A DNA stretch of 64,000 bases. Origin: Candidatus Alistipes merdigallinarum (GTDB lineage Bacteria > Bacteroidota > Bacteroidia > Bacteroidales > Rikenellaceae). The notes beneath the pieces were generated by a model. It searched no databases and was not told the origin of the DNA. It saw nothing but the letters and a program-made list of their open reading frames with translations. Positions 1 through 64,000 of this stretch are shown one piece after another. The translations under genes were made by a program, and so were the position numbers. The stretch lies in assembly GCA_019119305.1 (NCBI GenBank), contig DWXH01000012.1:47330-111329 (forward strand). Reading direction: 5' to 3'. Each line of letters starts with the position of its first letter. Positions within the stretch are counted from its first letter, which is position 1.

Positions 1-594
1 ATCGACTACGACCGAGAGACTTGCGTTAAAAAATTCCTCGAATTGGGATTCGACAACGCCTATGAGCTCATCGGACCCTACTCGACCGCCGGTTGTCTGC
101 TGGAATTGGAAAGCGGACGCATCAGTCAGAACGAGTTTTACGACGAACTGAAACAAAGTGCCCCACGACCTATTACGATCGAACAGATCGACGAAGCGAT
201 GTACAGTTTCATGCTCGACATTCCGGAATACAAGCTCGACATGCTGACCGATCTACGCAAACAGGGCTACACGCTGTTCATGCTGAGCAACACGAATCCG
301 ATTCTGATGTCGCTCATTAAAGAGCACCGTTTCACCAAACAGGGGAAGACCATCGACGACTACTTCGACCGGCTTTTCCTCTCCTATGAGATGAAAATTG
401 TCAAGCCCCATCCGGAAATGTTCCGTCAGATGATTGCCGCTACCGGCATTCGTCCCGAAGAATCGCTCTTTATCGACGATTCCGCAGCCAACATCGCCAC
501 AGGCAAGGATTTCGGATTCGAAACCTATTTGGCAGCTCCTCACGAAGATTTCAGATCGCTTTTTTCACAATACGAACCTTTTACAAAAGATTAA
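1..594 (+). CDS. HAD-superfamily hydrolase, 5' end cut by window
   Basis: The reading frame is open from base 1 and ends with TAA at 592-594, leaving 197 residues. The fragment begins IDYDR, which in this family directly follows the DxGGV catalytic loop, so the nucleophile Asp lies just outside the window. Motif II is seen as FMLSNTN, motif III as the Lys in KIVKPHP, and motif IV as LFIDDS; this spacing fits subclass IA HAD phosphatases acting on small phosphorylated metabolites. No signal peptide can be judged. The next gene starts 4 bases after the stop, so the two are probably cotranscribed. The substrate cannot be told from the sequence. Confidence 0.85.
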   Translation: MDYDRETCVKKFLELGFDNAYELIGPYSTAGCLLELESGRISQNEFYDELKQSAPRPITIEQIDEAMYSFMLDIPEYKLDMLTDLRKQGYTLFMLSNTNPILMSLIKEHRFTKQGKTIDDYFDRLFLSYEMKIVKPHPEMFRQMIAATGIRPEESLFIDDSAANIATGKDFGFETYLAAPHEDFRSLFSQYEPFTKD

Positions 595-598
595 TGTT

Positions 599-1489
599 AT
601 GAAAAAGACATTGTTTTTAGCCGCGGCTGTCGTCATATCGGGTGCTGCGTGCACACCTCAATCAGAACCACAAGAGACCCCTGTACTTCTTACCGACAAC
701 ATCCGTTTCGGCGAAGCGACACTCCTCACGCCCGATGGGAAAGTGCTGGTCGGTAGTTTCGGTACCGAAGAACTCAACCCCCTGAACAACGAAGGGAAAG
801 GATATATTCTCGAGTTCACCGACACCGTTTCACAGATACTGGTCCCGAACGACGGAACACTTTCAGCCCCCAAAGGCATGTTCCTTAAAGACGGCTATCT
901 GTTTATTGCCGATGTCGGCAAAATGGCTGTCTACAATTTGGCCGATTCCGTAATAGGAAACCCGAAAGTCATTCCGTTTCCCGATGGAGAGCTGTTCGTC
1001 AACGACATGGCACTTCACGGAAATACGCTTTACATCACGGTTACGAATACAGGCAGCATCTACTCGCTGGATGTCAGTTCGCCGGCCCAACTCGATACGA
1101 CAGGGTTGAAACCCTACATCACCATTCCGGGTGCAAACGGTATCGTCATCCGCAACGACACAATGTACATCGCTTCCTATCCACCCGACGGGACAACCAC
1201 ACCCGACAACGTAATTTACTACATCGACAACATTTCCACACCGGTTGCCAATAAACTGTTTGACCGTCCGGGTCAATACGATGGTTTGGCATTGAGTGAA
1301 GACGGACAGCGACTTTACTTCACCAACTGGGTAGGTCCCGAAATCGGATATTACGACCTATCGACCCAAAGTGTCGAAATCCTCAACCCGGGGACCGAAC
1401 TGATGGGGCCCGCGCGAATATCCCTAAAGAGCGACACACTTTATATTCCGGATTTACCCAATAGCAAAGTAGTTGTTCTCCCTTTATAA
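599..1489 (+). CDS. SMP-30/gluconolactonase-like beta-propeller lipoprotein
   Basis: This 296-residue protein starts MKKTLFLAAA and has a short hydrophobic signal ending at a Cys (SGAAC), so it is probably a lipoprotein, although the lipobox lacks the usual Leu. The mature part is made of repeated beta-rich stretches with motifs such as APKGMFLKDGYLFIADVG and NGIVIRNDTMYIASY, typical of six-bladed SMP-30/NHL-type propellers. Such proteins act as lactonases or ligand-binding scaffolds; which applies here is unknown. The upstream in-frame extension overlaps the HAD gene and is rejected because the signal peptide begins at 599. A strong terminator follows the stop. Confidence 0.75.
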   Translation: MKKTLFLAAAVVISGAACTPQSEPQETPVLLTDNIRFGEATLLTPDGKVLVGSFGTEELNPLNNEGKGYILEFTDTVSQILVPNDGTLSAPKGMFLKDGYLFIADVGKMAVYNLADSVIGNPKVIPFPDGELFVNDMALHGNTLYITVTNTGSIYSLDVSSPAQLDTTGLKPYITIPGANGIVIRNDTMYIASYPPDGTTTPDNVIYYIDNISTPVANKLFDRPGQYDGLALSEDGQRLYFTNWVGPEIGYYDLSTQSVEILNPGTELMGPARISLKSDTLYIPDLPNSKVVVLPL

Positions 1490-1500
1490 ATCTATAACTT

Positions 1501-1550
1501 AAAAAGAAAGAACCGGCACTGTTAACTCTATGCCGGTTCTTTCTTTTTAA
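1501..1550 (+). terminator. Rho-independent terminator after the SMP-30-like gene
   Basis: The arm AAAGAAAGAACCGGCA pairs with TGCCGGTTCTTTCTTT around a short loop and is followed by T-rich sequence. It closes the HAD/SMP-30 unit; symmetrical A and T tracts mean it could also act on the other strand. Confidence 0.85.
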
Positions 1551-1577
1551 AAAATCTTAAATTCCTTTAAATTATTT

Positions 1578-1608
1578 TTTGCATCCAAAAAACTTTTTTA
1601 TATCTTTA
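1578..1608 (+). promoter_or_regulatory. Bacteroidota-type promoter of the 3-keto-glycoside operon
   Basis: A TTTG box at 1578-1581 lies 19 bases before TATCTTTA at 1601-1608, close to the Bacteroidota sigma-ABfr consensus (TTTG, then TAnnTTTG). The predicted leader to the start at 1707 is about 90 bases. Confidence 0.6.
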
Positions 1609-1706
1609 CGAGGCCATTTGTGCCGTCTTTCCCTCCGAAAGTGACCAAATGACAGCCATTCAACTCATCAAACGACAAAACTAACCTTAATCGTTAATAG
1701 ACCATT

Positions 1707-2591
1707 ATGGACAGAAGAGAATTTTTGAAAAAATCGATGTTCCTGACTGCGGGAGCGATGGTCGGAACCAGTTTTTTGGCAAAGGCCATGCCGGCATCCG
1801 TTACATCAGCGGCATCCGCATCGAAAAAAGCCAAAGAGATCGGACTTCAACTTTACTCTCTCGGAGGAAAAATGAGTGACGTTCCCGGTTCCTTGAAGAG
1901 CATCTCGGAAATGGGATACACCGCAGCCGAAACCGCATCATATGACAACGGCAAATTCTATGGACTCGCTCCCGCCGAATTCCGCAAAATTGCTGAAGAT
2001 TTCGGAATTCGTGTAACCGGAGCCCACCTCGGTCGCGCCGACGACCCCAATAACAAAAAAAGTGTCGACGATTGGTGGAAACAAGCCTGTGAAGCCCAGG
2101 CTGCCGTAGGCGGCGAATATATCGTCGTTCCTTCCATAGGTTTCGGACAAACCCTTAAAGATCTCGACGACATTTGTTCGTATTTCAACAGAACCGGTGA
2201 GATCGCTCAATCTTTCGGATTGAAATTCGGATACCACAACCATTCCCACGAGTTCGGAAAACAAGAAGGGAAAGTGATCGAAAACTACCTGATCGAAAAC
2301 ACCGACCCGGACAAAGTCATGTTCGAACTCGACGTTTATTGGGCAACCAAAGGGGGTGTAAACCCATCGGCATATATCCAGAAATATGCAGGCCGGTTCC
2401 CTCTGCTGCACATCAAGGATGACGACATCATCGGAGCCAGCCAAACGGTCGATTTCGAAGCGATCTTCAACGCAGCTTACAAATGCGGGCTCGAAGCCTA
2501 TTATGTCGAAATCGAAGCCAATTCCATTCCGATTATGGAGTGTGCAGAAAAGAGTGCACAATACCTCAGTTCCGCAAAATTCGTCAAATAA
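1707..2591 (+). CDS. Tat-exported sugar phosphate isomerase/epimerase-like TIM barrel protein
   Basis: The 294-residue protein begins with a twin-arginine leader (DRREFLKKS, hydrophobic stretch, AKA) and so is likely exported folded. The mature part is a xylose-isomerase-like (AP endonuclease family 2) TIM barrel. Probable metal ligands or active-site residues sit in GYHNHSHEF (about residue 175), VMFELDVYW (about 205), LLHIKDDD (about 235) and YYVEIE (about 268). It is the first gene of an operon with an oxidoreductase and a DUF1080 lipoprotein. Members of these three families have been linked to breaking glycosidic bonds through 3-keto sugars in Bacteroides, where the TIM barrel handles the keto or enone intermediate; that role here is inferred. 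Confidence 0.85.
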   Translation: MDRREFLKKSMFLTAGAMVGTSFLAKAMPASVTSAASASKKAKEIGLQLYSLGGKMSDVPGSLKSISEMGYTAAETASYDNGKFYGLAPAEFRKIAEDFGIRVTGAHLGRADDPNNKKSVDDWWKQACEAQAAVGGEYIVVPSIGFGQTLKDLDDICSYFNRTGEIAQSFGLKFGYHNHSHEFGKQEGKVIENYLIENTDPDKVMFELDVYWATKGGVNPSAYIQKYAGRFPLLHIKDDDIIGASQTVDFEAIFNAAYKCGLEAYYVEIEANSIPIMECAEKSAQYLSSAKFVK

Positions 2592-2623
2592 TATAGTACT
2601 AACCTAAACAAAAACATTCGACC

Positions 2624-4096
2624 ATGTCAGAAAAAATTTCACGTCGTGATTTCCTGCGCAAAAGCGCTGTCGGCTTGGCAGGACTCACCATTGTTCCGAG
2701 TGCAGTTTTGGGTAAAGCTGCCGGACAGACCGCTCCCAGCGACAAACTGAACCTCGCAGCAGTAGGTATCGGAGGTATGGGTGCTGCGAACCTCAAAAAT
2801 ATGGAGACGGAAAACATCGTAGCCTTGTGCGATGTGGACTGGAAATATGCCAAAGGCTCATTCGACCGCTACCCCAATGCCAAAAGATATTGGGATTACC
2901 GGAAGATGCTCGATGAAATGGGTAAAAGCATCGACGCCGTATTGGTTGCTACGGCCGACCATACGCACTGTATGATCGCAGCAGACGCCATGACCTTGGG
3001 CAAACACGTCTACGTACAAAAACCGTTGACCCACTCGGTATACGAATCACGTCTGTTGACCAAATTGGCAAAAAAATACAACGTCGCTACACAGATGGGT
3101 AACCAGGGTGCATCGGGCGAAGGCGTTCGTCAGGTATGCGACTGGATCTGGAACGGCGAAATCGGTGAAGTAACCCGTGTAGACACCTTTACTGACCGTC
3201 CGATTTGGCCGCAAGGTCTGATGCGTCCGACCGAAGTACACCAGATTCCCGAAACATTGGATTGGGATCTGTTTATCGGCCCGGCACCCATGCGTCCTTA
3301 CAACCAAATCTACCATCCTTGGAACTGGCGTGGATGGTGGGATTTCGGTACCGGCGCTCTGGGCGATATGGCATGCCACATCCTCCATCCGGTATTCAAA
3401 GGCCTGCAATTAGGCTACCCGACCCGTGTACAGGGAAGTTCTACATCTCTGCTGACCGACTGCGCTCCGAACGCCCAGATGGTGAAATATATATTCCCCG
3501 CCCGTGGGCAAAAAGAGAAAGTCAACCTTCCGGAAGTAGAAGTAACATGGTACGACGGTGGTCTGACCCCTCCACGTCCAGCAGGAATGCCCGAAGGAAA
3601 ATCGCTGAACGATCAAGGCGGTGGAGCCATCTTCTATGGTACCAAAGATACGCTGATCTGCGGATGCTACGGTGTCAATCCTTGGCTGGTATCGGGTCGT
3701 AAGCCATCTGTTCCCAAATTGAACCGTGAGATTACCGTAAGCCACGAACAAGACTGGATCCGTGCTTGTAAAGAGGATGCCAAATCTCGGGTTAAGACCG
3801 CTTCGGACTTCAGCGAAGCCGGACCTTTCAACGAAATGGTCGTAATGGGTGTATTGGCTGTTCGTCTGCAAAGCCTCAACCGGGAACTGTTGTGGGACGG
3901 CGAAAACATGAAGTTCACCAACATCGGTCCTGACGAAACGATCCAGATCATGGTTGAAGACGGATTCACCATCCACGACGGACACCCCACGTTTAACAAA
4001 CGATTCACCGATCCGATCAATGCTCAGCAGTTTGCTAACGAGATGATCAAACACAACTATCGTGAAGGTTGGAAACTCGTTGATATGCCTAAATAG
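2624..4096 (+). CDS. Tat-exported Gfo/Idh/MocA family oxidoreductase
   Basis: The 490-residue protein has a Tat leader (SRRDFLRKS followed by a hydrophobic core) and an N-terminal Rossmann fold with the glycine-rich motif VGIGGMGAAN near residue 48. The family's EKP signature is QKP here (HVYVQKPLTHS), as is common in exported Bacteroidota members. The C-terminal part is the alpha/beta dimerisation domain. Family members oxidise or reduce a sugar hydroxyl with a tightly bound nicotinamide cofactor. The gene starts 32 bases after the TIM-barrel gene and 42 bases before the DUF1080 gene, so it probably supplies the C3 oxidation step in the same pathway. The sugar is unknown. Confidence 0.9.
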   Translation: MSEKISRRDFLRKSAVGLAGLTIVPSAVLGKAAGQTAPSDKLNLAAVGIGGMGAANLKNMETENIVALCDVDWKYAKGSFDRYPNAKRYWDYRKMLDEMGKSIDAVLVATADHTHCMIAADAMTLGKHVYVQKPLTHSVYESRLLTKLAKKYNVATQMGNQGASGEGVRQVCDWIWNGEIGEVTRVDTFTDRPIWPQGLMRPTEVHQIPETLDWDLFIGPAPMRPYNQIYHPWNWRGWWDFGTGALGDMACHILHPVFKGLQLGYPTRVQGSSTSLLTDCAPNAQMVKYIFPARGQKEKVNLPEVEVTWYDGGLTPPRPAGMPEGKSLNDQGGGAIFYGTKDTLICGCYGVNPWLVSGRKPSVPKLNREITVSHEQDWIRACKEDAKSRVKTASDFSEAGPFNEMVVMGVLAVRLQSLNRELLWDGENMKFTNIGPDETIQIMVEDGFTIHDGHPTFNKRFTDPINAQQFANEMIKHNYREGWKLVDMPK

Positions 4097-4138
4097 TAAA
4101 AACCCTATCAATTTTCAATTTAATAAACTAACAACACA

Positions 4139-4930
4139 ATGAAACGATTTATGTATGTTATCGGTTGCATGGCTGCTGCATCGTTGGTAGTATCATGCGG
4201 ATCGAATCCGAACAAAGCCGGTTCGGCCGACAGTACGGCAACAGCTGCCGCTGCAACGGACGAAGATCAGTACATCACGCTGTTCGACGGTAAAACGTTC
4301 AACGGATGGAGAGGATACAACAAAACCGAAGTTCCGGGTGCGTGGGTCATCGAAGACGGATGCATCAAGATTCAGGGCTCGGGTCGTGGTGAAGCCGGTG
4401 CCGAAAATGGCGGAGACCTGATCTATGCCGACAAAAAATTCAAGAACTTCGAACTGGAACTGGAATGGAAAGTCGACAAAGGAGCTAACAGCGGTATCTT
4501 CTATCTGGCTCAAGAAGTTCCTGATCTGCCGATCTTCTTCTCAGCTCCGGAATACCAAGTTCTGGATAATGAAAACCACCCCGATGCCAAATTGGGTGTT
4601 GACGGCAACCGTAAATCTGCATCGCTGTACGACATGATTCCTGCCAAACCGCAGAATGCTAAACCGTATGGTGAATGGAATACGGCAAAGATCATGGTTT
4701 TCAACGGAACTGTCGCTCATTATCAAAACGGCGAACAAGTGCTGGAATACCACTTGTGGACTCCGAAGTGGCAACAGATGCTCGACAGCTGCAAATTCAG
4801 CAAGGATAAAGAGCCGGTTGCTTACGAACTGTTGCTGAACTGCGGTGGTGAGAACCACGAAGGATACATCGGTCTGCAGGATCACGGTGATAACGTATGG
4901 TTCCGCAACATCCGTGTGAAAGAGTTGTAA
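4139..4930 (+). CDS. DUF1080 (3-keto-disaccharide hydrolase-like) lipoprotein
   Basis: The 263-residue product begins with a lipoprotein signal (ASLVVSC) and a Ser/Ala-rich linker. The rest is one DUF1080 beta-sandwich domain with the hallmark stretches ITLFDGKTFNGWRG, ELEWKVDKGANSGIFY and APEYQVLDNENH. DUF1080 proteins are concanavalin-like and have been tied to cleavage of 3-keto-glycosides. As last gene of the operon, the protein is probably anchored in the outer membrane or periplasm, where it would act on substrate oxidised by the Gfo/Idh/MocA partner. Lyase versus hydrolase chemistry cannot be decided here. A terminator follows. Confidence 0.88.
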   Translation: MKRFMYVIGCMAAASLVVSCGSNPNKAGSADSTATAAAATDEDQYITLFDGKTFNGWRGYNKTEVPGAWVIEDGCIKIQGSGRGEAGAENGGDLIYADKKFKNFELELEWKVDKGANSGIFYLAQEVPDLPIFFSAPEYQVLDNENHPDAKLGVDGNRKSASLYDMIPAKPQNAKPYGEWNTAKIMVFNGTVAHYQNGEQVLEYHLWTPKWQQMLDSCKFSKDKEPVAYELLLNCGGENHEGYIGLQDHGDNVWFRNIRVKEL

Positions 4931-4950
4931 TTCAGTTTTACTCACATACG

Positions 4951-4990
4951 AAAAAGAAGGAGGGCTTTCAACGCTCTCCTTCTTTTTTAT
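4951..4990 (+). terminator. Terminator of the 3-keto-glycoside operon
   Basis: AAAAAGAAGGAG pairs with CTCCTTCTTTTT around a roughly 15-base loop and ends in a T run. It separates this operon from the cobalamin riboswitch unit. Confidence 0.85.
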
Positions 4991-5048
4991 CTTACGCCAC
5001 GAAGAGAAAAAAAGGTCGATTTGAATAAAAAAATTCTGCAAAATAAAC

Positions 5049-5056
5049 TACCTTTG
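5049..5056 (+). promoter_or_regulatory. -7 box upstream of the + strand cobalamin riboswitch
   Basis: TACCTTTG matches TAnnTTTG exactly and places transcription start near the first aptamer helix. A TTTG occurs at 5020-5023, but 25 bases away, which is longer than usual. Confidence 0.6.
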
Positions 5057-5060
5057 TCGT

Positions 5061-5252
5061 GCAATGGTTTTCGGGAAAATCCCCGAAACAAAAGGGAATG
5101 CCGTGCGAATCGGCAACAGTTACCGCTGCTGTATGTTTCACCCTCCGGAATCCGCAAACGCGAACCGAAGGAAAATCGTTTTAAATTTTTGCCACTGACC
5201 ACATCGTTCGGGAAGGCTTTAAAACGGAAACAAGTCAGAAGACCTGCCTTGC
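5061..5252 (+). ncRNA. Cobalamin riboswitch (+ strand)
   Basis: The conserved cobalamin aptamer elements appear in order: AAAGGGAATGCCGTGCGAAT then CGGCAACAGTTACCGCTGCTGT (5091-5131), GCCACTG (5191-5197), GGGAAGGC (5210-5217) and GTCAGAAGACCTGCC (5234-5248). GCAA at 5061 can pair with TTGC at 5249 to close the aptamer. About 130 bases of expression platform follow before the BtuG-like gene. Binding of adenosyl- or other cobalamin should reduce expression of the downstream uptake genes. Confidence 0.95.
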
Positions 5253-5381
5253 AACATGGATTTTCGGCCTGCGGTCTTATGGGCGGAACCTCCGACGGAT
5301 GGTTATCCTTCGTGAATCTTCAATCTGTCTCAGCACCTCCTCCATCAACTTCGCCGGCTACAACGTTTTAATCGGAATCGA

Positions 5382-6467
5382 ATGAGTCGTCAAGTCAGCT
5401 CGGCAATCGCCTCCAGCTTTTTTATCGGAATCTTCCTGATACTCTCCGGTTGTATGCACTACGAACCGGTCGAACGGGAAAACATCAACTCGAATAAAGA
5501 TACGAAAGGTCTCTTCATCCTGAATGAAGGGAATTTCCGCTCGGGGAACGCTTCGCTCTCCTACTACGATCCCGACTCGATGAAGGTCGAAAACTACATC
5601 TTCTACCGAACCAATGGAATCAAGCTCGGCGACGTTGCCCAATCGATGACCATCCGCGACAGTTTGGGATACCTCGTCGTAAACAATTCAGGCATCATCT
5701 TCGTCATCAATGTCAATACGTTCCAACTGGTCGGCACAATACGCGGACTGGTCTCTCCCCGCTACATCCACTTCCTGAGTGACGAAAAAGCCTACGTAAC
5801 CGATCTGTACTCCTACTTCATCTCGGTGGTCAATCCCAAAGAGTTCAAAATCACCAAGCGGATCAATGTCCGTGTGAACGGGAAGGAGCAACCTTCGACC
5901 GAGCAGATGGTCCAATACAAAAACTTCATATTCACAAACTGCTGGTCGTACGACAACAAGATTCTGGTCATCGACACGGAGACCGACTCGGTCGTGGACT
6001 ACATTGAAGTCGGCATCCAACCGACTTCGTTAGTCATCGACAAATACAACAAAATCTGGACGATTACCGACGGCGGATATGAAGGCAGTCCCTACGGTTA
6101 TACGGCCCCGGCACTCTACCGGATCGATGCGGAGACCCGAAAAATCGAAAAAACGTTCAACTTCAAGCTCGGAGAGGGCGGCTCGGAAATCTGCATGAAC
6201 GGGGCAAGGGATACGCTCTACTTCATCAACAAACACATCTGGCGGATGGCTGCGACAAGCGACGAGCTACCCGAAAAACCATTTCTCGAAAATCCGACCA
6301 CCAACAACTGGTACGGACTGACGGTGAATCCCTACAACTCGGATGTCTATCTGGCCGATGCGATCGACTACACGCAACCCGGCCGCATCTACCGGTATAA
6401 TGCACAGGGTGAGCTGCTTGACCAGTTCGAAGCCGGGATCATTCCGGGTGCATTCTGTTTCAAATAA
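5382..6467 (+). CDS. btuG: BtuG-like surface lipoprotein, YncE/DUF5074-type beta-propeller
   Basis: This 361-residue protein has a lipoprotein signal ending in LSGC and a propeller of repeated four-stranded blades (for example IIFVINVNTFQLVGTIRG, KILVIDTETDSVVDYIEV, DVYLADAIDY). It is the first gene after a cobalamin riboswitch and starts 12 bases before a BtuB-like receptor. In Bacteroides, BtuG is a seven-bladed surface lipoprotein that caps BtuB and binds B12 very tightly. Fold, anchor, neighbour and control all match, so BtuG function is a strong inference. The residues that touch the corrin cannot be identified without alignment. Confidence 0.85.
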   Translation: MSRQVSSAIASSFFIGIFLILSGCMHYEPVERENINSNKDTKGLFILNEGNFRSGNASLSYYDPDSMKVENYIFYRTNGIKLGDVAQSMTIRDSLGYLVVNNSGIIFVINVNTFQLVGTIRGLVSPRYIHFLSDEKAYVTDLYSYFISVVNPKEFKITKRINVRVNGKEQPSTEQMVQYKNFIFTNCWSYDNKILVIDTETDSVVDYIEVGIQPTSLVIDKYNKIWTITDGGYEGSPYGYTAPALYRIDAETRKIEKTFNFKLGEGGSEICMNGARDTLYFINKHIWRMAATSDELPEKPFLENPTTNNWYGLTVNPYNSDVYLADAIDYTQPGRIYRYNAQGELLDQFEAGIIPGAFCFK

Positions 6468-6479
6468 ACGCAAAGGATC

Positions 6480-8495
6480 ATGAAACGAACGATACTCACC
6501 GTCGGGCAACTATTGCTGACTTTGCTCACAGCCTCCGCCCAGACCCCGGATCACGGATATGACCTCGATGTTGTGACCGTTTCGGGCCGGAAACTCAGCG
6601 AGATGGGGACAACCCGGACACAACTCGACTCATCAGCCCTCAGGGAAAACGTTATCCACAGCATGGCCGATGTGCTGGCACAGAACACCTCGATCTTCAT
6701 CAAATCGTACGGACGAGGGACATTGGCTACAGCCTCATTCCGGGGCACAGCGCCGTCACACACCCAGGTACAATGGAACGGCATGGCGGTCAACTCCCCG
6801 ATGCTGGGTATGGTCGACTTCTCGCTGATTCCCTCCTACTTCATCGACAACGCGACCGTATATCACGGCGCCGGATCGGTCGGCGTAACGGGTGGCGGGC
6901 TCGGCGGAGCCATCACGCTGGAAACCAAAGCCCCGAAACAACGCGGCTTCAATCTGAATTTCATCCAGGGGATCAGCAGTTTCGACACGTACGACGAATT
7001 TCTCCACCTGACCTACGGTACAGACCGGTTCCAGACCTCAACACGCTTCTGCTTCGTCACCTCGGACAACGACTTCAAATACCGTAATTTCGACAAGATC
7101 GGCGAGAACAACGAGCTCTATCCCATCGAGCGCAACAAGAACTGCGAATTTCAGGACTGGCACCTGATGCAGGAGTTTTTCTATAAAAAAGACGACCGCA
7201 ACCGGTTCGGGCTGTCGGCTTGGTTCATGAATTCGCAACGCGGCATCCCGATGCTTTCGGTCGACTATCGGGACGAGAACCGTTCGAAAGACCTGCAAGG
7301 AGAAAAGACCCTTCGTGTAGTCGGAAATTGGAAGCACACGACCGACCGCATCCTGATGGAAACCCGTGTCGGATATACCTACTCCGACATGCTCTACCGC
7401 TTGTGGAACGATATGGGAACCGAAGAGCTTTCGGAAAGCCTGCATGCCGCAAGCAAAATCCACACCGGATACGGCTCTTTCGAAATACAATACACGCCCT
7501 CGGAAAAGTGGTACATCACCGGCAGCGCCTCGGCCTACCTGCATGCCGTCAAAAGCAGCAACAAAACCGCTAACGATACGATCAAAGAGGGGTATTACCA
7601 CACCCGGGTCGAGACATCGCTATACGCCAGCGTACGCTACCGTCCCCACCCCCGCATCGGATTAGGTGTCGACTTGCGCGAGGAAAGCTATGGAGACAAG
7701 ATCACCCCACCGATCCCCGCTGCATTCGTCGACTTCACGCTGTGGCCCAAATACGACGTTGTGCTGAAAGGCTCTTTTACGCGAAATTACCGCTATCCGT
7801 CGATGAACGACCTCTACTTCCAACCGGGCGGAAACGACTCGCTGCAGACGGAAAAGGGATACACCTACGAAGGCGGTGTAACCTTCGGTATACACCGCAA
7901 GAAATTTGCTTTCACAGGAGAGGGTACGGCCTACAACTCCATGTTCCGGGACTGGATCCTCTGGATGCCCAAAGGGGAAAACAAGGGTTACTGGACCCCA
8001 TGCAACGTCAAGAAAGTGCACAGCTACGGGGTCGAATTGCAGGGTAAACTGGCCGTCCAGCTCGCCCCCAACTGGAACCTTTTCATGGATGCCCATTGGG
8101 CCTGGACGCGATCGCTGAACATGGACGACCCGAAAGGGTGGACCGACGGGTCAATCGGCAAACAGTTGGTCTACATTCCGGAGTTCTCCTCCTCGATCAC
8201 CGGACGGATCAGTTGGAAAAGCTGGTCGTTCTCCTACAAATACCACCATTACAGCGAACGATACACCACCTCGAGCAACGAGAAGGCCTACCGGCTCTAC
8301 TACATCGGTCCCTACTACATGAGCGACATCTATCTCGAAAAATCACTCTCGCTGCGGTTTGCGGATCTTTCGCTCAAGGTATGCGTCTACAACCTGTTCA
8401 ACGAGGACTACGTATCGGTTCTTTCGCGGCCGATGGCCAAACGCAACTACAGCCTGTTCATCGGAATCACCCCCAAATGGGGTCGAAAAAAATAA
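6480..8495 (+). CDS. btuB: BtuB-like TonB-dependent cobalamin receptor
   Basis: The 671-residue outer-membrane protein has a type I signal peptide ending ASAQ. A TonB-box-like stretch (LDVVTVSGR, about residues 28-36) is followed by a plug domain (about 45-160) with ASFRGTAPSHTQVQWNG and GGGLGGAITLET, and then a 22-strand barrel ending in ...YSLFIGITPKWG. It lacks the N-terminal carboxypeptidase-like domain of SusC transporters, as expected for a BtuB-type receptor. It follows the BtuG-like gene and shares its cobalamin riboswitch, so it most likely imports B12 or related corrinoids. The end converges on the LRR gene of the opposite operon, 70 bases away. Confidence 0.88.
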   Translation: MKRTILTVGQLLLTLLTASAQTPDHGYDLDVVTVSGRKLSEMGTTRTQLDSSALRENVIHSMADVLAQNTSIFIKSYGRGTLATASFRGTAPSHTQVQWNGMAVNSPMLGMVDFSLIPSYFIDNATVYHGAGSVGVTGGGLGGAITLETKAPKQRGFNLNFIQGISSFDTYDEFLHLTYGTDRFQTSTRFCFVTSDNDFKYRNFDKIGENNELYPIERNKNCEFQDWHLMQEFFYKKDDRNRFGLSAWFMNSQRGIPMLSVDYRDENRSKDLQGEKTLRVVGNWKHTTDRILMETRVGYTYSDMLYRLWNDMGTEELSESLHAASKIHTGYGSFEIQYTPSEKWYITGSASAYLHAVKSSNKTANDTIKEGYYHTRVETSLYASVRYRPHPRIGLGVDLREESYGDKITPPIPAAFVDFTLWPKYDVVLKGSFTRNYRYPSMNDLYFQPGGNDSLQTEKGYTYEGGVTFGIHRKKFAFTGEGTAYNSMFRDWILWMPKGENKGYWTPCNVKKVHSYGVELQGKLAVQLAPNWNLFMDAHWAWTRSLNMDDPKGWTDGSIGKQLVYIPEFSSSITGRISWKSWSFSYKYHHYSERYTTSSNEKAYRLYYIGPYYMSDIYLEKSLSLRFADLSLKVCVYNLFNEDYVSVLSRPMAKRNYSLFIGITPKWGRKK

Positions 8496-8565
8496 CGATG
8501 CGGAGCACCGCTTGATGCCCCGCACCGCCTTTATTCATTCGTATTTTCGTATTCCTACCGCTACC

Positions 8566-10353
8566 CTATTTTGTAGTGAATTCATACTGAGTCGCAGCAT
8601 CCTTCGTGTAGCAGGGCAACGTTCCGACTCCCCCCATAAAATAGGTGGCATCCGGATTGAAATCGGCCGGCACACGAATCGTAGTCAACTGATTGTTTTG
8701 AGCCGCCATTCGCGTCAGGTTCAGATGAGCCAGATCCAATACTCCTGTCAGTTGATTATCCGAACAGTTCAGCTCCCATATCCGGGACAATCCTGCCAAA
8801 CTGAGTTCCGTCAGCTGATTTCCTGAACAGAGCAAACCACCCAGCATCACACAATTATTCACATCAAGCGAAGTCAGTTCATTACCACAAATCTCTAACC
8901 AATAGAGATAAGTCTGTCGCGATAGATCAATCGACGTAAGCTGGTTGTTGTTCAACTTCATGTATAAATAGGGTTCACCCGCATGATCGTAACCCGAATT
9001 TGCTGCACTGGGTGTATCAAACGTCTTGTCACCCATATTGATCTCTTCAATCTGGTTGTTCTGCGCCTCCAGATAGCCGAGTTTCGTCTGGCTGAAATCG
9101 AGTTTCCCGATCCGATTGTCGGCACAATTCAAATGAACCAACTCCGTACAATGAGTCAAATCGAGCTCGGCAATCGTATTGTAGGGACACGACAAGGTCT
9201 CCAATTGGGTACAAGCCGTCACATCGAGCGCCGACAGCGCATTGTGCCCGCAATTGAGCATCGTCAACTCCTTGTTATTACTCAAATCGAGCTCTTGGAT
9301 CTTCGGATTACCATAGGTCGTCAGCTGCTTCAATTTCGGATTGTGCGTCACATCCAATGCGTCCAGGCCATATCCTTCGACATTGCTGCTGACACAATTC
9401 AACACCTCAAGTTCAGGATTTTGACTCAGATCGATCTTCTCAATCGGAGTCAGATCCCAATAGGTATGGCAGCAATACCCCATATCCAACACCCTCAGTT
9501 TCGGATTGTGCGTCACATCCAATGCCGAAAGGTTCAAAAAGTATACATCCAACTCTTCCAATTCGGGATTCTGTGTTACATCAATCTGCGTAATACCCAA
9601 ATCATCGTAACTTCTTCCCCCATTCATACCGCACTGCATCGTAATCAGTTTCGGGTTATGCGTCACATCGAGTGCCGACAGACGATTACTCCGGCAATTC
9701 AAATGGACCAGATCAGGCAACATCGTTACATCGAGTTCGGCAATCCGGTTACTGTGACAATAGAGCTCTTTCAACTTCGTATTGTAAGACACGTCGAGTG
9801 AATCCAACAAGTTGATACCGCAGTCCAACACCTCCAGATTCGTGAAATATTCGATTCCCCGCAGCGACTTGATCTCCTGCCCATTCACATTGATCTCGGT
9901 AATCAACTCTGCTTCCCATCGCTGCAACACGCCATCGTTGTTCTTATCGAACTGGAGCACCAGCGCCGCAAAACGATTGTCTTCGAACAACAACTCCTCA
10001 TTGGGATCTGTCCCCCCTGCCTCGATAACCGTAACGACACACGTAGCCCGAACGGACGTATTGCTCTTCAGACAAACTGTCACTGTACTCTCCCCTGCGG
10101 ACAACGCCTGCACCGTTCCGTCCTGAGCGACACCTGCCACAGCCTCCTTCGAACTGCTCCACGACAGTTCGACCGGAAGCGTCGCATTATTGGGAAGATA
10201 CGTCACCTCGATCTGTTTCGTTTCCCCGATCTGAAGCGTCATATTTTCGGCGATCGACAAGCCCGTTACGGCGATCGTTCCATCCTCGTCGTTCTTATCG
10301 CATCCCGACAGGCAAAAAACCGCCAAAACCATCCACAAAAAATAATTCTTCAT
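8566..10353 (-). CDS. Leucine-rich-repeat surface lipoprotein with Big2 and EF-hand-like regions
   Basis: With a start at MKNYFLWMVL (MSSMKNYF at 10362 is the alternative) the protein has about 595 residues. It shows, in order: a lipoprotein signal (FCLSGC), a bacterial Ig-like Big2 domain (about residues 30-110), an EF-hand-like loop DKNNDGVLQRWE (about 130-140), and then many irregular leucine-rich repeats of the LxxLDVTxNPxLxxLxC type to the end. Repeats containing LDVTHNPKL and LDCG/LNC resemble BspA/internalin-like surface proteins that bind other proteins. It lies 102 bases downstream of a propeller lipoprotein controlled by a cobalamin riboswitch, with a hairpin between. A role in B12 capture or surface assembly is inferred from position only. 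Confidence 0.8.
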   Translation of the reverse strand: MKNYFLWMVLAVFCLSGCDKNDEDGTIAVTGLSIAENMTLQIGETKQIEVTYLPNNATLPVELSWSSSKEAVAGVAQDGTVQALSAGESTVTVCLKSNTSVRATCVVTVIEAGGTDPNEELLFEDNRFAALVLQFDKNNDGVLQRWEAELITEINVNGQEIKSLRGIEYFTNLEVLDCGINLLDSLDVSYNTKLKELYCHSNRIAELDVTMLPDLVHLNCRSNRLSALDVTHNPKLITMQCGMNGGRSYDDLGITQIDVTQNPELEELDVYFLNLSALDVTHNPKLRVLDMGYCCHTYWDLTPIEKIDLSQNPELEVLNCVSSNVEGYGLDALDVTHNPKLKQLTTYGNPKIQELDLSNNKELTMLNCGHNALSALDVTACTQLETLSCPYNTIAELDLTHCTELVHLNCADNRIGKLDFSQTKLGYLEAQNNQIEEINMGDKTFDTPSAANSGYDHAGEPYLYMKLNNNQLTSIDLSRQTYLYWLEICGNELTSLDVNNCVMLGGLLCSGNQLTELSLAGLSRIWELNCSDNQLTGVLDLAHLNLTRMAAQNNQLTTIRVPADFNPDATYFMGGVGTLPCYTKDAATQYEFTTK

Positions 10354-10391
10354 ACTTGACATACGAAATACTCCATTTACTGATAAACGAA

Positions 10392-10430
10392 ACGGAGGCA
10401 TGAAAGATCGGCAATCCCACATGCCTCCGT
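10392..10430 (-). terminator. Intercistronic hairpin between propeller and LRR genes
   Basis: An 11-bp perfect inverted repeat (ACGGAGGCATG ... CATGCCTCCGT) with a 17-base loop lies in the 100-base gap between the two - strand genes. On that strand it is followed by TTTCGTTTATC, only moderately U-rich. It could be a partial terminator that lowers LRR expression relative to the propeller, or an RNA-stability element. Confidence 0.5.
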
Positions 10431-10454
10431 AGATATCATCCGACGGTCTACCGA

Positions 10455-12194
10455 TTACTCTCCGAACGTATAGGTCGAATAGACACCTCCGTCTCCGGAT
10501 ACAGTTCCGATTGCGTTCTGGATGTCGCCCAGCTGAGCTCCGCTCTCAATATCGAACACACCGATGCTGATCGCACTGTAATTCGTCGTCGGCACATAGA
10601 GACGCCCCTCCGAATCAGCTGCCATATATTTGGAGACCATACTATTGAGGCCTTTTCCCGTTATATCGACAAACAGAGAGGTCGTTCCGGTCTTGTAATT
10701 GTACTTATAGACTTTGGTCGTGCTGTAACCGCCCCCTCCTTTGAAGAAGAGTTCATCGCTGGTCAACGAAGCACACGTTCCGGAACCTTCCAATCCTGCA
10801 TTGATATCGGTTTGCTTCCCATCGATCAGAATCGGCGTCTCGGTATATACAAAGGTCTGCGGATCGATTGCCAGAACCGAAGCGGCTGAGGTAAACGGCT
10901 CCATACCCCACAACCAATATCCGGTTTTTGCCATAGCACCGGCTACCAGAGCATATACGTTACCGTCGCGTCCACGAACGACATCGGCAATCTGACGATC
11001 CTCGGCAATCATGATCGATGTGAGTTCTTTGTCCGTCTCACTATCGAATACTTTCAGTTTATTTCCACAACCGATATAGACATTTTTACCCACTTTGAGC
11101 ATCCGAGACCAGCAAGGCCCATCCACTCCGATATTGCCGCTTGCCCCCGACAGCGGAACAAACGTATTCTGTCCGTCCGGTTGTACGGTCAGCACATGGA
11201 CACTCGACACATTATTCGCATTGGAGTTGTTACTGCCTACATAAAATTTATCGGCCGACACGGCAAGCAAATTGTAAATCTCTCCAAGTGAGCTCGTATT
11301 GAACCCTTCCGCGGTGATCACACGCTCTTTCTTCAGCGTCTGTGCATCGCACTCGACGATTTGTGCACGGCTCGAAGCAGATGAAGGCGTCAACAGATAA
11401 ATCTTCCCGTTGCAAATCGACAGGTCATTCAATCCGCCATCTCCGATCGTCTCTCCATTCAACTCCTGATAGAGGTGGTCCTGATAAAACAGATTCTTTG
11501 CCGGATCGAAAAATGCAATTCCCTCATACGTCGTTCCGTAGAACCACAGACCCGACTTGAACGGACCGTTGACATGCACGGTAAAGGAGACGGTAGTCGA
11601 CAGCTGATCCCGATTGATCACCTCCACTTCAAAAGCGTTCGTTCCGCTATGGGTCAGGTCGAGCGTATACTCCTTCGTCTGGTTCTCGAGCACTTCGCCA
11701 TTAAGCGTCCACTTGTACTCGCTGATCTCGACATTACCCGCATTCAAGACAATCGGCATGGTCCCTTCGGCAACCTCCACATCGAGACTTCCTCCGTCCT
11801 CCAACTGCATCTCTCCACAAAGAACGGTAACGACCGGAGCCGGATCTTTCACGGTCAGCGTCATGAATTCCTGTGCGGCAGATCCGCCATCGGCATTATA
11901 AAGCACCACCTTGACAGAGTAGTCTCCCCGCTGTGCAGGCGTCAGAACAAAAGTCGGCCCGTCAGCTTCGCTGTTAACCGTGCCATTGACCGACCACTCG
12001 TAACGAACGATCTCGACATTCTCACATTTCACCGTATAGGTCACAACTGATCCTACTACGACATCGCTGCCTGCACCCGATTCCCAATTTACCGAAAAGT
12101 TAGAAACGACCGGAGCCGGTAGTCCGTCATTCTTCGAGCACGATACGAAAACGCTCGCCACAATCACCAAAAAACAGTACAGAAATTTTTTCAT
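10455..12194 (-). CDS. PKD/Ig-domain plus YncE/DUF5074-type propeller lipoprotein
   Basis: The start is set at MKKFLYCFLV (12194), because the longer frame to 12236 adds an unlikely leader before the signal peptide. The 579-residue product has a lipobox-like FVSC and two PKD/Ig-like domains (about residues 25-195, each with YxW(S/T)(V/L)NG). A propeller (about 205-579) follows, with blades such as FVDITGKGLNSMVSKYMAA and LKVFDSETDKEL. It is the first gene after a - strand cobalamin riboswitch. The architecture suggests a second BtuG-like B12-binding surface protein held away from the membrane by Ig domains; no BtuB-like gene follows in this operon. The LRR gene lies downstream. Confidence 0.8.
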   Translation of the reverse strand: MKKFLYCFLVIVASVFVSCSKNDGLPAPVVSNFSVNWESGAGSDVVVGSVVTYTVKCENVEIVRYEWSVNGTVNSEADGPTFVLTPAQRGDYSVKVVLYNADGGSAAQEFMTLTVKDPAPVVTVLCGEMQLEDGGSLDVEVAEGTMPIVLNAGNVEISEYKWTLNGEVLENQTKEYTLDLTHSGTNAFEVEVINRDQLSTTVSFTVHVNGPFKSGLWFYGTTYEGIAFFDPAKNLFYQDHLYQELNGETIGDGGLNDLSICNGKIYLLTPSSASSRAQIVECDAQTLKKERVITAEGFNTSSLGEIYNLLAVSADKFYVGSNNSNANNVSSVHVLTVQPDGQNTFVPLSGASGNIGVDGPCWSRMLKVGKNVYIGCGNKLKVFDSETDKELTSIMIAEDRQIADVVRGRDGNVYALVAGAMAKTGYWLWGMEPFTSAASVLAIDPQTFVYTETPILIDGKQTDINAGLEGSGTCASLTSDELFFKGGGGYSTTKVYKYNYKTGTTSLFVDITGKGLNSMVSKYMAADSEGRLYVPTTNYSAISIGVFDIESGAQLGDIQNAIGTVSGDGGVYSTYTFGE

Positions 12195-12334
12195 CTTCAC
12201 TGTAAAATTTAAAAATAGGTTAATAAAATTTTCCAAACGATTTTACAGCGAACGATGTGTGAGCAGAGAGCTCCAATGACGAAGAACTCGCCATAACATT
12301 ACCGACCCATACACCGCAGGCAAGTAAAATCCAT

Positions 12335-12512
12335 TTCAAGGCAGGTCTTCTGACTCGTTCCTGTTTTAAAGCCTTCCCAACATCCGGCAACGTCAGTGGC
12401 ACAAATTTTAAAACTTTTTGACCCGCAGACACATCTGCGAGCAGGAACATACAGCAGCGGTAACTGTTGCCGATTCGCACGGCATTCCCTTTTCATCTTT
12501 ACTACGAGAACC
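12335..12512 (-). ncRNA. Cobalamin riboswitch (- strand)
   Basis: Read on the - strand, the aptamer shows AAAGGGAATGCCGTGCGAAT with CGGCAACAGTTACCGCTGCT (12495 down to about 12450), then GCCACTG, GGGAAGGC and GAGTCAGAAGACCTGCC (about 12350-12335). It is close in sequence to the + strand copy at 5061-5252, differing mainly in the variable P6-P7 loop region. About 140 bases separate it from the propeller gene start at 12194. High B12 should repress the propeller and LRR genes. Confidence 0.95.
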
Positions 12513-12520
12513 TTGTCCGG

Positions 12521-12528
12521 CAAAAGTA
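12521..12528 (-). promoter_or_regulatory. -7 box upstream of the - strand cobalamin riboswitch
   Basis: On the - strand this reads TACTTTTG, an exact TAnnTTTG match, placing transcription start near 12515, at the 5' edge of the aptamer. No clear TTTG box is seen at the usual distance. Confidence 0.55.
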
Positions 12529-12628
12529 ATATTTTTTACCGGAAAACCGACAGCCCTCGAAAAATAAATTGTTTTTCCCATCAAAAATCCGCTGCAGTTC
12601 TGTCTCCCATTGCTAAAATCATTTTCCT

Positions 12629-12677
12629 AAAAACAGAGATGCGGTTTCTTGAATCAAGAAACCGCATCTCTGTTTTT
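12629..12677 (-). terminator. Long perfect hairpin terminator between riboswitch and GH28-like gene
   Basis: AAACAGAGATGCGGTTTC and its exact complement flank a very short loop, with A and T tracts on the two sides. It lies 27 bases past the stop of the - strand GH28-like gene and can terminate in either direction. Confidence 0.9.
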
Positions 12678-12703
12678 ACCCCTCTTGTCCGAGACAGAAG
12701 ACG

Positions 12704-15547
12704 CTACCGCGTCGGTCCGGGTTCTGAGATTTCGACCCGACGAACGGACGCCTGTTCTCCGGAAATTCCGAGATAATAGGTTCCTGCCGCAAGGATGTCG
12801 AATGAAACCGAAACCGGGCTCCAATCGTCCGCTTCGAACGGTTCGGAAACAACCGGGTCGCCCGTATCGGCACTTTCGACAAAGAGCGTTCCGGCCGATT
12901 TCACCTCTGCACGGAAAACATAATGTCCTGCCGTCAAATAGAGTCCCTCGTAGAGTCGGCCGCCCTGTACATACCCGCAACTGTCTTTCACTCCGGCATT
13001 CCCCTCCATCGTCCAATAAGAGTGACTCTCCGAAAAATCGCCGTTGCGGAACGTGCTGCTGCTGCGGATGCCGCAATCGGTCAGGAAATTGGTCGGCCGA
13101 ACACACAACAGATCGCACGGGCTCAGATACTCATTATTAAAAATCCGGAAATTTTTAACCGCCACATAATCGTCGGTTTCGGTATTGTCGAAAGGTTTTC
13201 CGTCAAAGGGGTTATCGGGCCAAGTACCGACCGAATAGCCTCCCTTCAAAACGCAATCGTAAACTTTCACGTCGGAAATTCCCTGTTTCCCCTGATCGGG
13301 GTTCGTCGTTCCCCACGGGATCAACGCAATGGCCTTGCCTCCTCCCGAATTGAGGTAACTACGATACACCTCTATGTTGTAGACCGTGTGGTCGGCTTCG
13401 CGGTCTTCCCACCACCAAACACCTCCACGCGGGTCACCATAACTGCTGGTCAACACGATACAATCATCGTTCGACTCGAAGAATATCCGGTCAACCATCA
13501 AATCATGTGTACCCATGCTGATCCCGATCCCGTCTCCGCTGACACACTTCACCTCATGCATCTTGATATTCCCGATAAAGATATTTTCGCTGAAATAGAA
13601 CGACGTATGATAATTGTTCGTACGGACCATCTCGAAATCGGTCAACTCGACATTACGCACCTTCCAGAAACCGATCGGAATGATGTGTATCCGATCCGTA
13701 CAGGTCCGTGCATAGTGGTCCAGGTGGGAGTCGACACAATACCGGTCGGCCGAACGGATCTTACCCGGTCCGGTAATCTTGATATTTTCGACCTCTTTAG
13801 CCTGAATCAACGGAAGATTGACATAGAGGCTATGCGTCCAGGGCACACCGGGGATCACCACATCGTGACCATACGCAGGATGGTACGTATAATCAGCTTC
13901 GTCCTGCGACTGCCAAAGAATCGCTCCCGCCTCGAGATGCAGATCGATGTTGCTGCGCATCATAAGGTTCGTCGCCACATAACGCCGCCCGTACCGGCTG
14001 CTGTCACCCGGGAAAACAACCCGGCCACCGCCACGTTCGGCCACATCGTCGATCGCCGCCTGTATGCTGCGGGTATCATCGGTAAACCCGTCGCCTTTCG
14101 CCCCGTAATCCAGCACACTCACCGTCAAATCCGGCAACGTGAACGCATAAGGATTCTTTGAAAAATCCCGCCAATTTTCGACATAAAAATAGGGGGCTAT
14201 TTTCGTATAATCCTCATCGGAATTTTTAACCACGGCCAGAAAACGGCTGCTCATGTGGGTCATCCCGTCGCTCTTCCACAACGAAAGGGTATCGAGCACG
14301 AAATGGGCCTGAGCCGGTCCCTCATAAAGTTTGTTCAATTCGCTCAAATCGTTGAAAGGCTGATACATCGGAACCACATAAACAGCAATCTGCTTATACT
14401 TTTCCGCATACTCCGGCAACAGGTTGCCTTCGATCCGCAGAAGGTCGTTGGCAGCTGTACAAGAGAGAATCTCTCCGGCAAACGGTTCGATCACCTCCTC
14501 CTGTTCGAAAGAGATCCGGTCGATCGACAGCTCTCCGCTACCGTTCAACGGAACGAGACGGAATCCCATCAGACTGCCCTGTGCCGTCTCAATGTCCGAA
14601 AGATTGAAGTAATAGGCCTTTTTCGGACTGTTCGGTTCCATGTCGAACGTTTTGGATTTCGCTTCATCGTAGTTCCGGTCCTCTTCCGTGATAAATTCAA
14701 GGCGTACCTTGTCGGCCGAGCTCCGGTTCTCCATAACGAAGAACAGCGTATTCCACTCCTGCAAAGGAGGATTGAGCACCCGGTTCCGACTGTTTTCAAA
14801 CGACGGGGAGGTCAACACGCCACCCGGTTCGAAATTGAAAAGCAGACAACCCCCATTTTGAGAGACTGTTCCTTTTTCGGCCGTAAACCGCTCGGCCGAT
14901 CCAGCGATCGTAAACGACAGATCGATCGGCTTACCGGCTTCGAACCCATCCAGCTGGAATGCTGCATCGTGCCATACCGAATCGCTGTTGTTCATAAATC
15001 CGAATTCGACTCTTCGGATATCCTCCAGGAAGGGACAGTCGTTCAGGTCGAAAATCGTTACGTTCCAATCGTTCGTTGTCGCCTGTGCCACACTTTCGAA
15101 TTTGCGCGACCCGTTCTCCAACGTCAGACGAACGTAATAGTCGGCGGCTTGTGCCCCTCCGACCGTGTTGATTCCGAACGAAACGACCGGAGTCTGCGAA
15201 AGGTCCAGCCCATCCGGATAGTCACACACAACGGTCCGCCACACATTGGCCGGAAGGTCGGGACAATTCGCCTGCAAACATTGTGTTCCTTCGTGCAACC
15301 GATAGGGCCAATTCGGGACCGAATCGATCAATTCCAATGAGGTTACATGCTCCCCTGGAACAAATCCGTCGGTATCGGTATTGAAACCGGCCAAAAGTCG
15401 GGTTTCCGTCAGCGAACATCGTTTCGAGAAGTTGTTCGGTGTTAACAGATCTGTCTCCGTCTCGGAAGTACAGGCAGCCCCGTACAATCCACACGTTACG
15501 AGTACGGCCATCTTTAAATTTCTAGGAAAGGGAATCCGGTGTTTCAT
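12704..15547 (-). CDS. Multidomain GH28-like (polygalacturonase/pectate-lyase fold) lipoprotein
   Basis: The 947-residue protein starts with a lipoprotein-type signal (GLYGAAC). Residues about 50-360 form two beta-rich galactose-binding-like modules. The stretch VLDYGAKGDGFTDDTRSIQ near 485 is the classic entry to a pectate-lyase/GH28 right-handed beta-helix, and SNDDCIVLTS near 705 matches the GH28 DDC catalytic motif. GDGIGISMGTHD supplies the region where GH28 enzymes have GHG. The last 100 residues resemble a carbohydrate-binding beta-sandwich. It probably hydrolyses a uronic-acid or related glycan at the cell surface. No SusC/SusD pair is nearby, so it stands alone here. Exact specificity is unknown. 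Confidence 0.8.
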   Translation of the reverse strand: MKHRIPFPRNLKMAVLVTCGLYGAACTSETETDLLTPNNFSKRCSLTETRLLAGFNTDTDGFVPGEHVTSLELIDSVPNWPYRLHEGTQCLQANCPDLPANVWRTVVCDYPDGLDLSQTPVVSFGINTVGGAQAADYYVRLTLENGSRKFESVAQATTNDWNVTIFDLNDCPFLEDIRRVEFGFMNNSDSVWHDAAFQLDGFEAGKPIDLSFTIAGSAERFTAEKGTVSQNGGCLLFNFEPGGVLTSPSFENSRNRVLNPPLQEWNTLFFVMENRSSADKVRLEFITEEDRNYDEAKSKTFDMEPNSPKKAYYFNLSDIETAQGSLMGFRLVPLNGSGELSIDRISFEQEEVIEPFAGEILSCTAANDLLRIEGNLLPEYAEKYKQIAVYVVPMYQPFNDLSELNKLYEGPAQAHFVLDTLSLWKSDGMTHMSSRFLAVVKNSDEDYTKIAPYFYVENWRDFSKNPYAFTLPDLTVSVLDYGAKGDGFTDDTRSIQAAIDDVAERGGGRVVFPGDSSRYGRRYVATNLMMRSNIDLHLEAGAILWQSQDEADYTYHPAYGHDVVIPGVPWTHSLYVNLPLIQAKEVENIKITGPGKIRSADRYCVDSHLDHYARTCTDRIHIIPIGFWKVRNVELTDFEMVRTNNYHTSFYFSENIFIGNIKMHEVKCVSGDGIGISMGTHDLMVDRIFFESNDDCIVLTSSYGDPRGGVWWWEDREADHTVYNIEVYRSYLNSGGGKAIALIPWGTTNPDQGKQGISDVKVYDCVLKGGYSVGTWPDNPFDGKPFDNTETDDYVAVKNFRIFNNEYLSPCDLLCVRPTNFLTDCGIRSSSTFRNGDFSESHSYWTMEGNAGVKDSCGYVQGGRLYEGLYLTAGHYVFRAEVKSAGTLFVESADTGDPVVSEPFEADDWSPVSVSFDILAAGTYYLGISGEQASVRRVEISEPGPTR

Positions 15548-15681
15548 AGTCTCTTCTTGTTTTATGACATTCGGGATTTGTCTTGATCGTCTATGTAATG
15601 ATCAGTTTCCAAAAATATAAAAATTCTTCCGTTTTTTACTTTTCTGTTCCGATTCTCCACCACGATCTGCAATTTTCACAA

Positions 15682-15719
15682 AAAAATCGGGAGATATGAC
15701 CCGAAAGTCATACCTCCCG
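15682..15719 (-). terminator. Terminator of the hsp20 gene
   Basis: On the - strand, CGGGAGGTATGAC pairs with GTCATATCTCCCG around TTTCGG and is followed by a T run. Confidence 0.85.
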
Positions 15720-15745
15720 TTATCGGTGAAGATTCTGCTGTCCGT

Positions 15746-16174
15746 CTATTTGATCGCGATCTCTTTCACTTTTTTCTCCTCCACAGCTATCTGTTTCTTC
15801 GGAATATCGATCTGCAATACGCCGTTTTCGACTTTCGCTTCGATCTTATCCTTCTCCACATTATCCGGCAGAATCATGATCTGTTGGAACTGTGTATAAG
15901 CAAACTCGCGACGCAAATACTTCTCTTTCTTGTTCTCGTCCTTGTGCTCCTCTTTCTTCTCCATCGATACAATCAACTGATTGTCCGCATCGATTTTGAT
16001 CGAAAAATCGTCCTTGGTCATACCCGGAGCCGCAACTTCCACCTTGTATTCACTGTCTGACTCCTTGATGTTGATGGCCGGAGAAGCCGCATTAGCTTTT
16101 TCTACCCATTCATTACCGAAAAAATCATTGAAAATTCCCGGTAACCAGTTCTGTGATCTTTTTGCAGGCATCAT
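15746..16174 (-). CDS. Small heat-shock protein, Hsp20/alpha-crystallin family
   Basis: The 142-residue protein has a short N-terminal region (LPGIFNDFFGNEW) and an alpha-crystallin domain from about residue 35, including YKVEVAAPGMTKDDFSIKI and the conserved VENGVLQIDIPK near 117-128. It ends in a short Lys-rich tail. Such proteins form oligomers that hold unfolding proteins in the cytoplasm for refolding by ATP-dependent chaperones. A strong Shine-Dalgarno sequence, unusual for this phylum, sits 8 bases before the first of two adjacent ATG codons. It is monocistronic with its own terminator; heat induction is likely but no operator was recognised. Confidence 0.95.
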   Translation of the reverse strand: MMPAKRSQNWLPGIFNDFFGNEWVEKANAASPAINIKESDSEYKVEVAAPGMTKDDFSIKIDADNQLIVSMEKKEEHKDENKKEKYLRREFAYTQFQQIMILPDNVEKDKIEAKVENGVLQIDIPKKQIAVEEKKVKEIAIK

Positions 16175-16182
16175 AGTTTTGT

Positions 16183-16188
16183 CCTCCT
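16183..16188 (-). promoter_or_regulatory. Strong Shine-Dalgarno site of hsp20
   Basis: AGGAGG on the - strand, 8 bases before the ATG at 16174. Most genes in this window lack such a site, so this supports the start and suggests efficient translation. Confidence 0.7.
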
Positions 16189-16358
16189 AAATATATTTTA
16201 ATTAATTGTTATTTTTAATCGTTTCCGGATCCTTTCCGGATTCGACAGGAGAATGTTCAAAATATATGCCACAATCCGGAGCCCACAAAACTCTTTCCTT
16301 ATTACGCCCCGCATATAGATAACAATCAAAACTTTACATACAAAAAAACACATACGCA

Positions 16359-16420
16359 CAAAAAAACGACCTGTTTTCGTGACAAATCTTCCCGACAAAA
16401 TGTCTTCGAAACAGGTCGTT
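16359..16420 (-). terminator. Terminator of mutS
   Basis: On the - strand AACGACCTGTTTCG and CGAAAACAGGTCGTT pair with one bulge around a loop of about 28 bases, followed by seven T. A separate perfect palindrome (GTCACTGA-CCG-TCAGTGAC) lies at 16433-16451, closer to the mutS stop. Confidence 0.8.
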
Positions 16421-16465
16421 ATTTCAGTGTCAAGTCACTGACCGTCAGTGACAACAAGTCACATC

Positions 16466-19117
16466 TCAGAGTCCCGTGATTTTTTTGATCTCATTCAGTT
16501 TGTTCAGAGCCTCCAACGGGGTGAGTGAATTGATGTCCAAATCGCGGATCTCATCGCGGATCTGCTTCAGGACCGGATCGTCAAGTTGGAACAGGCTCAG
16601 CTGAATTCCGTTGTCGGAGGTTGTCTCGCTCGCTTTCGACCCTTTGGTACCGCTCTCTTTCATCGTTCCTCGGTGCTCCGCCTCCATATCAGACAGAATC
16701 TGCGAAGCCCGTTGGATCACCTGCTTCGGCATTCCCGCCATCTTCGCAACGTGGATACCGAACGAGTGTTCCGTCCCGCCCCGAACCAGTTTGCGAAGGA
16801 AAATCACCCTACGGTTCACCTCCCGCACCGACACATTGTAATTCTTCACCCGCTCGTAAAGCTCCTCCATCTCGTTCAACTCATGATAGTGCGTCGCGAA
16901 CAGCGTCTTCGCCCGAGCCGTCGGATGCTGATGGATGTATTCGACCATGGCCCATGCGATCGAAATTCCGTCGTAGGTGCTGGTACCCCGTCCGATCTCG
17001 TCGAGCAGCACCAGACTGCGGGCCGAAATATTGTTCAGGATGCTGGCCGACTCCAACATCTCCACCATGAAGGTCGATTCACCCTGTGAAATATTGTCCG
17101 AGGCTCCCACGCGTGTGAAGATCTTGTCCACAAGCCCGATATGCGCTTCGTCTGCCGGCACATAGCTGCCCATCTGCGCCATCAGGACGATCAGGGCCGT
17201 CTGCCGCAACAGGGCCGACTTTCCCGACATGTTGGGTCCCGTAATGATGATGATCTGCTGCTGCGAATCATCCAACCGGACATCGTTCGGAACATATTTT
17301 TCGCCCACACGCATCAGCGTTTCGATCACCGGATGCCGTCCCTCCCGAATATCGAGAACCTGCGAATCGTTCACCTCCGGACGGCAATATTTCCGTTCGA
17401 CGGCCTGTACGGCAAACGACAACAGGCAGTCCATCCGGGCAATGACCGACGCATCCTCCTGTATACGAACTGTATGTCGGGACAACTCGGACAGCAAGGC
17501 CGAGAAAATCTCCTGCTCCAACACCAGAATCCGGCTCTCGGCACCGAGAATTTTTTCTTCATACTCTTTGAGCTCCTCGGTGATGTATCGTTCAGCCCCC
17601 GTAAGGGTCTGTTTGCGGATCCACGACTCGGGTACCTTATCCTTATGCGTATTCCGCACCTCTATATAGTAGCCGAAAACGTTGTTGAAACTGATCTTCA
17701 GCGAAGGGATTCCGGTCGCTTCGCTCTCACGTTGCTGGATCCCGGCAAGAATCTCCTTACCGTGCGTCACCACATTCCGCAAATCGTCCAGCTCGATGTT
17801 AACTCCGGATGAGATCACTCCTCCCTTTTGTATCTGATTCGACGGATCGGGATAGACTTCCCGTTCAATCCGGTCGCGTACCTCCAAACAAAGGTCGAGT
17901 TTCGCCACAAGTTTCCGCAGCGGCTCCCGCCCCGACTCCTCGAGGAGTTTTTTGATCCGCTCGACCGCATACAGTGCGTTTTTCAGCTGTACGACCTCAC
18001 GCGGAGTCACTCGTCCCATCGCAATACGGGAGATGATCCGTTCCAGATCGCCCACGGTCTCGAGCGACTCAGCCAGTTTCTCCCGTATGCCTCCATCCTC
18101 GATCATCTGTCCCACGACATCGAGCCGTTCGTTGATCCGATCGACATCCTTCAACGGAAGTGCGATCCACCGGCGCAGCATCCGGGCTCCCATCGGCGTC
18201 GCCGTCCGATCGAGCACATCGGCCAACGACCTTCCCTCCTCGCCGCCGTTCGGCGTAAACAGCTCCAGATTCCGGATCGAAAACTTATCGATCCACACGA
18301 AACGATCCTCCTCGATCCGCGAGATCGACGAGATGTGTTTGGCATCGCGGTGCTCGGTAAACTCCAGATAGTAGAGAATCGAGCCGGCCGCTACAATCGC
18401 ATCGGACATACGGTCGATCCCGAACCCCTTCAGCGAAGAGGTTCCGAACTGGGTCTGCAGCTTTTCACGGGCGGAACTCTCGGTAAACATCCACGGATCG
18501 AGCCGATAGGTATAATATTTCGAGCCGAACGCATCGGAAAACTCCGCCTCGTACCCTTTCTGATAGATGATCTCTTTCGGAGCGAGGTTGGCCAAAAGTT
18601 TATCTACATAGGAGGTATCGCCTTCGGCTGCATAAAACTCGCCGGTCGATATGTCGAGAAACGCCACCCCCGTATGTTTTTTCCCGAAGTAGACCGATGC
18701 CAGAAAGGTGTTCTCCTTGCTGTTGAGCACGTTGTCGCTGTACGACACGCCGGGTGTAACCAGTTCGACCACCCCTCTTTTTACGATCTTCTTGGCGGTT
18801 TTCGGATCCTCGAGCTGCTCGCAAATCGCCACCCGTTCTCCGGCCCTCACCAACTTGGGGAGATAGGTTTCGACGGCATGATACGGAAATCCGGCCAGCT
18901 CGACAAACGATGCCGAACCGTTCGCCCGACGCGTCAGCGTAATGCCCAGAATCCGGCTCGCCCGGATCGCATCCTCACCGAACGTCTCGTAGAAATCCCC
19001 CACCCGGAACAACAGAATCGCGTCGCTATGAATCGCTTTGATCTGGTAGTATTGCTTCATCAACGGAGTTTCGACATACTTGACCTCTTTCGCTCCGCCT
19101 TTGTTCTCTTTCGCCAA
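16466..19117 (-). CDS. mutS: DNA mismatch repair protein MutS
   Basis: At 883 residues it has the usual MutS length. The mismatch-reading motif [11 protein letters not shown] is at about residues 40-50 (Phe-x-Glu present), followed by connector, lever and clamp domains. The ABC ATPase domain has Walker [14 protein letters not shown] at about 630, the signature [14 protein letters not shown] and Walker [17 protein letters not shown]. The acidic C-terminal tail is short. MutS binds base mismatches and small loops and recruits MutL, which is not in the window. It starts 39 bases after the end of the helicase gene on the same strand, so it may be cotranscribed with it. Confidence 0.98.
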
Positions 19118-19156
19118 AATTCACTGTTTTAATTCGAAAATCGAGAGTAAAAGTAG

Positions 19157-20578
19157 TTATTTTCCGTCAAAAAAACGATCGTCGAAATTGATAAAATACA
19201 ATTTCTCGGTCGCCCGGGTAATCGCCGTATAGAGCCAACGGAGCAGATCACGGCTCATGGGTTCGTCCCCGAACAGCATCCGGTCGACGAATACGCACTT
19301 CCACTGTCCGCCCTGCGCCTTGTGGCACGTGACCGCATAGGCAAACTTCACCTGCATCGCATTGAAGTAGGGATTTTCGCGCACCTCCTTATACCGTTTG
19401 GCCTTCGACGGGATGTCGGCATAGTCTTCGGCCACCGCATAGAACAGGCGGCTGCTCTGCTCCCGGGTCAACGACGGAGAATCGCTCGACAACGTATCGA
19501 TCAGGATGTTGCAGTCGAGCTCCATATCGTCGTAATCGGGGAAACTGAGCTGTACCCGTGCGAACCGGAACCCATAAAGCTCCTGAAACTTCCGGATCCG
19601 GACCAGACGCGCCGTATCGCCGTTCGCGATAAAATCCACATCCGACTCCTGCTCCTTTCCTGTATAATAGTAGTTGTTCTTGACAATCATCAGCATATCG
19701 CCCGATCCGATCTCCTCCTCGGCAAAGAGCACATGGCGGCGGATCGCCTCGTTAAACCGGTTCGCCCGCTTGTTCGAGCGGGTAATCACGATCGTCTCCT
19801 CCATCCCATACCGGTCATAGGCATCCTGTATCTTTTCCAGAATTTCGCCCCCTTCGACCACCTCAACATCGGGGAACGACACATCGAACAACGGGATGTC
19901 GACAATCTCCGCTTCGAGCATACAGCGCACAAGCGTAGCATTGAACAGAATACCCGATGTACTCTCCTGCCGCACGACATCATCGAGCAGAACGGATTCG
20001 GCCGTACCGTAAACGCTCATCTTCTGCGGATCGAGTGCCGGGCTGTCGTCATGTCCCACCGGTGGCAGCTGGGCGGTATCGCCCACAACGATCAACCGGC
20101 AATCCGTCCCCTGCCGGATGTAGGTGATCAGGTCCTCGAGCAGCTGCCCCGACCCGAAAATAGTCCCTTCGGACGAATAGTTCGACAACATCGAGGCCTC
20201 GTCGACAATAAAGACCGCGGACCTCTCCTTATTATAATCGAGCGTGAACGAAGCCACCTCGCTGGCCAACGATTTCTGCCGGTAAATCTTCTTATGGATC
20301 GTATAAGCCTTGGCTCCGGCGTAGCGACTCATCACTTTCGCCGCACGTCCCGTAGGGGCCAACAGCACCGTCCTTATGCGGAACTCGGCAAAGGTGCGTA
20401 CCAGTGCGGCGACCAGCGACGTCTTCCCCGTTCCGGCATATCCGTTCAGGATAAAAATCCGGTCCTGCGTCTCTCCGGCAAGGAACCCGCCCAGCCGTTC
20501 AATGGCGTTTTTCTGCGCGGGAGTTGGCTCGAACGCAAAATTCTTGTAAATTTGGGTGGCGATATGATCTGCTAACAT
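19157..20578 (-). CDS. RecD/Dda-like ATP-dependent DNA helicase (superfamily 1B)
   Basis: This 473-residue protein has Walker A GYAGTGKTSLVAA at about residues 47-59, motif Ia LLAPTGRAAKVM, Walker B VFIVDEASML and motif III VVGDTAQLPPVG. The C-terminal UvrD_C_2 block includes TCHKAQGGQWKCVFVD and WLYTAITRA. It lacks the long N-terminal part of RecD2 and fits the short Dda/RecD-like helicases common in Bacteroidota, which move 5' to 3' on single-stranded DNA. The natural role, perhaps in replication restart or repair beside MutS, is inferred. Its own promoter lies just upstream. Confidence 0.9.
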   Translation of the reverse strand: MLADHIATQIYKNFAFEPTPAQKNAIERLGGFLAGETQDRIFILNGYAGTGKTSLVAALVRTFAEFRIRTVLLAPTGRAAKVMSRYAGAKAYTIHKKIYRQKSLASEVASFTLDYNKERSAVFIVDEASMLSNYSSEGTIFGSGQLLEDLITYIRQGTDCRLIVVGDTAQLPPVGHDDSPALDPQKMSVYGTAESVLLDDVVRQESTSGILFNATLVRCMLEAEIVDIPLFDVSFPDVEVVEGGEILEKIQDAYDRYGMEETIVITRSNKRANRFNEAIRRHVLFAEEEIGSGDMLMIVKNNYYYTGKEQESDVDFIANGDTARLVRIRKFQELYGFRFARVQLSFPDYDDMELDCNILIDTLSSDSPSLTREQSSRLFYAVAEDYADIPSKAKRYKEVRENPYFNAMQVKFAYAVTCHKAQGGQWKCVFVDRMLFGDEPMSRDLLRWLYTAITRATEKLYFINFDDRFFDGK

Positions 20579-20604
20579 GATTTACCGTACGATTTCTAAA
20601 GTTA

Positions 20605-20633
20605 CAAATTTAACCAATATTCCGACGTGCAAA
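20605..20633 (-). promoter_or_regulatory. Promoter of the helicase gene
   Basis: On the - strand, TTTG at 20633-20630, 17 bases, then TAAATTTG at 20612-20605, both exact consensus boxes. The predicted leader to the ATG at 20578 is about 20 bases. Confidence 0.7.
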
Positions 20634-20724
20634 AAGCTGTACCCCGATTTTCGGTGTTTCCGTCCGGCAGCGGCGTATCGGAAAACGTTTTTTTTATTAT
20701 CCGACTAACTACCCCGTATAGCGC

Positions 20725-21468
20725 ATGTTATCCATACAGTTGTCTCCGAACGAAATACTATATTGCACCTCCTACGACGGAAAATTAGACCGGATCGGAA
20801 CGCTCGGCATTCCCGACGGATCGATCGACGGACAGATCGAAGCACTCCAAAAACTATTTATGGGAGAGGGGGCAATACGACAGGAAGAAAATGCTCCCGT
20901 ACAACTTCTGCTCGACACGGACCGGGTCTGCCTACTTCCGTCGGAGCGATACCGTTCCGACGAAGCAGCAACGCTGATCTCCCGGCAACCTCATGAGCAG
21001 ACAGCAGTCTCTCCGTCACGGGCAGACATTACGGCCCTGATGGCCCTGGATACCAAGCTGCATGACTCGCTCCGTCGCCTCTTCAGCGACCGGATCGAAT
21101 TCACACACCCACTGTTGCTGGCGGCCACCGAACCCGATCTCAAAAAAAACCAAATCGAAATCGCAAGTACCCGCAACTATATCCACATAACCCTTTGGAA
21201 CAACGGCCTGCATTTTGCCGAAACCATCCCCCGTACACCGGAAAACCTGCTCTTCGCCACCGGCTATTTACAGCAAGCCAATCCATCGGTCCGCTTTCGA
21301 ATCAGCGTGACGGGGCATGACGCGGAAACGGAACGGAAACGGCTCTCCCGCTATTTCCGGAAAACCGACACAATACGCCCTCCGAAAATCGATAAAAACG
21401 TCTGCAACGATAAAGCCCTGCATTACCACTTAATCCATATAATCCGTAGCCTCCATGAGAATCATTAG
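20725..21468 (+). CDS. DUF3822-family protein of unknown function
   Basis: The 247-residue cytoplasmic protein shows no signal peptide or membrane segment. Its order and position, directly before and overlapping rsmD by 14 bases, fit the DUF3822 family, which precedes rsmD in many Bacteroidota. The fold is thought to be an actin/ASKHA-like ATPase-type fold, with stretches such as PVQLLLDTDRVCLLPSE and NYIHITLWNNGLHF, but no catalytic residues are known. The overlap implies translational coupling with the methyltransferase. Confidence 0.75.
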   Translation: MLSIQLSPNEILYCTSYDGKLDRIGTLGIPDGSIDGQIEALQKLFMGEGAIRQEENAPVQLLLDTDRVCLLPSERYRSDEAATLISRQPHEQTAVSPSRADITALMALDTKLHDSLRRLFSDRIEFTHPLLLAATEPDLKKNQIEIASTRNYIHITLWNNGLHFAETIPRTPENLLFATGYLQQANPSVRFRISVTGHDAETERKRLSRYFRKTDTIRPPKIDKNVCNDKALHYHLIHIIRSLHENH

Positions 21469-21991
21469 CGGCACACAAAAAGGACGAACCATTCAACCCC
21501 CGAAGAACCTCAGAGCACGACCGACCACCGATTTCGCAAAAGAGAATCTGTTCAACATGCTCAACAGTCACTGGGATCTGGAAGGGATCGACGTTCTGGA
21601 CCTCTTTTCCGGAACCGGATCGATCAGCTATGAGTTCGCCTCCCGGGGAGCCGGCTCGGTCGTCTCCGTCGAGATCAATGCGGTCCACCACCGCTTTATC
21701 AGGGAAACCGCCCAAAATTTCGGCTTCGCGAACATCCATCCGATCAAAGCCAATGCTTTTTTGTATCTGAAAAGTTGTTCCAAACAGTTCGACATCATCT
21801 TTGCCGATCCACCCTACGATATTGCCGGCAGCGAAACGATCCCACACACCGTATTCGAACGTGATTTGTTGAAATCCGAAGGATGGTTGATCCTCGAGCA
21901 CTCCAAAAACCTGAACTTAAGCTCAGAACCCCATTTTATCGAGTGTCGGAGCTACGGAAGTGTCCATTTTTCGATCTTCGGCAAAGAATAA
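21455..21991 (+). CDS. rsmD: 16S rRNA (guanine966-N2)-methyltransferase RsmD
   Basis: The 178-residue protein begins MRIISGTQKGRTI, the typical RsmD N-terminus. It has SAM-binding motif I VLDLFSGTGSISYEFASRG (about residues 48-66) and catalytic motif IV FADPPYD at about residue 115. It methylates G966 of 16S rRNA in the 30S head. The start overlaps the DUF3822 gene by 14 bases. A tRNA-Asp gene with its own promoter follows about 100 bases later. Confidence 0.95.
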   Translation: MRIISGTQKGRTIQPPKNLRARPTTDFAKENLFNMLNSHWDLEGIDVLDLFSGTGSISYEFASRGAGSVVSVEINAVHHRFIRETAQNFGFANIHPIKANAFLYLKSCSKQFDIIFADPPYDIAGSETIPHTVFERDLLKSEGWLILEHSKNLNLSSEPHFIECRSYGSVHFSIFGKE

Positions 21992-22026
21992 AAATTCGAA
22001 AAAAAGAGGAAACTTCCGCCATATTT

Positions 22027-22057
22027 TTTGGAGGATAAAAAAAAAGCACTATCTTTG
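22027..22057 (+). promoter_or_regulatory. Promoter of tRNA-Asp
   Basis: TTTG at 22027-22030, 19 bases, then TATCTTTG at 22050-22057: both boxes match the Bacteroidota consensus at ideal spacing. The tRNA 5' end is 38 bases beyond. Confidence 0.8.
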
Positions 22058-22094
22058 CACTGCATTTGAGAAAGACAGGTGCTACTAAAAAAAC

Positions 22095-22168
22095 GGTGTG
22101 GTAGTTCAGCTGGTTAGAATGCCTGCCTGTCACGCAGGAGGTCGCGAGTTCGAGTCTCGTCCATACCG
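22095..22168 (+). tRNA. tRNA-Asp (GTC)
   Basis: The 74-base cloverleaf has acceptor arms GGTGTGG/CCATACC (one G-U pair), the D arm AGTTCAGCTGGTTAGAAT, the anticodon arm CCTGC-CTGTCAC-GCAGG with anticodon GTC, and the T arm GCGAG-TTCGAGT-CTCGT. The discriminator base is G, as expected for Asp. CCA is not encoded. Confidence 0.97.
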
Positions 22169-22178
22169 CAAAACCGAT

Positions 22179-22217
22179 AAGCGTTGAAAATCCATTTTGA
22201 TTTTCAACGCTTTTTTT
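22179..22217 (+). terminator. Terminator of tRNA-Asp
   Basis: GCGTTGAAAATC pairs with GATTTTCAACGC around CATTTT, followed by seven T. Confidence 0.92.
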
Positions 22218-22499
22218 ACTCCTTGCACACATTCCTCCTGTTTCAGACATCCGTAAACAACCGAACAAACAATCAGATTTCCGCACCCGATCCCAATCCG
22301 GCATTTACACTCTTGTATAAATGCGCCATGGACACGAAACATCTTTTTCAGCTTTGCATCAAAGCTATCCTGTTCTCCCCAAAATTACGGGAACCACAAA
22401 AAACCGTTACGAATCCAGCCTGCACCCTACAAAAACCACCGAAAACCGGTACAATAACCCATTATCCCTAAATTAAGGAACTATTCGAAAAGATTTGCG
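22218..22499 (+). other. Intergenic stretch between tRNA-Asp terminator and EamA gene
   Basis: About 280 bases in which I see no gene, repeat or structured RNA. Short open frames here lack coding character; one on the - strand runs through the tRNA. Confidence 0.5.
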
Positions 22500-22507
22500 T
22501 AATTTTG
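22500..22507 (+). promoter_or_regulatory. -7 box of the EamA transporter gene
   Basis: TAATTTTG fits TAnnTTTG and lies 38 bases before the chosen ATG at 22546. No good TTTG box is seen at -33. Confidence 0.45.
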
Positions 22508-22545
22508 CCGGCCGAAAGAGATTCCGAGATCGTTTTTCTGTACTT

Positions 22546-23475
22546 ATGAACACCAAAGCCAAAGGATATATATACGGAGCCGTCGCCGCTGCAACTTATG
22601 GGATGAATCCTCTTTTCGCTCTTCCGCTGTACGAAAACGGGATGAATACCAACTCGGTACTTTTTTTCCGCTATCTGTTCGCCATTCCGATACTCGCCAT
22701 CATGATAAAATCCCGAGGTAGAGACTTTACGGTACACAAGGCGGATTTATTCCCTCTTGCCGTTATGGGACTCCTCGTCGCAATCTCTTCGCTGGCGCTT
22801 TTCCAAAGTTACAACTATATGGATGCCGGTGTAGCCTCAACCATACTGTTTGTCTATCCAATCATGGTGGCGGTCATCATGGCCCTCTTCTTCAAGGAAA
22901 AAATTTCGTGGTTCACCATAATATGCATAATCATGGCTCTCGGAGGCATTGCCATGCTCTATGAGGGCGATAACGGCGTAACGCTCGATCCCATCGGCAT
23001 ATTGTTCGTCATGGTATCGTCTCTCTCCTACGCAATCTATATCGTCGGGGTAAACCAGACCAGACTAAAAGACATGGCTACGGTAAAGGTCACTTTTTAT
23101 GTACTGATATTCGGACTCACCCTGTTCGCTGCCATGATTTTAGCCGGCAGTGAACTGATCGTTCCCTCCAAATGGTTCCTTTGGGGCAATATCGTAGCTT
23201 TGGCACTTTTCCCTACGGCCATATCCTTTGTATCGACAACAAAAGCCATCCAGTATATCGGCTCCACACCCACGGCGATTCTCGGCGCATTAGAACCTGT
23301 CACGGCTGTAATATTCGGTGTTACGATATTCGGAGAGTCGTTTACGCCCAAACTTGCCGCAGGAATCGTTATGATCATATTCTCGGTCACCATGATCATC
23401 GCCAAGGGAAATATAACAACCCAAATGCTTCGCTTCCGCAAACTGTTCCCGAAACTGATCCGCAGACACAAATAG
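22546..23475 (+). CDS. EamA/DMT-family permease
   Basis: The ATG at 22546 (MNTKAKGYIYG) is preferred over an upstream in-frame start because it puts the first membrane helix at the N-terminus and lies after the -7 box. The 309-residue protein has ten predicted membrane helices in two EamA repeats, with the usual marks FFRYLFAIPIL after helix 2, GVASTILFVYPIMVAV in the first repeat and GALEPVTAVIFGVTIFGE in the second. DMT permeases move amino acids, nucleosides or other metabolites; the substrate here is unknown. It appears monocistronic. Confidence 0.88.
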   Translation: MNTKAKGYIYGAVAAATYGMNPLFALPLYENGMNTNSVLFFRYLFAIPILAIMIKSRGRDFTVHKADLFPLAVMGLLVAISSLALFQSYNYMDAGVASTILFVYPIMVAVIMALFFKEKISWFTIICIIMALGGIAMLYEGDNGVTLDPIGILFVMVSSLSYAIYIVGVNQTRLKDMATVKVTFYVLIFGLTLFAAMILAGSELIVPSKWFLWGNIVALALFPTAISFVSTTKAIQYIGSTPTAILGALEPVTAVIFGVTIFGESFTPKLAAGIVMIIFSVTMIIAKGNITTQMLRFRKLFPKLIRRHK

Positions 23476-23582
23476 ATCGTATTTCTTTATCGGACACCCG
23501 CAGCGGACAGACACCTGACATTCAGCATCGGAATATGAAAGCCAGGGTACTAACGGAAAAAACAGCCCGTTAAACAATGCAA

Positions 23583-23611
23583 AAGGGGTCTGAAATGATT
23601 CCAGACCCCTT
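23583..23611 (-). terminator. Terminator of the O-acetylation-type cluster
   Basis: AAGGGGTCTG pairs with CAGACCCCTT around a nine-base loop. On the - strand the stem ends in TTTT, so it most likely serves the genes ending at 23669. Confidence 0.75.
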
Positions 23612-23668
23612 ATATATTGTCAAAAAAATCTTACCGACTGGTTATCGGCTTATATATCCGTTGTTTCA

Positions 23669-25768
23669 CTAATCATCTGTTGCCACATTGAAATAGATCG
23701 GCAGATCGAAAAGGAGCAGATCATCGGACGTATATTCCGAATTCAACTCAGGCCGCACCGCTTCGGGCAACAAGGACAATTCATACGTTTCGCCTTCCTT
23801 TTTATCGTTTACGGGACTACCATCCATCAACGTCCACTCTTTTACGACGATACGTCCAGGAGAGACCGAACCGGAACCCTCGACGACCTCATACTCCCGG
23901 GATACGATACACCGTCGATAGCCCTGTTCCAACACCTCCGAAGAAGCCGGGACCGTACTCGATCGCACCAAACGTGCCTTGACCGCAATCGGAGCAACGA
24001 AGGCCAACTCATCCGAATGTTTCAGTACGCTCTTGGCCCGCTGCTTCATTTGCTTAACGGACAGTGCCCATCCGTAAATGACCACATTGCGGATATTGCC
24101 CCGCCATGCACGGCCTCCGCCCCATTCGTCTCCGAAGATCAACCGGTTGTTGTCGCTCCAATTCGAAAGATCGCCCTGGACCTTTATCGTCTGATTGATC
24201 CGACCGTTGATCGACCACATCAGGATTCCCGGTTGATAGGAAACAGCCACATGGTACACCTTACCCATCTCTATGGTCCCCAACTCCGTCTCCGGCGGTG
24301 TTCCGTTCGAACCTGTTTCAGTAGTTCTCAATCGCAGCACCAGCTTGTCGCCCTGCTGCCCCAGCGTCCAGTTTCTGTCGCTCGTCCCATCGGAAAGGCT
24401 GATCATCCGCGCCGGTCCGGAAGCCTCCGGATCGTCCGCACGGAATTCGAGTTCGAACGCAAATTGATTCTCCTTCCGGGCAATATCCGTAAACAGGCGG
24501 TTCACCTCATCGTCCATCGGCGTAAAATATCCCTTGCGAATCTCCATCGAGTTACCCTGTCCGATATAGGCATATCCGTGAGGCACAACGGCATCCGCCC
24601 GGATAAATTCGCCCGACGCCGAAACAATCTGATTATTGCTCAGACTATTACCCCAAGAGAAAATCGCACCATCGGCCCCTACCGGATAGCGATCCGTCTG
24701 AGCTGCCGTCACCGATGCGATCTTTTTCGTCCGCTCCACCGCCTCTTTCGACCGCCCTGTCATCAGATACTTCGTATTATATCGGATTGCCTTTTCGCTC
24801 GCCCGATCCTCATACACATGCACATCCGGGAACGATCCTTCATCTGTTATCCTTACGATCTGCTCCGTCTCGAAATGGGTATCGTCCGCCCACAAGGCAC
24901 ACAGATGTACCGTATTGCCGATATTCAGGTTCGGCGAATCGCCCATCGTCCGCGTGATGAAGAAGTGCATGTCCTGCGACGAACCGTAATGGTAGTTTCC
25001 GCCGGCTCCAGCATCTCCTCGGGCAGAACCATCACTTCTAACAGCCTGTTTCTTGGCATGATAGACCCACTTGCTGTCGGCCGTCACATGTGGGTGACAA
25101 CCATGCGTCAACAGAATATCTTTCCCGGCCAAAGGCCCGCTAAAATAGTGTGTATACACATTGGAATTTTTCCGGTAAGCGGCAAACGTACCATCCGGAG
25201 CCATAAAAACAAAATTCTCAAGACCTTGGGAGGGGACCTGTCCGACAAACTCCTTTTCCGAAACGGAACCGTCGGAAGAGAGCATTACTTTAAATACCTT
25301 ACCGGTTTTTGCCTGTGCATAATAGAGGGTTTTCGAGTCGCCGTACGAGTCATCCCCCCATGATGGATAGTATCCCCGGTCGATACGGATCGGTTTTGCG
25401 GGCAGCGGTCCATCGATCCGGACCACATATATATCCCATTGACCGAAATCTCCATAATCATTACCTCCGCTTCCGTCTTCGGTCTTCCCGGCACAACGGG
25501 CAAAAGCCAGCCACTTCCCGTCGAAAGAGATCTGGCCCTCAACATCTCCTCCAAGTTCGCCCTTTTCGCATATCTGCTGTTCGGTAGCATGGATCTCCTC
25601 GAATGTCATTCCGGGAGCGATCTCCACGCGGCACAATACCCGATCGTACCCATTCCCCTTGCTGTACGTAACGAAGCCGTGCGGAATCTGATATTGGGCT
25701 GAAACGGGATCGACTGCAAACAGAGCCATCACCGTGACAGCAAAAAATAGACACATCCGTTTCATCAT
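23669..25768 (-). CDS. Secreted TolB/WD40-like propeller protein with C-terminal LamG-like domain
   Basis: The 699-residue protein has a signal peptide ending VSAQ. Residues about 25-335 form a propeller-like domain with GQISFDGKWLAFARC, GYYPSWGDDS, HPHVTADSKWVYHA and NYHYGSSQDMHFF. From about 395 to 570 there is a LamG/concanavalin-like module (NQFAFELEFRAD, VYHVAVSYQPGILMWSINGR, WRGNIRNVVIYGWALS). The last 110 residues form a further beta-rich domain. The first 330 residues are clearly paralogous to the upstream neighbour, so the pair arose by duplication. It belongs to a - strand cluster with MBOAT and AlgJ/AlgX-like genes and may bind or present a glycan. Enzymatic activity is not evident. 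Confidence 0.75.
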   Translation of the reverse strand: MMKRMCLFFAVTVMALFAVDPVSAQYQIPHGFVTYSKGNGYDRVLCRVEIAPGMTFEEIHATEQQICEKGELGGDVEGQISFDGKWLAFARCAGKTEDGSGGNDYGDFGQWDIYVVRIDGPLPAKPIRIDRGYYPSWGDDSYGDSKTLYYAQAKTGKVFKVMLSSDGSVSEKEFVGQVPSQGLENFVFMAPDGTFAAYRKNSNVYTHYFSGPLAGKDILLTHGCHPHVTADSKWVYHAKKQAVRSDGSARGDAGAGGNYHYGSSQDMHFFITRTMGDSPNLNIGNTVHLCALWADDTHFETEQIVRITDEGSFPDVHVYEDRASEKAIRYNTKYLMTGRSKEAVERTKKIASVTAAQTDRYPVGADGAIFSWGNSLSNNQIVSASGEFIRADAVVPHGYAYIGQGNSMEIRKGYFTPMDDEVNRLFTDIARKENQFAFELEFRADDPEASGPARMISLSDGTSDRNWTLGQQGDKLVLRLRTTETGSNGTPPETELGTIEMGKVYHVAVSYQPGILMWSINGRINQTIKVQGDLSNWSDNNRLIFGDEWGGGRAWRGNIRNVVIYGWALSVKQMKQRAKSVLKHSDELAFVAPIAVKARLVRSSTVPASSEVLEQGYRRCIVSREYEVVEGSGSVSPGRIVVKEWTLMDGSPVNDKKEGETYELSLLPEAVRPELNSEYTSDDLLLFDLPIYFNVATDD

Positions 25769-25795
25769 ACGTCTGTTTTAAATTCGTAAAACAAA

Positions 25796-26800
25796 TTATT
25801 TCGATTTCTCTTTCAGAATTTTGCTATTCTTCGCCGCGATTTTCTTATTCTCCGCGGTCGGATAGACGTGTATGTCCACCCATGAACCATCATCGCAAAT
25901 CTTCATGAACGCATCCGTCTCGAACTGGTTATCGGTCGTATAGAGCGGGCACAGCCACACTTCGCCGCCCTGATTTTGGTTGTTCGAATCGCCTGTACGC
26001 TTGGTAACGAACCAGTGCATATCGGCCGAAGATCCGTAGTGATAGGGACCGCCAGCTCCTGCTCTACCGCGTGCAGAGCCGTCGTTGCGCACCGCATTGC
26101 GTGAAGCATGATAGACCCATTTGCTGTCGGCCGTTATGTGCGGATGGCACCCTGCACTCAACCGGACATCCTTACCGGCCAACGGGCCCGAGAAAAAGTA
26201 GGTGGACATCATCCCGTTTTTCCGGAATGCAGCATAGGTCCCGTCCGGAGCGGCAAAAGTACATCCTTCATACCCATCCGGGGGCAATACACCGAGCTGC
26301 CCCTCTTTCAGCACCTTCCCACGATCGTCTATCGTAACCTGTCGGATACTCCGCTCCTTTTCATAGGTATAGTAGAGCGTCTTGACCTCCTGATCGGAAT
26401 CGTCGCTCCACGACGGGAAATATCCGGGACCGATACGAATGGGTTCGGCCGGCAACGCCCCGTCGATCCGCACGATATAGATCTCCCACTTATCGTAATC
26501 GTGGTAATCGTTGTCACCCTTACCTTTGGTAGTCTTCGCCACTGTGCGGGCAAAAGCCAGCCACTTGCCGTCGAAAGAGATCTGCCCCTCGATATCGCCT
26601 CCGATCGCTCCCTTCTCGCAGATTTTCCGTTCGGTCGCAGCTATCTGCTCGGGAGTGTCTCCCGGATGCACGTCGACACGATACAACGTACGCTGACTGT
26701 CGTTTCCCTTGCTGTAAACGATAAAGCCCTCGGGCAGCGAGTACTGGGCCCGAAGTGTGCCGACAATTCCCGTCAGCAACAACATCCATAACCATTTCAT
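25796..26800 (-). CDS. Secreted TolB/WD40-like propeller protein (short paralogue)
   Basis: The 334-residue product has a signal peptide ending LRAQ and aligns with the first 330 residues of the next gene downstream. Shared stretches include GFIVYSKGN, EGQISFDGKWLAFAR, IYIVRIDGALPAEPIRI, FSGPLAGKD, HPHITADSKWVYHA and YHYGSSADMHWF. It ends before the LamG module and has a Lys-rich tail. The paired conserved HPH.TADSKWVYHA and SARG.AGAGG.YHYGSS blocks probably line a shared binding site. It starts 19 bases past an AlgX-like gene on the same strand. The role is unknown; glycan sensing or binding is inferred from the cluster. Confidence 0.75.
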   Translation of the reverse strand: MKWLWMLLLTGIVGTLRAQYSLPEGFIVYSKGNDSQRTLYRVDVHPGDTPEQIAATERKICEKGAIGGDIEGQISFDGKWLAFARTVAKTTKGKGDNDYHDYDKWEIYIVRIDGALPAEPIRIGPGYFPSWSDDSDQEVKTLYYTYEKERSIRQVTIDDRGKVLKEGQLGVLPPDGYEGCTFAAPDGTYAAFRKNGMMSTYFFSGPLAGKDVRLSAGCHPHITADSKWVYHASRNAVRNDGSARGRAGAGGPYHYGSSADMHWFVTKRTGDSNNQNQGGEVWLCPLYTTDNQFETDAFMKICDDGSWVDIHVYPTAENKKIAAKNSKILKEKSK

Positions 26801-26819
26801 GACTTCTGCAGATATATGG

Positions 26820-27830
26820 TTATTTCAACGGAACCTGACTGCTCCAGCTGCTGGCTTCGGTAAATTCACGCGCACTGAGGCACCATACGAAAACATTCTT
26901 CTGTTTAAGGAACGACGGGTCGGCCTTGCTGCGGCGATAGACATTGATGCGCGAAGGTGTGGCACCGGAGCCCCGGACTCCGATCACCTCGACCGGCATC
27001 TTCAGCGCACAGGCCAGATTCGACGCCAATCCCGCCTGCGAGGCAAACATATCGCCTCCGGCATCGAACACCAACGTATGGCTGTCACCGAATAACAGAA
27101 CGGGACTCGCCTTATCGGTTACAGGATCCCCCGAAATAAAATGGAGTTTCCGCGTCTCGGAATACCCCTTCGCAAGGCTCTTATAGAGATCGCCCGTAAA
27201 AGTAAGGTCTGAGGTCTTCTCGGTGTAGCTCTTCGATCCGGATATTCCGTACGACTTCAACTTACCGGCTATAGCTTGTGCAACTACCTTTGCCCCTTCT
27301 CCCGAAAAGTGCGAATCACCCAGACAATACAACGGTTCGGAGAGCCCTTTCTTTTTGCTCAGAAACAATGGAGTCAAGTCGAGTACCTCAACCCCCTGTT
27401 TTTTCAACTCCTGATAAAAACGCTGCAACGACACATCGTACCGCGTGCCGGAGGTAAAATTCCCATCGGCCAGTTTTTCGGGATAGATAATGGCCTTCGG
27501 TGGAACCGGCACGACCAACAGCTTGATTTTCTCTGCCTTCAATGCCTTGTCGTAAACCACGATCGCCTGCAGCGGGTCCTGAGCTTTGGGGTCCTTGCAC
27601 TGGGCGGTTTTCGCTGCGGCATCGCCCCAGAAATCTCCGGTTCCCAGATGCCGCAACTCGCTCTTGAGGAAATACCATCCATCGGTGCCCTCAACCGCAA
27701 TCGAGGCTGCGGATTGGGCCCGTTCCTTACAGTAATTCTGAAAATCGGTACCGTTTTGGGCCCATACACCCGAAAACACCATCGAAAAGCACATCAGCCA
27801 TCCGACCTTTTTCCAAACAATCTGTTTCAT
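26820..27830 (-). CDS. AlgJ/AlgX-like SGNH-fold protein (secreted, soluble)
   Basis: The 336-residue protein has a signal peptide ending VWAQ and no later membrane helix. LGDSHFSGEGA (about residue 168) corresponds to the AlgX/AlgJ Asp-x-His motif, and LLFGDSHT (about 245) to the nucleophile-serine GDS block, so the SGNH catalytic set appears complete. WYFLKSELRHLG near residue 52 matches the conserved N-terminal region. Family members transfer or remove acetyl groups on exported polysaccharides. It lies between a second AlgJ-like gene plus MBOAT and the propeller genes, so a role as the soluble acetyl-transfer partner is inferred. Confidence 0.82.
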   Translation of the reverse strand: MKQIVWKKVGWLMCFSMVFSGVWAQNGTDFQNYCKERAQSAASIAVEGTDGWYFLKSELRHLGTGDFWGDAAAKTAQCKDPKAQDPLQAIVVYDKALKAEKIKLLVVPVPPKAIIYPEKLADGNFTSGTRYDVSLQRFYQELKKQGVEVLDLTPLFLSKKKGLSEPLYCLGDSHFSGEGAKVVAQAIAGKLKSYGISGSKSYTEKTSDLTFTGDLYKSLAKGYSETRKLHFISGDPVTDKASPVLLFGDSHTLVFDAGGDMFASQAGLASNLACALKMPVEVIGVRGSGATPSRINVYRRSKADPSFLKQKNVFVWCLSAREFTEASSWSSQVPLK

Positions 27831-27875
27831 CGTATATCTTTTTATTCGTTAAAATAATCTTCTCATGACATTCGG

Positions 27876-29492
27876 TCAAGGACACAGTTCACCCCACACC
27901 GGCTCCTCCAGTTGCAACATCACATCGTCCAGCTCATTCCGGTTCAACCCACCCATCTGTGCCTCATAATCGCTCCAACTCTTCAACACGACACGGATCG
28001 TCTCGCCCTGACGCAAAAATGCGGCATCGGTCAGACGGCGGTCTTTCATACCGAGCAGATAGACCACAGCCTGAGCCTGTTCGACGGAGTAATCCTCCGA
28101 ACAGATATCGGTCAGATGCAACGTGATTACATGGTCGGAATAGGTCACCTCCTGCGGATCGGGCGATGCGGAACGTGCCGCAACATACGCCGAAACAACT
28201 ATCGAATCCCCCGGCTGCAGGTTCAGAAAATCGCTCTCGTGTGGCTCTCCTAAACTCATCGCTATCGGAGTCCAGTTACCAAAGGACAATTCGCGCATCG
28301 AGAACTCCCAGACAACGACACTCTTGTTCGCCAACCGGTCGACCCCGCGCTCCATCTCGTTGCTCAGCATTTTCCGTGTGGCAATGCTTCCCTCATCGTT
28401 GCGGCGGATCGCATCGACCGGCTGCTGCAACAGATAGGAGAGCTGTTCGGCAAATCCGGCCCCGTAACCCCAGCCCAACCCGTTCAAAGAATAGATGTTG
28501 CTGAAACTGTCTCCCAGAAAGAGGCAGGAGGCATACGGATCGGGCATCCATACATTTCCCATCGCATCGGTCACCGGATGAGTCTCAACCTGTTCCGACG
28601 AAGCGAGCGGCGTTCGTCCGCTGTATTCGAGCATGGTGTAAATATCACCCAAATGATCGACCAGTGTACTCCGGCGAAGATATCCCGCCGCACCATACGA
28701 CATCAATCCCTCCGAAACGAGCAGGCGTGCCAGAGAATCGGCCACCGCCTCCATTCCTTCGGGTGTCCAATGCGTGTCGGTTTTCAGATAAGAGGCAATG
28801 CCTTCTGCTTTTAATCTTTGCAAAATCGAGGTCGGATCAAAAACCAGAATCCCCTGTGCCTGTAATTCGGAGAAGAAAGTCCGATAGCTTGCGTTCTGGA
28901 TTGTCGATACGGAATCGGCACAACTGTCTCCCAACATCTCGGGATAGAGCATCGGCTTCACCGGAACCGGCATGACCACCAGACGGATTCCCCGTTCCTC
29001 AAGTTGCCGAGAGAAATCGGTAATTGCCGCAACCGGATCTTTCCCGGTCCGCTCCCTATGCTGCAAAAAGGGTTTACCTGTCACATATTGGATGTCCTTA
29101 TCGTAGAACCACCAACCTTCCCGGCCCATGACCGCCTTTTCGTTGCCGGTCCGCAGGCATCGGGTCAAAAACCACTGAAACGGCGAAGGGAATACATCCC
29201 GTAGAAATGAAGCCTTTTCCAACTCCGATTCGAAACTCTTCCGGGCCTCGATCAATCGGTCATTCCCTTCGACAACCTCGCTCCAAATCCCTTGCGAGGA
29301 ATCTTCCCCCGTCGTATCGGACGGAACCTGATACGAAAACGACGAGACAAACAGATCTACCAAAGGTACGATCGCGATCAATGCAAGAAATACGATCGTA
29401 ATCATTTTTGCTGTCTTCCTCTCGATCCGTGTACTTCGAATCTCAAGATTCGCCTCTTCCTCTCTATTGTGACTATGTTTCTGCTGTGCCAT
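27876..29492 (-). CDS. AlgJ/AlgX-like O-acetyltransferase, membrane-anchored
   Basis: The 538-residue protein has a polar N-terminal tail and one membrane helix (ITIVFLALIAIVPLVDLFV, about residues 31-49), placing the rest in the periplasm. The conserved WWFYDKD block is near 127, the Asp-x-His motif is LKTDTHWTPEGM near 240, and the nucleophile block CLFLGDSFSN is near 325, followed by EQLSYLLQQPVD. These match alginate O-acetyltransferase AlgJ/AlgX. A beta-rich C-terminal extension of about 130 residues is longer than in AlgJ. It starts 10 bases after the MBOAT gene end, so the two probably form one acetyl-transfer machine. Confidence 0.87.
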   Translation of the reverse strand: MAQQKHSHNREEEANLEIRSTRIERKTAKMITIVFLALIAIVPLVDLFVSSFSYQVPSDTTGEDSSQGIWSEVVEGNDRLIEARKSFESELEKASFLRDVFPSPFQWFLTRCLRTGNEKAVMGREGWWFYDKDIQYVTGKPFLQHRERTGKDPVAAITDFSRQLEERGIRLVVMPVPVKPMLYPEMLGDSCADSVSTIQNASYRTFFSELQAQGILVFDPTSILQRLKAEGIASYLKTDTHWTPEGMEAVADSLARLLVSEGLMSYGAAGYLRRSTLVDHLGDIYTMLEYSGRTPLASSEQVETHPVTDAMGNVWMPDPYASCLFLGDSFSNIYSLNGLGWGYGAGFAEQLSYLLQQPVDAIRRNDEGSIATRKMLSNEMERGVDRLANKSVVVWEFSMRELSFGNWTPIAMSLGEPHESDFLNLQPGDSIVVSAYVAARSASPDPQEVTYSDHVITLHLTDICSEDYSVEQAQAVVYLLGMKDRRLTDAAFLRQGETIRVVLKSWSDYEAQMGGLNRNELDDVMLQLEEPVWGELCP

Positions 29493-29502
29493 GACAAAAA
29501 GA

Positions 29503-30966
29503 TTAGAAGATAAAATAGATAAACGGATTATACGACTGCGAGGTCAGCGCAGCAATCGAGAGCAGAAACAGAGCGAGCAGGGCAAATGCTTTGGGACGCG
29601 AAATGCAACGGGTCCAGTTCCAAGCCGTCGGTGCACACCAGACGATCGCTGTCGCAACCACCATCGACAGCCAAGCATAGGGGGTCAGCATCGAGGCCGA
29701 CAAGATTCCTGAGCCGGTCACTCCTGCACCGGCCCCAAACATAGACTGTACATAGGCCCAAGCATCAGGCAGGGTCGCCGCACGGAAAAAGACCCAAGCA
29801 AACACCACGACCGCATAGGTCGCCAACATTTTTACAGAAGGGGGTATCCGGGTCCATACGGTATTTCCCCGTTGGGTCCGCTCCACGACGAGCATCACAC
29901 CGTGTATACCGCCCCAGATGATAAAATTCCAAGCTGCCCCGTGCCACAGACCGCCCAACAACATCACCGTAAGCAGATTGACATAGGTCCGGATTTTCCC
30001 TTTCCGGTTCCCGCCCAACGGAATGTAGAGGTAATCGCGCAACCATGAGGAGAGAGAGATGTGCCAACGCCTCCAGAATTCGGTGATCGAACGGGAGCGA
30101 TAGGGCAAGTCGAAGTTTTTGGGGAACACGAAACCCAGCATCAGGCCCAATCCGATCGCCATATTGGAATACCCGGCAAAATCGAAGAAGATCTGAAACG
30201 AGTAGGCAATGGCTCCGGTCCACGCCTCGCCCGCTGTACGTGTTGCCGCATCAAAAGCCCAGTCCGCAACCTTTCCGCACGGGTTGGCCAACACGACCTT
30301 CTGTCCCAAGCCCACCACGAAAAAAGCGATACCCCGTGCAAACTTCTCCCACGAATAGGTCCGGTGTCTCAACTGGTCGGCTACTTCCTGAAAACGGATA
30401 ATCGGTCCGGCAACCAGCTGCGGATACATCGACACGTAACAGGCAAAGTCGATGAAGTGGGTAATTCCACGCGCATCTCCCCGATAGACATCGATCGAAT
30501 AGCTCATTGACTGGAACGTATAGAAACTGATTCCCAACGGCAATACGATGTGCAGGGCCGGCAGGACCCACGTATCCGACATGTAGAGCATGGACATCAG
30601 CGCATTCCAGTTCTCGATTCCGAAGTTCCCGTATTTGAAGAAACACAACAACGACAGATTCGACACGATCGATACGACCAGAGCCGTCTTCTGTTTTCGG
30701 GTCCGTGGTCCCCCCTTTGGCAGAATGGATATGGAGCTACGCTCAGATTTGGGCCGGTCGAAATACTGCATAATATAGAGACCGCAGCAATAATCGATCA
30801 ACGTCGACAGAAAAAGCAACAGAACAAAAAGCGGATTGGTCCATCCGTAAAAGATGTAACTCAACAGCGTCAGTACGGCATGACGCGTCCTGCCCCGTAC
30901 GGCATAATAGATACACAGTGCAACGGGCAGAAACCAGAACAGAAACAGATGACTGCTGAAAACCAT
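29503..30966 (-). CDS. AlgI-like MBOAT-family O-acyltransferase
   Basis: The 487-residue polytopic membrane protein begins MVFSSHLFLFWFLPVAL and has about ten helices. It carries the family's marks GISFYTFQSMSYSIDVYRGD (about residues 142-161), ITEFWRRWHISLSSWLRDYLYIPLGG (about 290-315) and the catalytic-His motif LGGLWHGAAWNFIIWGGIHG (about 340-360). It should pass acetyl groups from cytoplasmic acetyl-CoA across the inner membrane to periplasmic SGNH partners, two of which lie directly downstream. The acceptor glycan is not known, and no alginate synthesis genes are nearby. Confidence 0.95.
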   Translation of the reverse strand: MVFSSHLFLFWFLPVALCIYYAVRGRTRHAVLTLLSYIFYGWTNPLFVLLLFLSTLIDYCCGLYIMQYFDRPKSERSSISILPKGGPRTRKQKTALVVSIVSNLSLLCFFKYGNFGIENWNALMSMLYMSDTWVLPALHIVLPLGISFYTFQSMSYSIDVYRGDARGITHFIDFACYVSMYPQLVAGPIIRFQEVADQLRHRTYSWEKFARGIAFFVVGLGQKVVLANPCGKVADWAFDAATRTAGEAWTGAIAYSFQIFFDFAGYSNMAIGLGLMLGFVFPKNFDLPYRSRSITEFWRRWHISLSSWLRDYLYIPLGGNRKGKIRTYVNLLTVMLLGGLWHGAAWNFIIWGGIHGVMLVVERTQRGNTVWTRIPPSVKMLATYAVVVFAWVFFRAATLPDAWAYVQSMFGAGAGVTGSGILSASMLTPYAWLSMVVATAIVWCAPTAWNWTRCISRPKAFALLALFLLSIAALTSQSYNPFIYFIF

Positions 30967-30976
30967 GATTCACACC

Positions 30977-32608
30977 CTATTGCAAAACCAAAATCGCATC
31001 TTCGTCGCTGTGCGACTCGGTTTCAATCCGGTTCTCCGTATAAGAGAGCTCCGCCTTTTCGTACAATCCTGTCGCTGGATAGTACCACGAAGCCTTTTGA
31101 AACCGCCTGTTCCGCTCGTTTTTCACCGCGACACGCTGAGCCGTCGGAACATAAACCAGTATCGTCTCTGCCTTATCGTCGGCCACAACCATCATCGTCC
31201 GTGAGACATGCTCAGACGCCCCGTTGTCCTCCAACAGATCAGCCTGCGGTCGCAGTTTCCACCATGCAAACCGATCGAAAAACGCATGCAGTCGTCCAAC
31301 CTGAATACTACCGCTACTTTCGATACCATCTTTCCAATCATACTGAGACGGCTTTTTCATCCCGTGATTGAACGACTTCTCTCCGACCCGAAGCCACGGC
31401 CATGTGCTCCATGCCCCGTATCCCACGCCGGCAACCGGTGCACTGAACATACTCCAGAAGATACTTTTCCGAACCTCGTAAGCATTTCCGGGCTCCCCCT
31501 GCGCCTCATATACCGGTTCCGTATCGATGATCGGACGAGGTTTAAGCCGAGCCCAATTCTCAACAACCGGTCCCTGTGTTTTCCAACGTATCGTCGATTC
31601 GGAATTCGAGTGCCCGGTTTGATAGGAGATCATACTCAACCACTCCTCTCCGTCATAATCATTCCCATACCAAAGACGGCCTCCTGTGTGTAACGTCACA
31701 ACATTTCCGACGGCATTCTTCCCCTCTCCGAAAACCCGTCGACCAATCTCCTGCCACTTCGCCAGATTCCGTCCCGTAAAGTTGCCATCGCCTCCGAGAT
31801 TCCAGATTACATGATAGGCTTCATAGCGCGCCTTGATGTACGCAGCCAACTTCACCGCACTCTCTACGGGCAATTTGTATCCCGGATTCTCATCTCCGGG
31901 GATCGCCCACAACATGATTGGTGCGGCGACAAGCCCCATCCGGTTGATCCGATCTATTTTGCGGTCGAGCCTCTGAAAGAAAAGCGGATTGATCCGGATC
32001 GGATCTTCTCCCGAAAAGGCCGGAGGATCGAGCTCCGAGGCAGGGAGTCCGCGCCATTGGGTAGAGACAAACTGAATGACGGTATAGGCATGTTGTTTGC
32101 GATGTTGCAGATAGGTTTCCCACTCCTCATCCGTCGAACGCAACGCCCCGTTCCATGCCGTACAGCCCAGATAGAAAAACGGGGTTCCGTCGGCATACGA
32201 CAAATAGTAATCTCCCGTCCGGTGTACAATTTTCCCATTCCGGTAAATCGGCAAAGACGAACGGTTCTTCGTACAGACAAACGTTCCGCTCTGATCGTGT
32301 AATCCCGCATTCGCCGCGTCCGAACACACGGTCCGGTAACTCCATCTACCCTTTTCGTTCGGCATGAACCGCACCCTCCATCGATTCTCTCCATCCCAAA
32401 AGCCGTCACTTGGATACTGTTTTCCCGAAGGGGAGACAAACGTTACCTGTAAAGCGACATCGTACACCGGTCGATCGTAAGCTACCGGACTGTCGAACGT
32501 CAACTCGATCCGATCCCAGATCGGCACTTTGGGTATGTCATCTTTAGCCGCCAAAAGACCGAAAGCAAGTCCCGCAACAACTGTTAAAAGTAGTTTTTTC
32601 ATCCTCAT
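30977..32608 (-). CDS. Secreted DUF5060/DUF4038 glycoside hydrolase-like protein
   Basis: The 543-residue protein has a signal peptide ending at LLAAK. A DUF5060 beta-sandwich (about residues 28-115: DRIELTFDSP, GFWDGENRWRVRFMP) precedes a DUF4038 TIM barrel (about 120-450: FFYLGCTAWNGALRSTDEEWETYL, VIWNLGGDGNF, PIIDTEPVYE). A C-terminal beta domain of about 90 residues follows (DKAETILVYVP). DUF4038 enzymes include apiosidase-like GH140 members that act on complex pectin; substrate here is inferred only. It lies 10 bases before the MBOAT gene start, on the same strand, so the enzyme is cotranscribed with the acetylation genes. Confidence 0.82.
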   Translation of the reverse strand: MRMKKLLLTVVAGLAFGLLAAKDDIPKVPIWDRIELTFDSPVAYDRPVYDVALQVTFVSPSGKQYPSDGFWDGENRWRVRFMPNEKGRWSYRTVCSDAANAGLHDQSGTFVCTKNRSSLPIYRNGKIVHRTGDYYLSYADGTPFFYLGCTAWNGALRSTDEEWETYLQHRKQHAYTVIQFVSTQWRGLPASELDPPAFSGEDPIRINPLFFQRLDRKIDRINRMGLVAAPIMLWAIPGDENPGYKLPVESAVKLAAYIKARYEAYHVIWNLGGDGNFTGRNLAKWQEIGRRVFGEGKNAVGNVVTLHTGGRLWYGNDYDGEEWLSMISYQTGHSNSESTIRWKTQGPVVENWARLKPRPIIDTEPVYEAQGEPGNAYEVRKSIFWSMFSAPVAGVGYGAWSTWPWLRVGEKSFNHGMKKPSQYDWKDGIESSGSIQVGRLHAFFDRFAWWKLRPQADLLEDNGASEHVSRTMMVVADDKAETILVYVPTAQRVAVKNERNRRFQKASWYYPATGLYEKAELSYTENRIETESHSDEDAILVLQ

Positions 32609-32647
32609 GAAGGGTTAGATTTTAGGTCTATTTTCTGAACTCTGTCG

Positions 32648-33568
32648 TCAATCGTTCTGTTTCGGATGCTCCATCAGATCCTTCACCACCTCGGGAGATG
32701 TGTGATCAGAACCCGTCAGTACATACACCAGCATGCCGGCATCTGACACATCGAAATCCCGGCCTCCATTTTTCGAGCACTCCTCCATCCGCGAGTAGAG
32801 CCACTCCCAACTCCCCTCTTTGTAAACCGGGAGATGGCGCGCCTCCGAAGTCCGAAGCCACGAAAACCGATCCCTGTTCGTATTCAGCCCGTCGAACAGC
32901 CGTTTACCCGATGCATCCCGGTCCCGGCCGTTCTGATCGTGGATATGGATACAATTCAACCCTCCGCCTTTCGCCGAAGCAAACGTCTCGACAATCTCCT
33001 CATAGGACCAGCCATCGTGTGCACTTTTATATTTTTCGCGATCTTTTCCGCTGTGGATGTTGTTCCAACGGCCGTGTGTAATCAGAGTTACATACTTCCG
33101 TTTCGACGGTTTTGCCCGTGCGATCCCTTCGCCCAAAACCTGCATTGGGCCGGCTGCGATCAGAATCAGCAGATTGCGACGGGACGACCGGTCGATCTCA
33201 CGGGCTACGGCCTCGTATGCCCGCTCCGGATCGTCATACGCGCAGATAAATTCGGCATCGGGAAAACCGAAGCGATCGCGACCTCCCTCGATGCTCTCGA
33301 TCATCTCGGCCCTTCCGTCATACCCTTTGCGGTCGGAACGCCCCTCCCAAATATGATCGCAATAGACATAAACGGGCAGCGCCTCCTGCATCCCTTGTGA
33401 AGCGAGCAAAGCCAACATCAGCGCTGAAGCCCCCCAGTCGTCTTCATCGTGGGCATTGCCATCCGAACTGATCACGATCCGGCCTCGTCCGTTCCACAAC
33501 GGATCGGCTGCATACACGCCGCTGGCCAACAGCAACGTCATTACCAATACGACACAAGCCCTTTTCAT
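32648..33568 (-). CDS. Secreted nucleoside-hydrolase-like protein
   Basis: The 306-residue product has a signal peptide ending VYAA. It opens with GRIVISSDGNAHDEDDWGASALMLALL, resembling the Asp-rich N-terminal metal site of nucleoside-hydrolase-fold proteins such as DUF1593. Later blocks LLILIAAGPMQVLGE and HIHDQNGRD fit the same fold. Exported members occur in polysaccharide-utilisation loci with unclear substrates. It is probably first gene of the - strand cluster, since about 900 bases without ordinary genes lie upstream. The call is by motif and fold resemblance, not a recognised family, so function stays open. Confidence 0.6.
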   Translation of the reverse strand: MKRACVVLVMTLLLASGVYAADPLWNGRGRIVISSDGNAHDEDDWGASALMLALLASQGMQEALPVYVYCDHIWEGRSDRKGYDGRAEMIESIEGGRDRFGFPDAEFICAYDDPERAYEAVAREIDRSSRRNLLILIAAGPMQVLGEGIARAKPSKRKYVTLITHGRWNNIHSGKDREKYKSAHDGWSYEEIVETFASAKGGGLNCIHIHDQNGRDRDASGKRLFDGLNTNRDRFSWLRTSEARHLPVYKEGSWEWLYSRMEECSKNGGRDFDVSDAGMLVYVLTGSDHTSPEVVKDLMEHPKQND

Positions 33569-33684
33569 CGTCCTATTTTTTACGATCTCTATACCTTACT
33601 TTCGCGACGGCAATTCCTCCCGTTTGCAAAAGTCTATCTCGTTTAACACGCTTATTTACAATATTGCAAGGTAGATAATTTTCT

Positions 33685-33852
33685 CTAATCTTCTCCTTCC
33701 TCTCTCCATTTTTTAACAAAAAACATCACGTCACTCTTTTCTTTGCTTTTCACTTCGACTCGCTCAAAATCCGAGAAACTTTCTTCGACGAATTCCAGCT
33801 TGAATCCATCGCTCCCCCGGACCGGGGACTCCCGGTTTCTGACCGAGTCCAA
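33685..33852 (-). other. Possible small protein or gene relic (55 residues, no ATG start)
   Basis: A coding-like frame on the - strand runs to TAG at 33685-33687 and stays open upstream to about 33900, inside the small-RNA 3' end. From a TTG at 33852 it gives 55 residues rich in acidic and basic residues (KLEFVEESFSDFERVEVKSK ... WREEGED). No ATG lies upstream in frame; the only Met is internal. It may be a non-ATG small gene or a decayed remnant. It lies between the candidate small RNA and the nucleoside-hydrolase-like gene, same strand. Confidence 0.35.
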
Positions 33853-33878
33853 ATATTCACTTATGGTACAGGAGGAAT

Positions 33879-34084
33879 AAAAAAGAAAGCGCGTGAGCCA
33901 TTGTTATCTATTCCGACAGGCTCTGGTAAACCGCGATTGATAAATAAGCAACAGCCCCGCGCTACAAGATGTAGCGTGAGGTAAACGGCCTATTCCCAAC
34001 CTAAAATTTACCAGATTTCGTCGGAGGAATAAGGCTCGAACACTTTCGTGTTCTATCCAATTGTATCCGCACACCCGCAGGCAT
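33879..34084 (-). ncRNA. Candidate 6S-like rod-shaped small RNA
   Basis: The two halves of this region are complementary, forming an interrupted rod: GAGCC (33895-33899) with GGCTC (34033-34037), TATTCC (33909-33914) with GGAATA (34026-34031), GAC (33915) with GTC (34020), and TCTGGTAAA (33922-33930) with TTTACCAGA (34007-34015). Inside is a perfect hairpin CGCTAC-AAGAT-GTAGCG (33960-33976). A consensus promoter lies upstream on the - strand, and the last stem is followed by TTTCTTTTTT, giving an RNA of about 206 bases. Length and shape resemble 6S RNA, which binds RNA polymerase, but conserved-sequence proof is lacking. tmRNA, SRP RNA and RNase P signatures were not found. Confidence 0.6.
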
Positions 34085-34090
34085 GCACAA

Positions 34091-34121
34091 CAAATTTACG
34101 CACATTTATTGAATATGCAAA
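34091..34121 (-). promoter_or_regulatory. Promoter of the candidate 6S-like RNA
   Basis: On the - strand TTTG (34121-34118), 19 bases, then TAAATTTG (34098-34091): both boxes exact and ideally spaced. No start codon follows until 33568, consistent with a non-coding transcript. Confidence 0.8.
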
Positions 34122-34290
34122 TATTTTCCAGAGGGAACCTTATGAATTTTAACAGGCGTGTGTCTCTCGCATTCACCATGGGTGTCGGAAAATAATCCGA
34201 AGGGTATCGCTACGTCATATTCTTTTTCACAAAAAGCAATAGTACATTAATCTACGACAGAAGACTCGGTATTCTCAAATTTTTATGGTA

Positions 34291-34298
34291 TCTTTGGA
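34291..34298 (+). promoter_or_regulatory. -7 box of the 1317-residue glycosidase-like gene
   Basis: TATCTTTG matches TAnnTTTG exactly, giving a leader of about 160 bases before the ATG at 34464. The -33 box is poor. Confidence 0.5.
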
Positions 34299-34463
34299 AA
34301 GACCGATCCGGTAACAGGTATGAGCACCGGAGAATCTTCCTCAACCGCTACCGGACAAACAAATTCGACATGAAATAACTCATAATCTATATCTATCGAG
34401 AATCTTTAGCCACCACCCTGCTCCCCTTTTGCATCCACTTGACCTAACTAACCCTAAACTACT

Positions 34464-37400
34464 ATGAACAAACGATCTCTTTTAACGGCCGTCACAGCTC
34501 TGATGCTGATTTGCGGCACGGCACAGGGTCAATCGCTCGCGCCCGACAGCTTCGTGCGTCAACCGATGGACCGTATGGCCGCATGGAACTACTCGCTTGT
34601 CCGCACGTACGAGCTATCCCCTGTTTCGCGTCTGCTGACCTATGTACGTGAAAACTACGGCATCCAGTACACCGCACTCGCGCGTATCGTTCCGCAGATC
34701 GAAATCGACGGAAAAACCTATCCCGCCTCACAAGCCGAAAATATTCAGGTGGAAGACTTTCCCGGAGGCGTTATAGCCCAATTTACGTTGGGCGGCGTCC
34801 GAGTCGAAACCCGGTTTACTCCTCTATTGGCAGGTCAGGGAGAACCGACTCGGGTCGGAGCCGCAGTCTACCGCATCGAAACGACTCCGGCAACTCCCGT
34901 CCGACTGATCATAGGTGAATCCTACTGGCAGCGTTCGGCTTTCGAGGACATGAACAAATCGCCTTTTACACCTCTGGATGCACACGACAACCGGATCACC
35001 CGACAGGGAACGACCTATCTGATCCGCACGGCCGAACACGGAGCGATCACCGGCGTACGTACGAAAGCCGCCGTTACGGTCCGCAGCAACGGCAAAAAGG
35101 GAGAATTCATGGAGTGCTCACTCCCCAAAGGATCGGGAGAGCTTTTGCTTACGTTCGCCGAAGACCAGAACCAGGTACTCGAACTCTCGGAGATGAATCC
35201 GGACAAAGAGTTGGCCAACGTGGAGAGACACTACCGCGAATTACTGGCCAACCGGATCGAGACTCCGGACACCCTGCTCAATCAGGCTTTCACGTCGGCC
35301 CTGCTCACGCTGGAATACACATGGGTTCCCCCTTACGGATGGATGGAGTGTATCCACCACTGGACCTCGATGTGGCACATGCAGCAGACCGTTGCCGCCG
35401 AGTGGCTCGGACAAACCGACCGTTCCCGAATCACGACCCTGACACAAGGCGAACTGATCAATTCCGACGGATCGATTCCCCATTTGGCTCCCTTCGGTTT
35501 CACTCGCCGCGATTTCGGGGGGAGCAACCAATTCTGGGCATGGCAGGTACGCCACTATTGGAACTTCACGGCTGACGAATCTTTCGCAAAGACCACGGCA
35601 CCGCTGTTGGAGCGAGTCATCGGACAAACCTTCGAGGAATACGACAAAAACGACAACCTGCTGCTCGGCTGGGGGCTCCAGATCGGCAATCAGGAAGATT
35701 ACGTAGCTACGGCCGGAGACGGAACCACCCCATCGATCGAAGGAGTCAACATGATGAATACCCGTGCCGAGCTGGCTGCCGGTCTGGGAGACAGTTCGGA
35801 ATATTTACTCTGGAAAAGTCGGGCCGATGAAATCCGGAACAGATTACGCGAAAAGCTGTGGCAGAACGATCTGGGCCGTTTCGCCTATTTTGCCGACGAC
35901 ATCGGGAACCTCCGCAGGGACGGTCAGTACCACACCTACACCTATCCCGCCATATACGGCATTACGGACCTGCTGGACTCCTACACCTCGCTGCGCCACC
36001 TGGGCGACCGGCTGACCGACAGCACCGGGGCCGTCTACTGCTCCAACAATTTTCCCTACCATGCCGTCGGGACATGGGGTATGCAGGCCGGAGCGGCCCA
36101 ACAACCTTGGGCCAGCTGGGGATACGCCTCCATCGGCCTGCGCAACCGGGCTTGGGAACCGCTCCATGCCCTGGCCGGGTGGGTAATGGATGGCAACCAC
36201 AGGGGCTCGTGGCCCGAAGTCTCGAAAGAGGCGGTCCCCGCCTACTTCTCGGCTCCGGCCGGACTCTACGTCGCAGCCGTTGCCGAAGCGCTTTTCGGAC
36301 TGCAAATGCACAAACCCGACGGTTACATTTCGCTATCCCCGAATTTTCCCGACGCATGGCCCGACGCATCGCTCGATCTGAAAAACCACAAAGCCGCATT
36401 CCGTCGCAACGGCAACCGGCTTGAATACGACCTCCGGACAACCGACAAACTCGCCCGACGCATCCGCTGGTCGCTGCCTGTCTGCACCGATGTGAAGCTG
36501 ACCAACCACGGCCGCTCCGTTCCCGTGACGATTGAACCGGGAATCGAAGGTCTGTTCGCCGTGGCCGAGCTCCCGGCCGAGAATGAATCCCAAATCGTTC
36601 TGACTTATGAACCCGTCGCGTTCGAAGTATCTGCTCCGGGCTCGGTAGCCGAGGGGGACACGTTACGGGTTTCGGTTAACGGAGTCACATTACAGGGAGT
36701 GGAAGACCGTTGCGGACTGCTCGGCACGATCCGGATGGACGAAAACTCCGTCAAAACCTCTCTGAAAACCGAACTGCTCGCGCCCTATCGCCCGTTCGGA
36801 CCACTGGGTGAACTCAATTTCGGGCGACGGACCTTTTTCCTGATTTGTAGCACCGCACAGGGAGACGAGTTCTATGCCCCAGTGGATTTGACCGTATTGC
36901 CCCGCTTCGAAGCCCATCCGCAAAACGAACTGCAAACCACCACGGATAAAATCACCACCGACCTCCTGATCCGCAACAATACCGCCCAACCTTTGACGGG
37001 CGAAGCCGTACTCCGGGTTGGAGAAGGACAATTCCCGTTGGAAGTAAACATCGGCCCACGAGATGAACAGATACAGACCGTTGCGTTCGATGCGAGCGAC
37101 CTGAGCCTGTTCGCTCCGGGAAGCAACCGTGCACAACTGATCCTTCCCAACGGTGAATCCATCTCGTTGCAAATCGTTTTAGGACAAGCCCTCGCCGATG
37201 AGACCCTCAACCGGCACATCCGGGCCAATCTTGTACCGATATCGATCGACAGCCTGTTGCAAAGGCCCGACAAAGAGTGGCAAAACGTCCGAAAATACCA
37301 AGCCTTTTACCATCCGCCCTGGAACTCCTGTCCGCCTCCGATGCAGGCCATCGACACGACACAACCGTTAGAGATTCCGCAAATCCCGGGTCTCTCCTTC

Positions 37401-38417
37401 CAGATTCCCGGCCATCGGTTCGCAGCCCTGTCCAGCTCCGACGGGACACCCGTCATCCGCATTCCACTCGGCAACAAACACTATAAAAAACTCTACTTTT
37501 TAGTTGTGCCTCTGCTGGACAACGCCGACATGTTCTCGCATGTAGCCCGCGTCACGGTCAAAGATTCGGAAGGGGGAAGTGCATCCCGTTTGCTCAGTTT
37601 TCCGGGAGACCTCGACTGGTCGTGCCCGCCGAGCGCCGTAGGCCGTTTTGCCACCTCCATGCAAAATCGCCCGCTGCTCGTACCGACCCTTCCGCTACTT
37701 CCCGCCGACAGCGACGACCGGGTGCAGGGTGCTCCGCCCGCTTTCCCACAACCCGAGTTATGGAGCGGCAGCGCATCGGTTGTAACCCGTTCCGGCGTAT
37801 TCTCGGTTATCGAACTCGATCTGGAATGCAGCAGAGAGACACAATGGGTGGAACTCGAGACGCTGGATGACATTTCGGCATTGGGATTGGTCGCCGTAAC
37901 CGGTTATACGGCGGACAACATGGAACAACTGGAAGGCACTCCGTGGTTTCCTCCGGCACATCGGCTTCCCCCCGTAACGCTTTTCGATCTGGACACTCCC
38001 CAAGCTCTCGAAGGCTGGACCCTCAGCGGAGAGGCTTTCAGTGTCGCTCCTGTACCCGCTTTATTCAACGAATACACGTTGAATTCGCTTGCAAAAAATG
38101 GAGAAACGGCACAGGGCAAGGCCCTCTCGCCTGTTTTCCGGCTTCCGGAATGGTGCTCCCAGTTGAGATTCGATACACAAGGAGGAACCGCCATGAAAAA
38201 TGCGGCAGGCGAAGAGACACTCTGTATCCGCCTGTTGGACGCCGACACGGGAGAAGAGCTCTCCCTCTTGCTGGCCGCAGGAGTGCACTACCTTACCCCG
38301 AGACTGCTGGATGTCTCACGTTTCCACAACCGCAACCTGCGTTTGGAACTCGTAGACCTGAACGATAAAACCTCATACGCTTGGATCGGATTGAGACGCG
38401 TACGATTCGTTCCTTAA
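34464..38417 (+). CDS. Very large secreted six-hairpin glycosidase-like protein
   Basis: This 1317-residue protein has a signal peptide ending GTAQGQ. After an N-terminal beta-sandwich (about residues 25-265), an (alpha/alpha)6 barrel spans about 270-650, with WMECIHHWTSMWHMQQTVAAEW, DGSIPHLAPFG, NMMNTRAELAAGLGD, YPAIYGITD and NRAWEPLHALAGWVMDG, as in GH63/GH78/GH94-type clans. Acidic residues in this region could be catalytic, but I cannot assign a GH number. The last 600 residues are beta-rich, with Ig-like modules and a terminal carbohydrate-binding-like domain. It may belong to DUF4450-type proteins. It is monocistronic, diverging from the O-acetylation cluster, and may act on the same glycan. 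Confidence 0.75.
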   Translation: MNKRSLLTAVTALMLICGTAQGQSLAPDSFVRQPMDRMAAWNYSLVRTYELSPVSRLLTYVRENYGIQYTALARIVPQIEIDGKTYPASQAENIQVEDFPGGVIAQFTLGGVRVETRFTPLLAGQGEPTRVGAAVYRIETTPATPVRLIIGESYWQRSAFEDMNKSPFTPLDAHDNRITRQGTTYLIRTAEHGAITGVRTKAAVTVRSNGKKGEFMECSLPKGSGELLLTFAEDQNQVLELSEMNPDKELANVERHYRELLANRIETPDTLLNQAFTSALLTLEYTWVPPYGWMECIHHWTSMWHMQQTVAAEWLGQTDRSRITTLTQGELINSDGSIPHLAPFGFTRRDFGGSNQFWAWQVRHYWNFTADESFAKTTAPLLERVIGQTFEEYDKNDNLLLGWGLQIGNQEDYVATAGDGTTPSIEGVNMMNTRAELAAGLGDSSEYLLWKSRADEIRNRLREKLWQNDLGRFAYFADDIGNLRRDGQYHTYTYPAIYGITDLLDSYTSLRHLGDRLTDSTGAVYCSNNFPYHAVGTWGMQAGAAQQPWASWGYASIGLRNRAWEPLHALAGWVMDGNHRGSWPEVSKEAVPAYFSAPAGLYVAAVAEALFGLQMHKPDGYISLSPNFPDAWPDASLDLKNHKAAFRRNGNRLEYDLRTTDKLARRIRWSLPVCTDVKLTNHGRSVPVTIEPGIEGLFAVAELPAENESQIVLTYEPVAFEVSAPGSVAEGDTLRVSVNGVTLQGVEDRCGLLGTIRMDENSVKTSLKTELLAPYRPFGPLGELNFGRRTFFLICSTAQGDEFYAPVDLTVLPRFEAHPQNELQTTTDKITTDLLIRNNTAQPLTGEAVLRVGEGQFPLEVNIGPRDEQIQTVAFDASDLSLFAPGSNRAQLILPNGESISLQIVLGQALADETLNRHIRANLVPISIDSLLQRPDKEWQNVRKYQAFYHPPWNSCPPPMQAIDTTQPLEIPQIPGLSFQIPGHRFAALSSSDGTPVIRIPLGNKHYKKLYFLVVPLLDNADMFSHVARVTVKDSEGGSASRLLSFPGDLDWSCPPSAVGRFATSMQNRPLLVPTLPLLPADSDDRVQGAPPAFPQPELWSGSASVVTRSGVFSVIELDLECSRETQWVELETLDDISALGLVAVTGYTADNMEQLEGTPWFPPAHRLPPVTLFDLDTPQALEGWTLSGEAFSVAPVPALFNEYTLNSLAKNGETAQGKALSPVFRLPEWCSQLRFDTQGGTAMKNAAGEETLCIRLLDADTGEELSLLLAAGVHYLTPRLLDVSRFHNRNLRLELVDLNDKTSYAWIGLRRVRFVP

Positions 38418-38458
38418 ATGAGCACAGAAGACGAAAAGGTACAGCACGTTTTTTTAAC

Positions 38459-38497
38459 ATGAGAGGGAGGGATTCTGAAATCAGAATCCCTCCCTCA
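38459..38497 (+). terminator. Hairpin after the large glycosidase-like gene
   Basis: GAGGGAGGGATTCTGA and TCAGAATCCCTCCCTC pair perfectly around two A. A T run on the + side is short (ATCTATTGTTT), so termination is likely but imperfect. Confidence 0.75.
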
Positions 38498-38694
38498 TCT
38501 ATTGTTTGCTTCTGTGCCAAAACACCTTGCAAAAAACATACGCGAACAAACAGCATTCCGAAAAAAGCTGGCCCCTATATTACAATTAATTACATATCGA
38601 TCATCCTATTTTTCCGATATGCTTTTTTCGTCGAGACATCATGGCTTATGGTAAAATTTTCGGGAAAACATATTCGGTCCGCAACAGACGGCAC

Positions 38695-38724
38695 TTTGAA
38701 GTCGGAAATAAATCATTAAATTTG
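38695..38724 (+). promoter_or_regulatory. Promoter of the CorA-shaped membrane protein gene
   Basis: TTTG at 38695-38698, 18 bases, then TAAATTTG at 38717-38724, both exact boxes; the ATG at 38752 follows about 20 bases after the predicted start. Confidence 0.75.
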
Positions 38725-38751
38725 TAAAGAATCTTTAATTTTTGCAGGACG

Positions 38752-40329
38752 ATGAAGAATCTCAACTCTTGCGAAGGCGGTTTGGTCTACTCCAGTTTTT
38801 CGATTTTACAAATCCAGACATTTTGTACCGACCGTCTGACTCCGATCCGGATATCCTCTCCGACCACAACAGAGAATACGAGACAAGGATTCATCAATCG
38901 CGTTGTTGAAGGCAACATTGACGATCAGCTATTTACCCGTAAAGAACAAATTATCAATCGATACCGCCTCGAAGGATTCAACATCCGGATCGAAGTGAAT
39001 TATCACGAACATGGCGATGATGCCCCTCCGACGGTCTCCGTTCTCGAAGGATACGTCCACGTATGGGCCGCTGTCTTTTTCGACCGGACCGTCGAACTCT
39101 CCTACCGTTTTTTCGTTCCCGGTTCCCATGAGGTCGAAATCACCCGCTTTTGTACGATCGACCATCCGCTCAATACGGACCAGATGATCTTTTTTGCAGG
39201 GATCGTCCAACACGTCGAACATTGGATCTATAACAAAAAACTGGACCGTCAGGAGATCGACGGTTCACTCAAAAAGATCGAAATTTCAAATTTTCCACTG
39301 GATAGTGGCTCCAACTACCACCCGGAAGGTACCGGAGAGGGGGATTTGACCTTTGAAGAGGTACAACGCCGCTACCGAAACTACTTCGATAAAACGCCCG
39401 AAAACGGACTCCGGACTCCGGACCACCACTACGTTTACATCGACATTTGGGAGGATATCAATCACACGGACGGATTCGATCTGGAACATATCAGCGAAGC
39501 CGATGTCATCGAACATATCGAAACGGCACACCAAGCAGAACTGATCGGATTGATGAGCCTGTACCCGCGAGAGTGGCCCTACCGGATGAATTTAAGTTTC
39601 AACGACATATGCGGGAGCAACATCGCGATCGATGTCGACGACCTGGTGCTGGCCAACCAAAACATCAGTGTCGTATTCGGCACCTATGGACGTCGGGGTG
39701 ATGGTGCCGAAACCAACTGGCAAGAACATGTCCGCCGCCGTTCACGCTATCACGTCAGTTGGCCCGAATACCTCGTCCTGCTCGAAATCGTATTGGCCAA
39801 GAAACAGACAATCAACTTCGTCCTCGATAAATACATCAACAACTCGCTGAACCCAAGCAACACGAACATACGCGACTCGATCGAAAAGAATGCCCAGTGG
39901 TCGGTCGAATTGTCGCGTATCTTGCTGGAACTGGATTCGATACGCTATTTGCGCTACATGTCCCACAAACACATGTTCGACATGGTACAGAAAAACCTGA
40001 GAGTCGCCGAAGACGAACGACAACTCCAGACAATCATGCAACAAGTCGACAAATCGCTCGACAACGTGAATAACGTAGTCGAACTGCGGCATGCCGACGA
40101 TACAAAATACATCCTCTTTTTCATATCGATCGCATCGTTGTTCGGCGTTTTGCTCCAAAGCGAGGATGTACCGATCATCTCATTGGTATCCTATAAATTC
40201 GGAATCGGAGTTGCATTCGTTTTAGAATTGCTCACTGCGGCTATCATCGTAATCGGATTGAGCAGTTTCGGGCGAGCGACCATGCAATATTTCCGGCGTA
40301 AAAGAGAAGAAAAGAGAAAAATGAAATAA
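38752..40329 (+). CDS. Large cytoplasmic domain plus two C-terminal membrane helices; CorA-like shape, unknown function
   Basis: The 525-residue protein has no signal peptide. About 430 residues are soluble (beta/alpha region, then a long helical part from about 335 with KNLRVAEDERQLQTIMQQVDKSL). Two closely spaced membrane helices follow (about 450-470 and 480-505) and a basic tail RRKREEKRKMK. This order, a long helix then two helices at the end, recalls CorA/ZntB Mg2+ or Zn2+ channels, but the loop between the helices (QSEDVPIISLVSYK) lacks the GMN selectivity motif. It may be a CorA-derived non-transporting protein or unrelated. A GNAT gene follows 15 bases later. Confidence 0.6.
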   Translation: MKNLNSCEGGLVYSSFSILQIQTFCTDRLTPIRISSPTTTENTRQGFINRVVEGNIDDQLFTRKEQIINRYRLEGFNIRIEVNYHEHGDDAPPTVSVLEGYVHVWAAVFFDRTVELSYRFFVPGSHEVEITRFCTIDHPLNTDQMIFFAGIVQHVEHWIYNKKLDRQEIDGSLKKIEISNFPLDSGSNYHPEGTGEGDLTFEEVQRRYRNYFDKTPENGLRTPDHHYVYIDIWEDINHTDGFDLEHISEADVIEHIETAHQAELIGLMSLYPREWPYRMNLSFNDICGSNIAIDVDDLVLANQNISVVFGTYGRRGDGAETNWQEHVRRRSRYHVSWPEYLVLLEIVLAKKQTINFVLDKYINNSLNPSNTNIRDSIEKNAQWSVELSRILLELDSIRYLRYMSHKHMFDMVQKNLRVAEDERQLQTIMQQVDKSLDNVNNVVELRHADDTKYILFFISIASLFGVLLQSEDVPIISLVSYKFGIGVAFVLELLTAAIIVIGLSSFGRATMQYFRRKREEKRKMK

Positions 40330-40344
40330 TAAAAACCGAAATTT

Positions 40345-40836
40345 ATGATCCGACCATTCAACCTACAACAAGATAAGGAACGGTTATGCGACCTGTTCGC
40401 CACTCTGATCGAACACCACAAAGCGTACATCTCACACGGCGAGCTCCAGATGGGCATCGCCACGGATTCAAATACGTTGACCCCGAATTTCAAAGAGGTG
40501 TGGCACCAATATTTGGAGCGGCAATACACCGATCCCCAAACCTCGATACGAGTCTGGGAAACAGACGAAAACGGGACATTGGCGGGGTTCATCATCTTCG
40601 GAACACGCGACGACGGGGCCGCTCCCTATGGGGTCATCTACGACTTAGGGGTATTACCCGAATTTCGGGAAAAAGGGGCTGGCTCCCAATTGATCCGTAC
40701 AGCTCTCGACTGTTTCCGTGAACAAAGGGTAGAGTCCTGTTATCTCGAATCGGGAGTCAACAACCACTCGGCCCACCACTTTTTCGAACAGTTCGGATTC
40801 CGTCAGGTCTCCTGCGTCTTCCGCAATAAGTTATAG
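40345..40836 (+). CDS. GNAT-family N-acetyltransferase
   Basis: This 163-residue protein has the GNAT layout: N-terminal strand IRPFNLQQDKERLCDLF, an acetyl-CoA-binding motif near residue 108 (YDLGVLPEFREKGAGSQLIRTAL, with the pyrophosphate-binding loop REKGAG), and the C-terminal NHSAHHFFEQFGFRQV block near 138. GNAT enzymes acetylate amino groups on small molecules or proteins. It begins 15 bases after the CorA-shaped gene and is probably cotranscribed. Substrate unknown. Confidence 0.9.
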   Translation: MIRPFNLQQDKERLCDLFATLIEHHKAYISHGELQMGIATDSNTLTPNFKEVWHQYLERQYTDPQTSIRVWETDENGTLAGFIIFGTRDDGAAPYGVIYDLGVLPEFREKGAGSQLIRTALDCFREQRVESCYLESGVNNHSAHHFFEQFGFRQVSCVFRNKL

Positions 40837-40978
40837 CGACATTTCCCGAACCATATCCGGAAGGGTTAACGTCGGAATACCGAGGATACCGACAAAATCG
40901 GACTTTTCTTTCAGACACCGGTGTGTCCATGAGGTAAGGTCCGGAAATAAAATAACAAAGACTCATAACCCAAATATC

Positions 40979-41033
40979 CGAAAGGAGGGATCAGATACGG
41001 GGTCTCATTCCCGGATTTGATCCCTCCTTTCGT
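40979..41033 (+). terminator. Terminator after the GNAT gene
   Basis: CGAAAGGAGGGATCA pairs with TGATCCCTCCTTTCG; an inner CGGG/CCCG pairing extends the stem. Confidence 0.8.
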
Positions 41034-41114
41034 TACTTCTTCCACTCGTTAAACTACCTTCTCAATTTTTTTCACTTTCATCCGCATCATCCACATAATA
41101 TGCGCTGATTAGCA

Positions 41115-41146
41115 AAAAAGACGCTCCGGGTTTCGGAGCGTCTTTT
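41115..41146 (-). terminator. Terminator of the coiled-coil membrane protein gene
   Basis: AAAAGACGCTCCG pairs with CGGAGCGTCTTTT around a short GGTTT loop, with A and T tracts on both sides, so it can work on both strands. Confidence 0.88.
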
Positions 41147-41175
41147 ATCATATTTTCCCGGTAATTTACACCGAC

Positions 41176-42141
41176 TTATCTCAAATTGATTTCGGCCTGT
41201 CCAATCAGGTGCCCGTCCGTAAATATCTTCACCCGATAGGTACCGCTGGTAATTCCCGCACCGTAGTAGAAAATACTTACGCTCAAGTCCTGATTCTGGT
41301 AATCGACGGAACGGGTTGCCGAATAGACAATCTGATCGCCCTCATAGTCGAACATGGCGTTGCTCTGATTAGCCATAACAAACCCATCGGGACCTATAAT
41401 CTGTACATAAACATTCCTTTCTCCCGGAGTGGCCAGCTCATTGCCCACCAAAACGAGGTCGACACGCAGGCTCTCTGCTCTGTTGGCTCTCGACACCTCC
41501 CGGTCGGACTTATTCAAGGCAACCAAACGGATATCACGGGCCCGGATAACGGCGCCTTGCCGCACTTTTGTCGACAGCTCTTCCGATTTTTCCTCTGCCG
41601 ACTCGGCTCTCAACCGGTAATCAAGCAATTTCTTCCGGATCGAGCTGTTCTCCCCGACCAACTTCTTGTTGATCGTATTCAATGAGTCGATCTGACGGAT
41701 ATAACCCTCCATGATCTCGCGCATCATGTTCTTCTCCTTCTCGTATTGCCGGATCTTGGCATAACTCAATCGACGCTCCTTTTGCAAAGTCTCGATCAAC
41801 GAGTCGACTTTGAACCGCGCACTGTCGTACTGAACCGACAGCGTATCGTTCCAACTCTTCAAGGTATCGTAATCATTCCTCAAAGCGATCAACTGCCGGG
41901 TCAACGTATCACGCTCGATGGCGAAATCGTCGCGAATCTGCTTTACCTGCATGAAATAGATAGCAGAGAGGGCGGCCAGTATCACCGCCATGATGATAAT
42001 CATGATTTTCAGTCCTTTGACCTTCTTATTAGGACCTTCATCCCCGTAACCGTTCGGATCATAACCGTAATCCTGATTCTGGTCATACCCGTAGTTGCCG
42101 TAATTACGGTTGTTGTACGATTGCTGATTGTAGTCTTCCAT
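41176..42141 (-). CDS. Single-pass membrane protein with Tyr/Asn/Gly-rich head and coiled coil
   Basis: The 321-residue protein starts with a low-complexity tail (repeats like YGNYGYDQNQDYGYDPNGYG) of about 40 residues. One membrane helix (LKIMIIIMAVILAALSAIYFM, about 44-64) follows, then a long coiled coil (about 65-200) and a beta-rich C-terminal domain (about 215-321) with PGERNVYVQIIGPDGFVM and GTYRVKIFTDGHLIG. With no signal peptide it probably has a cytoplasmic head and periplasmic coiled coil and beta domain. I do not recognise a function. Its promoter was not identified; a strong terminator follows. Confidence 0.75.
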   Translation of the reverse strand: MEDYNQQSYNNRNYGNYGYDQNQDYGYDPNGYGDEGPNKKVKGLKIMIIIMAVILAALSAIYFMQVKQIRDDFAIERDTLTRQLIALRNDYDTLKSWNDTLSVQYDSARFKVDSLIETLQKERRLSYAKIRQYEKEKNMMREIMEGYIRQIDSLNTINKKLVGENSSIRKKLLDYRLRAESAEEKSEELSTKVRQGAVIRARDIRLVALNKSDREVSRANRAESLRVDLVLVGNELATPGERNVYVQIIGPDGFVMANQSNAMFDYEGDQIVYSATRSVDYQNQDLSVSIFYYGAGITSGTYRVKIFTDGHLIGQAEINLR

Positions 42142-42180
42142 ATTCTATGGCTTTCAAACTGATTATAGATGCAAATATAA

Positions 42181-43002
42181 TCAATTTATTTTGCTGTCAA
42201 GCGGGTAACGCAGATTTTTCCACTCGATCAACCGTGCCCGAATCGACCCTACCCGAATCGGAGATTCGACATAGATCGGTATTCTGTTTTTATCGTCCGA
42301 AACCCAAAGGGTAAATTCATCGCCATCTTCGAACGACTCCCCGGTCGACGTGGCCATCTGGCACCGGAATTTCAGAGTCCGGAATTTTCCGGTCCCACGA
42401 ATATGCTTGTTTTCCCTACCGAGAAAACGATATCCGATGGTACGGATCGTATCCTCCAGTACCAGTTTCATCGAACCAGAACCACCAGTAGCCTCAAGCT
42501 CCGAAATATCGGCACACCTCAGATTGAAAAACAGCGCCAGGGCATCGTAACTTCCCTCCGACAGATTCAGGCTCTTGTAGGTACTGTCTGGATTCTTGTG
42601 ATTCCGGTAGGCCGTATGTACTTTACCCTCCTCCCAATCATAATCGAAGCGGCTCGAATAGCGATATTTTCCCTCCCGCAATTCAGTCTTCAATTCAACC
42701 GGACGCAAGGTCACAGAATCGAGGGTGCTGGTATAGGTGTCGTTCAGATCAAAAAACCATTTATAGAACGGATAGGTCTTGCCATTCGCCTCTATCTTGT
42801 ACACGGGAGTTTCTTTCGAAGAGTTGAAGGTCGTATGAAACGACACTTCGGCGACATCCGTATTGACAAACGACACTTTGTAGCTTACGGCATAAACCAG
42901 TTTTTCGCCGTCACCGAAAGCCCGGTGTGAACCTACCTGAGCCGAAAGCGCCAGACAGGAGAGCGCAAATACGCCTATCATTAAAATCAGTATTTTTTTC
43001 AT
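42181..43002 (-). CDS. Secreted DUF3108-family protein
   Basis: The 273-residue product has a signal peptide ending ALSAQ and the DUF3108 pattern: GEKLVYAVSYKVSFVNTDVAEV near residue 33, FDLNDTYTSTLD near 90, YRSRFDYDWEEGKV-like block near 118 and VWVSDDKNRIPIYVESPIRVGSIRA near the end. DUF3108 proteins form a lipid-binding-like beta-barrel or cup and occur widely without a proven role, often near envelope genes. It is separated from the next - strand gene by about 40 bases and may be cotranscribed with it. Confidence 0.85.
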   Translation of the reverse strand: MKKILILMIGVFALSCLALSAQVGSHRAFGDGEKLVYAVSYKVSFVNTDVAEVSFHTTFNSSKETPVYKIEANGKTYPFYKWFFDLNDTYTSTLDSVTLRPVELKTELREGKYRYSSRFDYDWEEGKVHTAYRNHKNPDSTYKSLNLSEGSYDALALFFNLRCADISELEATGGSGSMKLVLEDTIRTIGYRFLGRENKHIRGTGKFRTLKFRCQMATSTGESFEDGDEFTLWVSDDKNRIPIYVESPIRVGSIRARLIEWKNLRYPLDSKIN

Positions 43003-43102
43003 AACTAAATGAACTGTTTCATTGGGTCGAGGTTAGATTCCGATATATATCGATACTCCGTTTTACGACGGATAAATATATAACGCAAAAACCGACGCAA
43101 AG

Positions 43103-45214
43103 TTATGAAATCATACTGAAATCTATCTCTTTTTTCGACACATACTTGTCCGCGAGTTCGCGCAACACCCGATTTTCGGGCTTCGCGAGCATCGGATCGC
43201 CTTGCAATACCCGTTCGGCTTCGTTGCGGGCAAGGGTCAAGACCTGCCCGTCCTTCCCCAAATCGGCAATCTTCAGATCGAAAGCCAAACCGCTCTGCAG
43301 GGTCCCCGAAAGGTCTCCCGGACCGCGCAGCTGAAGGTCCATCTCGGCAAGTTCGAAACCGTCATTGGTCGAGACCATCGCCCCGAGCCGTTTGCGCGAT
43401 TCGGATGAAAGCTTGTCACCGCTCATCAGGATACAATAGGATTGGTCTGCACCGCGCCCTACCCGACCACGCAACTGGTGCAACTGCGAAAGACCGAAAC
43501 GTTCGGCACTCTCGATCACCATGACCGAGGCATTCGGCACATCCACCCCCACTTCAATGACGGAAGTTGCCACCATGATCTGAGCAACCCCCTGTTTAAA
43601 AAGGTTCATACCGTACTCCTTGTCCGCCGATTTCATCTGACCGTGTACCACGACCGTAACGTACTCGGGAGGCGGAAATGCCCGCACAATTCCCTCGTAA
43701 CCGTCCTCAAGGTCCTTGTAATCCATCTTTTCGGACTCCTTGATCAGCGGGTAGACGATATAGACCTGACGGCCCTTGCGGATCTCCTCGCGGATAAACC
43801 CGAATACCCGCAACCGATGGGCATCACGGTAATGCAGCGTCCGGACGGGCTTGCGTCCCGGCGGAAGCTCATCGATCACCGAGACGTCCAGATCGCCGTA
43901 AAGGGTCATAGCCAACGTTCGGGGGATCGGTGTCGCCGTCATGACCAGTACATGGGGCGGCTGCTCGTTCTTACTCCACAACCGGGCCCGCTGTGCCACA
44001 CCGAAACGGTGCTGCTCGTCGATCACCACAAACCCCAAGTTCCGGAACTGCACCGCATCTTCGATCAGCGCATGGGTTCCGATCAAAATATGGATCGTAC
44101 CCGAACGCAACCCCTCATCGATCTGGGTCCGCTCCCTCTTTTTGGTCGAACCGGTCAGCAACTCCACTCGGATATCCAATCCGGCCAGCATCCGGGTAAA
44201 CGTCGCATAGTGCTGTGCGGCAAGTATTTCGGTCGGAACCATCATGCAGGCCTGAAACCCGTTGTCGCAGGCCAGCAACATGCACATCAGCGCCACGAGC
44301 GTCTTCCCGCTACCCACATCACCCTGCAGCAGCCGGTTCATCTGATGTCCCGACACCGTATCCTGACGGATCTCACGGATCACCCGCTTCTGGGCTCCGG
44401 TCAACGGAAACGGCAGGCAATCTTTATAAAACGAATTGAAAAATGTACCCACAACAGGAAAGAGAAAACCGTCGTTACGGGTCGTCCGCCCCCGACGTTC
44501 CTTCATAATGTTGAGCTGAATACCGAACAGCTCTTCGAATTTCAACCGGAATTCAGCTGCACGAAGCGCCTGCTGTGACGTCGGAAAATGGATATTGAAC
44601 AACGCATCGTGCAACGACATCAGCCCAAGCCGTGCGATAAGATCGGCAGGAAGCGTCTCGCGCAGCCGATGATCGACCATCGGCCACAAGTTACACATCA
44701 GCGTATAAATTGCCTTCGTACCGAGCTGATTACGGTTCAGCACCTCGGTTGTACTGTACACCCCCTGTACCCCGCTCCGGAACCGGTTGGCCTGCTCGAC
44801 CGCCGATTCGATCTCGGGATGGACGAGGTTGAGCACACCGTTAAAGAACGCAGGACGTCCGAAAACGATATACTCCCGCCCTTGTTCCAACCGCTTTTCG
44901 ATCCAGCTTATTCCCTTGAACCACACCAGCTCGGCCACACCGCTGCCATCTGAAACCGTAGCGATGAACCGGCGCTTGGGTCCGCTACCCACATGCTGGA
45001 ATCCCGTAATACGGACTTTCAGCTGAATATAGGTCAGCGAGTCATCATCCATTTCGCCGATCTTCCAGATACGGGTGCGATCGATGTACCGGAACGGGAA
45101 ATGATAAAGCAGATCACCAAGCGTAGCGATCCCCAACTCCTTACGGAGCATCGAAGCCCGACGTTCGCCGACCCCGCTCAGAAACTTGATGTCGTTATTC
45201 AGAATATCGTTCAT
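43103..45214 (-). CDS. recG: ATP-dependent DNA helicase RecG
   Basis: The 703-residue protein has the RecG wedge domain (about 1-240, with VRITGFQHVG and HPEIE). The helicase motor follows: Walker A LLQGDVGSGKTLVALM near 300, the DEQH box VVIDEQHRFGVAQR near 395, MTATPIPRTLAMTL near 425 and motif VI LHQLRGRVGRGADQSYC near 595. The C-terminal TRG/hook region is present. RecG reverses stalled replication forks and branch-migrates Holliday junctions. It is divergent from ispG, with about 80 bases between. Confidence 0.98.
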   Translation of the reverse strand: MNDILNNDIKFLSGVGERRASMLRKELGIATLGDLLYHFPFRYIDRTRIWKIGEMDDDSLTYIQLKVRITGFQHVGSGPKRRFIATVSDGSGVAELVWFKGISWIEKRLEQGREYIVFGRPAFFNGVLNLVHPEIESAVEQANRFRSGVQGVYSTTEVLNRNQLGTKAIYTLMCNLWPMVDHRLRETLPADLIARLGLMSLHDALFNIHFPTSQQALRAAEFRLKFEELFGIQLNIMKERRGRTTRNDGFLFPVVGTFFNSFYKDCLPFPLTGAQKRVIREIRQDTVSGHQMNRLLQGDVGSGKTLVALMCMLLACDNGFQACMMVPTEILAAQHYATFTRMLAGLDIRVELLTGSTKKRERTQIDEGLRSGTIHILIGTHALIEDAVQFRNLGFVVIDEQHRFGVAQRARLWSKNEQPPHVLVMTATPIPRTLAMTLYGDLDVSVIDELPPGRKPVRTLHYRDAHRLRVFGFIREEIRKGRQVYIVYPLIKESEKMDYKDLEDGYEGIVRAFPPPEYVTVVVHGQMKSADKEYGMNLFKQGVAQIMVATSVIEVGVDVPNASVMVIESAERFGLSQLHQLRGRVGRGADQSYCILMSGDKLSSESRKRLGAMVSTNDGFELAEMDLQLRGPGDLSGTLQSGLAFDLKIADLGKDGQVLTLARNEAERVLQGDPMLAKPENRVLRELADKYVSKKEIDFSMIS

Positions 45215-45264
45215 TCCCCGCAGTAAATCCGGATCAAAGATACCGAATCTCCGGCAGAGTTTCG

Positions 45265-45272
45265 TACCTTTG
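45265..45272 (+). promoter_or_regulatory. -7 box of ispG
   Basis: TACCTTTG matches TAnnTTTG exactly, 20 bases before the ATG at 45293; the -33 box is unclear. Confidence 0.5.
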
Positions 45273-45292
45273 CAAAAATTTCGGAAACTTCC

Positions 45293-46891
45293 ATGAAAAA
45301 ATTTTGCGATTCGTTAAACCGATACCTCCGCAGAACCACGGGGGTTGTCCGGATCGGAAGTACAGCCGTCGGGGGCGACAATCCTATTCGGGTCCAATCG
45401 ATGACCAATACCGACACGAATGACACGGCAGCCTCTGTAGCTCAAGTCAAACGGATTGCCGACGCAGGGGGCGAAATCGTCCGGCTCACCGCTCAGGGAC
45501 GCCGCGAAGCGGAAAATCTGGGTGTAATCCGCACAGAGCTCGACCGTCAGGGATACTCCAAAGTCCCTTTGGTAGCGGATATTCATTTCCTCCCGGCGGC
45601 TGCGCTCATTGCTGCCGAAAAGGTCGAAAAGGTCCGGATCAATCCGGGTAACTTCAACGACCGGGGCGGCGACTTCTCGCGTCTGATCGAAATATGCAAA
45701 CGCCGGAGTACGGCTCTGCGGATCGGAGTGAATCACGGGTCATTGGCTCCGGAAGTCGTCGAACAATACGGCGATACCCCCGAAGGGATGGTCTTCTCGG
45801 CCATGCAGTTCCTACGGCGGTGTCGAGAGGCCGATTTCGATCAGGTGGTCGTCTCGATCAAGTCGAGCAACGTACGGGTAATGGTACACGCCTACCGCCT
45901 GCTTGTCGCCGCCATGCGGGAAGAGGGTATGGCCTACCCGCTCCACCTCGGGGTGACCGAAGCCGGAGACGACCGCGAGGGACGTGTCAAATCGGCCGTC
46001 GGGATCGGAGCCCTGCTAGCCGACGGGATCGGTGACACAATCCGCGTATCGTTGACCGAAGCCCCCGAACGGGAAATTCCGGTCGCCCGTCTGCTGTGCG
46101 ACTACTTTTCCGGACGGGAACACCATGCTCCGATTCCGGAGATAAATGAAGCGTTTTATTCGCCTTACGCATACCGCAAACGGGAATCGACCGAAGTGGC
46201 CGGAATCGGAGGCTCACACCGCCCACCCATTCGGAGCGAAATCCCGGCAGAAACCGCCTCGCTCTTTTTCGAAACGGATATTCACGGCATCGACCGTATT
46301 CCTGCCGGGAAAATCGTTATCCTGACCACCGAGAACCTCAACGGTATCGCCGAACAACGGGCTGCTTTTCTGCGGATGGAAGAGGCCGGTATCCACAATC
46401 CGGTGATCATCAAACGCACCTATCGGGAGCAGGATCCGGAAGTGTTGCGGGTAAAGGCGGCTGCCGATATCGGACCGCTCTTCTTAGACGGATTCGGCGA
46501 CGGAGTATGGATCGAAAACCTCGATCCGGCAATCCCCAACGAAGAGATCGACGCCCTGAGTCTCGACATTTTACAGGCCGCAAGGGTCCGGATATCGAAG
46601 CCGGAGTACATCGCCTGTCCGAGTTGCGGGCGGACTCTCTACCACATCGAAAAGACGCTCGCTGCGATCAAACAACGCACCTCGCATCTGGTCGGCGTGA
46701 AGATCGGCGTCATGGGTTGCATCGTCAACGGCCCGGGAGAGATGGCCGATGCCGATTACGGGTACGTGGGTTCGGGCCCCGGCCGGATCACCCTCTACAA
46801 AGGGCGTGAAATCGTTCGCCGTAACATTCCCGAAGATCAGGCCATCGATGCCTTGCTCGAGCTGATCGAATCGACCCGGGAATCGTCGTAA
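45293..46891 (+). CDS. ispG: 4-hydroxy-3-methylbut-2-en-1-yl diphosphate synthase IspG (GcpE), long form
   Basis: The 532-residue protein catalyses the reductive ring opening of MEcPP to HMBPP in the MEP isoprenoid pathway. The N-terminal TIM barrel is marked by GDNPIRVQSMTNTDTNDT near residue 28. The 4Fe-4S ligands are visible as CPSCGR (Cys442, Cys445) and GCIVNGPGEMADADYGYVG (Cys476, with the conserved Glu after it). A middle insert of about 140 residues makes it the long three-domain form found in Bacteroidota, Chlamydiae and plants. It is monocistronic with a terminator about 95 bases after the stop. Confidence 0.97.
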   Translation: MKKFCDSLNRYLRRTTGVVRIGSTAVGGDNPIRVQSMTNTDTNDTAASVAQVKRIADAGGEIVRLTAQGRREAENLGVIRTELDRQGYSKVPLVADIHFLPAAALIAAEKVEKVRINPGNFNDRGGDFSRLIEICKRRSTALRIGVNHGSLAPEVVEQYGDTPEGMVFSAMQFLRRCREADFDQVVVSIKSSNVRVMVHAYRLLVAAMREEGMAYPLHLGVTEAGDDREGRVKSAVGIGALLADGIGDTIRVSLTEAPEREIPVARLLCDYFSGREHHAPIPEINEAFYSPYAYRKRESTEVAGIGGSHRPPIRSEIPAETASLFFETDIHGIDRIPAGKIVILTTENLNGIAEQRAAFLRMEEAGIHNPVIIKRTYREQDPEVLRVKAAADIGPLFLDGFGDGVWIENLDPAIPNEEIDALSLDILQAARVRISKPEYIACPSCGRTLYHIEKTLAAIKQRTSHLVGVKIGVMGCIVNGPGEMADADYGYVGSGPGRITLYKGREIVRRNIPEDQAIDALLELIESTRESS

Positions 46892-46984
46892 ATCCAACCG
46901 CAGAGCAGGCCCGACCCCAGATCGGCAAAACCTTTTGCCTCCCCTGCTCTGTGCGGTCACCGCGAAACAGAAGTATTTACACAA

Positions 46985-47020
46985 CAAAAGATGGACCTTA
47001 CGTCAAAGGTCCATCTTTTT
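46985..47020 (+). terminator. Terminator of ispG
   Basis: AAAAGATGGACCTT pairs with AAGGTCCATCTTTT around ACGTCA, followed by T. The stem is symmetrical and may also stop the - strand flavin-reductase transcript. Confidence 0.88.
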
Positions 47021-47195
47021 CGTTATGCCTAAATAAATCGATCTCCGAACATACCGGAACTACACTTCACAACCATCCCGGCAATACCTTTTCGGGGAAG
47101 ATACACCTCATTGTTTCATTCCTTTCATTCCCGGCTACACTACCGTTCTGCTCCTTCCCCCTGCCCATTCTCTTTCACGTCTCTCCCCTTCCTTT

Positions 47196-47738
47196 CTACA
47201 GACCAGGAGGAAGTTTCTCCGACATCAGCTCCCGGCAGTTGAAACTCTCTCCATCTGCCGTAAAGGTCCCGTCCCCTATGGCATGGATAATCCGCCGGTC
47301 GGTACAATCCGGATTCTCCACGACTCTTGTCACTTTCAGGATGATGAATCCGTAACGGTCGATGTAATCTGTCACCCTACACTCCAGGCAGGCGACGCAA
47401 CCGTCTATCAGCGGAGCCTCTACCGTCCTGGCCGGAAGAGCTTTCAGTCCGAACTTTTCGAACTTATCTACCTCCGCTCCGCTGACCATTCCGATGCGCA
47501 CTACCGTTTCCAGCATCGATACAGGAGGAATACAGACCACACATTCCCGTTTTTCCAACAGGGTGTTGAACGAATGGTTCCACGGACCGGTAGTCAGCAC
47601 GATATGCTGTGCAAAATCGATGGCCATCGTCCACGAGATGGTCATCACATTGTTCCGTCGACCGTCAAACGTAGTCACCAATACCAATGGTCCCGGTTCA
47701 ATGTATGTCAGCGCCTTTTCGATATCAACTTCTTCCAT
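47196..47738 (-). CDS. Flavin reductase-like (FMN-binding) protein
   Basis: The start MEEVDIEKAL (47738) is preferred; the longer frame adds 28 unlikely residues. The 180-residue protein shows the flavin-reductase fold: PGPLVLVTTFDGRRNNVMTISW near the N-terminus, LTTGPWNHSFNTLLEKRECVVCIPP in the middle and CLECRVTDYIDRYGFIILKV later. Family members bind FMN and reduce flavins or act as FMN-dependent oxidoreductases. It lies 159 bases downstream of the sugar permease on the same strand; whether it shares their transcript is unclear. Confidence 0.88.
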   Translation of the reverse strand: MEEVDIEKALTYIEPGPLVLVTTFDGRRNNVMTISWTMAIDFAQHIVLTTGPWNHSFNTLLEKRECVVCIPPVSMLETVVRIGMVSGAEVDKFEKFGLKALPARTVEAPLIDGCVACLECRVTDYIDRYGFIILKVTRVVENPDCTDRRIIHAIGDGTFTADGESFNCRELMSEKLPPGL

Positions 47739-47897
47739 AATTACACGCTTTTTATCATAGAAGCAAAGGCTGAAATTTAATCCGGGATAACTCATGCGGA
47801 GATTTTTTCCACTCCTCCTCATGGATCTCTTCCAATAACAGTTACCGTCATCGGCTAAAACCCGACCGACGATCCGATCTTCTCCCCCTGCACAGAA

Positions 47898-48899
47898 TCA
47901 GGCCCCGGCATAGATCAAAAAGCCCAGGCCGATCAGGAACAATACAAACATCATGACGTTCAACCAATCGGAGCTCTTCGGTGCACCTTTAAACTCTTTC
48001 CAGATCAGGATTCCCCACAAAGCAGACACCAACGTCGCCCCCTGTCCCAATCCATAGGATATGGCCGCACCGGCCTGTTCCGATGCAATCATACTGAACG
48101 ACTGACCGATACACCAAATCACACCGCCCAAGATGCCGACACAGTGGGTTTTCAGGTTCCCGCGAAAATACCCTCCGATTCTGATCGGTTCGCCTTCGAC
48201 CGGATGGCGCATGGCAATCGTATTGAACAAGAAGTTACTGGCAAAAATACCCACCGCAAAAATAAAAACCGCCGTATAAGGGGTCAATTTACCCGGTGCT
48301 GGATCAGCAAAATTGGAGAGATCGATCGACGCTGCCACAAAACGGTAGAAAAAGGCCATAATAACACCGGCGGCAATCGAAATCCCGATTCCCTTGGCCG
48401 GGACTTTTTTCGATCCGCTCAACATCTTCCGGTAAGCCAAACCATTCAGCACAATCGCTACGCAGATCAATATGACCCCGGTAAAGATGAACAGCGGTTC
48501 GCCTTTGGCCGCACCGAAATAGTTGATCAGTACACCCAGTACCAGAGCCAACCCGATACCTACCGGAAACGCAACCGATAATCCGCAAATGGCGATAGCG
48601 GCTGCCAACAGAATATTTCCGGCATTGAACACGATTCCTCCGAGAAAAGCACTGCCGATATTACCCCAATCGGCCTGTCCCAAATCCGCCAGGAAACTTC
48701 GCCCTTGTGAACCGAAACTGCCCAACGTAAAGGCGAAAATCAATGAGCAGAGCAGTACGCCGATCACATAATCCCAATAAAAATATTCGTACCGCCAGCT
48801 TTTCGAGGCGAGTTTCTGGGTATTTCCCCATGAACCCCAACAGAGCATCGTGACCACACAGAAAATTACGGCCAACGTGTAATTGTTTACAATATACAT
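47898..48899 (-). CDS. GRP/RhaT-family sugar permease, probably for ribose
   Basis: The 333-residue membrane protein has ten predicted helices. It begins MYIVNNYTLAVIFCVVTMLCWGSWGNTQKL, where CWGSW is the typical glucose/ribose porter (GRP) and RhaT signature. Other marks are GNILLAAAIAICGLSVAFPVGIGLALVLG and GGVIWCIGQSFSMIASEQAG. It starts 50 bases downstream of the ribokinase gene on the same strand, so ribose import coupled to phosphorylation is a good inference. Energy is probably a proton gradient. Confidence 0.88.
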   Translation of the reverse strand: MYIVNNYTLAVIFCVVTMLCWGSWGNTQKLASKSWRYEYFYWDYVIGVLLCSLIFAFTLGSFGSQGRSFLADLGQADWGNIGSAFLGGIVFNAGNILLAAAIAICGLSVAFPVGIGLALVLGVLINYFGAAKGEPLFIFTGVILICVAIVLNGLAYRKMLSGSKKVPAKGIGISIAAGVIMAFFYRFVAASIDLSNFADPAPGKLTPYTAVFIFAVGIFASNFLFNTIAMRHPVEGEPIRIGGYFRGNLKTHCVGILGGVIWCIGQSFSMIASEQAGAAISYGLGQGATLVSALWGILIWKEFKGAPKSSDWLNVMMFVLFLIGLGFLIYAGA

Positions 48900-48949
48900 A
48901 TCTCGTTTTTTTTAGGTTAGTCGTACTTTATATGACGATTTCCCATCGT

Positions 48950-49876
48950 TTAAGGTTTAAAACTATCGACCTCGCTCCGATAGGGTGCCGAAGGTTGCGC
49001 ACCCATACGCGTCACCGAAAGTGCCGATGCCCGGTTGGCAAACCGCACAGCTTCGTAAAGGTCTTTCCCTTCGGAGAGTGCAACGACCACTGCCGCATTG
49101 AACACATCGCCTGCCGCCGTCGTATCGACCGCCTCGACCCGATAAGCCGGAATCACCTCCTCGAAACGATCATTACAAATAAGGGCTCCGTGGGACCCGA
49201 GCGTTACAATAACATTCTGCACCCCCATTTCACGGATTTTATGAGCAGCGGCCAATGCCCCCTCTTCTCCGGATACAGGGATCCCCGAGATCAGACTCGC
49301 TTCCGTCTCATTCGGGGTGATCAGATAGAGATTCTTGAGCAACCCTTTTGACAGAGGGGCTGCAGGAGCTGGGTTCAATACAACCCGTTTCCCCCGTTTG
49401 GCTCCTTCAGCAACGACATATTCGACCGTCGCCATCGGAGTCTCCAACTGGACAAGAATGATGTCGCACTCATCGAACACCGTTTCAGCACGGGCAATAT
49501 CGACCGGCAACAGATTGGCATTGGCTCCGGAAGCGACAACAATCGTATTCTCAGCCCGTTGATCTACCGAAATCAACGCAATACCCGACGGATTCTCCTC
49601 GTCGACAAAAACGAAACGCGTATCGATACCCTCTTTGGCAAATTGCTGCCGGTTGGCGATCCCGAACATATCGTTTCCCGTCTTACAAATAAATCCAACA
49701 TCGGCCCCCAGCCGGGCAGCGGCCACAGCCTGATTCGCCCCTTTACCACCTTGATTCATCATAAAGGCACCCCCGAGTACAGTCTCTCCGGGCCGCGGCA
49801 GGTGATCGGTACGGACCACCATGTCGGTATTCGCGCTACCGACAATCAGGACATTTATATTTTTCCGATTTTCCAT
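48950..49876 (-). CDS. rbsK: Ribokinase
   Basis: The 308-residue PfkB-family kinase has the N-terminal signature GSANTDMVVRTDHLPRPGETVLGG and MNQGGKGANQAVAAARLGA. Near residue 255, DTTAAGDVFNAAVVVAL carries the catalytic Asp and anion hole; NPAPAAPL and TPNETEASLISG are also typical of ribokinase. It phosphorylates ribose to ribose-5-phosphate in the cytoplasm. First gene of an operon with a GRP-type permease. Potassium-site residues cannot be checked without a structure-based alignment. Confidence 0.95.
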   Translation of the reverse strand: MENRKNINVLIVGSANTDMVVRTDHLPRPGETVLGGAFMMNQGGKGANQAVAAARLGADVGFICKTGNDMFGIANRQQFAKEGIDTRFVFVDEENPSGIALISVDQRAENTIVVASGANANLLPVDIARAETVFDECDIILVQLETPMATVEYVVAEGAKRGKRVVLNPAPAAPLSKGLLKNLYLITPNETEASLISGIPVSGEEGALAAAHKIREMGVQNVIVTLGSHGALICNDRFEEVIPAYRVEAVDTTAAGDVFNAAVVVALSEGKDLYEAVRFANRASALSVTRMGAQPSAPYRSEVDSFKP

Positions 49877-50152
49877 ACGCTTTAGTATTATTCTAAAATC
49901 GATTGTTGCAATCTCACCACAAAAACTCTATGTTCACACACAAAAGACACCCTTTTGTATCGAATTTTACCTCTGAGTTTTAAAATTAACATATATTTCT
50001 GGGAAAAGCAATTTTCGGCAGTTGAAAATCATTCGGAATTTTCCAGAATCTACAAAAGCCAGTCATACTATCCGATTTGCGCAAAAGCGATACCGAAACT
50101 ACCCTTTCAAAATTAATAACCTTATTTATCCCGGTCATATATAATTTTCTAT

Positions 50153-50160
50153 TAAATTTG
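50153..50160 (+). promoter_or_regulatory. -7 box of the metallophosphatase gene
   Basis: TAAATTTG fits TAnnTTTG exactly; predicted leader about 80 bases. The -33 region (TATTTATC) is weak. Confidence 0.5.
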
Positions 50161-50206
50161 TGTATTTTGTTATCCTGACACTAAAAATACACAGAATCCT
50201 ATATCT

Positions 50207-50217
50207 TGAGGTCGCCA
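50207..50217 (+). repeat. TGAGGTCGCCA element, copy 1 (phosphatase leader)
   Basis: The same 11 bases occur in the leader of the GH110-like gene on the other strand (53395-53405). Here it lies 30 bases before the ATG. Possible operator or RNA element. Confidence 0.45.
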
Positions 50218-50247
50218 ATTACAAATTACATTTATACATAACATGCC

Positions 50248-51414
50248 ATGAAGAAGATTTTGTTGTTTACCCTGATCGTATCGATATCGACGGCACTCCA
50301 TGCCCAGACTCCGTTTCAAATCACCTTCGGGCCCTACCTCCAGAATGTAACCGAGGAGGGTGCCACCGTTATATGGGGCACTTCGGGCGATGCCCTGTCG
50401 TGGGTCGAAGTCGCACCCGACGGCGACGAGCACTTCTATGCTGAAGAACGCCCGCAATTTTTCCAGACGAAGCTCGGCAGACGTACGGTCGGGAAACTGC
50501 ATACCGTCCGGATCGAGAACCTTCAACCCGGAAACTTTTACCGTTACCGTGTCTGCTCGAAAGAGGTACTCGAAATGAATCCGGTGAAAGTAGTTTACGG
50601 ATCGACGATATGCACCGACATCTTTCGTCACAAGCCCTTTCGGTTCAAGACACGGAGTGCGGCCCAGGACTCACTTTCGTTCATTATTGTCAACGACATC
50701 CATGAAAACAGCGATATGCTGGGAACCCTGCTGGCCGACGTAAAAAAAGAGGGATACGATTTTGTCTTTTTCAACGGCGATATGGTCAACAACATGAGCA
50801 GCGAGCAGCAGCTGATCAACGGATTTATCGGGAAGTCTACCGAACTGTTCGCTTCGGAGATTCCGTTTTTCTTTGCCCGGGGTAACCACGAAACACGAGG
50901 CAACTTCTCCGACCACTACCTCGACTACTTCCCGACCTCAACGAATGAACCCTATTATGCCTTCAGACAGGGACCGGTATTTTTCATCGTGCTGGACGGC
51001 GGGGAAGACAAACCGGACAGCGACATCGAATACTACGGATTGGCCGATTTCGACCGTTATCGGGCCGATCAGGTGGCCTGGTTGAAAGAGGTAGTCGCTT
51101 CCGAGGCGTTCCGCTCGGCCCCGTTCAAAGTGGTCATCACGCACGTACCTCCGATCAATACGACATGGCACGGGCCGCTGGAGGTCAAAAAACACTTCCT
51201 CCCCGTATTGAACGAGGCGGGAGTCGATCTGATGATCTGCGGGCACCTGCATGCCTACCACTACATCCCGGCAGGAGAATCCGATTGTAATTTCCCGGTT
51301 TTGATCAACTCAAACGAAGCCTCTGTAGCAATACATGCTACCGACCGGTCTTTCAATTTCAAAGTGAAGAATGCACAGAAAGAGCTTGTCAAGGAGGAAA
51401 CCCTCACCAAATAA
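50248..51414 (+). CDS. Secreted metallophosphatase, purple-acid-phosphatase-like
   Basis: The 388-residue protein has a signal peptide ending ALHAQ and an N-terminal fibronectin-III-like domain (about 20-130) as in purple acid phosphatases. The calcineurin-like metallophosphatase domain has all five metal motifs: NDIHEN, GDMV, GNHE, ITHVPP and CGHLHAY. It should be a periplasmic or surface phosphoesterase; substrate unknown. It is convergent with a GH110-like gene, and both leaders carry the TGAGGTCGCCA element, hinting at joint control. Confidence 0.9.
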   Translation: MKKILLFTLIVSISTALHAQTPFQITFGPYLQNVTEEGATVIWGTSGDALSWVEVAPDGDEHFYAEERPQFFQTKLGRRTVGKLHTVRIENLQPGNFYRYRVCSKEVLEMNPVKVVYGSTICTDIFRHKPFRFKTRSAAQDSLSFIIVNDIHENSDMLGTLLADVKKEGYDFVFFNGDMVNNMSSEQQLINGFIGKSTELFASEIPFFFARGNHETRGNFSDHYLDYFPTSTNEPYYAFRQGPVFFIVLDGGEDKPDSDIEYYGLADFDRYRADQVAWLKEVVASEAFRSAPFKVVITHVPPINTTWHGPLEVKKHFLPVLNEAGVDLMICGHLHAYHYIPAGESDCNFPVLINSNEASVAIHATDRSFNFKVKNAQKELVKEETLTK

Positions 51415-51488
51415 ATTCAAGAAGGGAAAGACTACCGGATTCTAAATCAATTTATCATCCATCCAGAATATACGTCGTTCTAGATGAA

Positions 51489-51522
51489 GAAAAGGAGGGC
51501 CATGAATTTGCTCTCCTTTTTT
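51489..51522 (+). terminator. Terminator of the metallophosphatase gene
   Basis: AAAAGGAG pairs with CTCCTTTT around a 17-base loop, followed by a T run. Confidence 0.75.
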
Positions 51523-51669
51523 ATCTATTTTTTATCTAAAATTTTTTCTTCTAAAAAACTCGAATCCGAATCGGAGGCGAGCCATTGAATCTGAATCGGG
51601 AACTTGTCATCGCTCCCCCCGCTTTTCCCCAGTATAAATTCTGGGAAACGGTAAAAGGCCAACAGCCGA

Positions 51670-53376
51670 CTACTCCACCGACAAATGTTCGGTACTGACG
51701 GTCTGAACCGCACTGCGGCAACCCTCAACCCGGTTGTTCCGCAAACTGACGTTACCCGCATTCCGGACAACTATGCCGCATTCGTTCTCCGACGTGCCCA
51801 CAATGGTGTTCCCTTCAATCCGGATACCGTCATGCAACAATGTTTGTTCCGTATCGGGCGCCCCGATAACCACGGCGATCCCCGAAGCCCCGTATTGACA
51901 ACCCGCACCCAAACCGCACCCGACGATTACGTTACGTGCGATGGTCACATCCTTGGCATGCGTTCCCTCTTTCCACTCCGACTCCGCACCCACATGAATC
52001 GCCGTTCCCGTACAGCCACGGAAAATATTGTCCTCGATACACACTCCGCGTGTCTTGGAAAGTACCCCACGGGCCAGATTGCCCCATACGATCGAACGGC
52101 GGAACTCCAAACGCGGAAGTTTCGAGACATTGAAAAGGTAATAATCCCCGAATTTTTCCGGCAAAGTACCCCGAACCCGAACCTTCACGTCGACCGTACC
52201 CTCCTGATGAAAAACATCCATCACTTCGACCTCGCCTTCGGGGACAAGCGTCGAAATACGCACGACCTCCATGCGGTCGCCCACACGCGGCACATCGGGC
52301 ACCTGTGCATGGGTGAAGGTCGGAGCCCTCAACTCCAAAGCCACCGTATCACCTTTGACGGAGGTAATGTCATGATAATAGCCATGTACGTTTGTGGCAT
52401 CGTCTCCCTGCCCCCGGAAGAGGCAACCGTCAAATGAGACGATTCCTTCACAACAGGCAAAATGGGTAGCATCCGTGTTGGTCGAAAAGGTATATCCATC
52501 AGCCGGAATAACCGAAAGGCGGACGACCGACACATCCCGACTGTCGAAACCCACGATCCCCATACCGGGTTGCGAGTGGATCGTAACCCCTTCGATTCGG
52601 GTTTGCTCGCTGCGCAAAATCAGAATCGCCGGGCGGAAATGGAAGGAATGGGGCGCCGCTACCGCCGCTCCCACCATACGTGCCGGCAACCGGCCCTTGA
52701 ACCGCACCGAATGATCGTCCAGCACCGTCCTTTCGGCAAAATAGAACGGATCCCGATATATGCCGCCGATCGTATCGTCCCACAACATCAGACGCGGGAA
52801 CGGCATTTCCGCGGTAATCTTTCGCTCCGGACGGAATCGAACCGTAAACGACTCTTCATCGACATCGGTCACGACCCCCTCTGAAAAGGGTTTACGCAGG
52901 TAGTCTATCGTCAGTCCCCGCAGCGTAAAGTTCCGGCTGTCGACGATCGAGACCGGCTCCATCCACCCCTCACATAACAGTACCGCCCCTTGCGCCTCAA
53001 CCGTTACACCCTCTGATCCGGAAAAATCAAGGCCCCGCACATAAGGGTAATAGGGCCTAAAAATCTCGCTTTCGGGATTGGGTCCCATCTTTCCAGAAAG
53101 GACCTCCTCCTCGAGACGTTCGGCTTCGGCATCCCGCAGACGATACACCCCAGCAGGCATTACGAGCGTTGTACCGGCATGTGTACGGCAATACTCCGCC
53201 GCCCGCCGCAAAGCCCGGGTGTCGTCCTTCCCATCATTGGGGATGGCCCCGAAATCGGTCACTGACACCACCTGTTCCCGAAACCTGGCCGTATCTTCCG
53301 GTTTCTGCACTGCCTGCGCCACATCTACAACTGCCACAGCCACCGTACAAAAAATCCACTTTACAAGGTTCATCAT
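51670..53376 (-). CDS. Secreted right-handed beta-helix glycosidase, GH110-like
   Basis: The 568-residue protein has a signal peptide ending AQAVQ. It opens with VSVTDFGAIPNDGKDDTRAL (about residue 37), the usual start of secreted beta-helix glycosidases. FRGQGDDATNVHGYYHDI near 325 resembles the Asp-Asp catalytic region of GH110 alpha-1,3-galactosidases, and NLARGVLSKTRGVCIEDNIFRGCTGTAIHVGAESEW near 430 matches another family block. GH110 members cut alpha-1,3-galactose, including blood group B antigen on mucin. The assignment is by recalled motifs, so a related beta-helix family is possible. Either of two adjacent ATGs (53376 or 53373) may be the start. Confidence 0.75.
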   Translation of the reverse strand: MMNLVKWIFCTVAVAVVDVAQAVQKPEDTARFREQVVSVTDFGAIPNDGKDDTRALRRAAEYCRTHAGTTLVMPAGVYRLRDAEAERLEEEVLSGKMGPNPESEIFRPYYPYVRGLDFSGSEGVTVEAQGAVLLCEGWMEPVSIVDSRNFTLRGLTIDYLRKPFSEGVVTDVDEESFTVRFRPERKITAEMPFPRLMLWDDTIGGIYRDPFYFAERTVLDDHSVRFKGRLPARMVGAAVAAPHSFHFRPAILILRSEQTRIEGVTIHSQPGMGIVGFDSRDVSVVRLSVIPADGYTFSTNTDATHFACCEGIVSFDGCLFRGQGDDATNVHGYYHDITSVKGDTVALELRAPTFTHAQVPDVPRVGDRMEVVRISTLVPEGEVEVMDVFHQEGTVDVKVRVRGTLPEKFGDYYLFNVSKLPRLEFRRSIVWGNLARGVLSKTRGVCIEDNIFRGCTGTAIHVGAESEWKEGTHAKDVTIARNVIVGCGLGAGCQYGASGIAVVIGAPDTEQTLLHDGIRIEGNTIVGTSENECGIVVRNAGNVSLRNNRVEGCRSAVQTVSTEHLSVE

Positions 53377-53733
53377 TCAACAAAATTAAATCACTGGCGA
53401 CCTCAGAGTGCACTCCTAAGGTCGCCAAATATCTATTTTACAAAGACAAATCCATACCGACACGATGGGATAAAACTATAAATTTTCCGACTGTCATAAA
53501 AATTGTCCAAAAATCCCGCCCCGTGCCATTCCTTCCGCAATCAACTACTTGGTAACAAACATGATAAGGAGTGAGATAACAAGATTTCACATGGCAAAAC
53601 CGTTTAATCCGTTCCGGATAGGAACCACACGGGAACAACCGAACAAACAAACAGGCATCATGCAAAAAACAGAAAAGCCCCCTGTCAAATTTTCTCTTTT
53701 TTACCGAACGACAATCCGCCGACCTTGAAAACA
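53377..53733. other. Intergenic region upstream of the GH110-like gene and downstream of cydB
   Basis: About 357 bases with no gene. It holds the inverted repeat GGCGACCT...AGGTCGCC (53396-53427). The remaining sequence shows no clear terminator for cydB. Confidence 0.55.
53395..53427 (-). repeat. TGAGGTCGCCA element, copy 2, as an inverted repeat in the GH110-like leader
   Basis: On the - strand TGAGGTCGCCA ends 18 bases before the ATG. GGCGACCT and AGGTCGCC, 8 bp each with a 16-base spacer, form a perfect inverted repeat. It may be an operator or a hairpin in the leader. Confidence 0.5.
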
Positions 53734-54885
53734 TTAATAGGCGTGTTCGTCTTGCTCGATCTCTTTTTTAGTAAGCGGTTTCCGGTTCATGGCACGCCAT
53801 ACGTATACAATGTACCATACGACAAATGGGATAGCCAGCGACACAAGCCCCATGACGTAAAGTGTAAACTTACTGGAAGAGCTGTTATAGATCGTCAACG
53901 AACTTTGCAGATCGGCCGTCGAAGGGTAATAGGCTGTATTGTTGTATCCGGCAGTTAACAACAAGGCGAGCACCGTCAAAACCGTCCCGATTCCACTAGG
54001 CCATATTCCACGTCTCCCCCCCCGCACGATTCCGATATAGATTCCCCACAGAACTCCTACGACCCCGAGCAGCATCACCACGAAAACAAGCGGCATCGCT
54101 AACAAGTTGTGCAGATATTTATAGGGTTCGATGGAGATCGTTCCCGACACAGGATCGACTGCTGCGCCGTCCGCCAACATCAGCAGCAAAAGGAAAGGCA
54201 AAAAGAAGAGCAAAAACAATCCAGCATTCCATTTCAGGTAGCGCCTCGACCGGGAAAAAATCTCCGTATCATCGATGTCGTTCATAAAATAGAGCAGCCC
54301 CAAGACACGTGACAAAAAGAGTACGGACAATCCGAGCAGGATGTTCCGGGGATCGGACAGGGCATCTAACCCGTACCATGCCGTTGTCCATCGGGAAATG
54401 GTATTGAATCCCTCGTAATTTCCGAAGTTGGCCTTGTCGACGACAAAAGGTGCCCCGGTAAAAAGGGTGGCCACAGCTGTACCCAACAAAAATGTCCCGA
54501 GTACACCGTTGATTAACAAAAACCAGTTATAGGTTTTCTCGCCCAACAGGTTCGAGGGTTTGCGACGATACTCATAAGCCACTGCCTGAAGTACAAACAC
54601 CAACAGGATCAGCATCCACACATAAAATGCCCCGCCGAAACTCGTACTGTAAAAAAGAGGGAATGAAGCGAAAAAAGCCCCGCCAAAAGTAACCAGTGTA
54701 GTGAATGTCAATTCCCATTTGCGTCCGAGCGAATTGACAATCAGATTTCGCTCCGAGCCGGTTCGTCCGATAACATAGAGCATGCCCTGTCCCCCCTGCA
54801 CAAAAAGCAGGAACACCAACAACGCCCCCAACAGCGATACGACAAACCACCAATAATGTTGCAAAAAGATATATACGGTATCCAT
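53734..54885 (-). CDS. cydB: Cytochrome bd ubiquinol/menaquinol oxidase subunit II
   Basis: The 383-residue membrane protein has about nine helices and the CydB features WWFVVSLLGALLVFLLFVQGGQGM near the N-terminus, NSLGRKWELTFTTLVTFGGAFFA (about 52-74) and AYEYRRKPSNLLG near 105. The C-terminus shows VWYIVYVWRAMNRKPLTKKEIEQDEHAY. Together with CydA it forms the high-affinity, cyanide-tolerant terminal oxidase that lets anaerobes consume traces of oxygen. It starts 14 bases after cydA. Confidence 0.95.
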   Translation of the reverse strand: MDTVYIFLQHYWWFVVSLLGALLVFLLFVQGGQGMLYVIGRTGSERNLIVNSLGRKWELTFTTLVTFGGAFFASFPLFYSTSFGGAFYVWMLILLVFVLQAVAYEYRRKPSNLLGEKTYNWFLLINGVLGTFLLGTAVATLFTGAPFVVDKANFGNYEGFNTISRWTTAWYGLDALSDPRNILLGLSVLFLSRVLGLLYFMNDIDDTEIFSRSRRYLKWNAGLFLLFFLPFLLLLMLADGAAVDPVSGTISIEPYKYLHNLLAMPLVFVVMLLGVVGVLWGIYIGIVRGGRRGIWPSGIGTVLTVLALLLTAGYNNTAYYPSTADLQSSLTIYNSSSSKFTLYVMGLVSLAIPFVVWYIVYVWRAMNRKPLTKKEIEQDEHAY

Positions 54886-54899
54886 AATTTTCGTTCAGT

Positions 54900-56534
54900 T
54901 TAGATTTTCGTTTCTGTTTGATTTTCGGAATCCGCTTCCGTATCGGTCTCAGTCGGTTGCGGACCCAATTTGATCTGCCGGAACATAATCATCAGTTCGG
55001 CAATCAACAATATGGTAAACAGAGCAAGGAAAATAAAGAATGTTGTCATGATTGATCCTGACGCGATGTTCGACACGGAAGCCGATGCCGGCAACATCTC
55101 GTAAACCGTCCACGGTTGCCGCCCTACCTCTGCGACAATCCAACCCGCTACGGACGACAGATAAACCAACGGTATCGATGCGATCATAACCCGCAACAAC
55201 CACCGTCGGTTACCGATCGTCTTTCGCAGCGAAAGAATCAGCGTCACTGCAAAAAACAGAATAAAATAGAGCCCGAGTCCGACCATAACCCGGAACGAAT
55301 AGAACACCAATGGAATATTGGGGATTGCCTCTAATGGATTGTCCAAATAGGCATATCCAAGATATTTCAATTTGCCGTCGTGCATATATTTCCCGTCTGA
55401 TGTACTGGGGTCGAACATAGCATCGTAATAAGATTGTGTTACGGCATCCCCGGTAGCCTTAGCTTCCCGATACTCCTTCATGGTTGTCAATGCTTCAAGT
55501 CCAAGTCCCATTTTACCCTGTATCGGAATAATCTGTTGTTCGGGATTGCCAAATACAAGATCATTGATTCCCGGAACATAGGCATCCGCATTACGGAAGC
55601 TCAACAAAGAAAGCAACTTGGGAATCTCTATCTTAAAATAAAATGCATCAGCATTTTTTTCAAACAGAAATTTATCTCCCACTTCTGGTCGCAGAACTCC
55701 GAAAACAACCAAACCCGCCCCTTTTTCTCCGGTATAAAGAGCCTCCATGGCGGCAAGTTTCATTGGTTGTGTCTTAGCTACCTGAGCGGCAGAGCCATCC
55801 CCCGTAGAGGCCAAAAACAGCGAGCTGCAAAGCCCGAAGATAGATGCAATAACAATACTTTTCCGGGCCATCTGCGTTTCACGCTTTTTCAAAAGATACC
55901 ACGCACTGATCCCGATGACCACTACTGCCGCAAGTACAAAACCCGAAGTAACCGTATGAAAAAATTTATTGATCGCAACCGGCGAGAACAATACGTCCCA
56001 GAACGAGGTCATTTCGTGTCGTGCGGTATCGGGGTTAAAAGTTGTCCCTGTCGGATATTGCATCCACGCATTGGCGACAAGAATCCACAGGGCCGAAAGA
56101 TTTGCCCCAATCGCCGTAAGCCAGGTGGAAGCGAGGTGAAATCCTCGAGACACACGGTTCCATCCGAAAAACATGACCGCAAAAAATGTACTCTCGAGGA
56201 AAAAGGCCATAATTCCTTCGATCGCCAACGGAGCACCGAAAATATCTCCTACGAAATAGGAATAATTCGACCAATTGGTTCCGAATTCGAATTCGAGAAT
56301 CAGACCGGTGGCGACTCCGATCGCAAAATTGATCCCGAAAATACGCATCCAAAATTTTACCGTCCGTTTCCAGAACGGATCTCCCGTACGATAATAGATC
56401 GTCTCCATGATCGCACAGATGAAACCGAGTCCCAATGTCAGTGGAACGAAAAGCCAATGATAAATGGCCGTCATAGCGAATTGGGCCCGCGACCAATCGA
56501 CCACTCCCATCAAATCGTTTGCAGAAAGAATCAT
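54900..56534 (-). CDS. cydA: Cytochrome bd oxidase subunit I
   Basis: The 544-residue protein starts MILSANDLMGVVDWSRAQFAMTAIYHWLFVPLTLGLGF, whose His after IY is the axial haem ligand. EFEFGTNWSNYSYFVGDIFGAPLAIEG and LESTFFAVMFFGWNRVSRGFHL are the usual CydA blocks. The quinol-binding Q-loop region around LRPEVGDKFLFEKN is longer than in E. coli. GWIVAEVGRQPWTVYEMLP near 480 is strongly conserved. It catalyses quinol oxidation and O2 reduction. It is preceded by DUF4492 with a 5-base gap. Confidence 0.97.
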   Translation of the reverse strand: MILSANDLMGVVDWSRAQFAMTAIYHWLFVPLTLGLGFICAIMETIYYRTGDPFWKRTVKFWMRIFGINFAIGVATGLILEFEFGTNWSNYSYFVGDIFGAPLAIEGIMAFFLESTFFAVMFFGWNRVSRGFHLASTWLTAIGANLSALWILVANAWMQYPTGTTFNPDTARHEMTSFWDVLFSPVAINKFFHTVTSGFVLAAVVVIGISAWYLLKKRETQMARKSIVIASIFGLCSSLFLASTGDGSAAQVAKTQPMKLAAMEALYTGEKGAGLVVFGVLRPEVGDKFLFEKNADAFYFKIEIPKLLSLLSFRNADAYVPGINDLVFGNPEQQIIPIQGKMGLGLEALTTMKEYREAKATGDAVTQSYYDAMFDPSTSDGKYMHDGKLKYLGYAYLDNPLEAIPNIPLVFYSFRVMVGLGLYFILFFAVTLILSLRKTIGNRRWLLRVMIASIPLVYLSSVAGWIVAEVGRQPWTVYEMLPASASVSNIASGSIMTTFFIFLALFTILLIAELMIMFRQIKLGPQPTETDTEADSENQTETKI

Positions 56535-56539
56535 AGTAT

Positions 56540-56743
56540 CTATCGGTTAATATTTAACAACTGATCCATAACGTACTCGCTCTTTTGCTGTTCGGTCTCA
56601 AGGTGCCTCATCGCATCGGGAAAAAAGAAGAGCTTGAGTACGAAAAAGATAATAAACAGTTTGATCAGAATGACGATCCAAAGGGTCCGCCCCAAAGCGG
56701 ACATCTCCCGGAAACCGTCCCGATAGAAACGGTAGATTCGCAT
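56540..56743 (-). CDS. DUF4492 small membrane protein, likely cytochrome bd accessory
   Basis: The start MRIYRFYRDG (56743) is chosen over a longer frame. The 67-residue protein has one membrane helix (TLWIVILIKLFIIFFVLKLFF). DUF4492 proteins with IYRFYxDGFRxMxxLGRTLW sit directly upstream of cydA in many Bacteroidota. The 5-base gap suggests translational coupling. A role as a small subunit or assembly factor of the oxidase is inferred, comparable in position to CydX elsewhere. Confidence 0.82.
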   Translation of the reverse strand: MRIYRFYRDGFREMSALGRTLWIVILIKLFIIFFVLKLFFFPDAMRHLETEQQKSEYVMDQLLNINR

Positions 56744-56880
56744 CAAAACATTACCGGAAGCCGCCACCTTTTCGAACAGTTTTTATTATCAAAAAACAAA
56801 CATACGAAAATTTTCCGGATTAGAGAGATACTTCGGAATGTAATCCGATCAAAAACCGGAACCGAAATCCATAAAACGCA

Positions 56881-57615
56881 TTAATCTGCCCCGGAATTCT
56901 CTTTATCCTGTTGTTTGCGGGATTGGAACTTATCGGTAATGTAGACCGTGAATATAGGGAAAAGCATCATACCCGAGGCCGCAAGAACGACTGAGAGAAT
57001 CTCTCCGGTAACCGTCTTGGCAAAGATGTTCGATCCGACTGTCGTCACGTTCATGAAGGCCCACCACAAAGCATCGCCAAAAGTCGCAACAGACGGATTT
57101 ACAGGCCTTTCAAGCATAAAAAACACCAAACTCGCGAAATAGGTCAAAGACAGAATAATCAGAATATACGAGACGAGCAGGCTGGTTACGCGACTCCGCA
57201 AAACCCAACCGACGGCAATGGCCAAACCGTACCCACCGCGGATCAAAGGTATCAGCCGCAAAAAATACTCCGTCTCTTGAGAAACATGCAGTTCGAACTG
57301 ACCGGCCAGATTCAGGTAAGGTATCGCTACGAGAAAGAAAAAAAGATTTTTCCAGAAAAAGCGCAGTTTCCTCTTGGCCAAATAGAACCGGAAAAAGAAA
57401 TCCACAAGAAATACGATACACACCCAAAGCTGTATCTGCATGTATTGCGGATAGTATACACCATAAGGATCATAAAAGACTTCGAACGAGAGAGCAGCTA
57501 TCACCAATATGCTGCCGATCAGGACCGATGTGTTTAACACGTAGCCCAATACGGTTTCCAACTTCAAACGTACAGGCGACTGAATCGAGGAATCGTTTAA
57601 AGAGACCTGTTCCAT
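56881..57615 (-). CDS. Potassium-channel-like protein with altered selectivity filter
   Basis: The 244-residue protein has a voltage-sensor-like part with four predicted helices (about 30-165) and a pore module: helix SLTYFASLVFFMLERP, pore loop FGDALWWAFMNVTTVGSN (about 188-205), and inner helix EILSVVLAASGMMLFPIFTVYIT. Canonical filters read TVGYGD; here TTVGSN follows the pore helix, losing the Tyr-Gly-Asp. Ion selectivity is therefore uncertain; it may still conduct K+ or pass cations non-selectively. No RCK domain follows. It has no obvious operon partner. Confidence 0.8.
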   Translation of the reverse strand: MEQVSLNDSSIQSPVRLKLETVLGYVLNTSVLIGSILVIAALSFEVFYDPYGVYYPQYMQIQLWVCIVFLVDFFFRFYLAKRKLRFFWKNLFFFLVAIPYLNLAGQFELHVSQETEYFLRLIPLIRGGYGLAIAVGWVLRSRVTSLLVSYILIILSLTYFASLVFFMLERPVNPSVATFGDALWWAFMNVTTVGSNIFAKTVTGEILSVVLAASGMMLFPIFTVYITDKFQSRKQQDKENSGAD

Positions 57616-57761
57616 GACCAGAAAAATTATGTTTTCTCCGGTCTGTACAAAAAAGATGCCTTGACCGCAGCTTCCCGGCCGAAAGTGCAGGTAACTCGGC
57701 TCAAAAATAGAATAGAGACTTTTCGTTAATACTTATTTCCGAGAAGATATAAAAACCGATA

Positions 57762-58628
57762 CTATTTCAGGCAGAGGTCAGCAATGGTAAAGGCCGCATA
57801 ACAAAGACTCGCAATCCCGTTCACCGTGCCGAAGGCCAGACCGATCCGTGACAGGTCCGACGGTTTGACGATCGCATGCTGGAAGATCAACAGCCCGATA
57901 AATACGGCGGCACCGATCCAATAGAGCGTCCCGCATCCATAATCGAGTCCGGCTAAGACGACGGCATATACGGTAATCGCATGCAACAGGATGCTGACGA
58001 CGATCCCTCCCCGCACACCGAAACGCGCCGGAACCGAATGCAGGGCCTGTTGTCGGTCGAACTCGACATCCTGGAGGGCATAGATGATATCGAATCCGCT
58101 GCACCACGTGATAACCAGACCGGCCAAAAGCATGGGGAACACCGCAAAATGGCCGGTTACAGCAATATATGCCCCGACCGGAGCAATTCCGAGGGCAACC
58201 CCCAGTACGATGTGGCACCACGCAGTAAACCGTTTCGTGTAACTGTATCCGATCAATACGATCAATGCTACCGGTGATAAATAGAAGGCCAGAGGATTGA
58301 TCCACAACGCAACCCCCATAAACAACAAGGCATTGACTATCACAAAGGCCAATGCATTTCGCGGAGAGATCACCCCCGAAGGAATTTCCCGGTTTTTCGT
58401 ACGGGGATTCAGGGCATCGATCTTCCGGTCGGCATAGCGGTTGAATCCCATCGCCGTATTGCGGGCCGTTACCATAGCCAACAGAATCTGAACGAGAAGT
58501 TTCAAGGTAAAATCGTTATCGGTCGTACACAGGGCATATACGAATCCGACCAACGCGAAAGGCATAGCAAAAATCGTATGGCTGAACCGAACCAGCGAAG
58601 CATATCGTGAAAGGGTCTTTAAAAGCAT
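57762..58628 (-). CDS. UbiA-family aromatic prenyltransferase, probably menaquinone pathway
   Basis: The 288-residue protein has about nine helices with both Asp-rich motifs: NRYADRKIDALNPRT near residue 64 and DIIYALQDVEFDRQ near 186. SHTIFAMPFALVGF near the N-terminus is typical of UbiA/MqnP. Such enzymes attach a polyprenyl chain to an aromatic acid; in Bacteroidota the expected product is menaquinone, by either the classical or futalosine route, and I cannot tell which. It is divergent from lepA with overlapping promoters. Confidence 0.9.
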   Translation of the reverse strand: MLLKTLSRYASLVRFSHTIFAMPFALVGFVYALCTTDNDFTLKLLVQILLAMVTARNTAMGFNRYADRKIDALNPRTKNREIPSGVISPRNALAFVIVNALLFMGVALWINPLAFYLSPVALIVLIGYSYTKRFTAWCHIVLGVALGIAPVGAYIAVTGHFAVFPMLLAGLVITWCSGFDIIYALQDVEFDRQQALHSVPARFGVRGGIVVSILLHAITVYAVVLAGLDYGCGTLYWIGAAVFIGLLIFQHAIVKPSDLSRIGLAFGTVNGIASLCYAAFTIADLCLK

Positions 58629-58650
58629 CGATGTCGTTTTTTAGGATTCG

Positions 58651-58658
58651 CAAAAATA
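58651..58658 (-). promoter_or_regulatory. -7 box of the prenyltransferase gene
   Basis: On the - strand this is TATTTTTG (TAnnTTTG), 22 bases before the ATG at 58628. It lies 2 bases from the lepA -7 box on the other strand. Confidence 0.55.
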
Positions 58659-58660
58659 AC

Positions 58661-58668
58661 TAACTTTG
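58661..58668 (+). promoter_or_regulatory. -7 box of lepA
   Basis: TAACTTTG fits TAnnTTTG exactly, 20 bases before the ATG at 58689. Confidence 0.6.
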
Positions 58669-58688
58669 CGTTGCTTTAAAATGGTTAT

Positions 58689-60476
58689 ATGAAGAATATC
58701 CGGAATTTTTGCATCATAGCCCACATCGATCATGGGAAAAGCACCTTGGCCGACCGTTTGCTCGAAACGACCAAAACACTCTCGGAACGGGAGTTGCAGG
58801 CACAGGTACTGGACGACATGGAGCTCGAACGGGAAAAGGGAATCACGATCAAGAGCCACGCCATCCAGATGGAACACATCTACCAGGGCGAAAAATATGT
58901 GCTGAATCTGATCGACACTCCGGGCCATGTCGACTTCTCGTACGAGGTGTCGCGGGCAATCGCCTCGTGCGAAGGGGCACTGCTGGTGGTCGATGCCACG
59001 CAAGGTATTCAAGCCCAGACCATATCGAACCTATACCTCGCGCTCGACCACGATCTGGAAATCATTCCGGTACTCAACAAAATCGACATGGAGGCCGCGA
59101 TGATCGACGAGGTGAAAGACCAGATCGTCGATCTGCTGGGCTGCGACCGGGATTCGATTCTGGCCGCATCGGGTAAGACCGGCGCAGGAATACCCGAGGT
59201 CCTCGATGCCATTATCGAACGGATCCCGGCTCCCAAAGGCGACGAAGAGGCTCCGTTGCAAGCCCTTATCTTCGATTCCGTATTCAATCCCTTCAGAGGG
59301 ATCATCGCATACTACCGTATATTCAACGGTGTCCTCCACAAAGGTGACCGAGTCAAACTGTTCAACACCGGCAGCGAATACACGGCCGATGAGGTCGGTG
59401 TGTTGAAACTGAAGATGGTCCCTCGCGACGAAATGCGGACCGGAGACGTAGGTTACATCATATCAGGAATCAAGACTTCGGCGGACGTCAAGGTCGGCGA
59501 TACGATCACCTCCATCGCCCAGCCGTGCCAAGAGGCGATAGCGGGTTTCGAAGATGTCAAGCCCATGGTGTTCGCCGGATTATATCCGGTCGAAAGCGAC
59601 CAGTACGAAGACCTGCGGTCCTCACTCGAAAAACTGAATCTGAACGATGCCTCCCTGACCTATGAACCAGAATCGTCATTGGCCCTGGGGTTCGGATTCC
59701 GTTGCGGATTTCTGGGGTTACTCCACATGGAGATCATCCAGGAACGTCTCTACCGGGAATTCAACATGGATGTCATCACGACAGTTCCCAACGTCTCCTA
59801 TAAGGTACACACCAGCAAAGGCGATGTGGTGGATGTCCACAATCCGTCGGGACTTCCCGAACCGACGCTGATCAGCTCGATCGAAGAGCCCTACATCATG
59901 GCGCAGATCATCACCAAAGCCGAATACCTGGGAAACGTAATCAAGCTTTGCATCGACAAGCGCGGAACGCTGCTGAATCAGGTATTCATCACGCAGGACC
60001 GCGTCGAGGTCAACTTCGATATGCCGTTGGCCGAGATCGTCTTCGATTTTTACGATAAGTTGAAAAGCATCTCCCGCGGATACGCCTCGTTCGATTACCA
60101 TCAGACGGGCTACAAACCGAGCAAATTGGCCAAACTCGACATTCTGCTGAACGGCGAACCGGTCGACGCGCTTTCTTCGTTGACGTATGTGGATCATGCA
60201 TACGATTTCGGACGGAAAATGTGCGAAAAGCTCAAGGAACTGATCCCGCGCCAGCAGTTCGACATAGCGATCCAGGCGGCTATCGGGGCCAAGATCATTG
60301 CTCGTGAAACAGTTAAAGCGGTCCGCAAGGACGTAACGGCAAAGTGTTACGGCGGCGATATCAGCCGGAAACGGAAGTTGCTCGAAAAACAGAAAAAAGG
60401 GAAAAAACGAATGCGTCAAGTCGGCAATGTAGAGGTTCCCCAAGAGGCATTCCTCGCCGTTCTGAAAATGGATTGA
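58689..60476 (+). CDS. lepA: Elongation factor 4 (LepA)
   Basis: The 595-residue GTPase begins [24 protein letters not shown] with the P-loop, followed by [11 protein letters not shown], the G3 [15 protein letters not shown] and the G4 NKID. The LepA-specific C-terminal domain ends ...[25 protein letters not shown], where [11 protein letters not shown] is the hallmark distinguishing it from EF-G and TypA. It back-translocates or remodels ribosomes under stress and helps 30S assembly. It stands alone with its own promoter. Confidence 0.98.
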
Positions 60477-60504
60477 TTTGTAAATAATATTTTTATTATC
60501 TTTA
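60477..60504 (+). promoter_or_regulatory. Promoter of the frameshifted secreted-protein gene
   Basis: TTTG at 60477-60480, 16 bases, then TATCTTTA at 60497-60504; the TTTG overlaps the lepA stop codon region. Confidence 0.5.
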
Positions 60505-60531
60505 CAAACAATCAACTCTAATACCTTACAA

Positions 60532-61250
60532 ATGAAAGCGATACGAAAAATACTATTAACAACTATTCTGCTATTGGCTTCTACCCTTGTATATGCTCAG
60601 GTATTACAAGAAGTAGTATATCTTAAAAACGGAAGCGTTATTCGAGGAACAATAATAGAACAAATCCCAAATACTTCCCTAAAAATACAAACTTCAGACA
60701 ATAGTGTCATTTATTGTCAAATGACAGAGGTTTTAAAAATAACCAAAGAACCTATTACCAACCCTAAACATAAACTTTCACAAAATAAAAATGGATAAAT
60801 AAAGGATACAGAGGTTTTGTAGATTTAGGCTACACCCTTGGTATAGGAGATTATGGGAATGGTGTGGATCGACCCGAATTTTCCACTTCTCATGGCTATC
60901 AATTTTGTCCATATGTCTTTGTTGGGGCAGGTGTTGGCGTACATTATTATTTTGATGCAGAAGTTGTTGAGATCCCCATTTTCGCACACATACGAAGTGA
61001 TTTTCTCAATAAACCCATTTCCCCTTTCGTCGATTTCAAGGTTGGTTATTCTGTTTATGACATAAAAGGGTTTTATATGAATCCATCTCTCGGATGCCGT
61101 TTTGCATTAGGGTCCAAGTACGGACTAAATTTTAGCGTAGGATATTCTATGCAAAGAGATAAAATCTTTTACATGTACGATTACCATATCTATAGATACG
61201 GATCTGTAACAGTTGGTGGAATTAGTTTACATTTAGGATTTGATTTTTAA
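60532..61250 (+). pseudogene. Secreted beta-barrel-like protein gene broken by a one-base frameshift
   Basis: The first part (60532-60798, 88 residues) has a signal peptide ending VYAQ and a domain VVYLKNGSVIRGTIIEQ ... VLKITKE, then stops at TAA. From about 60789 another frame continues without break to 61250: GYRGFVDLGYTLGIGDYGNG, then a barrel-like set of strands (PYVFVGAGVGVHYYFD, PFVDFKVGYSVYDIKGFYMNPSLGCRFALG) ending LGFDF. Adding one A in the A5 run at 60784-60788 joins both frames into a protein of about 239 residues. It is a recent pseudogene, a sequencing error or, less likely, a programmed slip. Codons are more AT-rich than in neighbours. Confidence 0.8.
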
Positions 61251-61341
61251 CCATTTAACTTTTACAATAGACATCAATAACAAAATAAAATGCGTCAGAC
61301 TTGTTTATAAATATAAAAAAGTCGATATTTGCAGAGCGATT

Positions 61342-61414
61342 GCGGAAATAGCTCAGTTGGTAGAGCATCAGCTTCCCAAGCTGAGGGTCGCGGGTTCGAA
61401 TCCCGTTTTCCGCT
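61342..61414 (+). tRNA. tRNA-Gly (CCC)
   Basis: The 73-base cloverleaf has acceptor arms GCGGAAA/TTTCCGC, the D arm AGCTCAGTTGGTAGAGC, the anticodon arm TCAGC-TTCCCAA-GCTGA with anticodon CCC, and the T arm CGGG-TTCGAAT-CCCG. CCA is not encoded. Confidence 0.95.
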
Positions 61415-61421
61415 CATCGAC

Positions 61422-61459
61422 AATCCCGCTGAAATTAATGTATTTCAGCGGGATTATTT
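61422..61459 (+). terminator. Terminator of tRNA-Gly
   Basis: AATCCCGCTGAAAT pairs with ATTTCAGCGGGATT around TAATGT, followed by ATTTAT. Confidence 0.85.
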
Positions 61460-61525
61460 ATATATTCTACACAAAAATACAGACGTTCGCAGTCCTGATT
61501 GAGCAAAAGTTAATCCATCTTTTTC

Positions 61526-61690
61526 TTATTGCTTTCGCACAAATGTTGACATATTGCTGATCTGATGGCGACCCTCGAAATAACGTTCGGCGAAACTAAA
61601 GCAACCAAGGCTCGTGTCATTCAAATTAAAATGATCCATATCGGAATATAAAATATCCGGTATCCGCTGCAAAATAATAACAACCAGGAA
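61526..61690 (-). pseudogene. Coding-like relic beside tRNA-Gly (54 codons, - strand)
   Basis: A - strand frame bounded by TAG (61691-61693) upstream and TAA (61526-61528) reads like protein: RIPDILYSDMDHFNLNDTSL then GCFSFAERYFEGRHQISNMS. Its only Met codons are internal. No intact gene surrounds it. Its place just past a tRNA 3' end would suit the remains of an integrated element, but no integrase motif or att repeat was found. Confidence 0.35.
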
Positions 61691-61833
61691 CTATATCTCT
61701 CTGTCAAATCATTACATCACGGCCATTCCTTATATTCACAATCTGCTGTCGTAAACTCCGACAAAAATATACGCCGACCCTATTGTCATTTTATTTTTTA
61801 TGACATACTTTTACGAATAATATTCAAAAAAAC

Positions 61834-62478
61834 ATGGCGATAAATCGGCAAATAATCAGAATCTTTTTTCTGTCACTGTTTTGTACAATGGCTGTATTTG
61901 CAGCAGAAAGTGCATCGCTCGTTCAGGGACGGATCTACCTGAAAGACGGCCGGATCATCGAATGCGCCGAAAAAGACCGCATCAAACTCCCCAAACACTC
62001 ACAGGACGTCAAGCTCTTACGACGTGCCTTCTACAAAAACAAGAGCAAGGAGGTCTACCAATTCGAAGAGATCGACTCAATCGTTTGCTGGCACGCTGCT
62101 TCGCCCGAACACCTCCGCAAATTTATCCCGACACCGAAGGCCGGTTGGCTATGGGTCTATATGGAAACTCCTTATATCGGCGCGTATGTTTATTCCCAAA
62201 AAGGTTACGGCATCGACAACAATGGAGGAATAGAGGTATTGGTAAAACTGCGGTCTCTCAGCCGTTCTCGAACAACTTACTACTTACGTAAAACAAGTGA
62301 CACCGAATTTCACAATATCGGTTCGGCCAGTCGGAATGCAAAAAAAGGATTCAGAGAACAGATCGTAGAGTACATCTCCGATGATCCGGAATTAGCTGAA
62401 ATTATACTACAATCCGACAGCAAGAACCGCAGCAAAACCATCCTGATGCTCGAAGCATATAATCCGAGAAAATATTGA
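61834..62478 (+). CDS. Secreted protein of unknown function
   Basis: The 214-residue product has a signal peptide ending VFAAE. Its N-terminal part GRIYLKDGRIIECAEKDRIKL ... YQFEEIDSIVCW has the same YLKDG-xII pattern as the start of the frameshifted gene at 60532 and of the next gene. The rest, with KAGWLWVYMETPYIGAYVYSQKGYG and RTTYYLRKTSD, has no motif I know. It starts after a roughly 270-base AT-rich stretch with a weak TACTTTTA box at 61806, and lies 27 bases before a related gene, so the pair is probably an operon. Confidence 0.7.
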   Translation: MAINRQIIRIFFLSLFCTMAVFAAESASLVQGRIYLKDGRIIECAEKDRIKLPKHSQDVKLLRRAFYKNKSKEVYQFEEIDSIVCWHAASPEHLRKFIPTPKAGWLWVYMETPYIGAYVYSQKGYGIDNNGGIEVLVKLRSLSRSRTTYYLRKTSDTEFHNIGSASRNAKKGFREQIVEYISDDPELAEIILQSDSKNRSKTILMLEAYNPRKY

Positions 62479-62505
62479 TTATTTAATCACTAACCCGAGA
62501 TAGTT

Positions 62506-63255
62506 ATGAAACATTTTTTCTTTTATACGCTGGCTATAATTGCCACAATCGGTATGATTTCCCGTGCGGAAGCCAAAGATCCGGCAGATGCGGAGTCGGA
62601 TCACGTGATCGTCACCCTCAAGTCGGGCGAAAAGGTCGATTGTTATGTTCATCGGGGATGGCATGCGGAAAATTCCATGTTCAAGAAGGAGAACTACTCG
62701 TTCAAAGTCACCAAAACGCCCGACGACCAGGAACCGATCGAATATACGGCCGATGATGTCGTCAGTATCGACTACGTCGAAGTGACCGAAAATCACCCGG
62801 ATGGTCTTCGTTGGGAGTCACGTCCGCTCGCCAAGCCCAATTTTGCGAGTCGTTACAATACCATTCAACGGCTATTCTGTGTAGACAAGGTGGGCGAAAA
62901 TGCCACAACCTACTGGTGGAAAGTCTGGATTGCAACGGGACAGAATTTCTCACGGCGGGAACTGGCCACTTATATGGGTGTCCGTTTCCATAATGATCCC
63001 GAAGGAATTGTATATACTTACGAGTTGGTAAATTCGGTACTGATGAAGGACAAGTATCCCGGATTACAGGAGTTTTGCAAAAGCTGGTTCAAAGGCGCGG
63101 AAGGCAAGGTACACAAGAAAGAGGCCGAAGAGAACGACTCATGGATACTCGATATGTATGACGCCTATCTCGATCAGATGGGAGATGAAGCAGCCAATCT
63201 GCCCAAACCGATTGCAGACAAGAAAGCAAACAAAGAAAACGCAGACGAGGAGTAA
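62506..63255 (+). CDS. Secreted protein of unknown function, related to its neighbour
   Basis: The 249-residue protein has a signal peptide ending SRAEAK. After VIVTLKSGEKVDCYVHRGW and an Asp-rich block ending DDVVSIDYVEV, it shows RWESRPLAKPNFASRYN, TTYWWKVW and KYPGLQEFCKSWFKGAEGKV, and an acidic/lysine-rich tail. The first 70 residues share the LK(D/S)G start module with the two genes upstream. A truncated copy of its C-terminal half lies 65 bases downstream. Function unknown; periplasmic or outer-membrane location inferred from the signal peptide. Confidence 0.7.
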   Translation: MKHFFFYTLAIIATIGMISRAEAKDPADAESDHVIVTLKSGEKVDCYVHRGWHAENSMFKKENYSFKVTKTPDDQEPIEYTADDVVSIDYVEVTENHPDGLRWESRPLAKPNFASRYNTIQRLFCVDKVGENATTYWWKVWIATGQNFSRRELATYMGVRFHNDPEGIVYTYELVNSVLMKDKYPGLQEFCKSWFKGAEGKVHKKEAEENDSWILDMYDAYLDQMGDEAANLPKPIADKKANKENADEE

Positions 63256-63319
63256 TCATTCCACGATCCGGATTATGACGGGGTAATCCATATCTATTCT
63301 ATAATACACTCGCCGAACG

Positions 63320-63487
63320 AAAACTCCCTGTGGAAAAACAGAGTCCAGTCCCGGTGTGCAGGAGTTTTGCAAAAAACGGCTCAAAAATCCTGAAAATAAG
63401 GTCCACAAAATGGGAACTAAAAAGGATGCCGCATGGATTCCCTACATAAACTTAGCCCAACAAAGTACCGAACAATCAGCCGAATAG
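63320..63487 (+). pseudogene. 3' fragment of a paralogue of the 62506 gene
   Basis: From about 63347 the frame reads SPGVQEFCKKRLKNPENKVH, then KMGTKKDAAW and so on to TAG at 63485-63487. It matches KYPGLQEFCKSWFKGAEGKV plus following residues of the intact gene. The first part (63320-63346) only aligns in another frame (NSLWKN versus NSVLMKDK), so the remnant is also frameshifted. The 5' part is missing. Confidence 0.65.
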
Positions 63488-63679
63488 TCTCGAATAATTT
63501 ACAAAATAATCTGCCACATAGAAAACAATGGGATTTGCCTCTCTTTTGGTAATGGTGTTTTGTCTAAAAATTCCACAATCAGACATCAATGCGATCACAT
63601 ATGTTTATCTATCGAAACTTTATCCTATAAGAGACTCGTTGTGTGTTGGAACGGGCGCTTGGACCAAATGCCTAACACA
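63488..63679. other. AT-rich stretch with no gene seen
   Basis: About 190 bases lacking coding character, tRNA or hairpin terminator. Confidence 0.4.
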
Positions 63680-63859
63680 CTAATCATTTCCCGTATCTTC
63701 AACAAATAGGGAATTTATTGAACCAGCTATCAAGTCTGGAAAACGAGCTGTATTATATTCTGAAATTTCTATCCAAAATTCAAAATCTCGTTCAGCCGCA
63801 TTCACTTTATAAATGTAATACTTCCATTCTATAATTATTATAGTATCGACAGGAACGAA
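63680..63859 (-). pseudogene. Coding-like relic, 59 codons, - strand
   Basis: On the - strand a frame bounded by stops reads FVPVDTIIIIEWKYYIYKVN then AAERDFEFWIEISEYNTARF and ends VEDTGND before TAG at 63680-63682. Residue makeup is that of a real protein, but no ATG is in frame; a GTG lies inside (VNAAE). Upstream - strand sequence to the window edge continues only in broken frames, so this looks like the 3' end of a decayed gene. Confidence 0.4.
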
Positions 63860-64000
63860 TTATCATATCAATCACACTAAACATAGTGACTCTCAAAAAG
63901 ACAAACACAAAGATTATAAACAATAATCATCCATCTCAAGACATTTATATTTTTCTTTTCACGACATACCATTTTCATTTTTAACAACAATAATTCCCTA
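63860..64000. other. AT-rich window end, no gene seen
   Basis: Short broken frames only; it may be the decayed 5' part of the relic at 63680-63859. Confidence 0.35.

Follow-up and report, generated by a model that had tools for sequence, protein, structure and literature searches.

A multicopy leader RNA of Bacteroidota with strands that covary in two mutually exclusive folds: a likely transcription attenuator

In trp-type attenuators the leader strands compete for one another as 1:2, 2:3 and 3:4, and the 3:4 hairpin precedes a U-run. 6S RNA is a free-standing gene, present once or twice per genome, whose product has a large central bubble and mimics an open promoter. Bacteroidota are among the main human gut bacteria, and to our knowledge few RNA switches specific to them have been described. 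The candidate HMP2_4205 (Fremin and Bhatt 2021, PMC8040213) is a palindromic element of 132 bp with a predicted terminator, found near TPR genes, and similar palindromic candidates in that study are mostly from Bacteroidetes. A Bacteroides mRNA leader through which sugars silence a regulator has been reported (PMC10294740). In Flavobacterium psychrophilum, Rfp11, Rfp13, Rfp15 and Rfp18 are conserved small RNAs with strong predicted structure, and deletion of Rfp18 reportedly lowers two protease mRNAs (PMC9723704).

The window examined here is the whole stretch of 64,000 nucleotides. Positions 33879 to 34121 had been read in an earlier note as a candidate 6S-like RNA on the minus strand, with its own promoter, two complementary halves forming a rod, an inner hairpin and a U-run. 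The parts were found as described. The -33 element TTTG of a promoter, called P2 below, lies at 34118-34121 (-) and is followed after 19 nt by the -7 element TAAATTTG at 34091-34098 (-); the U-run TTTCTTTTTT is at 33879-33888 (-) and the inner hairpin at 33958-33978 (-). The RNA of 215 nt from 34090 to 33876 (-) has a folding energy of -86.2 kcal/mol, compared with a mean of -57.7 (sd 4.4) for its shuffled versions (z = -6.42; none of 200 shuffles was its equal), in keeping with the claim of a structured minus-strand RNA. The opposite strand (-65.0, z = -4.60) is weaker, although it also beats all 200 of its own shuffles. A terminator scanner, which takes loops of 3-8 nt only, reported no terminator at the locus.

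Rfam gave no identity for this RNA. At E values up to 10, the intergenic stretch contains two weak matches that adjoin the window RNA and none that overlaps it. At gathering scores the whole window has only two cobalamin riboswitches and two tRNAs; both riboswitches, at 5047-5265 (+) and 12323-12530 (-), are well over the gathering score. None of the 6S, 6S-Flavo and Bacteroidales-1 models, which the earlier note had proposed for comparison, matches the window RNA. A search of the entire genome with Bacteroidales-1 (RF01693) at E up to 0.001 gave no match, and the same search did find this RNA in the control, Bacteroides ihuae. Nine distant copies, described below, gave no family match beyond two weak ones. 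The RNA belongs to a leader family that is matched by no Rfam 15 model, and no description of such a leader was found in a search of the open-licence literature.

BLASTN with the window RNA gave matches in 17 of 61 genomes including its own, where there is a second copy; several genomes have two or three matches and one of the 17 (G059) has only a 22-nt match. A pattern scan based on the conserved strands found 103 stretches in the genome collection. A phage RNA was also considered and set aside, the exact pattern giving no stretch in viral contigs. Among the 80 titles listed are Alistipes, Rikenella, Bacteroides faecis, B. fragilis, Dysgonomonas, Barnesiella, Prevotella, Parabacteroides, Taibaiella and others, and all 80 are, we take it, Bacteroidota. 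Two covariance models were used, R1 built from 49 sequences and R2 from 94, the alignment behind R2 (A4) having been fitted onto the R1 structure. The window copy, itself one of the 49 sequences used to build R1, matches all 176 positions of that model with 126.8 bits, and this leader RNA core occupies 33884-34050 (-) of the window (G000:C31:81213-81379). At E up to 1e-4, and with the source genome included, R1 finds three copies in that genome, one or more matches in 80 of 101 Rikenellaceae genomes with up to 15 in a single genome, and matches in 17 of 296 genomes sampled across the phylum. R2 extends these counts to 68 of 198 genomes of the order, with up to 14 matches per genome, and to 31 of 296 genomes of the phylum. 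Searches of more than 40 genomes were run with stricter filters, by which weak matches are lost.

The position of the copies relative to genes was determined at 112 loci, ie the 103 from the pattern scan and nine from BLASTN; L008 and L029 are the same place, and two pairs among the 103 share an identical RNA. At 100 of the 112, a co-directional ORF (ATG start, at least 55 aa) lies within +85 to +420 of the anchor, and some of the other 12 are cut by the end of the locus. The ATG is at +90 to +159 in 82 of the 112. On the opposite side, at 135 to 420 nt, an ORF was found at 36 of 112 loci and these were scattered. A further 20 copies were taken from four genomes. In 16 of them an ORF of 50 aa or longer lies within 400 nt, and 14 of these ORFs begin 27-71 nt past the end of the model. 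Judged from the sequences, the family is mostly a 5' leader of co-directional genes.

The genes themselves have little in common. The first ORFs analysed (set A1, 81 of the 100) carry 43 Pfam families over the 81 proteins, and no family occurs in more than five. The commonest are BspA-type leucine-rich repeats and BACON, with five each, and the rest include OmpA, glycosyltransferase, GIY-YIG, histidine kinase, sigma factor and fimbrillin. Signal-like starts were found by a crude script in 42 of 77 first ORFs, compared with 129 of 400 other ORFs. A lipoprotein theme, sought with the same script, proved modest only (lipobox in 17 of 77 versus 45 of 400). Anti-phage defence was likewise discarded as a theme of the cargo: six PADLOC models match among the 81 first ORFs, namely three ZorB (MotB) models with one or two proteins each, and PD-T4-3 (E = 1.2e-52), TPR and PDC-M43B with one each.

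Nearly identical leaders can have different genes behind them. For 54 pairs of leaders that share 80% identity or more over 190 nt or more, similarity is lacking in the downstream DNA in 28 (for example L070/L107, L060/L087 and L028/L101), in the upstream DNA in 35, and on both sides in 23. Genes that read as transposase-like lie within about 1.3 kb upstream at 10 of 103 loci, and tyrosine-integrase-like genes are near 11 of 103, ten of them upstream; both names are the authors' reading of the sequences, made with no model run. A transposase- or Cas-like guide RNA was considered and rejected, such genes being near subsets of the loci only. The ten transposase-like genes, of IS1595 type by reading, are those of L041, L059, L072, L073, L080, L082, L089 (on the other strand), L099, L100 and L106. 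A uracil-glycosylase-like protein is downstream in 11 loci, six of which are among these ten. L070, L107, L111 and L128 have similar leaders with integrase-like genes upstream. In L070 and L107 the leaders are 99.6% identical and the upstream DNA 97%, and the cargo is unrelated; the cargo of L111 is beyond the locus. The unrelated cargo of L070 and L107 puts the leader where a conserved element gives way to variable genes. L169 and L170, both in one genome (G092) and both close to contig ends, share an identical 229 nt upstream and an identical RNA of 201 nt, and diverge immediately after it.

Comparison of the copies gives the order of strands, 5' to 3', as a5, alpha, c5, d5, e5, beta, hairpin I, S, gamma, e3, d3, c3, delta, T and the U-run, mostly followed by an ATG. 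These strands pair in two ways. In the rod, a5 closes the structure with the end of T, alpha pairs with delta, the c, d and e strands pair with their namesakes, and beta pairs with gamma around hairpin I. In the other, called fold T, alpha pairs with beta, and S-gamma pairs with delta-T to form a hairpin just 5' of the U-run. Rod and fold T share strands, and so each excludes the other. On the minus strand of the window copy, covariation in both folds locates alpha at 34025-34035, beta at 33988-33997, gamma at 33939-33949 and T at 33885-33895, and covariation and sequence locate a5 at 34040-34047. The alignment gives d5 (TCTGGTAAA) at 34007-34015, d3 (TTTACCAGA) at 33922-33930, c3 at 33913-33918 and, together with the partner test described below, c5 at 34016-34024; with the sequence it gives hairpin I at 33958-33978. 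Delta and the start of T (33897-33911) come from the fold T alignment. Strand S (33949-33962) begins within hairpin I in the rod, where its remainder is free in the consensus, and pairs with T in fold T.

Both folds were assessed on the 49 aligned sequences (A3) which, like the 56 of A2, were those judged cleanest among 70 non-redundant copies. For the rod, 84.7% of the alignment cells are paired and 28 of 50 pairs have changed on both sides; shuffles average 19.0 such pairs and none of 500 reaches 28, and slid copies of the structure are at most 50.6% paired. For fold T, 89.7% of cells are paired, with at most 54.5% for slid copies, and 15 of 30 pairs have changed on both sides. Here the shuffle mean is 11.8 and the observed number was reached by 19 of 500, ie the excess of changes is modest only. 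One member (L096) was the source of both structures, which gives them an advantage over their slid versions, and the counts of covariation are inflated by related sequences. The e helix of the rod is weak on this alignment (44.0% of cells paired). At an outer position of alpha:beta the compensatory types UA, CG and AU all occur. RNAalifold on A3 recovers 24 pairs of the rod centre only, and for that reason the folds were tested as named structures. The covarying pairs that the earlier note had asked for in homologous loci are therefore present, and the proposed rod is one of two folds which they support.

An alignment-free test, in which each strand is paired with its own partner or with those of other copies, was applied to 67 of the 70 copies (65 for upstream:S3); L062, L071 and L120, with motifs missing, were dropped from it and from the folding energies. 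The z scores were -27.6 for c, -20.2 for beta:gamma (with e), -10.1 for T:downstream, -9.4 for S:T, -8.2 for upstream:S3, -6.7 for alpha:beta, -6.5 for alpha:delta, -5.4 for I:S, -4.6 for a, -4.3 for gamma:delta and -3.9 for d, for which some shuffles equal the true partners. These scores are not fully separate, since the alpha stretch tested includes part of c5 and those for beta and gamma include e. Control pairs gave +1.1 (u:T), -1.0 (u:gamma) and -1.4 (S:downstream).

The 6S reading, in which a free-standing rod would mimic an open promoter and so bind RNA polymerase, would account for the rod shape, the length of about 170-200 nt, the promoter and the U-run, and a 6S RNA with product RNAs is described for Bacteroides thetaiotaomicron (PMC7366714). 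The window RNA is an interrupted rod, the feature to be set beside the 6S bubble. No 6S model matches it, however: RF00013 matches nowhere in the genome at E up to 10, and the sole genome match of RF01685 (6S-Flavo) is on another contig, at G000:C11:19339-19476, with 30.5 bits against a gathering score of 85. The DNA of that C11 locus has matches in 24 of 41 genomes, its own included, 22 of them with a single match, and it is a better 6S RNA candidate of the source genome than the window RNA. This locus (L025, G000:C11:19293-19523, minus strand) has a terminal stem in its fold, with a run of eight T at its end. Since the window RNA has no Rfam match, belongs to a family that is multicopy and mostly stands before ORFs, and has a second covarying fold that breaks the rod, and since a separate 6S-Flavo-like locus exists, the 6S reading is unsupported, and we regard it as hardly credible. 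What stands of the earlier interpretation is the structured minus-strand RNA with its Bacteroidota-type promoter, U-run and compensatory changes.

Distant copies bear on the same question. In other orders of the class, R1 matches score 38-72 bits and the layout is kept. Ten of 19 distant copies have no ATG ORF of at least 60 aa within 200 nt, which would favour a 6S-type RNA, and free-standing forms may occur among them; the hairpin end is uncertain in L198 and L199. When 13 were read further, the next ORF of at least 90 aa ran in the same direction in 12, ten of these ORFs starting 307-793 nt from the centre of the match. The ten are L182, L187, L189, L190, L191, L192, L194, L195, L198 and L199, from another order, and several of their next ORFs resemble each other, with MNYFSF or MKIFSF starts, and read as outer-membrane-receptor-like.

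The fold T hairpin has the appearance of a terminator. Alone, S-gamma:delta-T averages -33.4 kcal/mol over 67 copies, and at least seven T in the 10 nt behind it were found in 53 of 65 copies (fewer in the other 12) compared with 9 of 195 control stretches. The script misplaced the T strand of L003 and L004; these two are in the partner test and the energies and out of the U-run and d' counts. In the window copy the predicted terminator hairpin with its U-run spans 33879-33965 (-), also with -33.4 kcal/mol alone. The rod is nevertheless the more stable fold, with family averages of -66.7 versus -53.5 kcal/mol and, in the window copy, -71.4 versus -18.9 plus -33.4 kcal/mol, so that termination would need to be kinetic.

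Two further pairings were found outside the folds. P2, as TAnnTTTG, is present in the expected region at 95 of 102 loci and in 2 of 102 control stretches of the same size; the 102, also used for u1, are those of the 112 with at least 560 nt upstream. Upstream of P2 lies a strand u1, mostly GCAACAGCC, that can pair over 10 nt or more, G-U pairs included, with the end of S and the start of gamma. It is found at 72 of 102 loci and, in a control stretch further upstream, at 10 of 102, and it covaries, with GCAACACCCC opposite GGGGTGTTGC in L028, GCAACAATCCC opposite GGGATTGTTGC in L046 and GCAACAGTTCC opposite GGAACTGTTGC in L121. A second TAnnTTTG box, P1, lies just 5' of u1 at 31 of 90 loci and at none of 90 controls, and the spacing from P1 to u1 is 5-6 nt in 27 of the 31. 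If P1 is a promoter, u1 would form the 5' end of its transcript. The other strand, d', is placed behind the U-run and ahead of the ATG; in 25 of 64 copies it is complementary over at least 7 nt to the start of T, compared with 2 of 64 further on; one further copy was left out of this count for its short flank. It can also be seen by eye in the distant copies L181, L184, L186 and L188. Both u1 and d' pair with segments that the consensus rod leaves free and fold T occupies, and so both go with the rod and exclude fold T. The inverted repeat made by u1 and S led us to consider a DNA site for recombination, of integron type or other; it was dropped because the covarying pairs include G-U (L112, L116) and the strands nest into RNA folds.

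The position of d' also raises the reading that the leader controls translation or mRNA stability, with d' and T doing the work near the start codon and the U-run a mere linker. d' does sit between U-run and ATG and does covary with T, in distant copies by eye, and the U-run is weak in some copies. The T-richness behind the hairpin, however, exceeds what a linker needs, and the hairpin ends at the U-run; we think this reading quite improbable. A riboswitch-like leader, in which the d helix and its flanks would bind a metabolite or a protein and the two folds would be the expression platform, fits the two covarying folds and the TCTGGTAAA / TTTACCAGA strands, near-invariant in close copies and changed on both sides only in a few (L023, L163 and the distant copies L183, L185 and L186). 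It has against it that the downstream genes, spread over so many Pfam families, have no evident common pathway, and that the conserved strands already pair together while nothing marks a pocket. It is rather unlikely, in our judgement, if less so than control of translation.

The family is, we believe, a transcription attenuator, a reading that we hold to be reasonably likely, with strands that covary in two exclusive folds and the window sequence as one copy. Three features expected of an attenuator are all found in the family: a 5' leader of a co-directional gene, a hairpin with a U-run, and exclusive covarying pairings. The leader position, the strands, their covariation, the U-run and the promoter boxes come from comparison of the copies; that fold T stops transcription is what we infer from them. 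The fold T hairpin, directly 5' of the U-run, would stop RNA polymerase and the rod would act as antiterminator, in the pause hairpin, antiterminator and terminator layout of an attenuator. Transcripts from P1 would begin with u1, which would keep them in the read-through fold; those from P2 would be without u1 and mostly terminate, and d' would keep the open state after read-through. Promoter choice, ie the presence or absence of u1, is the most economical proposal for how the balance is set; against it, P1 in its strict form is at 31 of 90 loci only and the rod is the more stable fold. The full picture is of a phylum-wide RNA switch in which a choice between tandem promoters decides termination: the first nucleotides of the upstream transcript would themselves serve as the antiterminator strand, transcripts starting with 5'-GCAACAGCC passing and those of the inner promoter stopping. 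The switch would have come to occupy up to 15 sites in a genome, before unrelated, often mobile, surface and accessory genes. That picture we offer tentatively, as one that may well be wrong in part or whole.

The window copy retains P2, both folds and the U-run. At the usual place of u1 its longest complement is 6 nt, and u1 is not detectable there; in a wider upstream stretch the best match, of 9 nt and including G-U pairs, is at the control level, at least 9 nt being found in 34 of 102 control loci. Its best d' is 6 nt with one G-U pair, ie nothing convincing. The next gene downstream, at 32648-33568 (-), starts 310 nt from the anchor and encodes a protein of 306 aa which by our reading has a signal-peptide-like start, and for which neither Pfam nor NCBIfam gave a match at E up to 0.001. 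In G002, a genome of the same genus, the leader (L093) is 91.0% identical over 234 nt and is also followed by a close relative of this gene, 93.5% identical over 262 nt, its distance measured likewise. The stretches that flank the leader align locally at 57-58%, far below the leader itself. Since leader and gene are kept while the flanks diverge, the element in the window looks conserved by selection, and the leader may control the 306-aa gene. The copy is atypical and possibly orphaned. With no detectable u1 or d', and with the gene 310 nt from the anchor, it may serve mainly as a terminator for short P2 transcripts. The far ORFs of the distant copies indicate that a longer distance of this kind also occurs elsewhere.

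If the attenuator reading is right, unrelated secreted and accessory genes would share a regulon set by an RNA and not by a protein site. The leader, absent from Rfam, is in 80 of 101 sampled genomes of the family; for the order the share is about one third. It suggests a route by which newly gained cargo genes could enter host control. An attenuator whose input is the choice of start site would be unusual and directly testable.

Compared with the systems described at the outset, the family shares with Bacteroidales-1 (RF01693) that both are structured RNAs of Bacteroidales; that model has no match in the source genome at E up to 0.001. With 6S RNA (RF00013, RF01685) it shares the rod shape, a similar length and the U-run, and it differs from it in having no model match, in being multicopy and mostly in leader position, and in its two folds. 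Three likenesses are by description only. HMP2_4205 and its kin are, like the leader family, palindromic and mostly from Bacteroidetes; HMP2_4205 has a predicted terminator, and it may be a fragment of a member. The sugar-responsive leader is also a Bacteroides mRNA leader that controls its gene, and the Rfp RNAs are conserved, strongly structured flavobacterial RNAs. Compared with trp-type attenuators, the leader family is larger, has the long-range strands u1 and d', precedes unrelated genes and occurs in many copies per genome, and no leader peptide was noticed in an unsystematic look. The sequence of competing pairings is what the two have in common, alpha:beta coming first in the leader family, then beta:gamma with I:S, and then S-gamma:delta-T.
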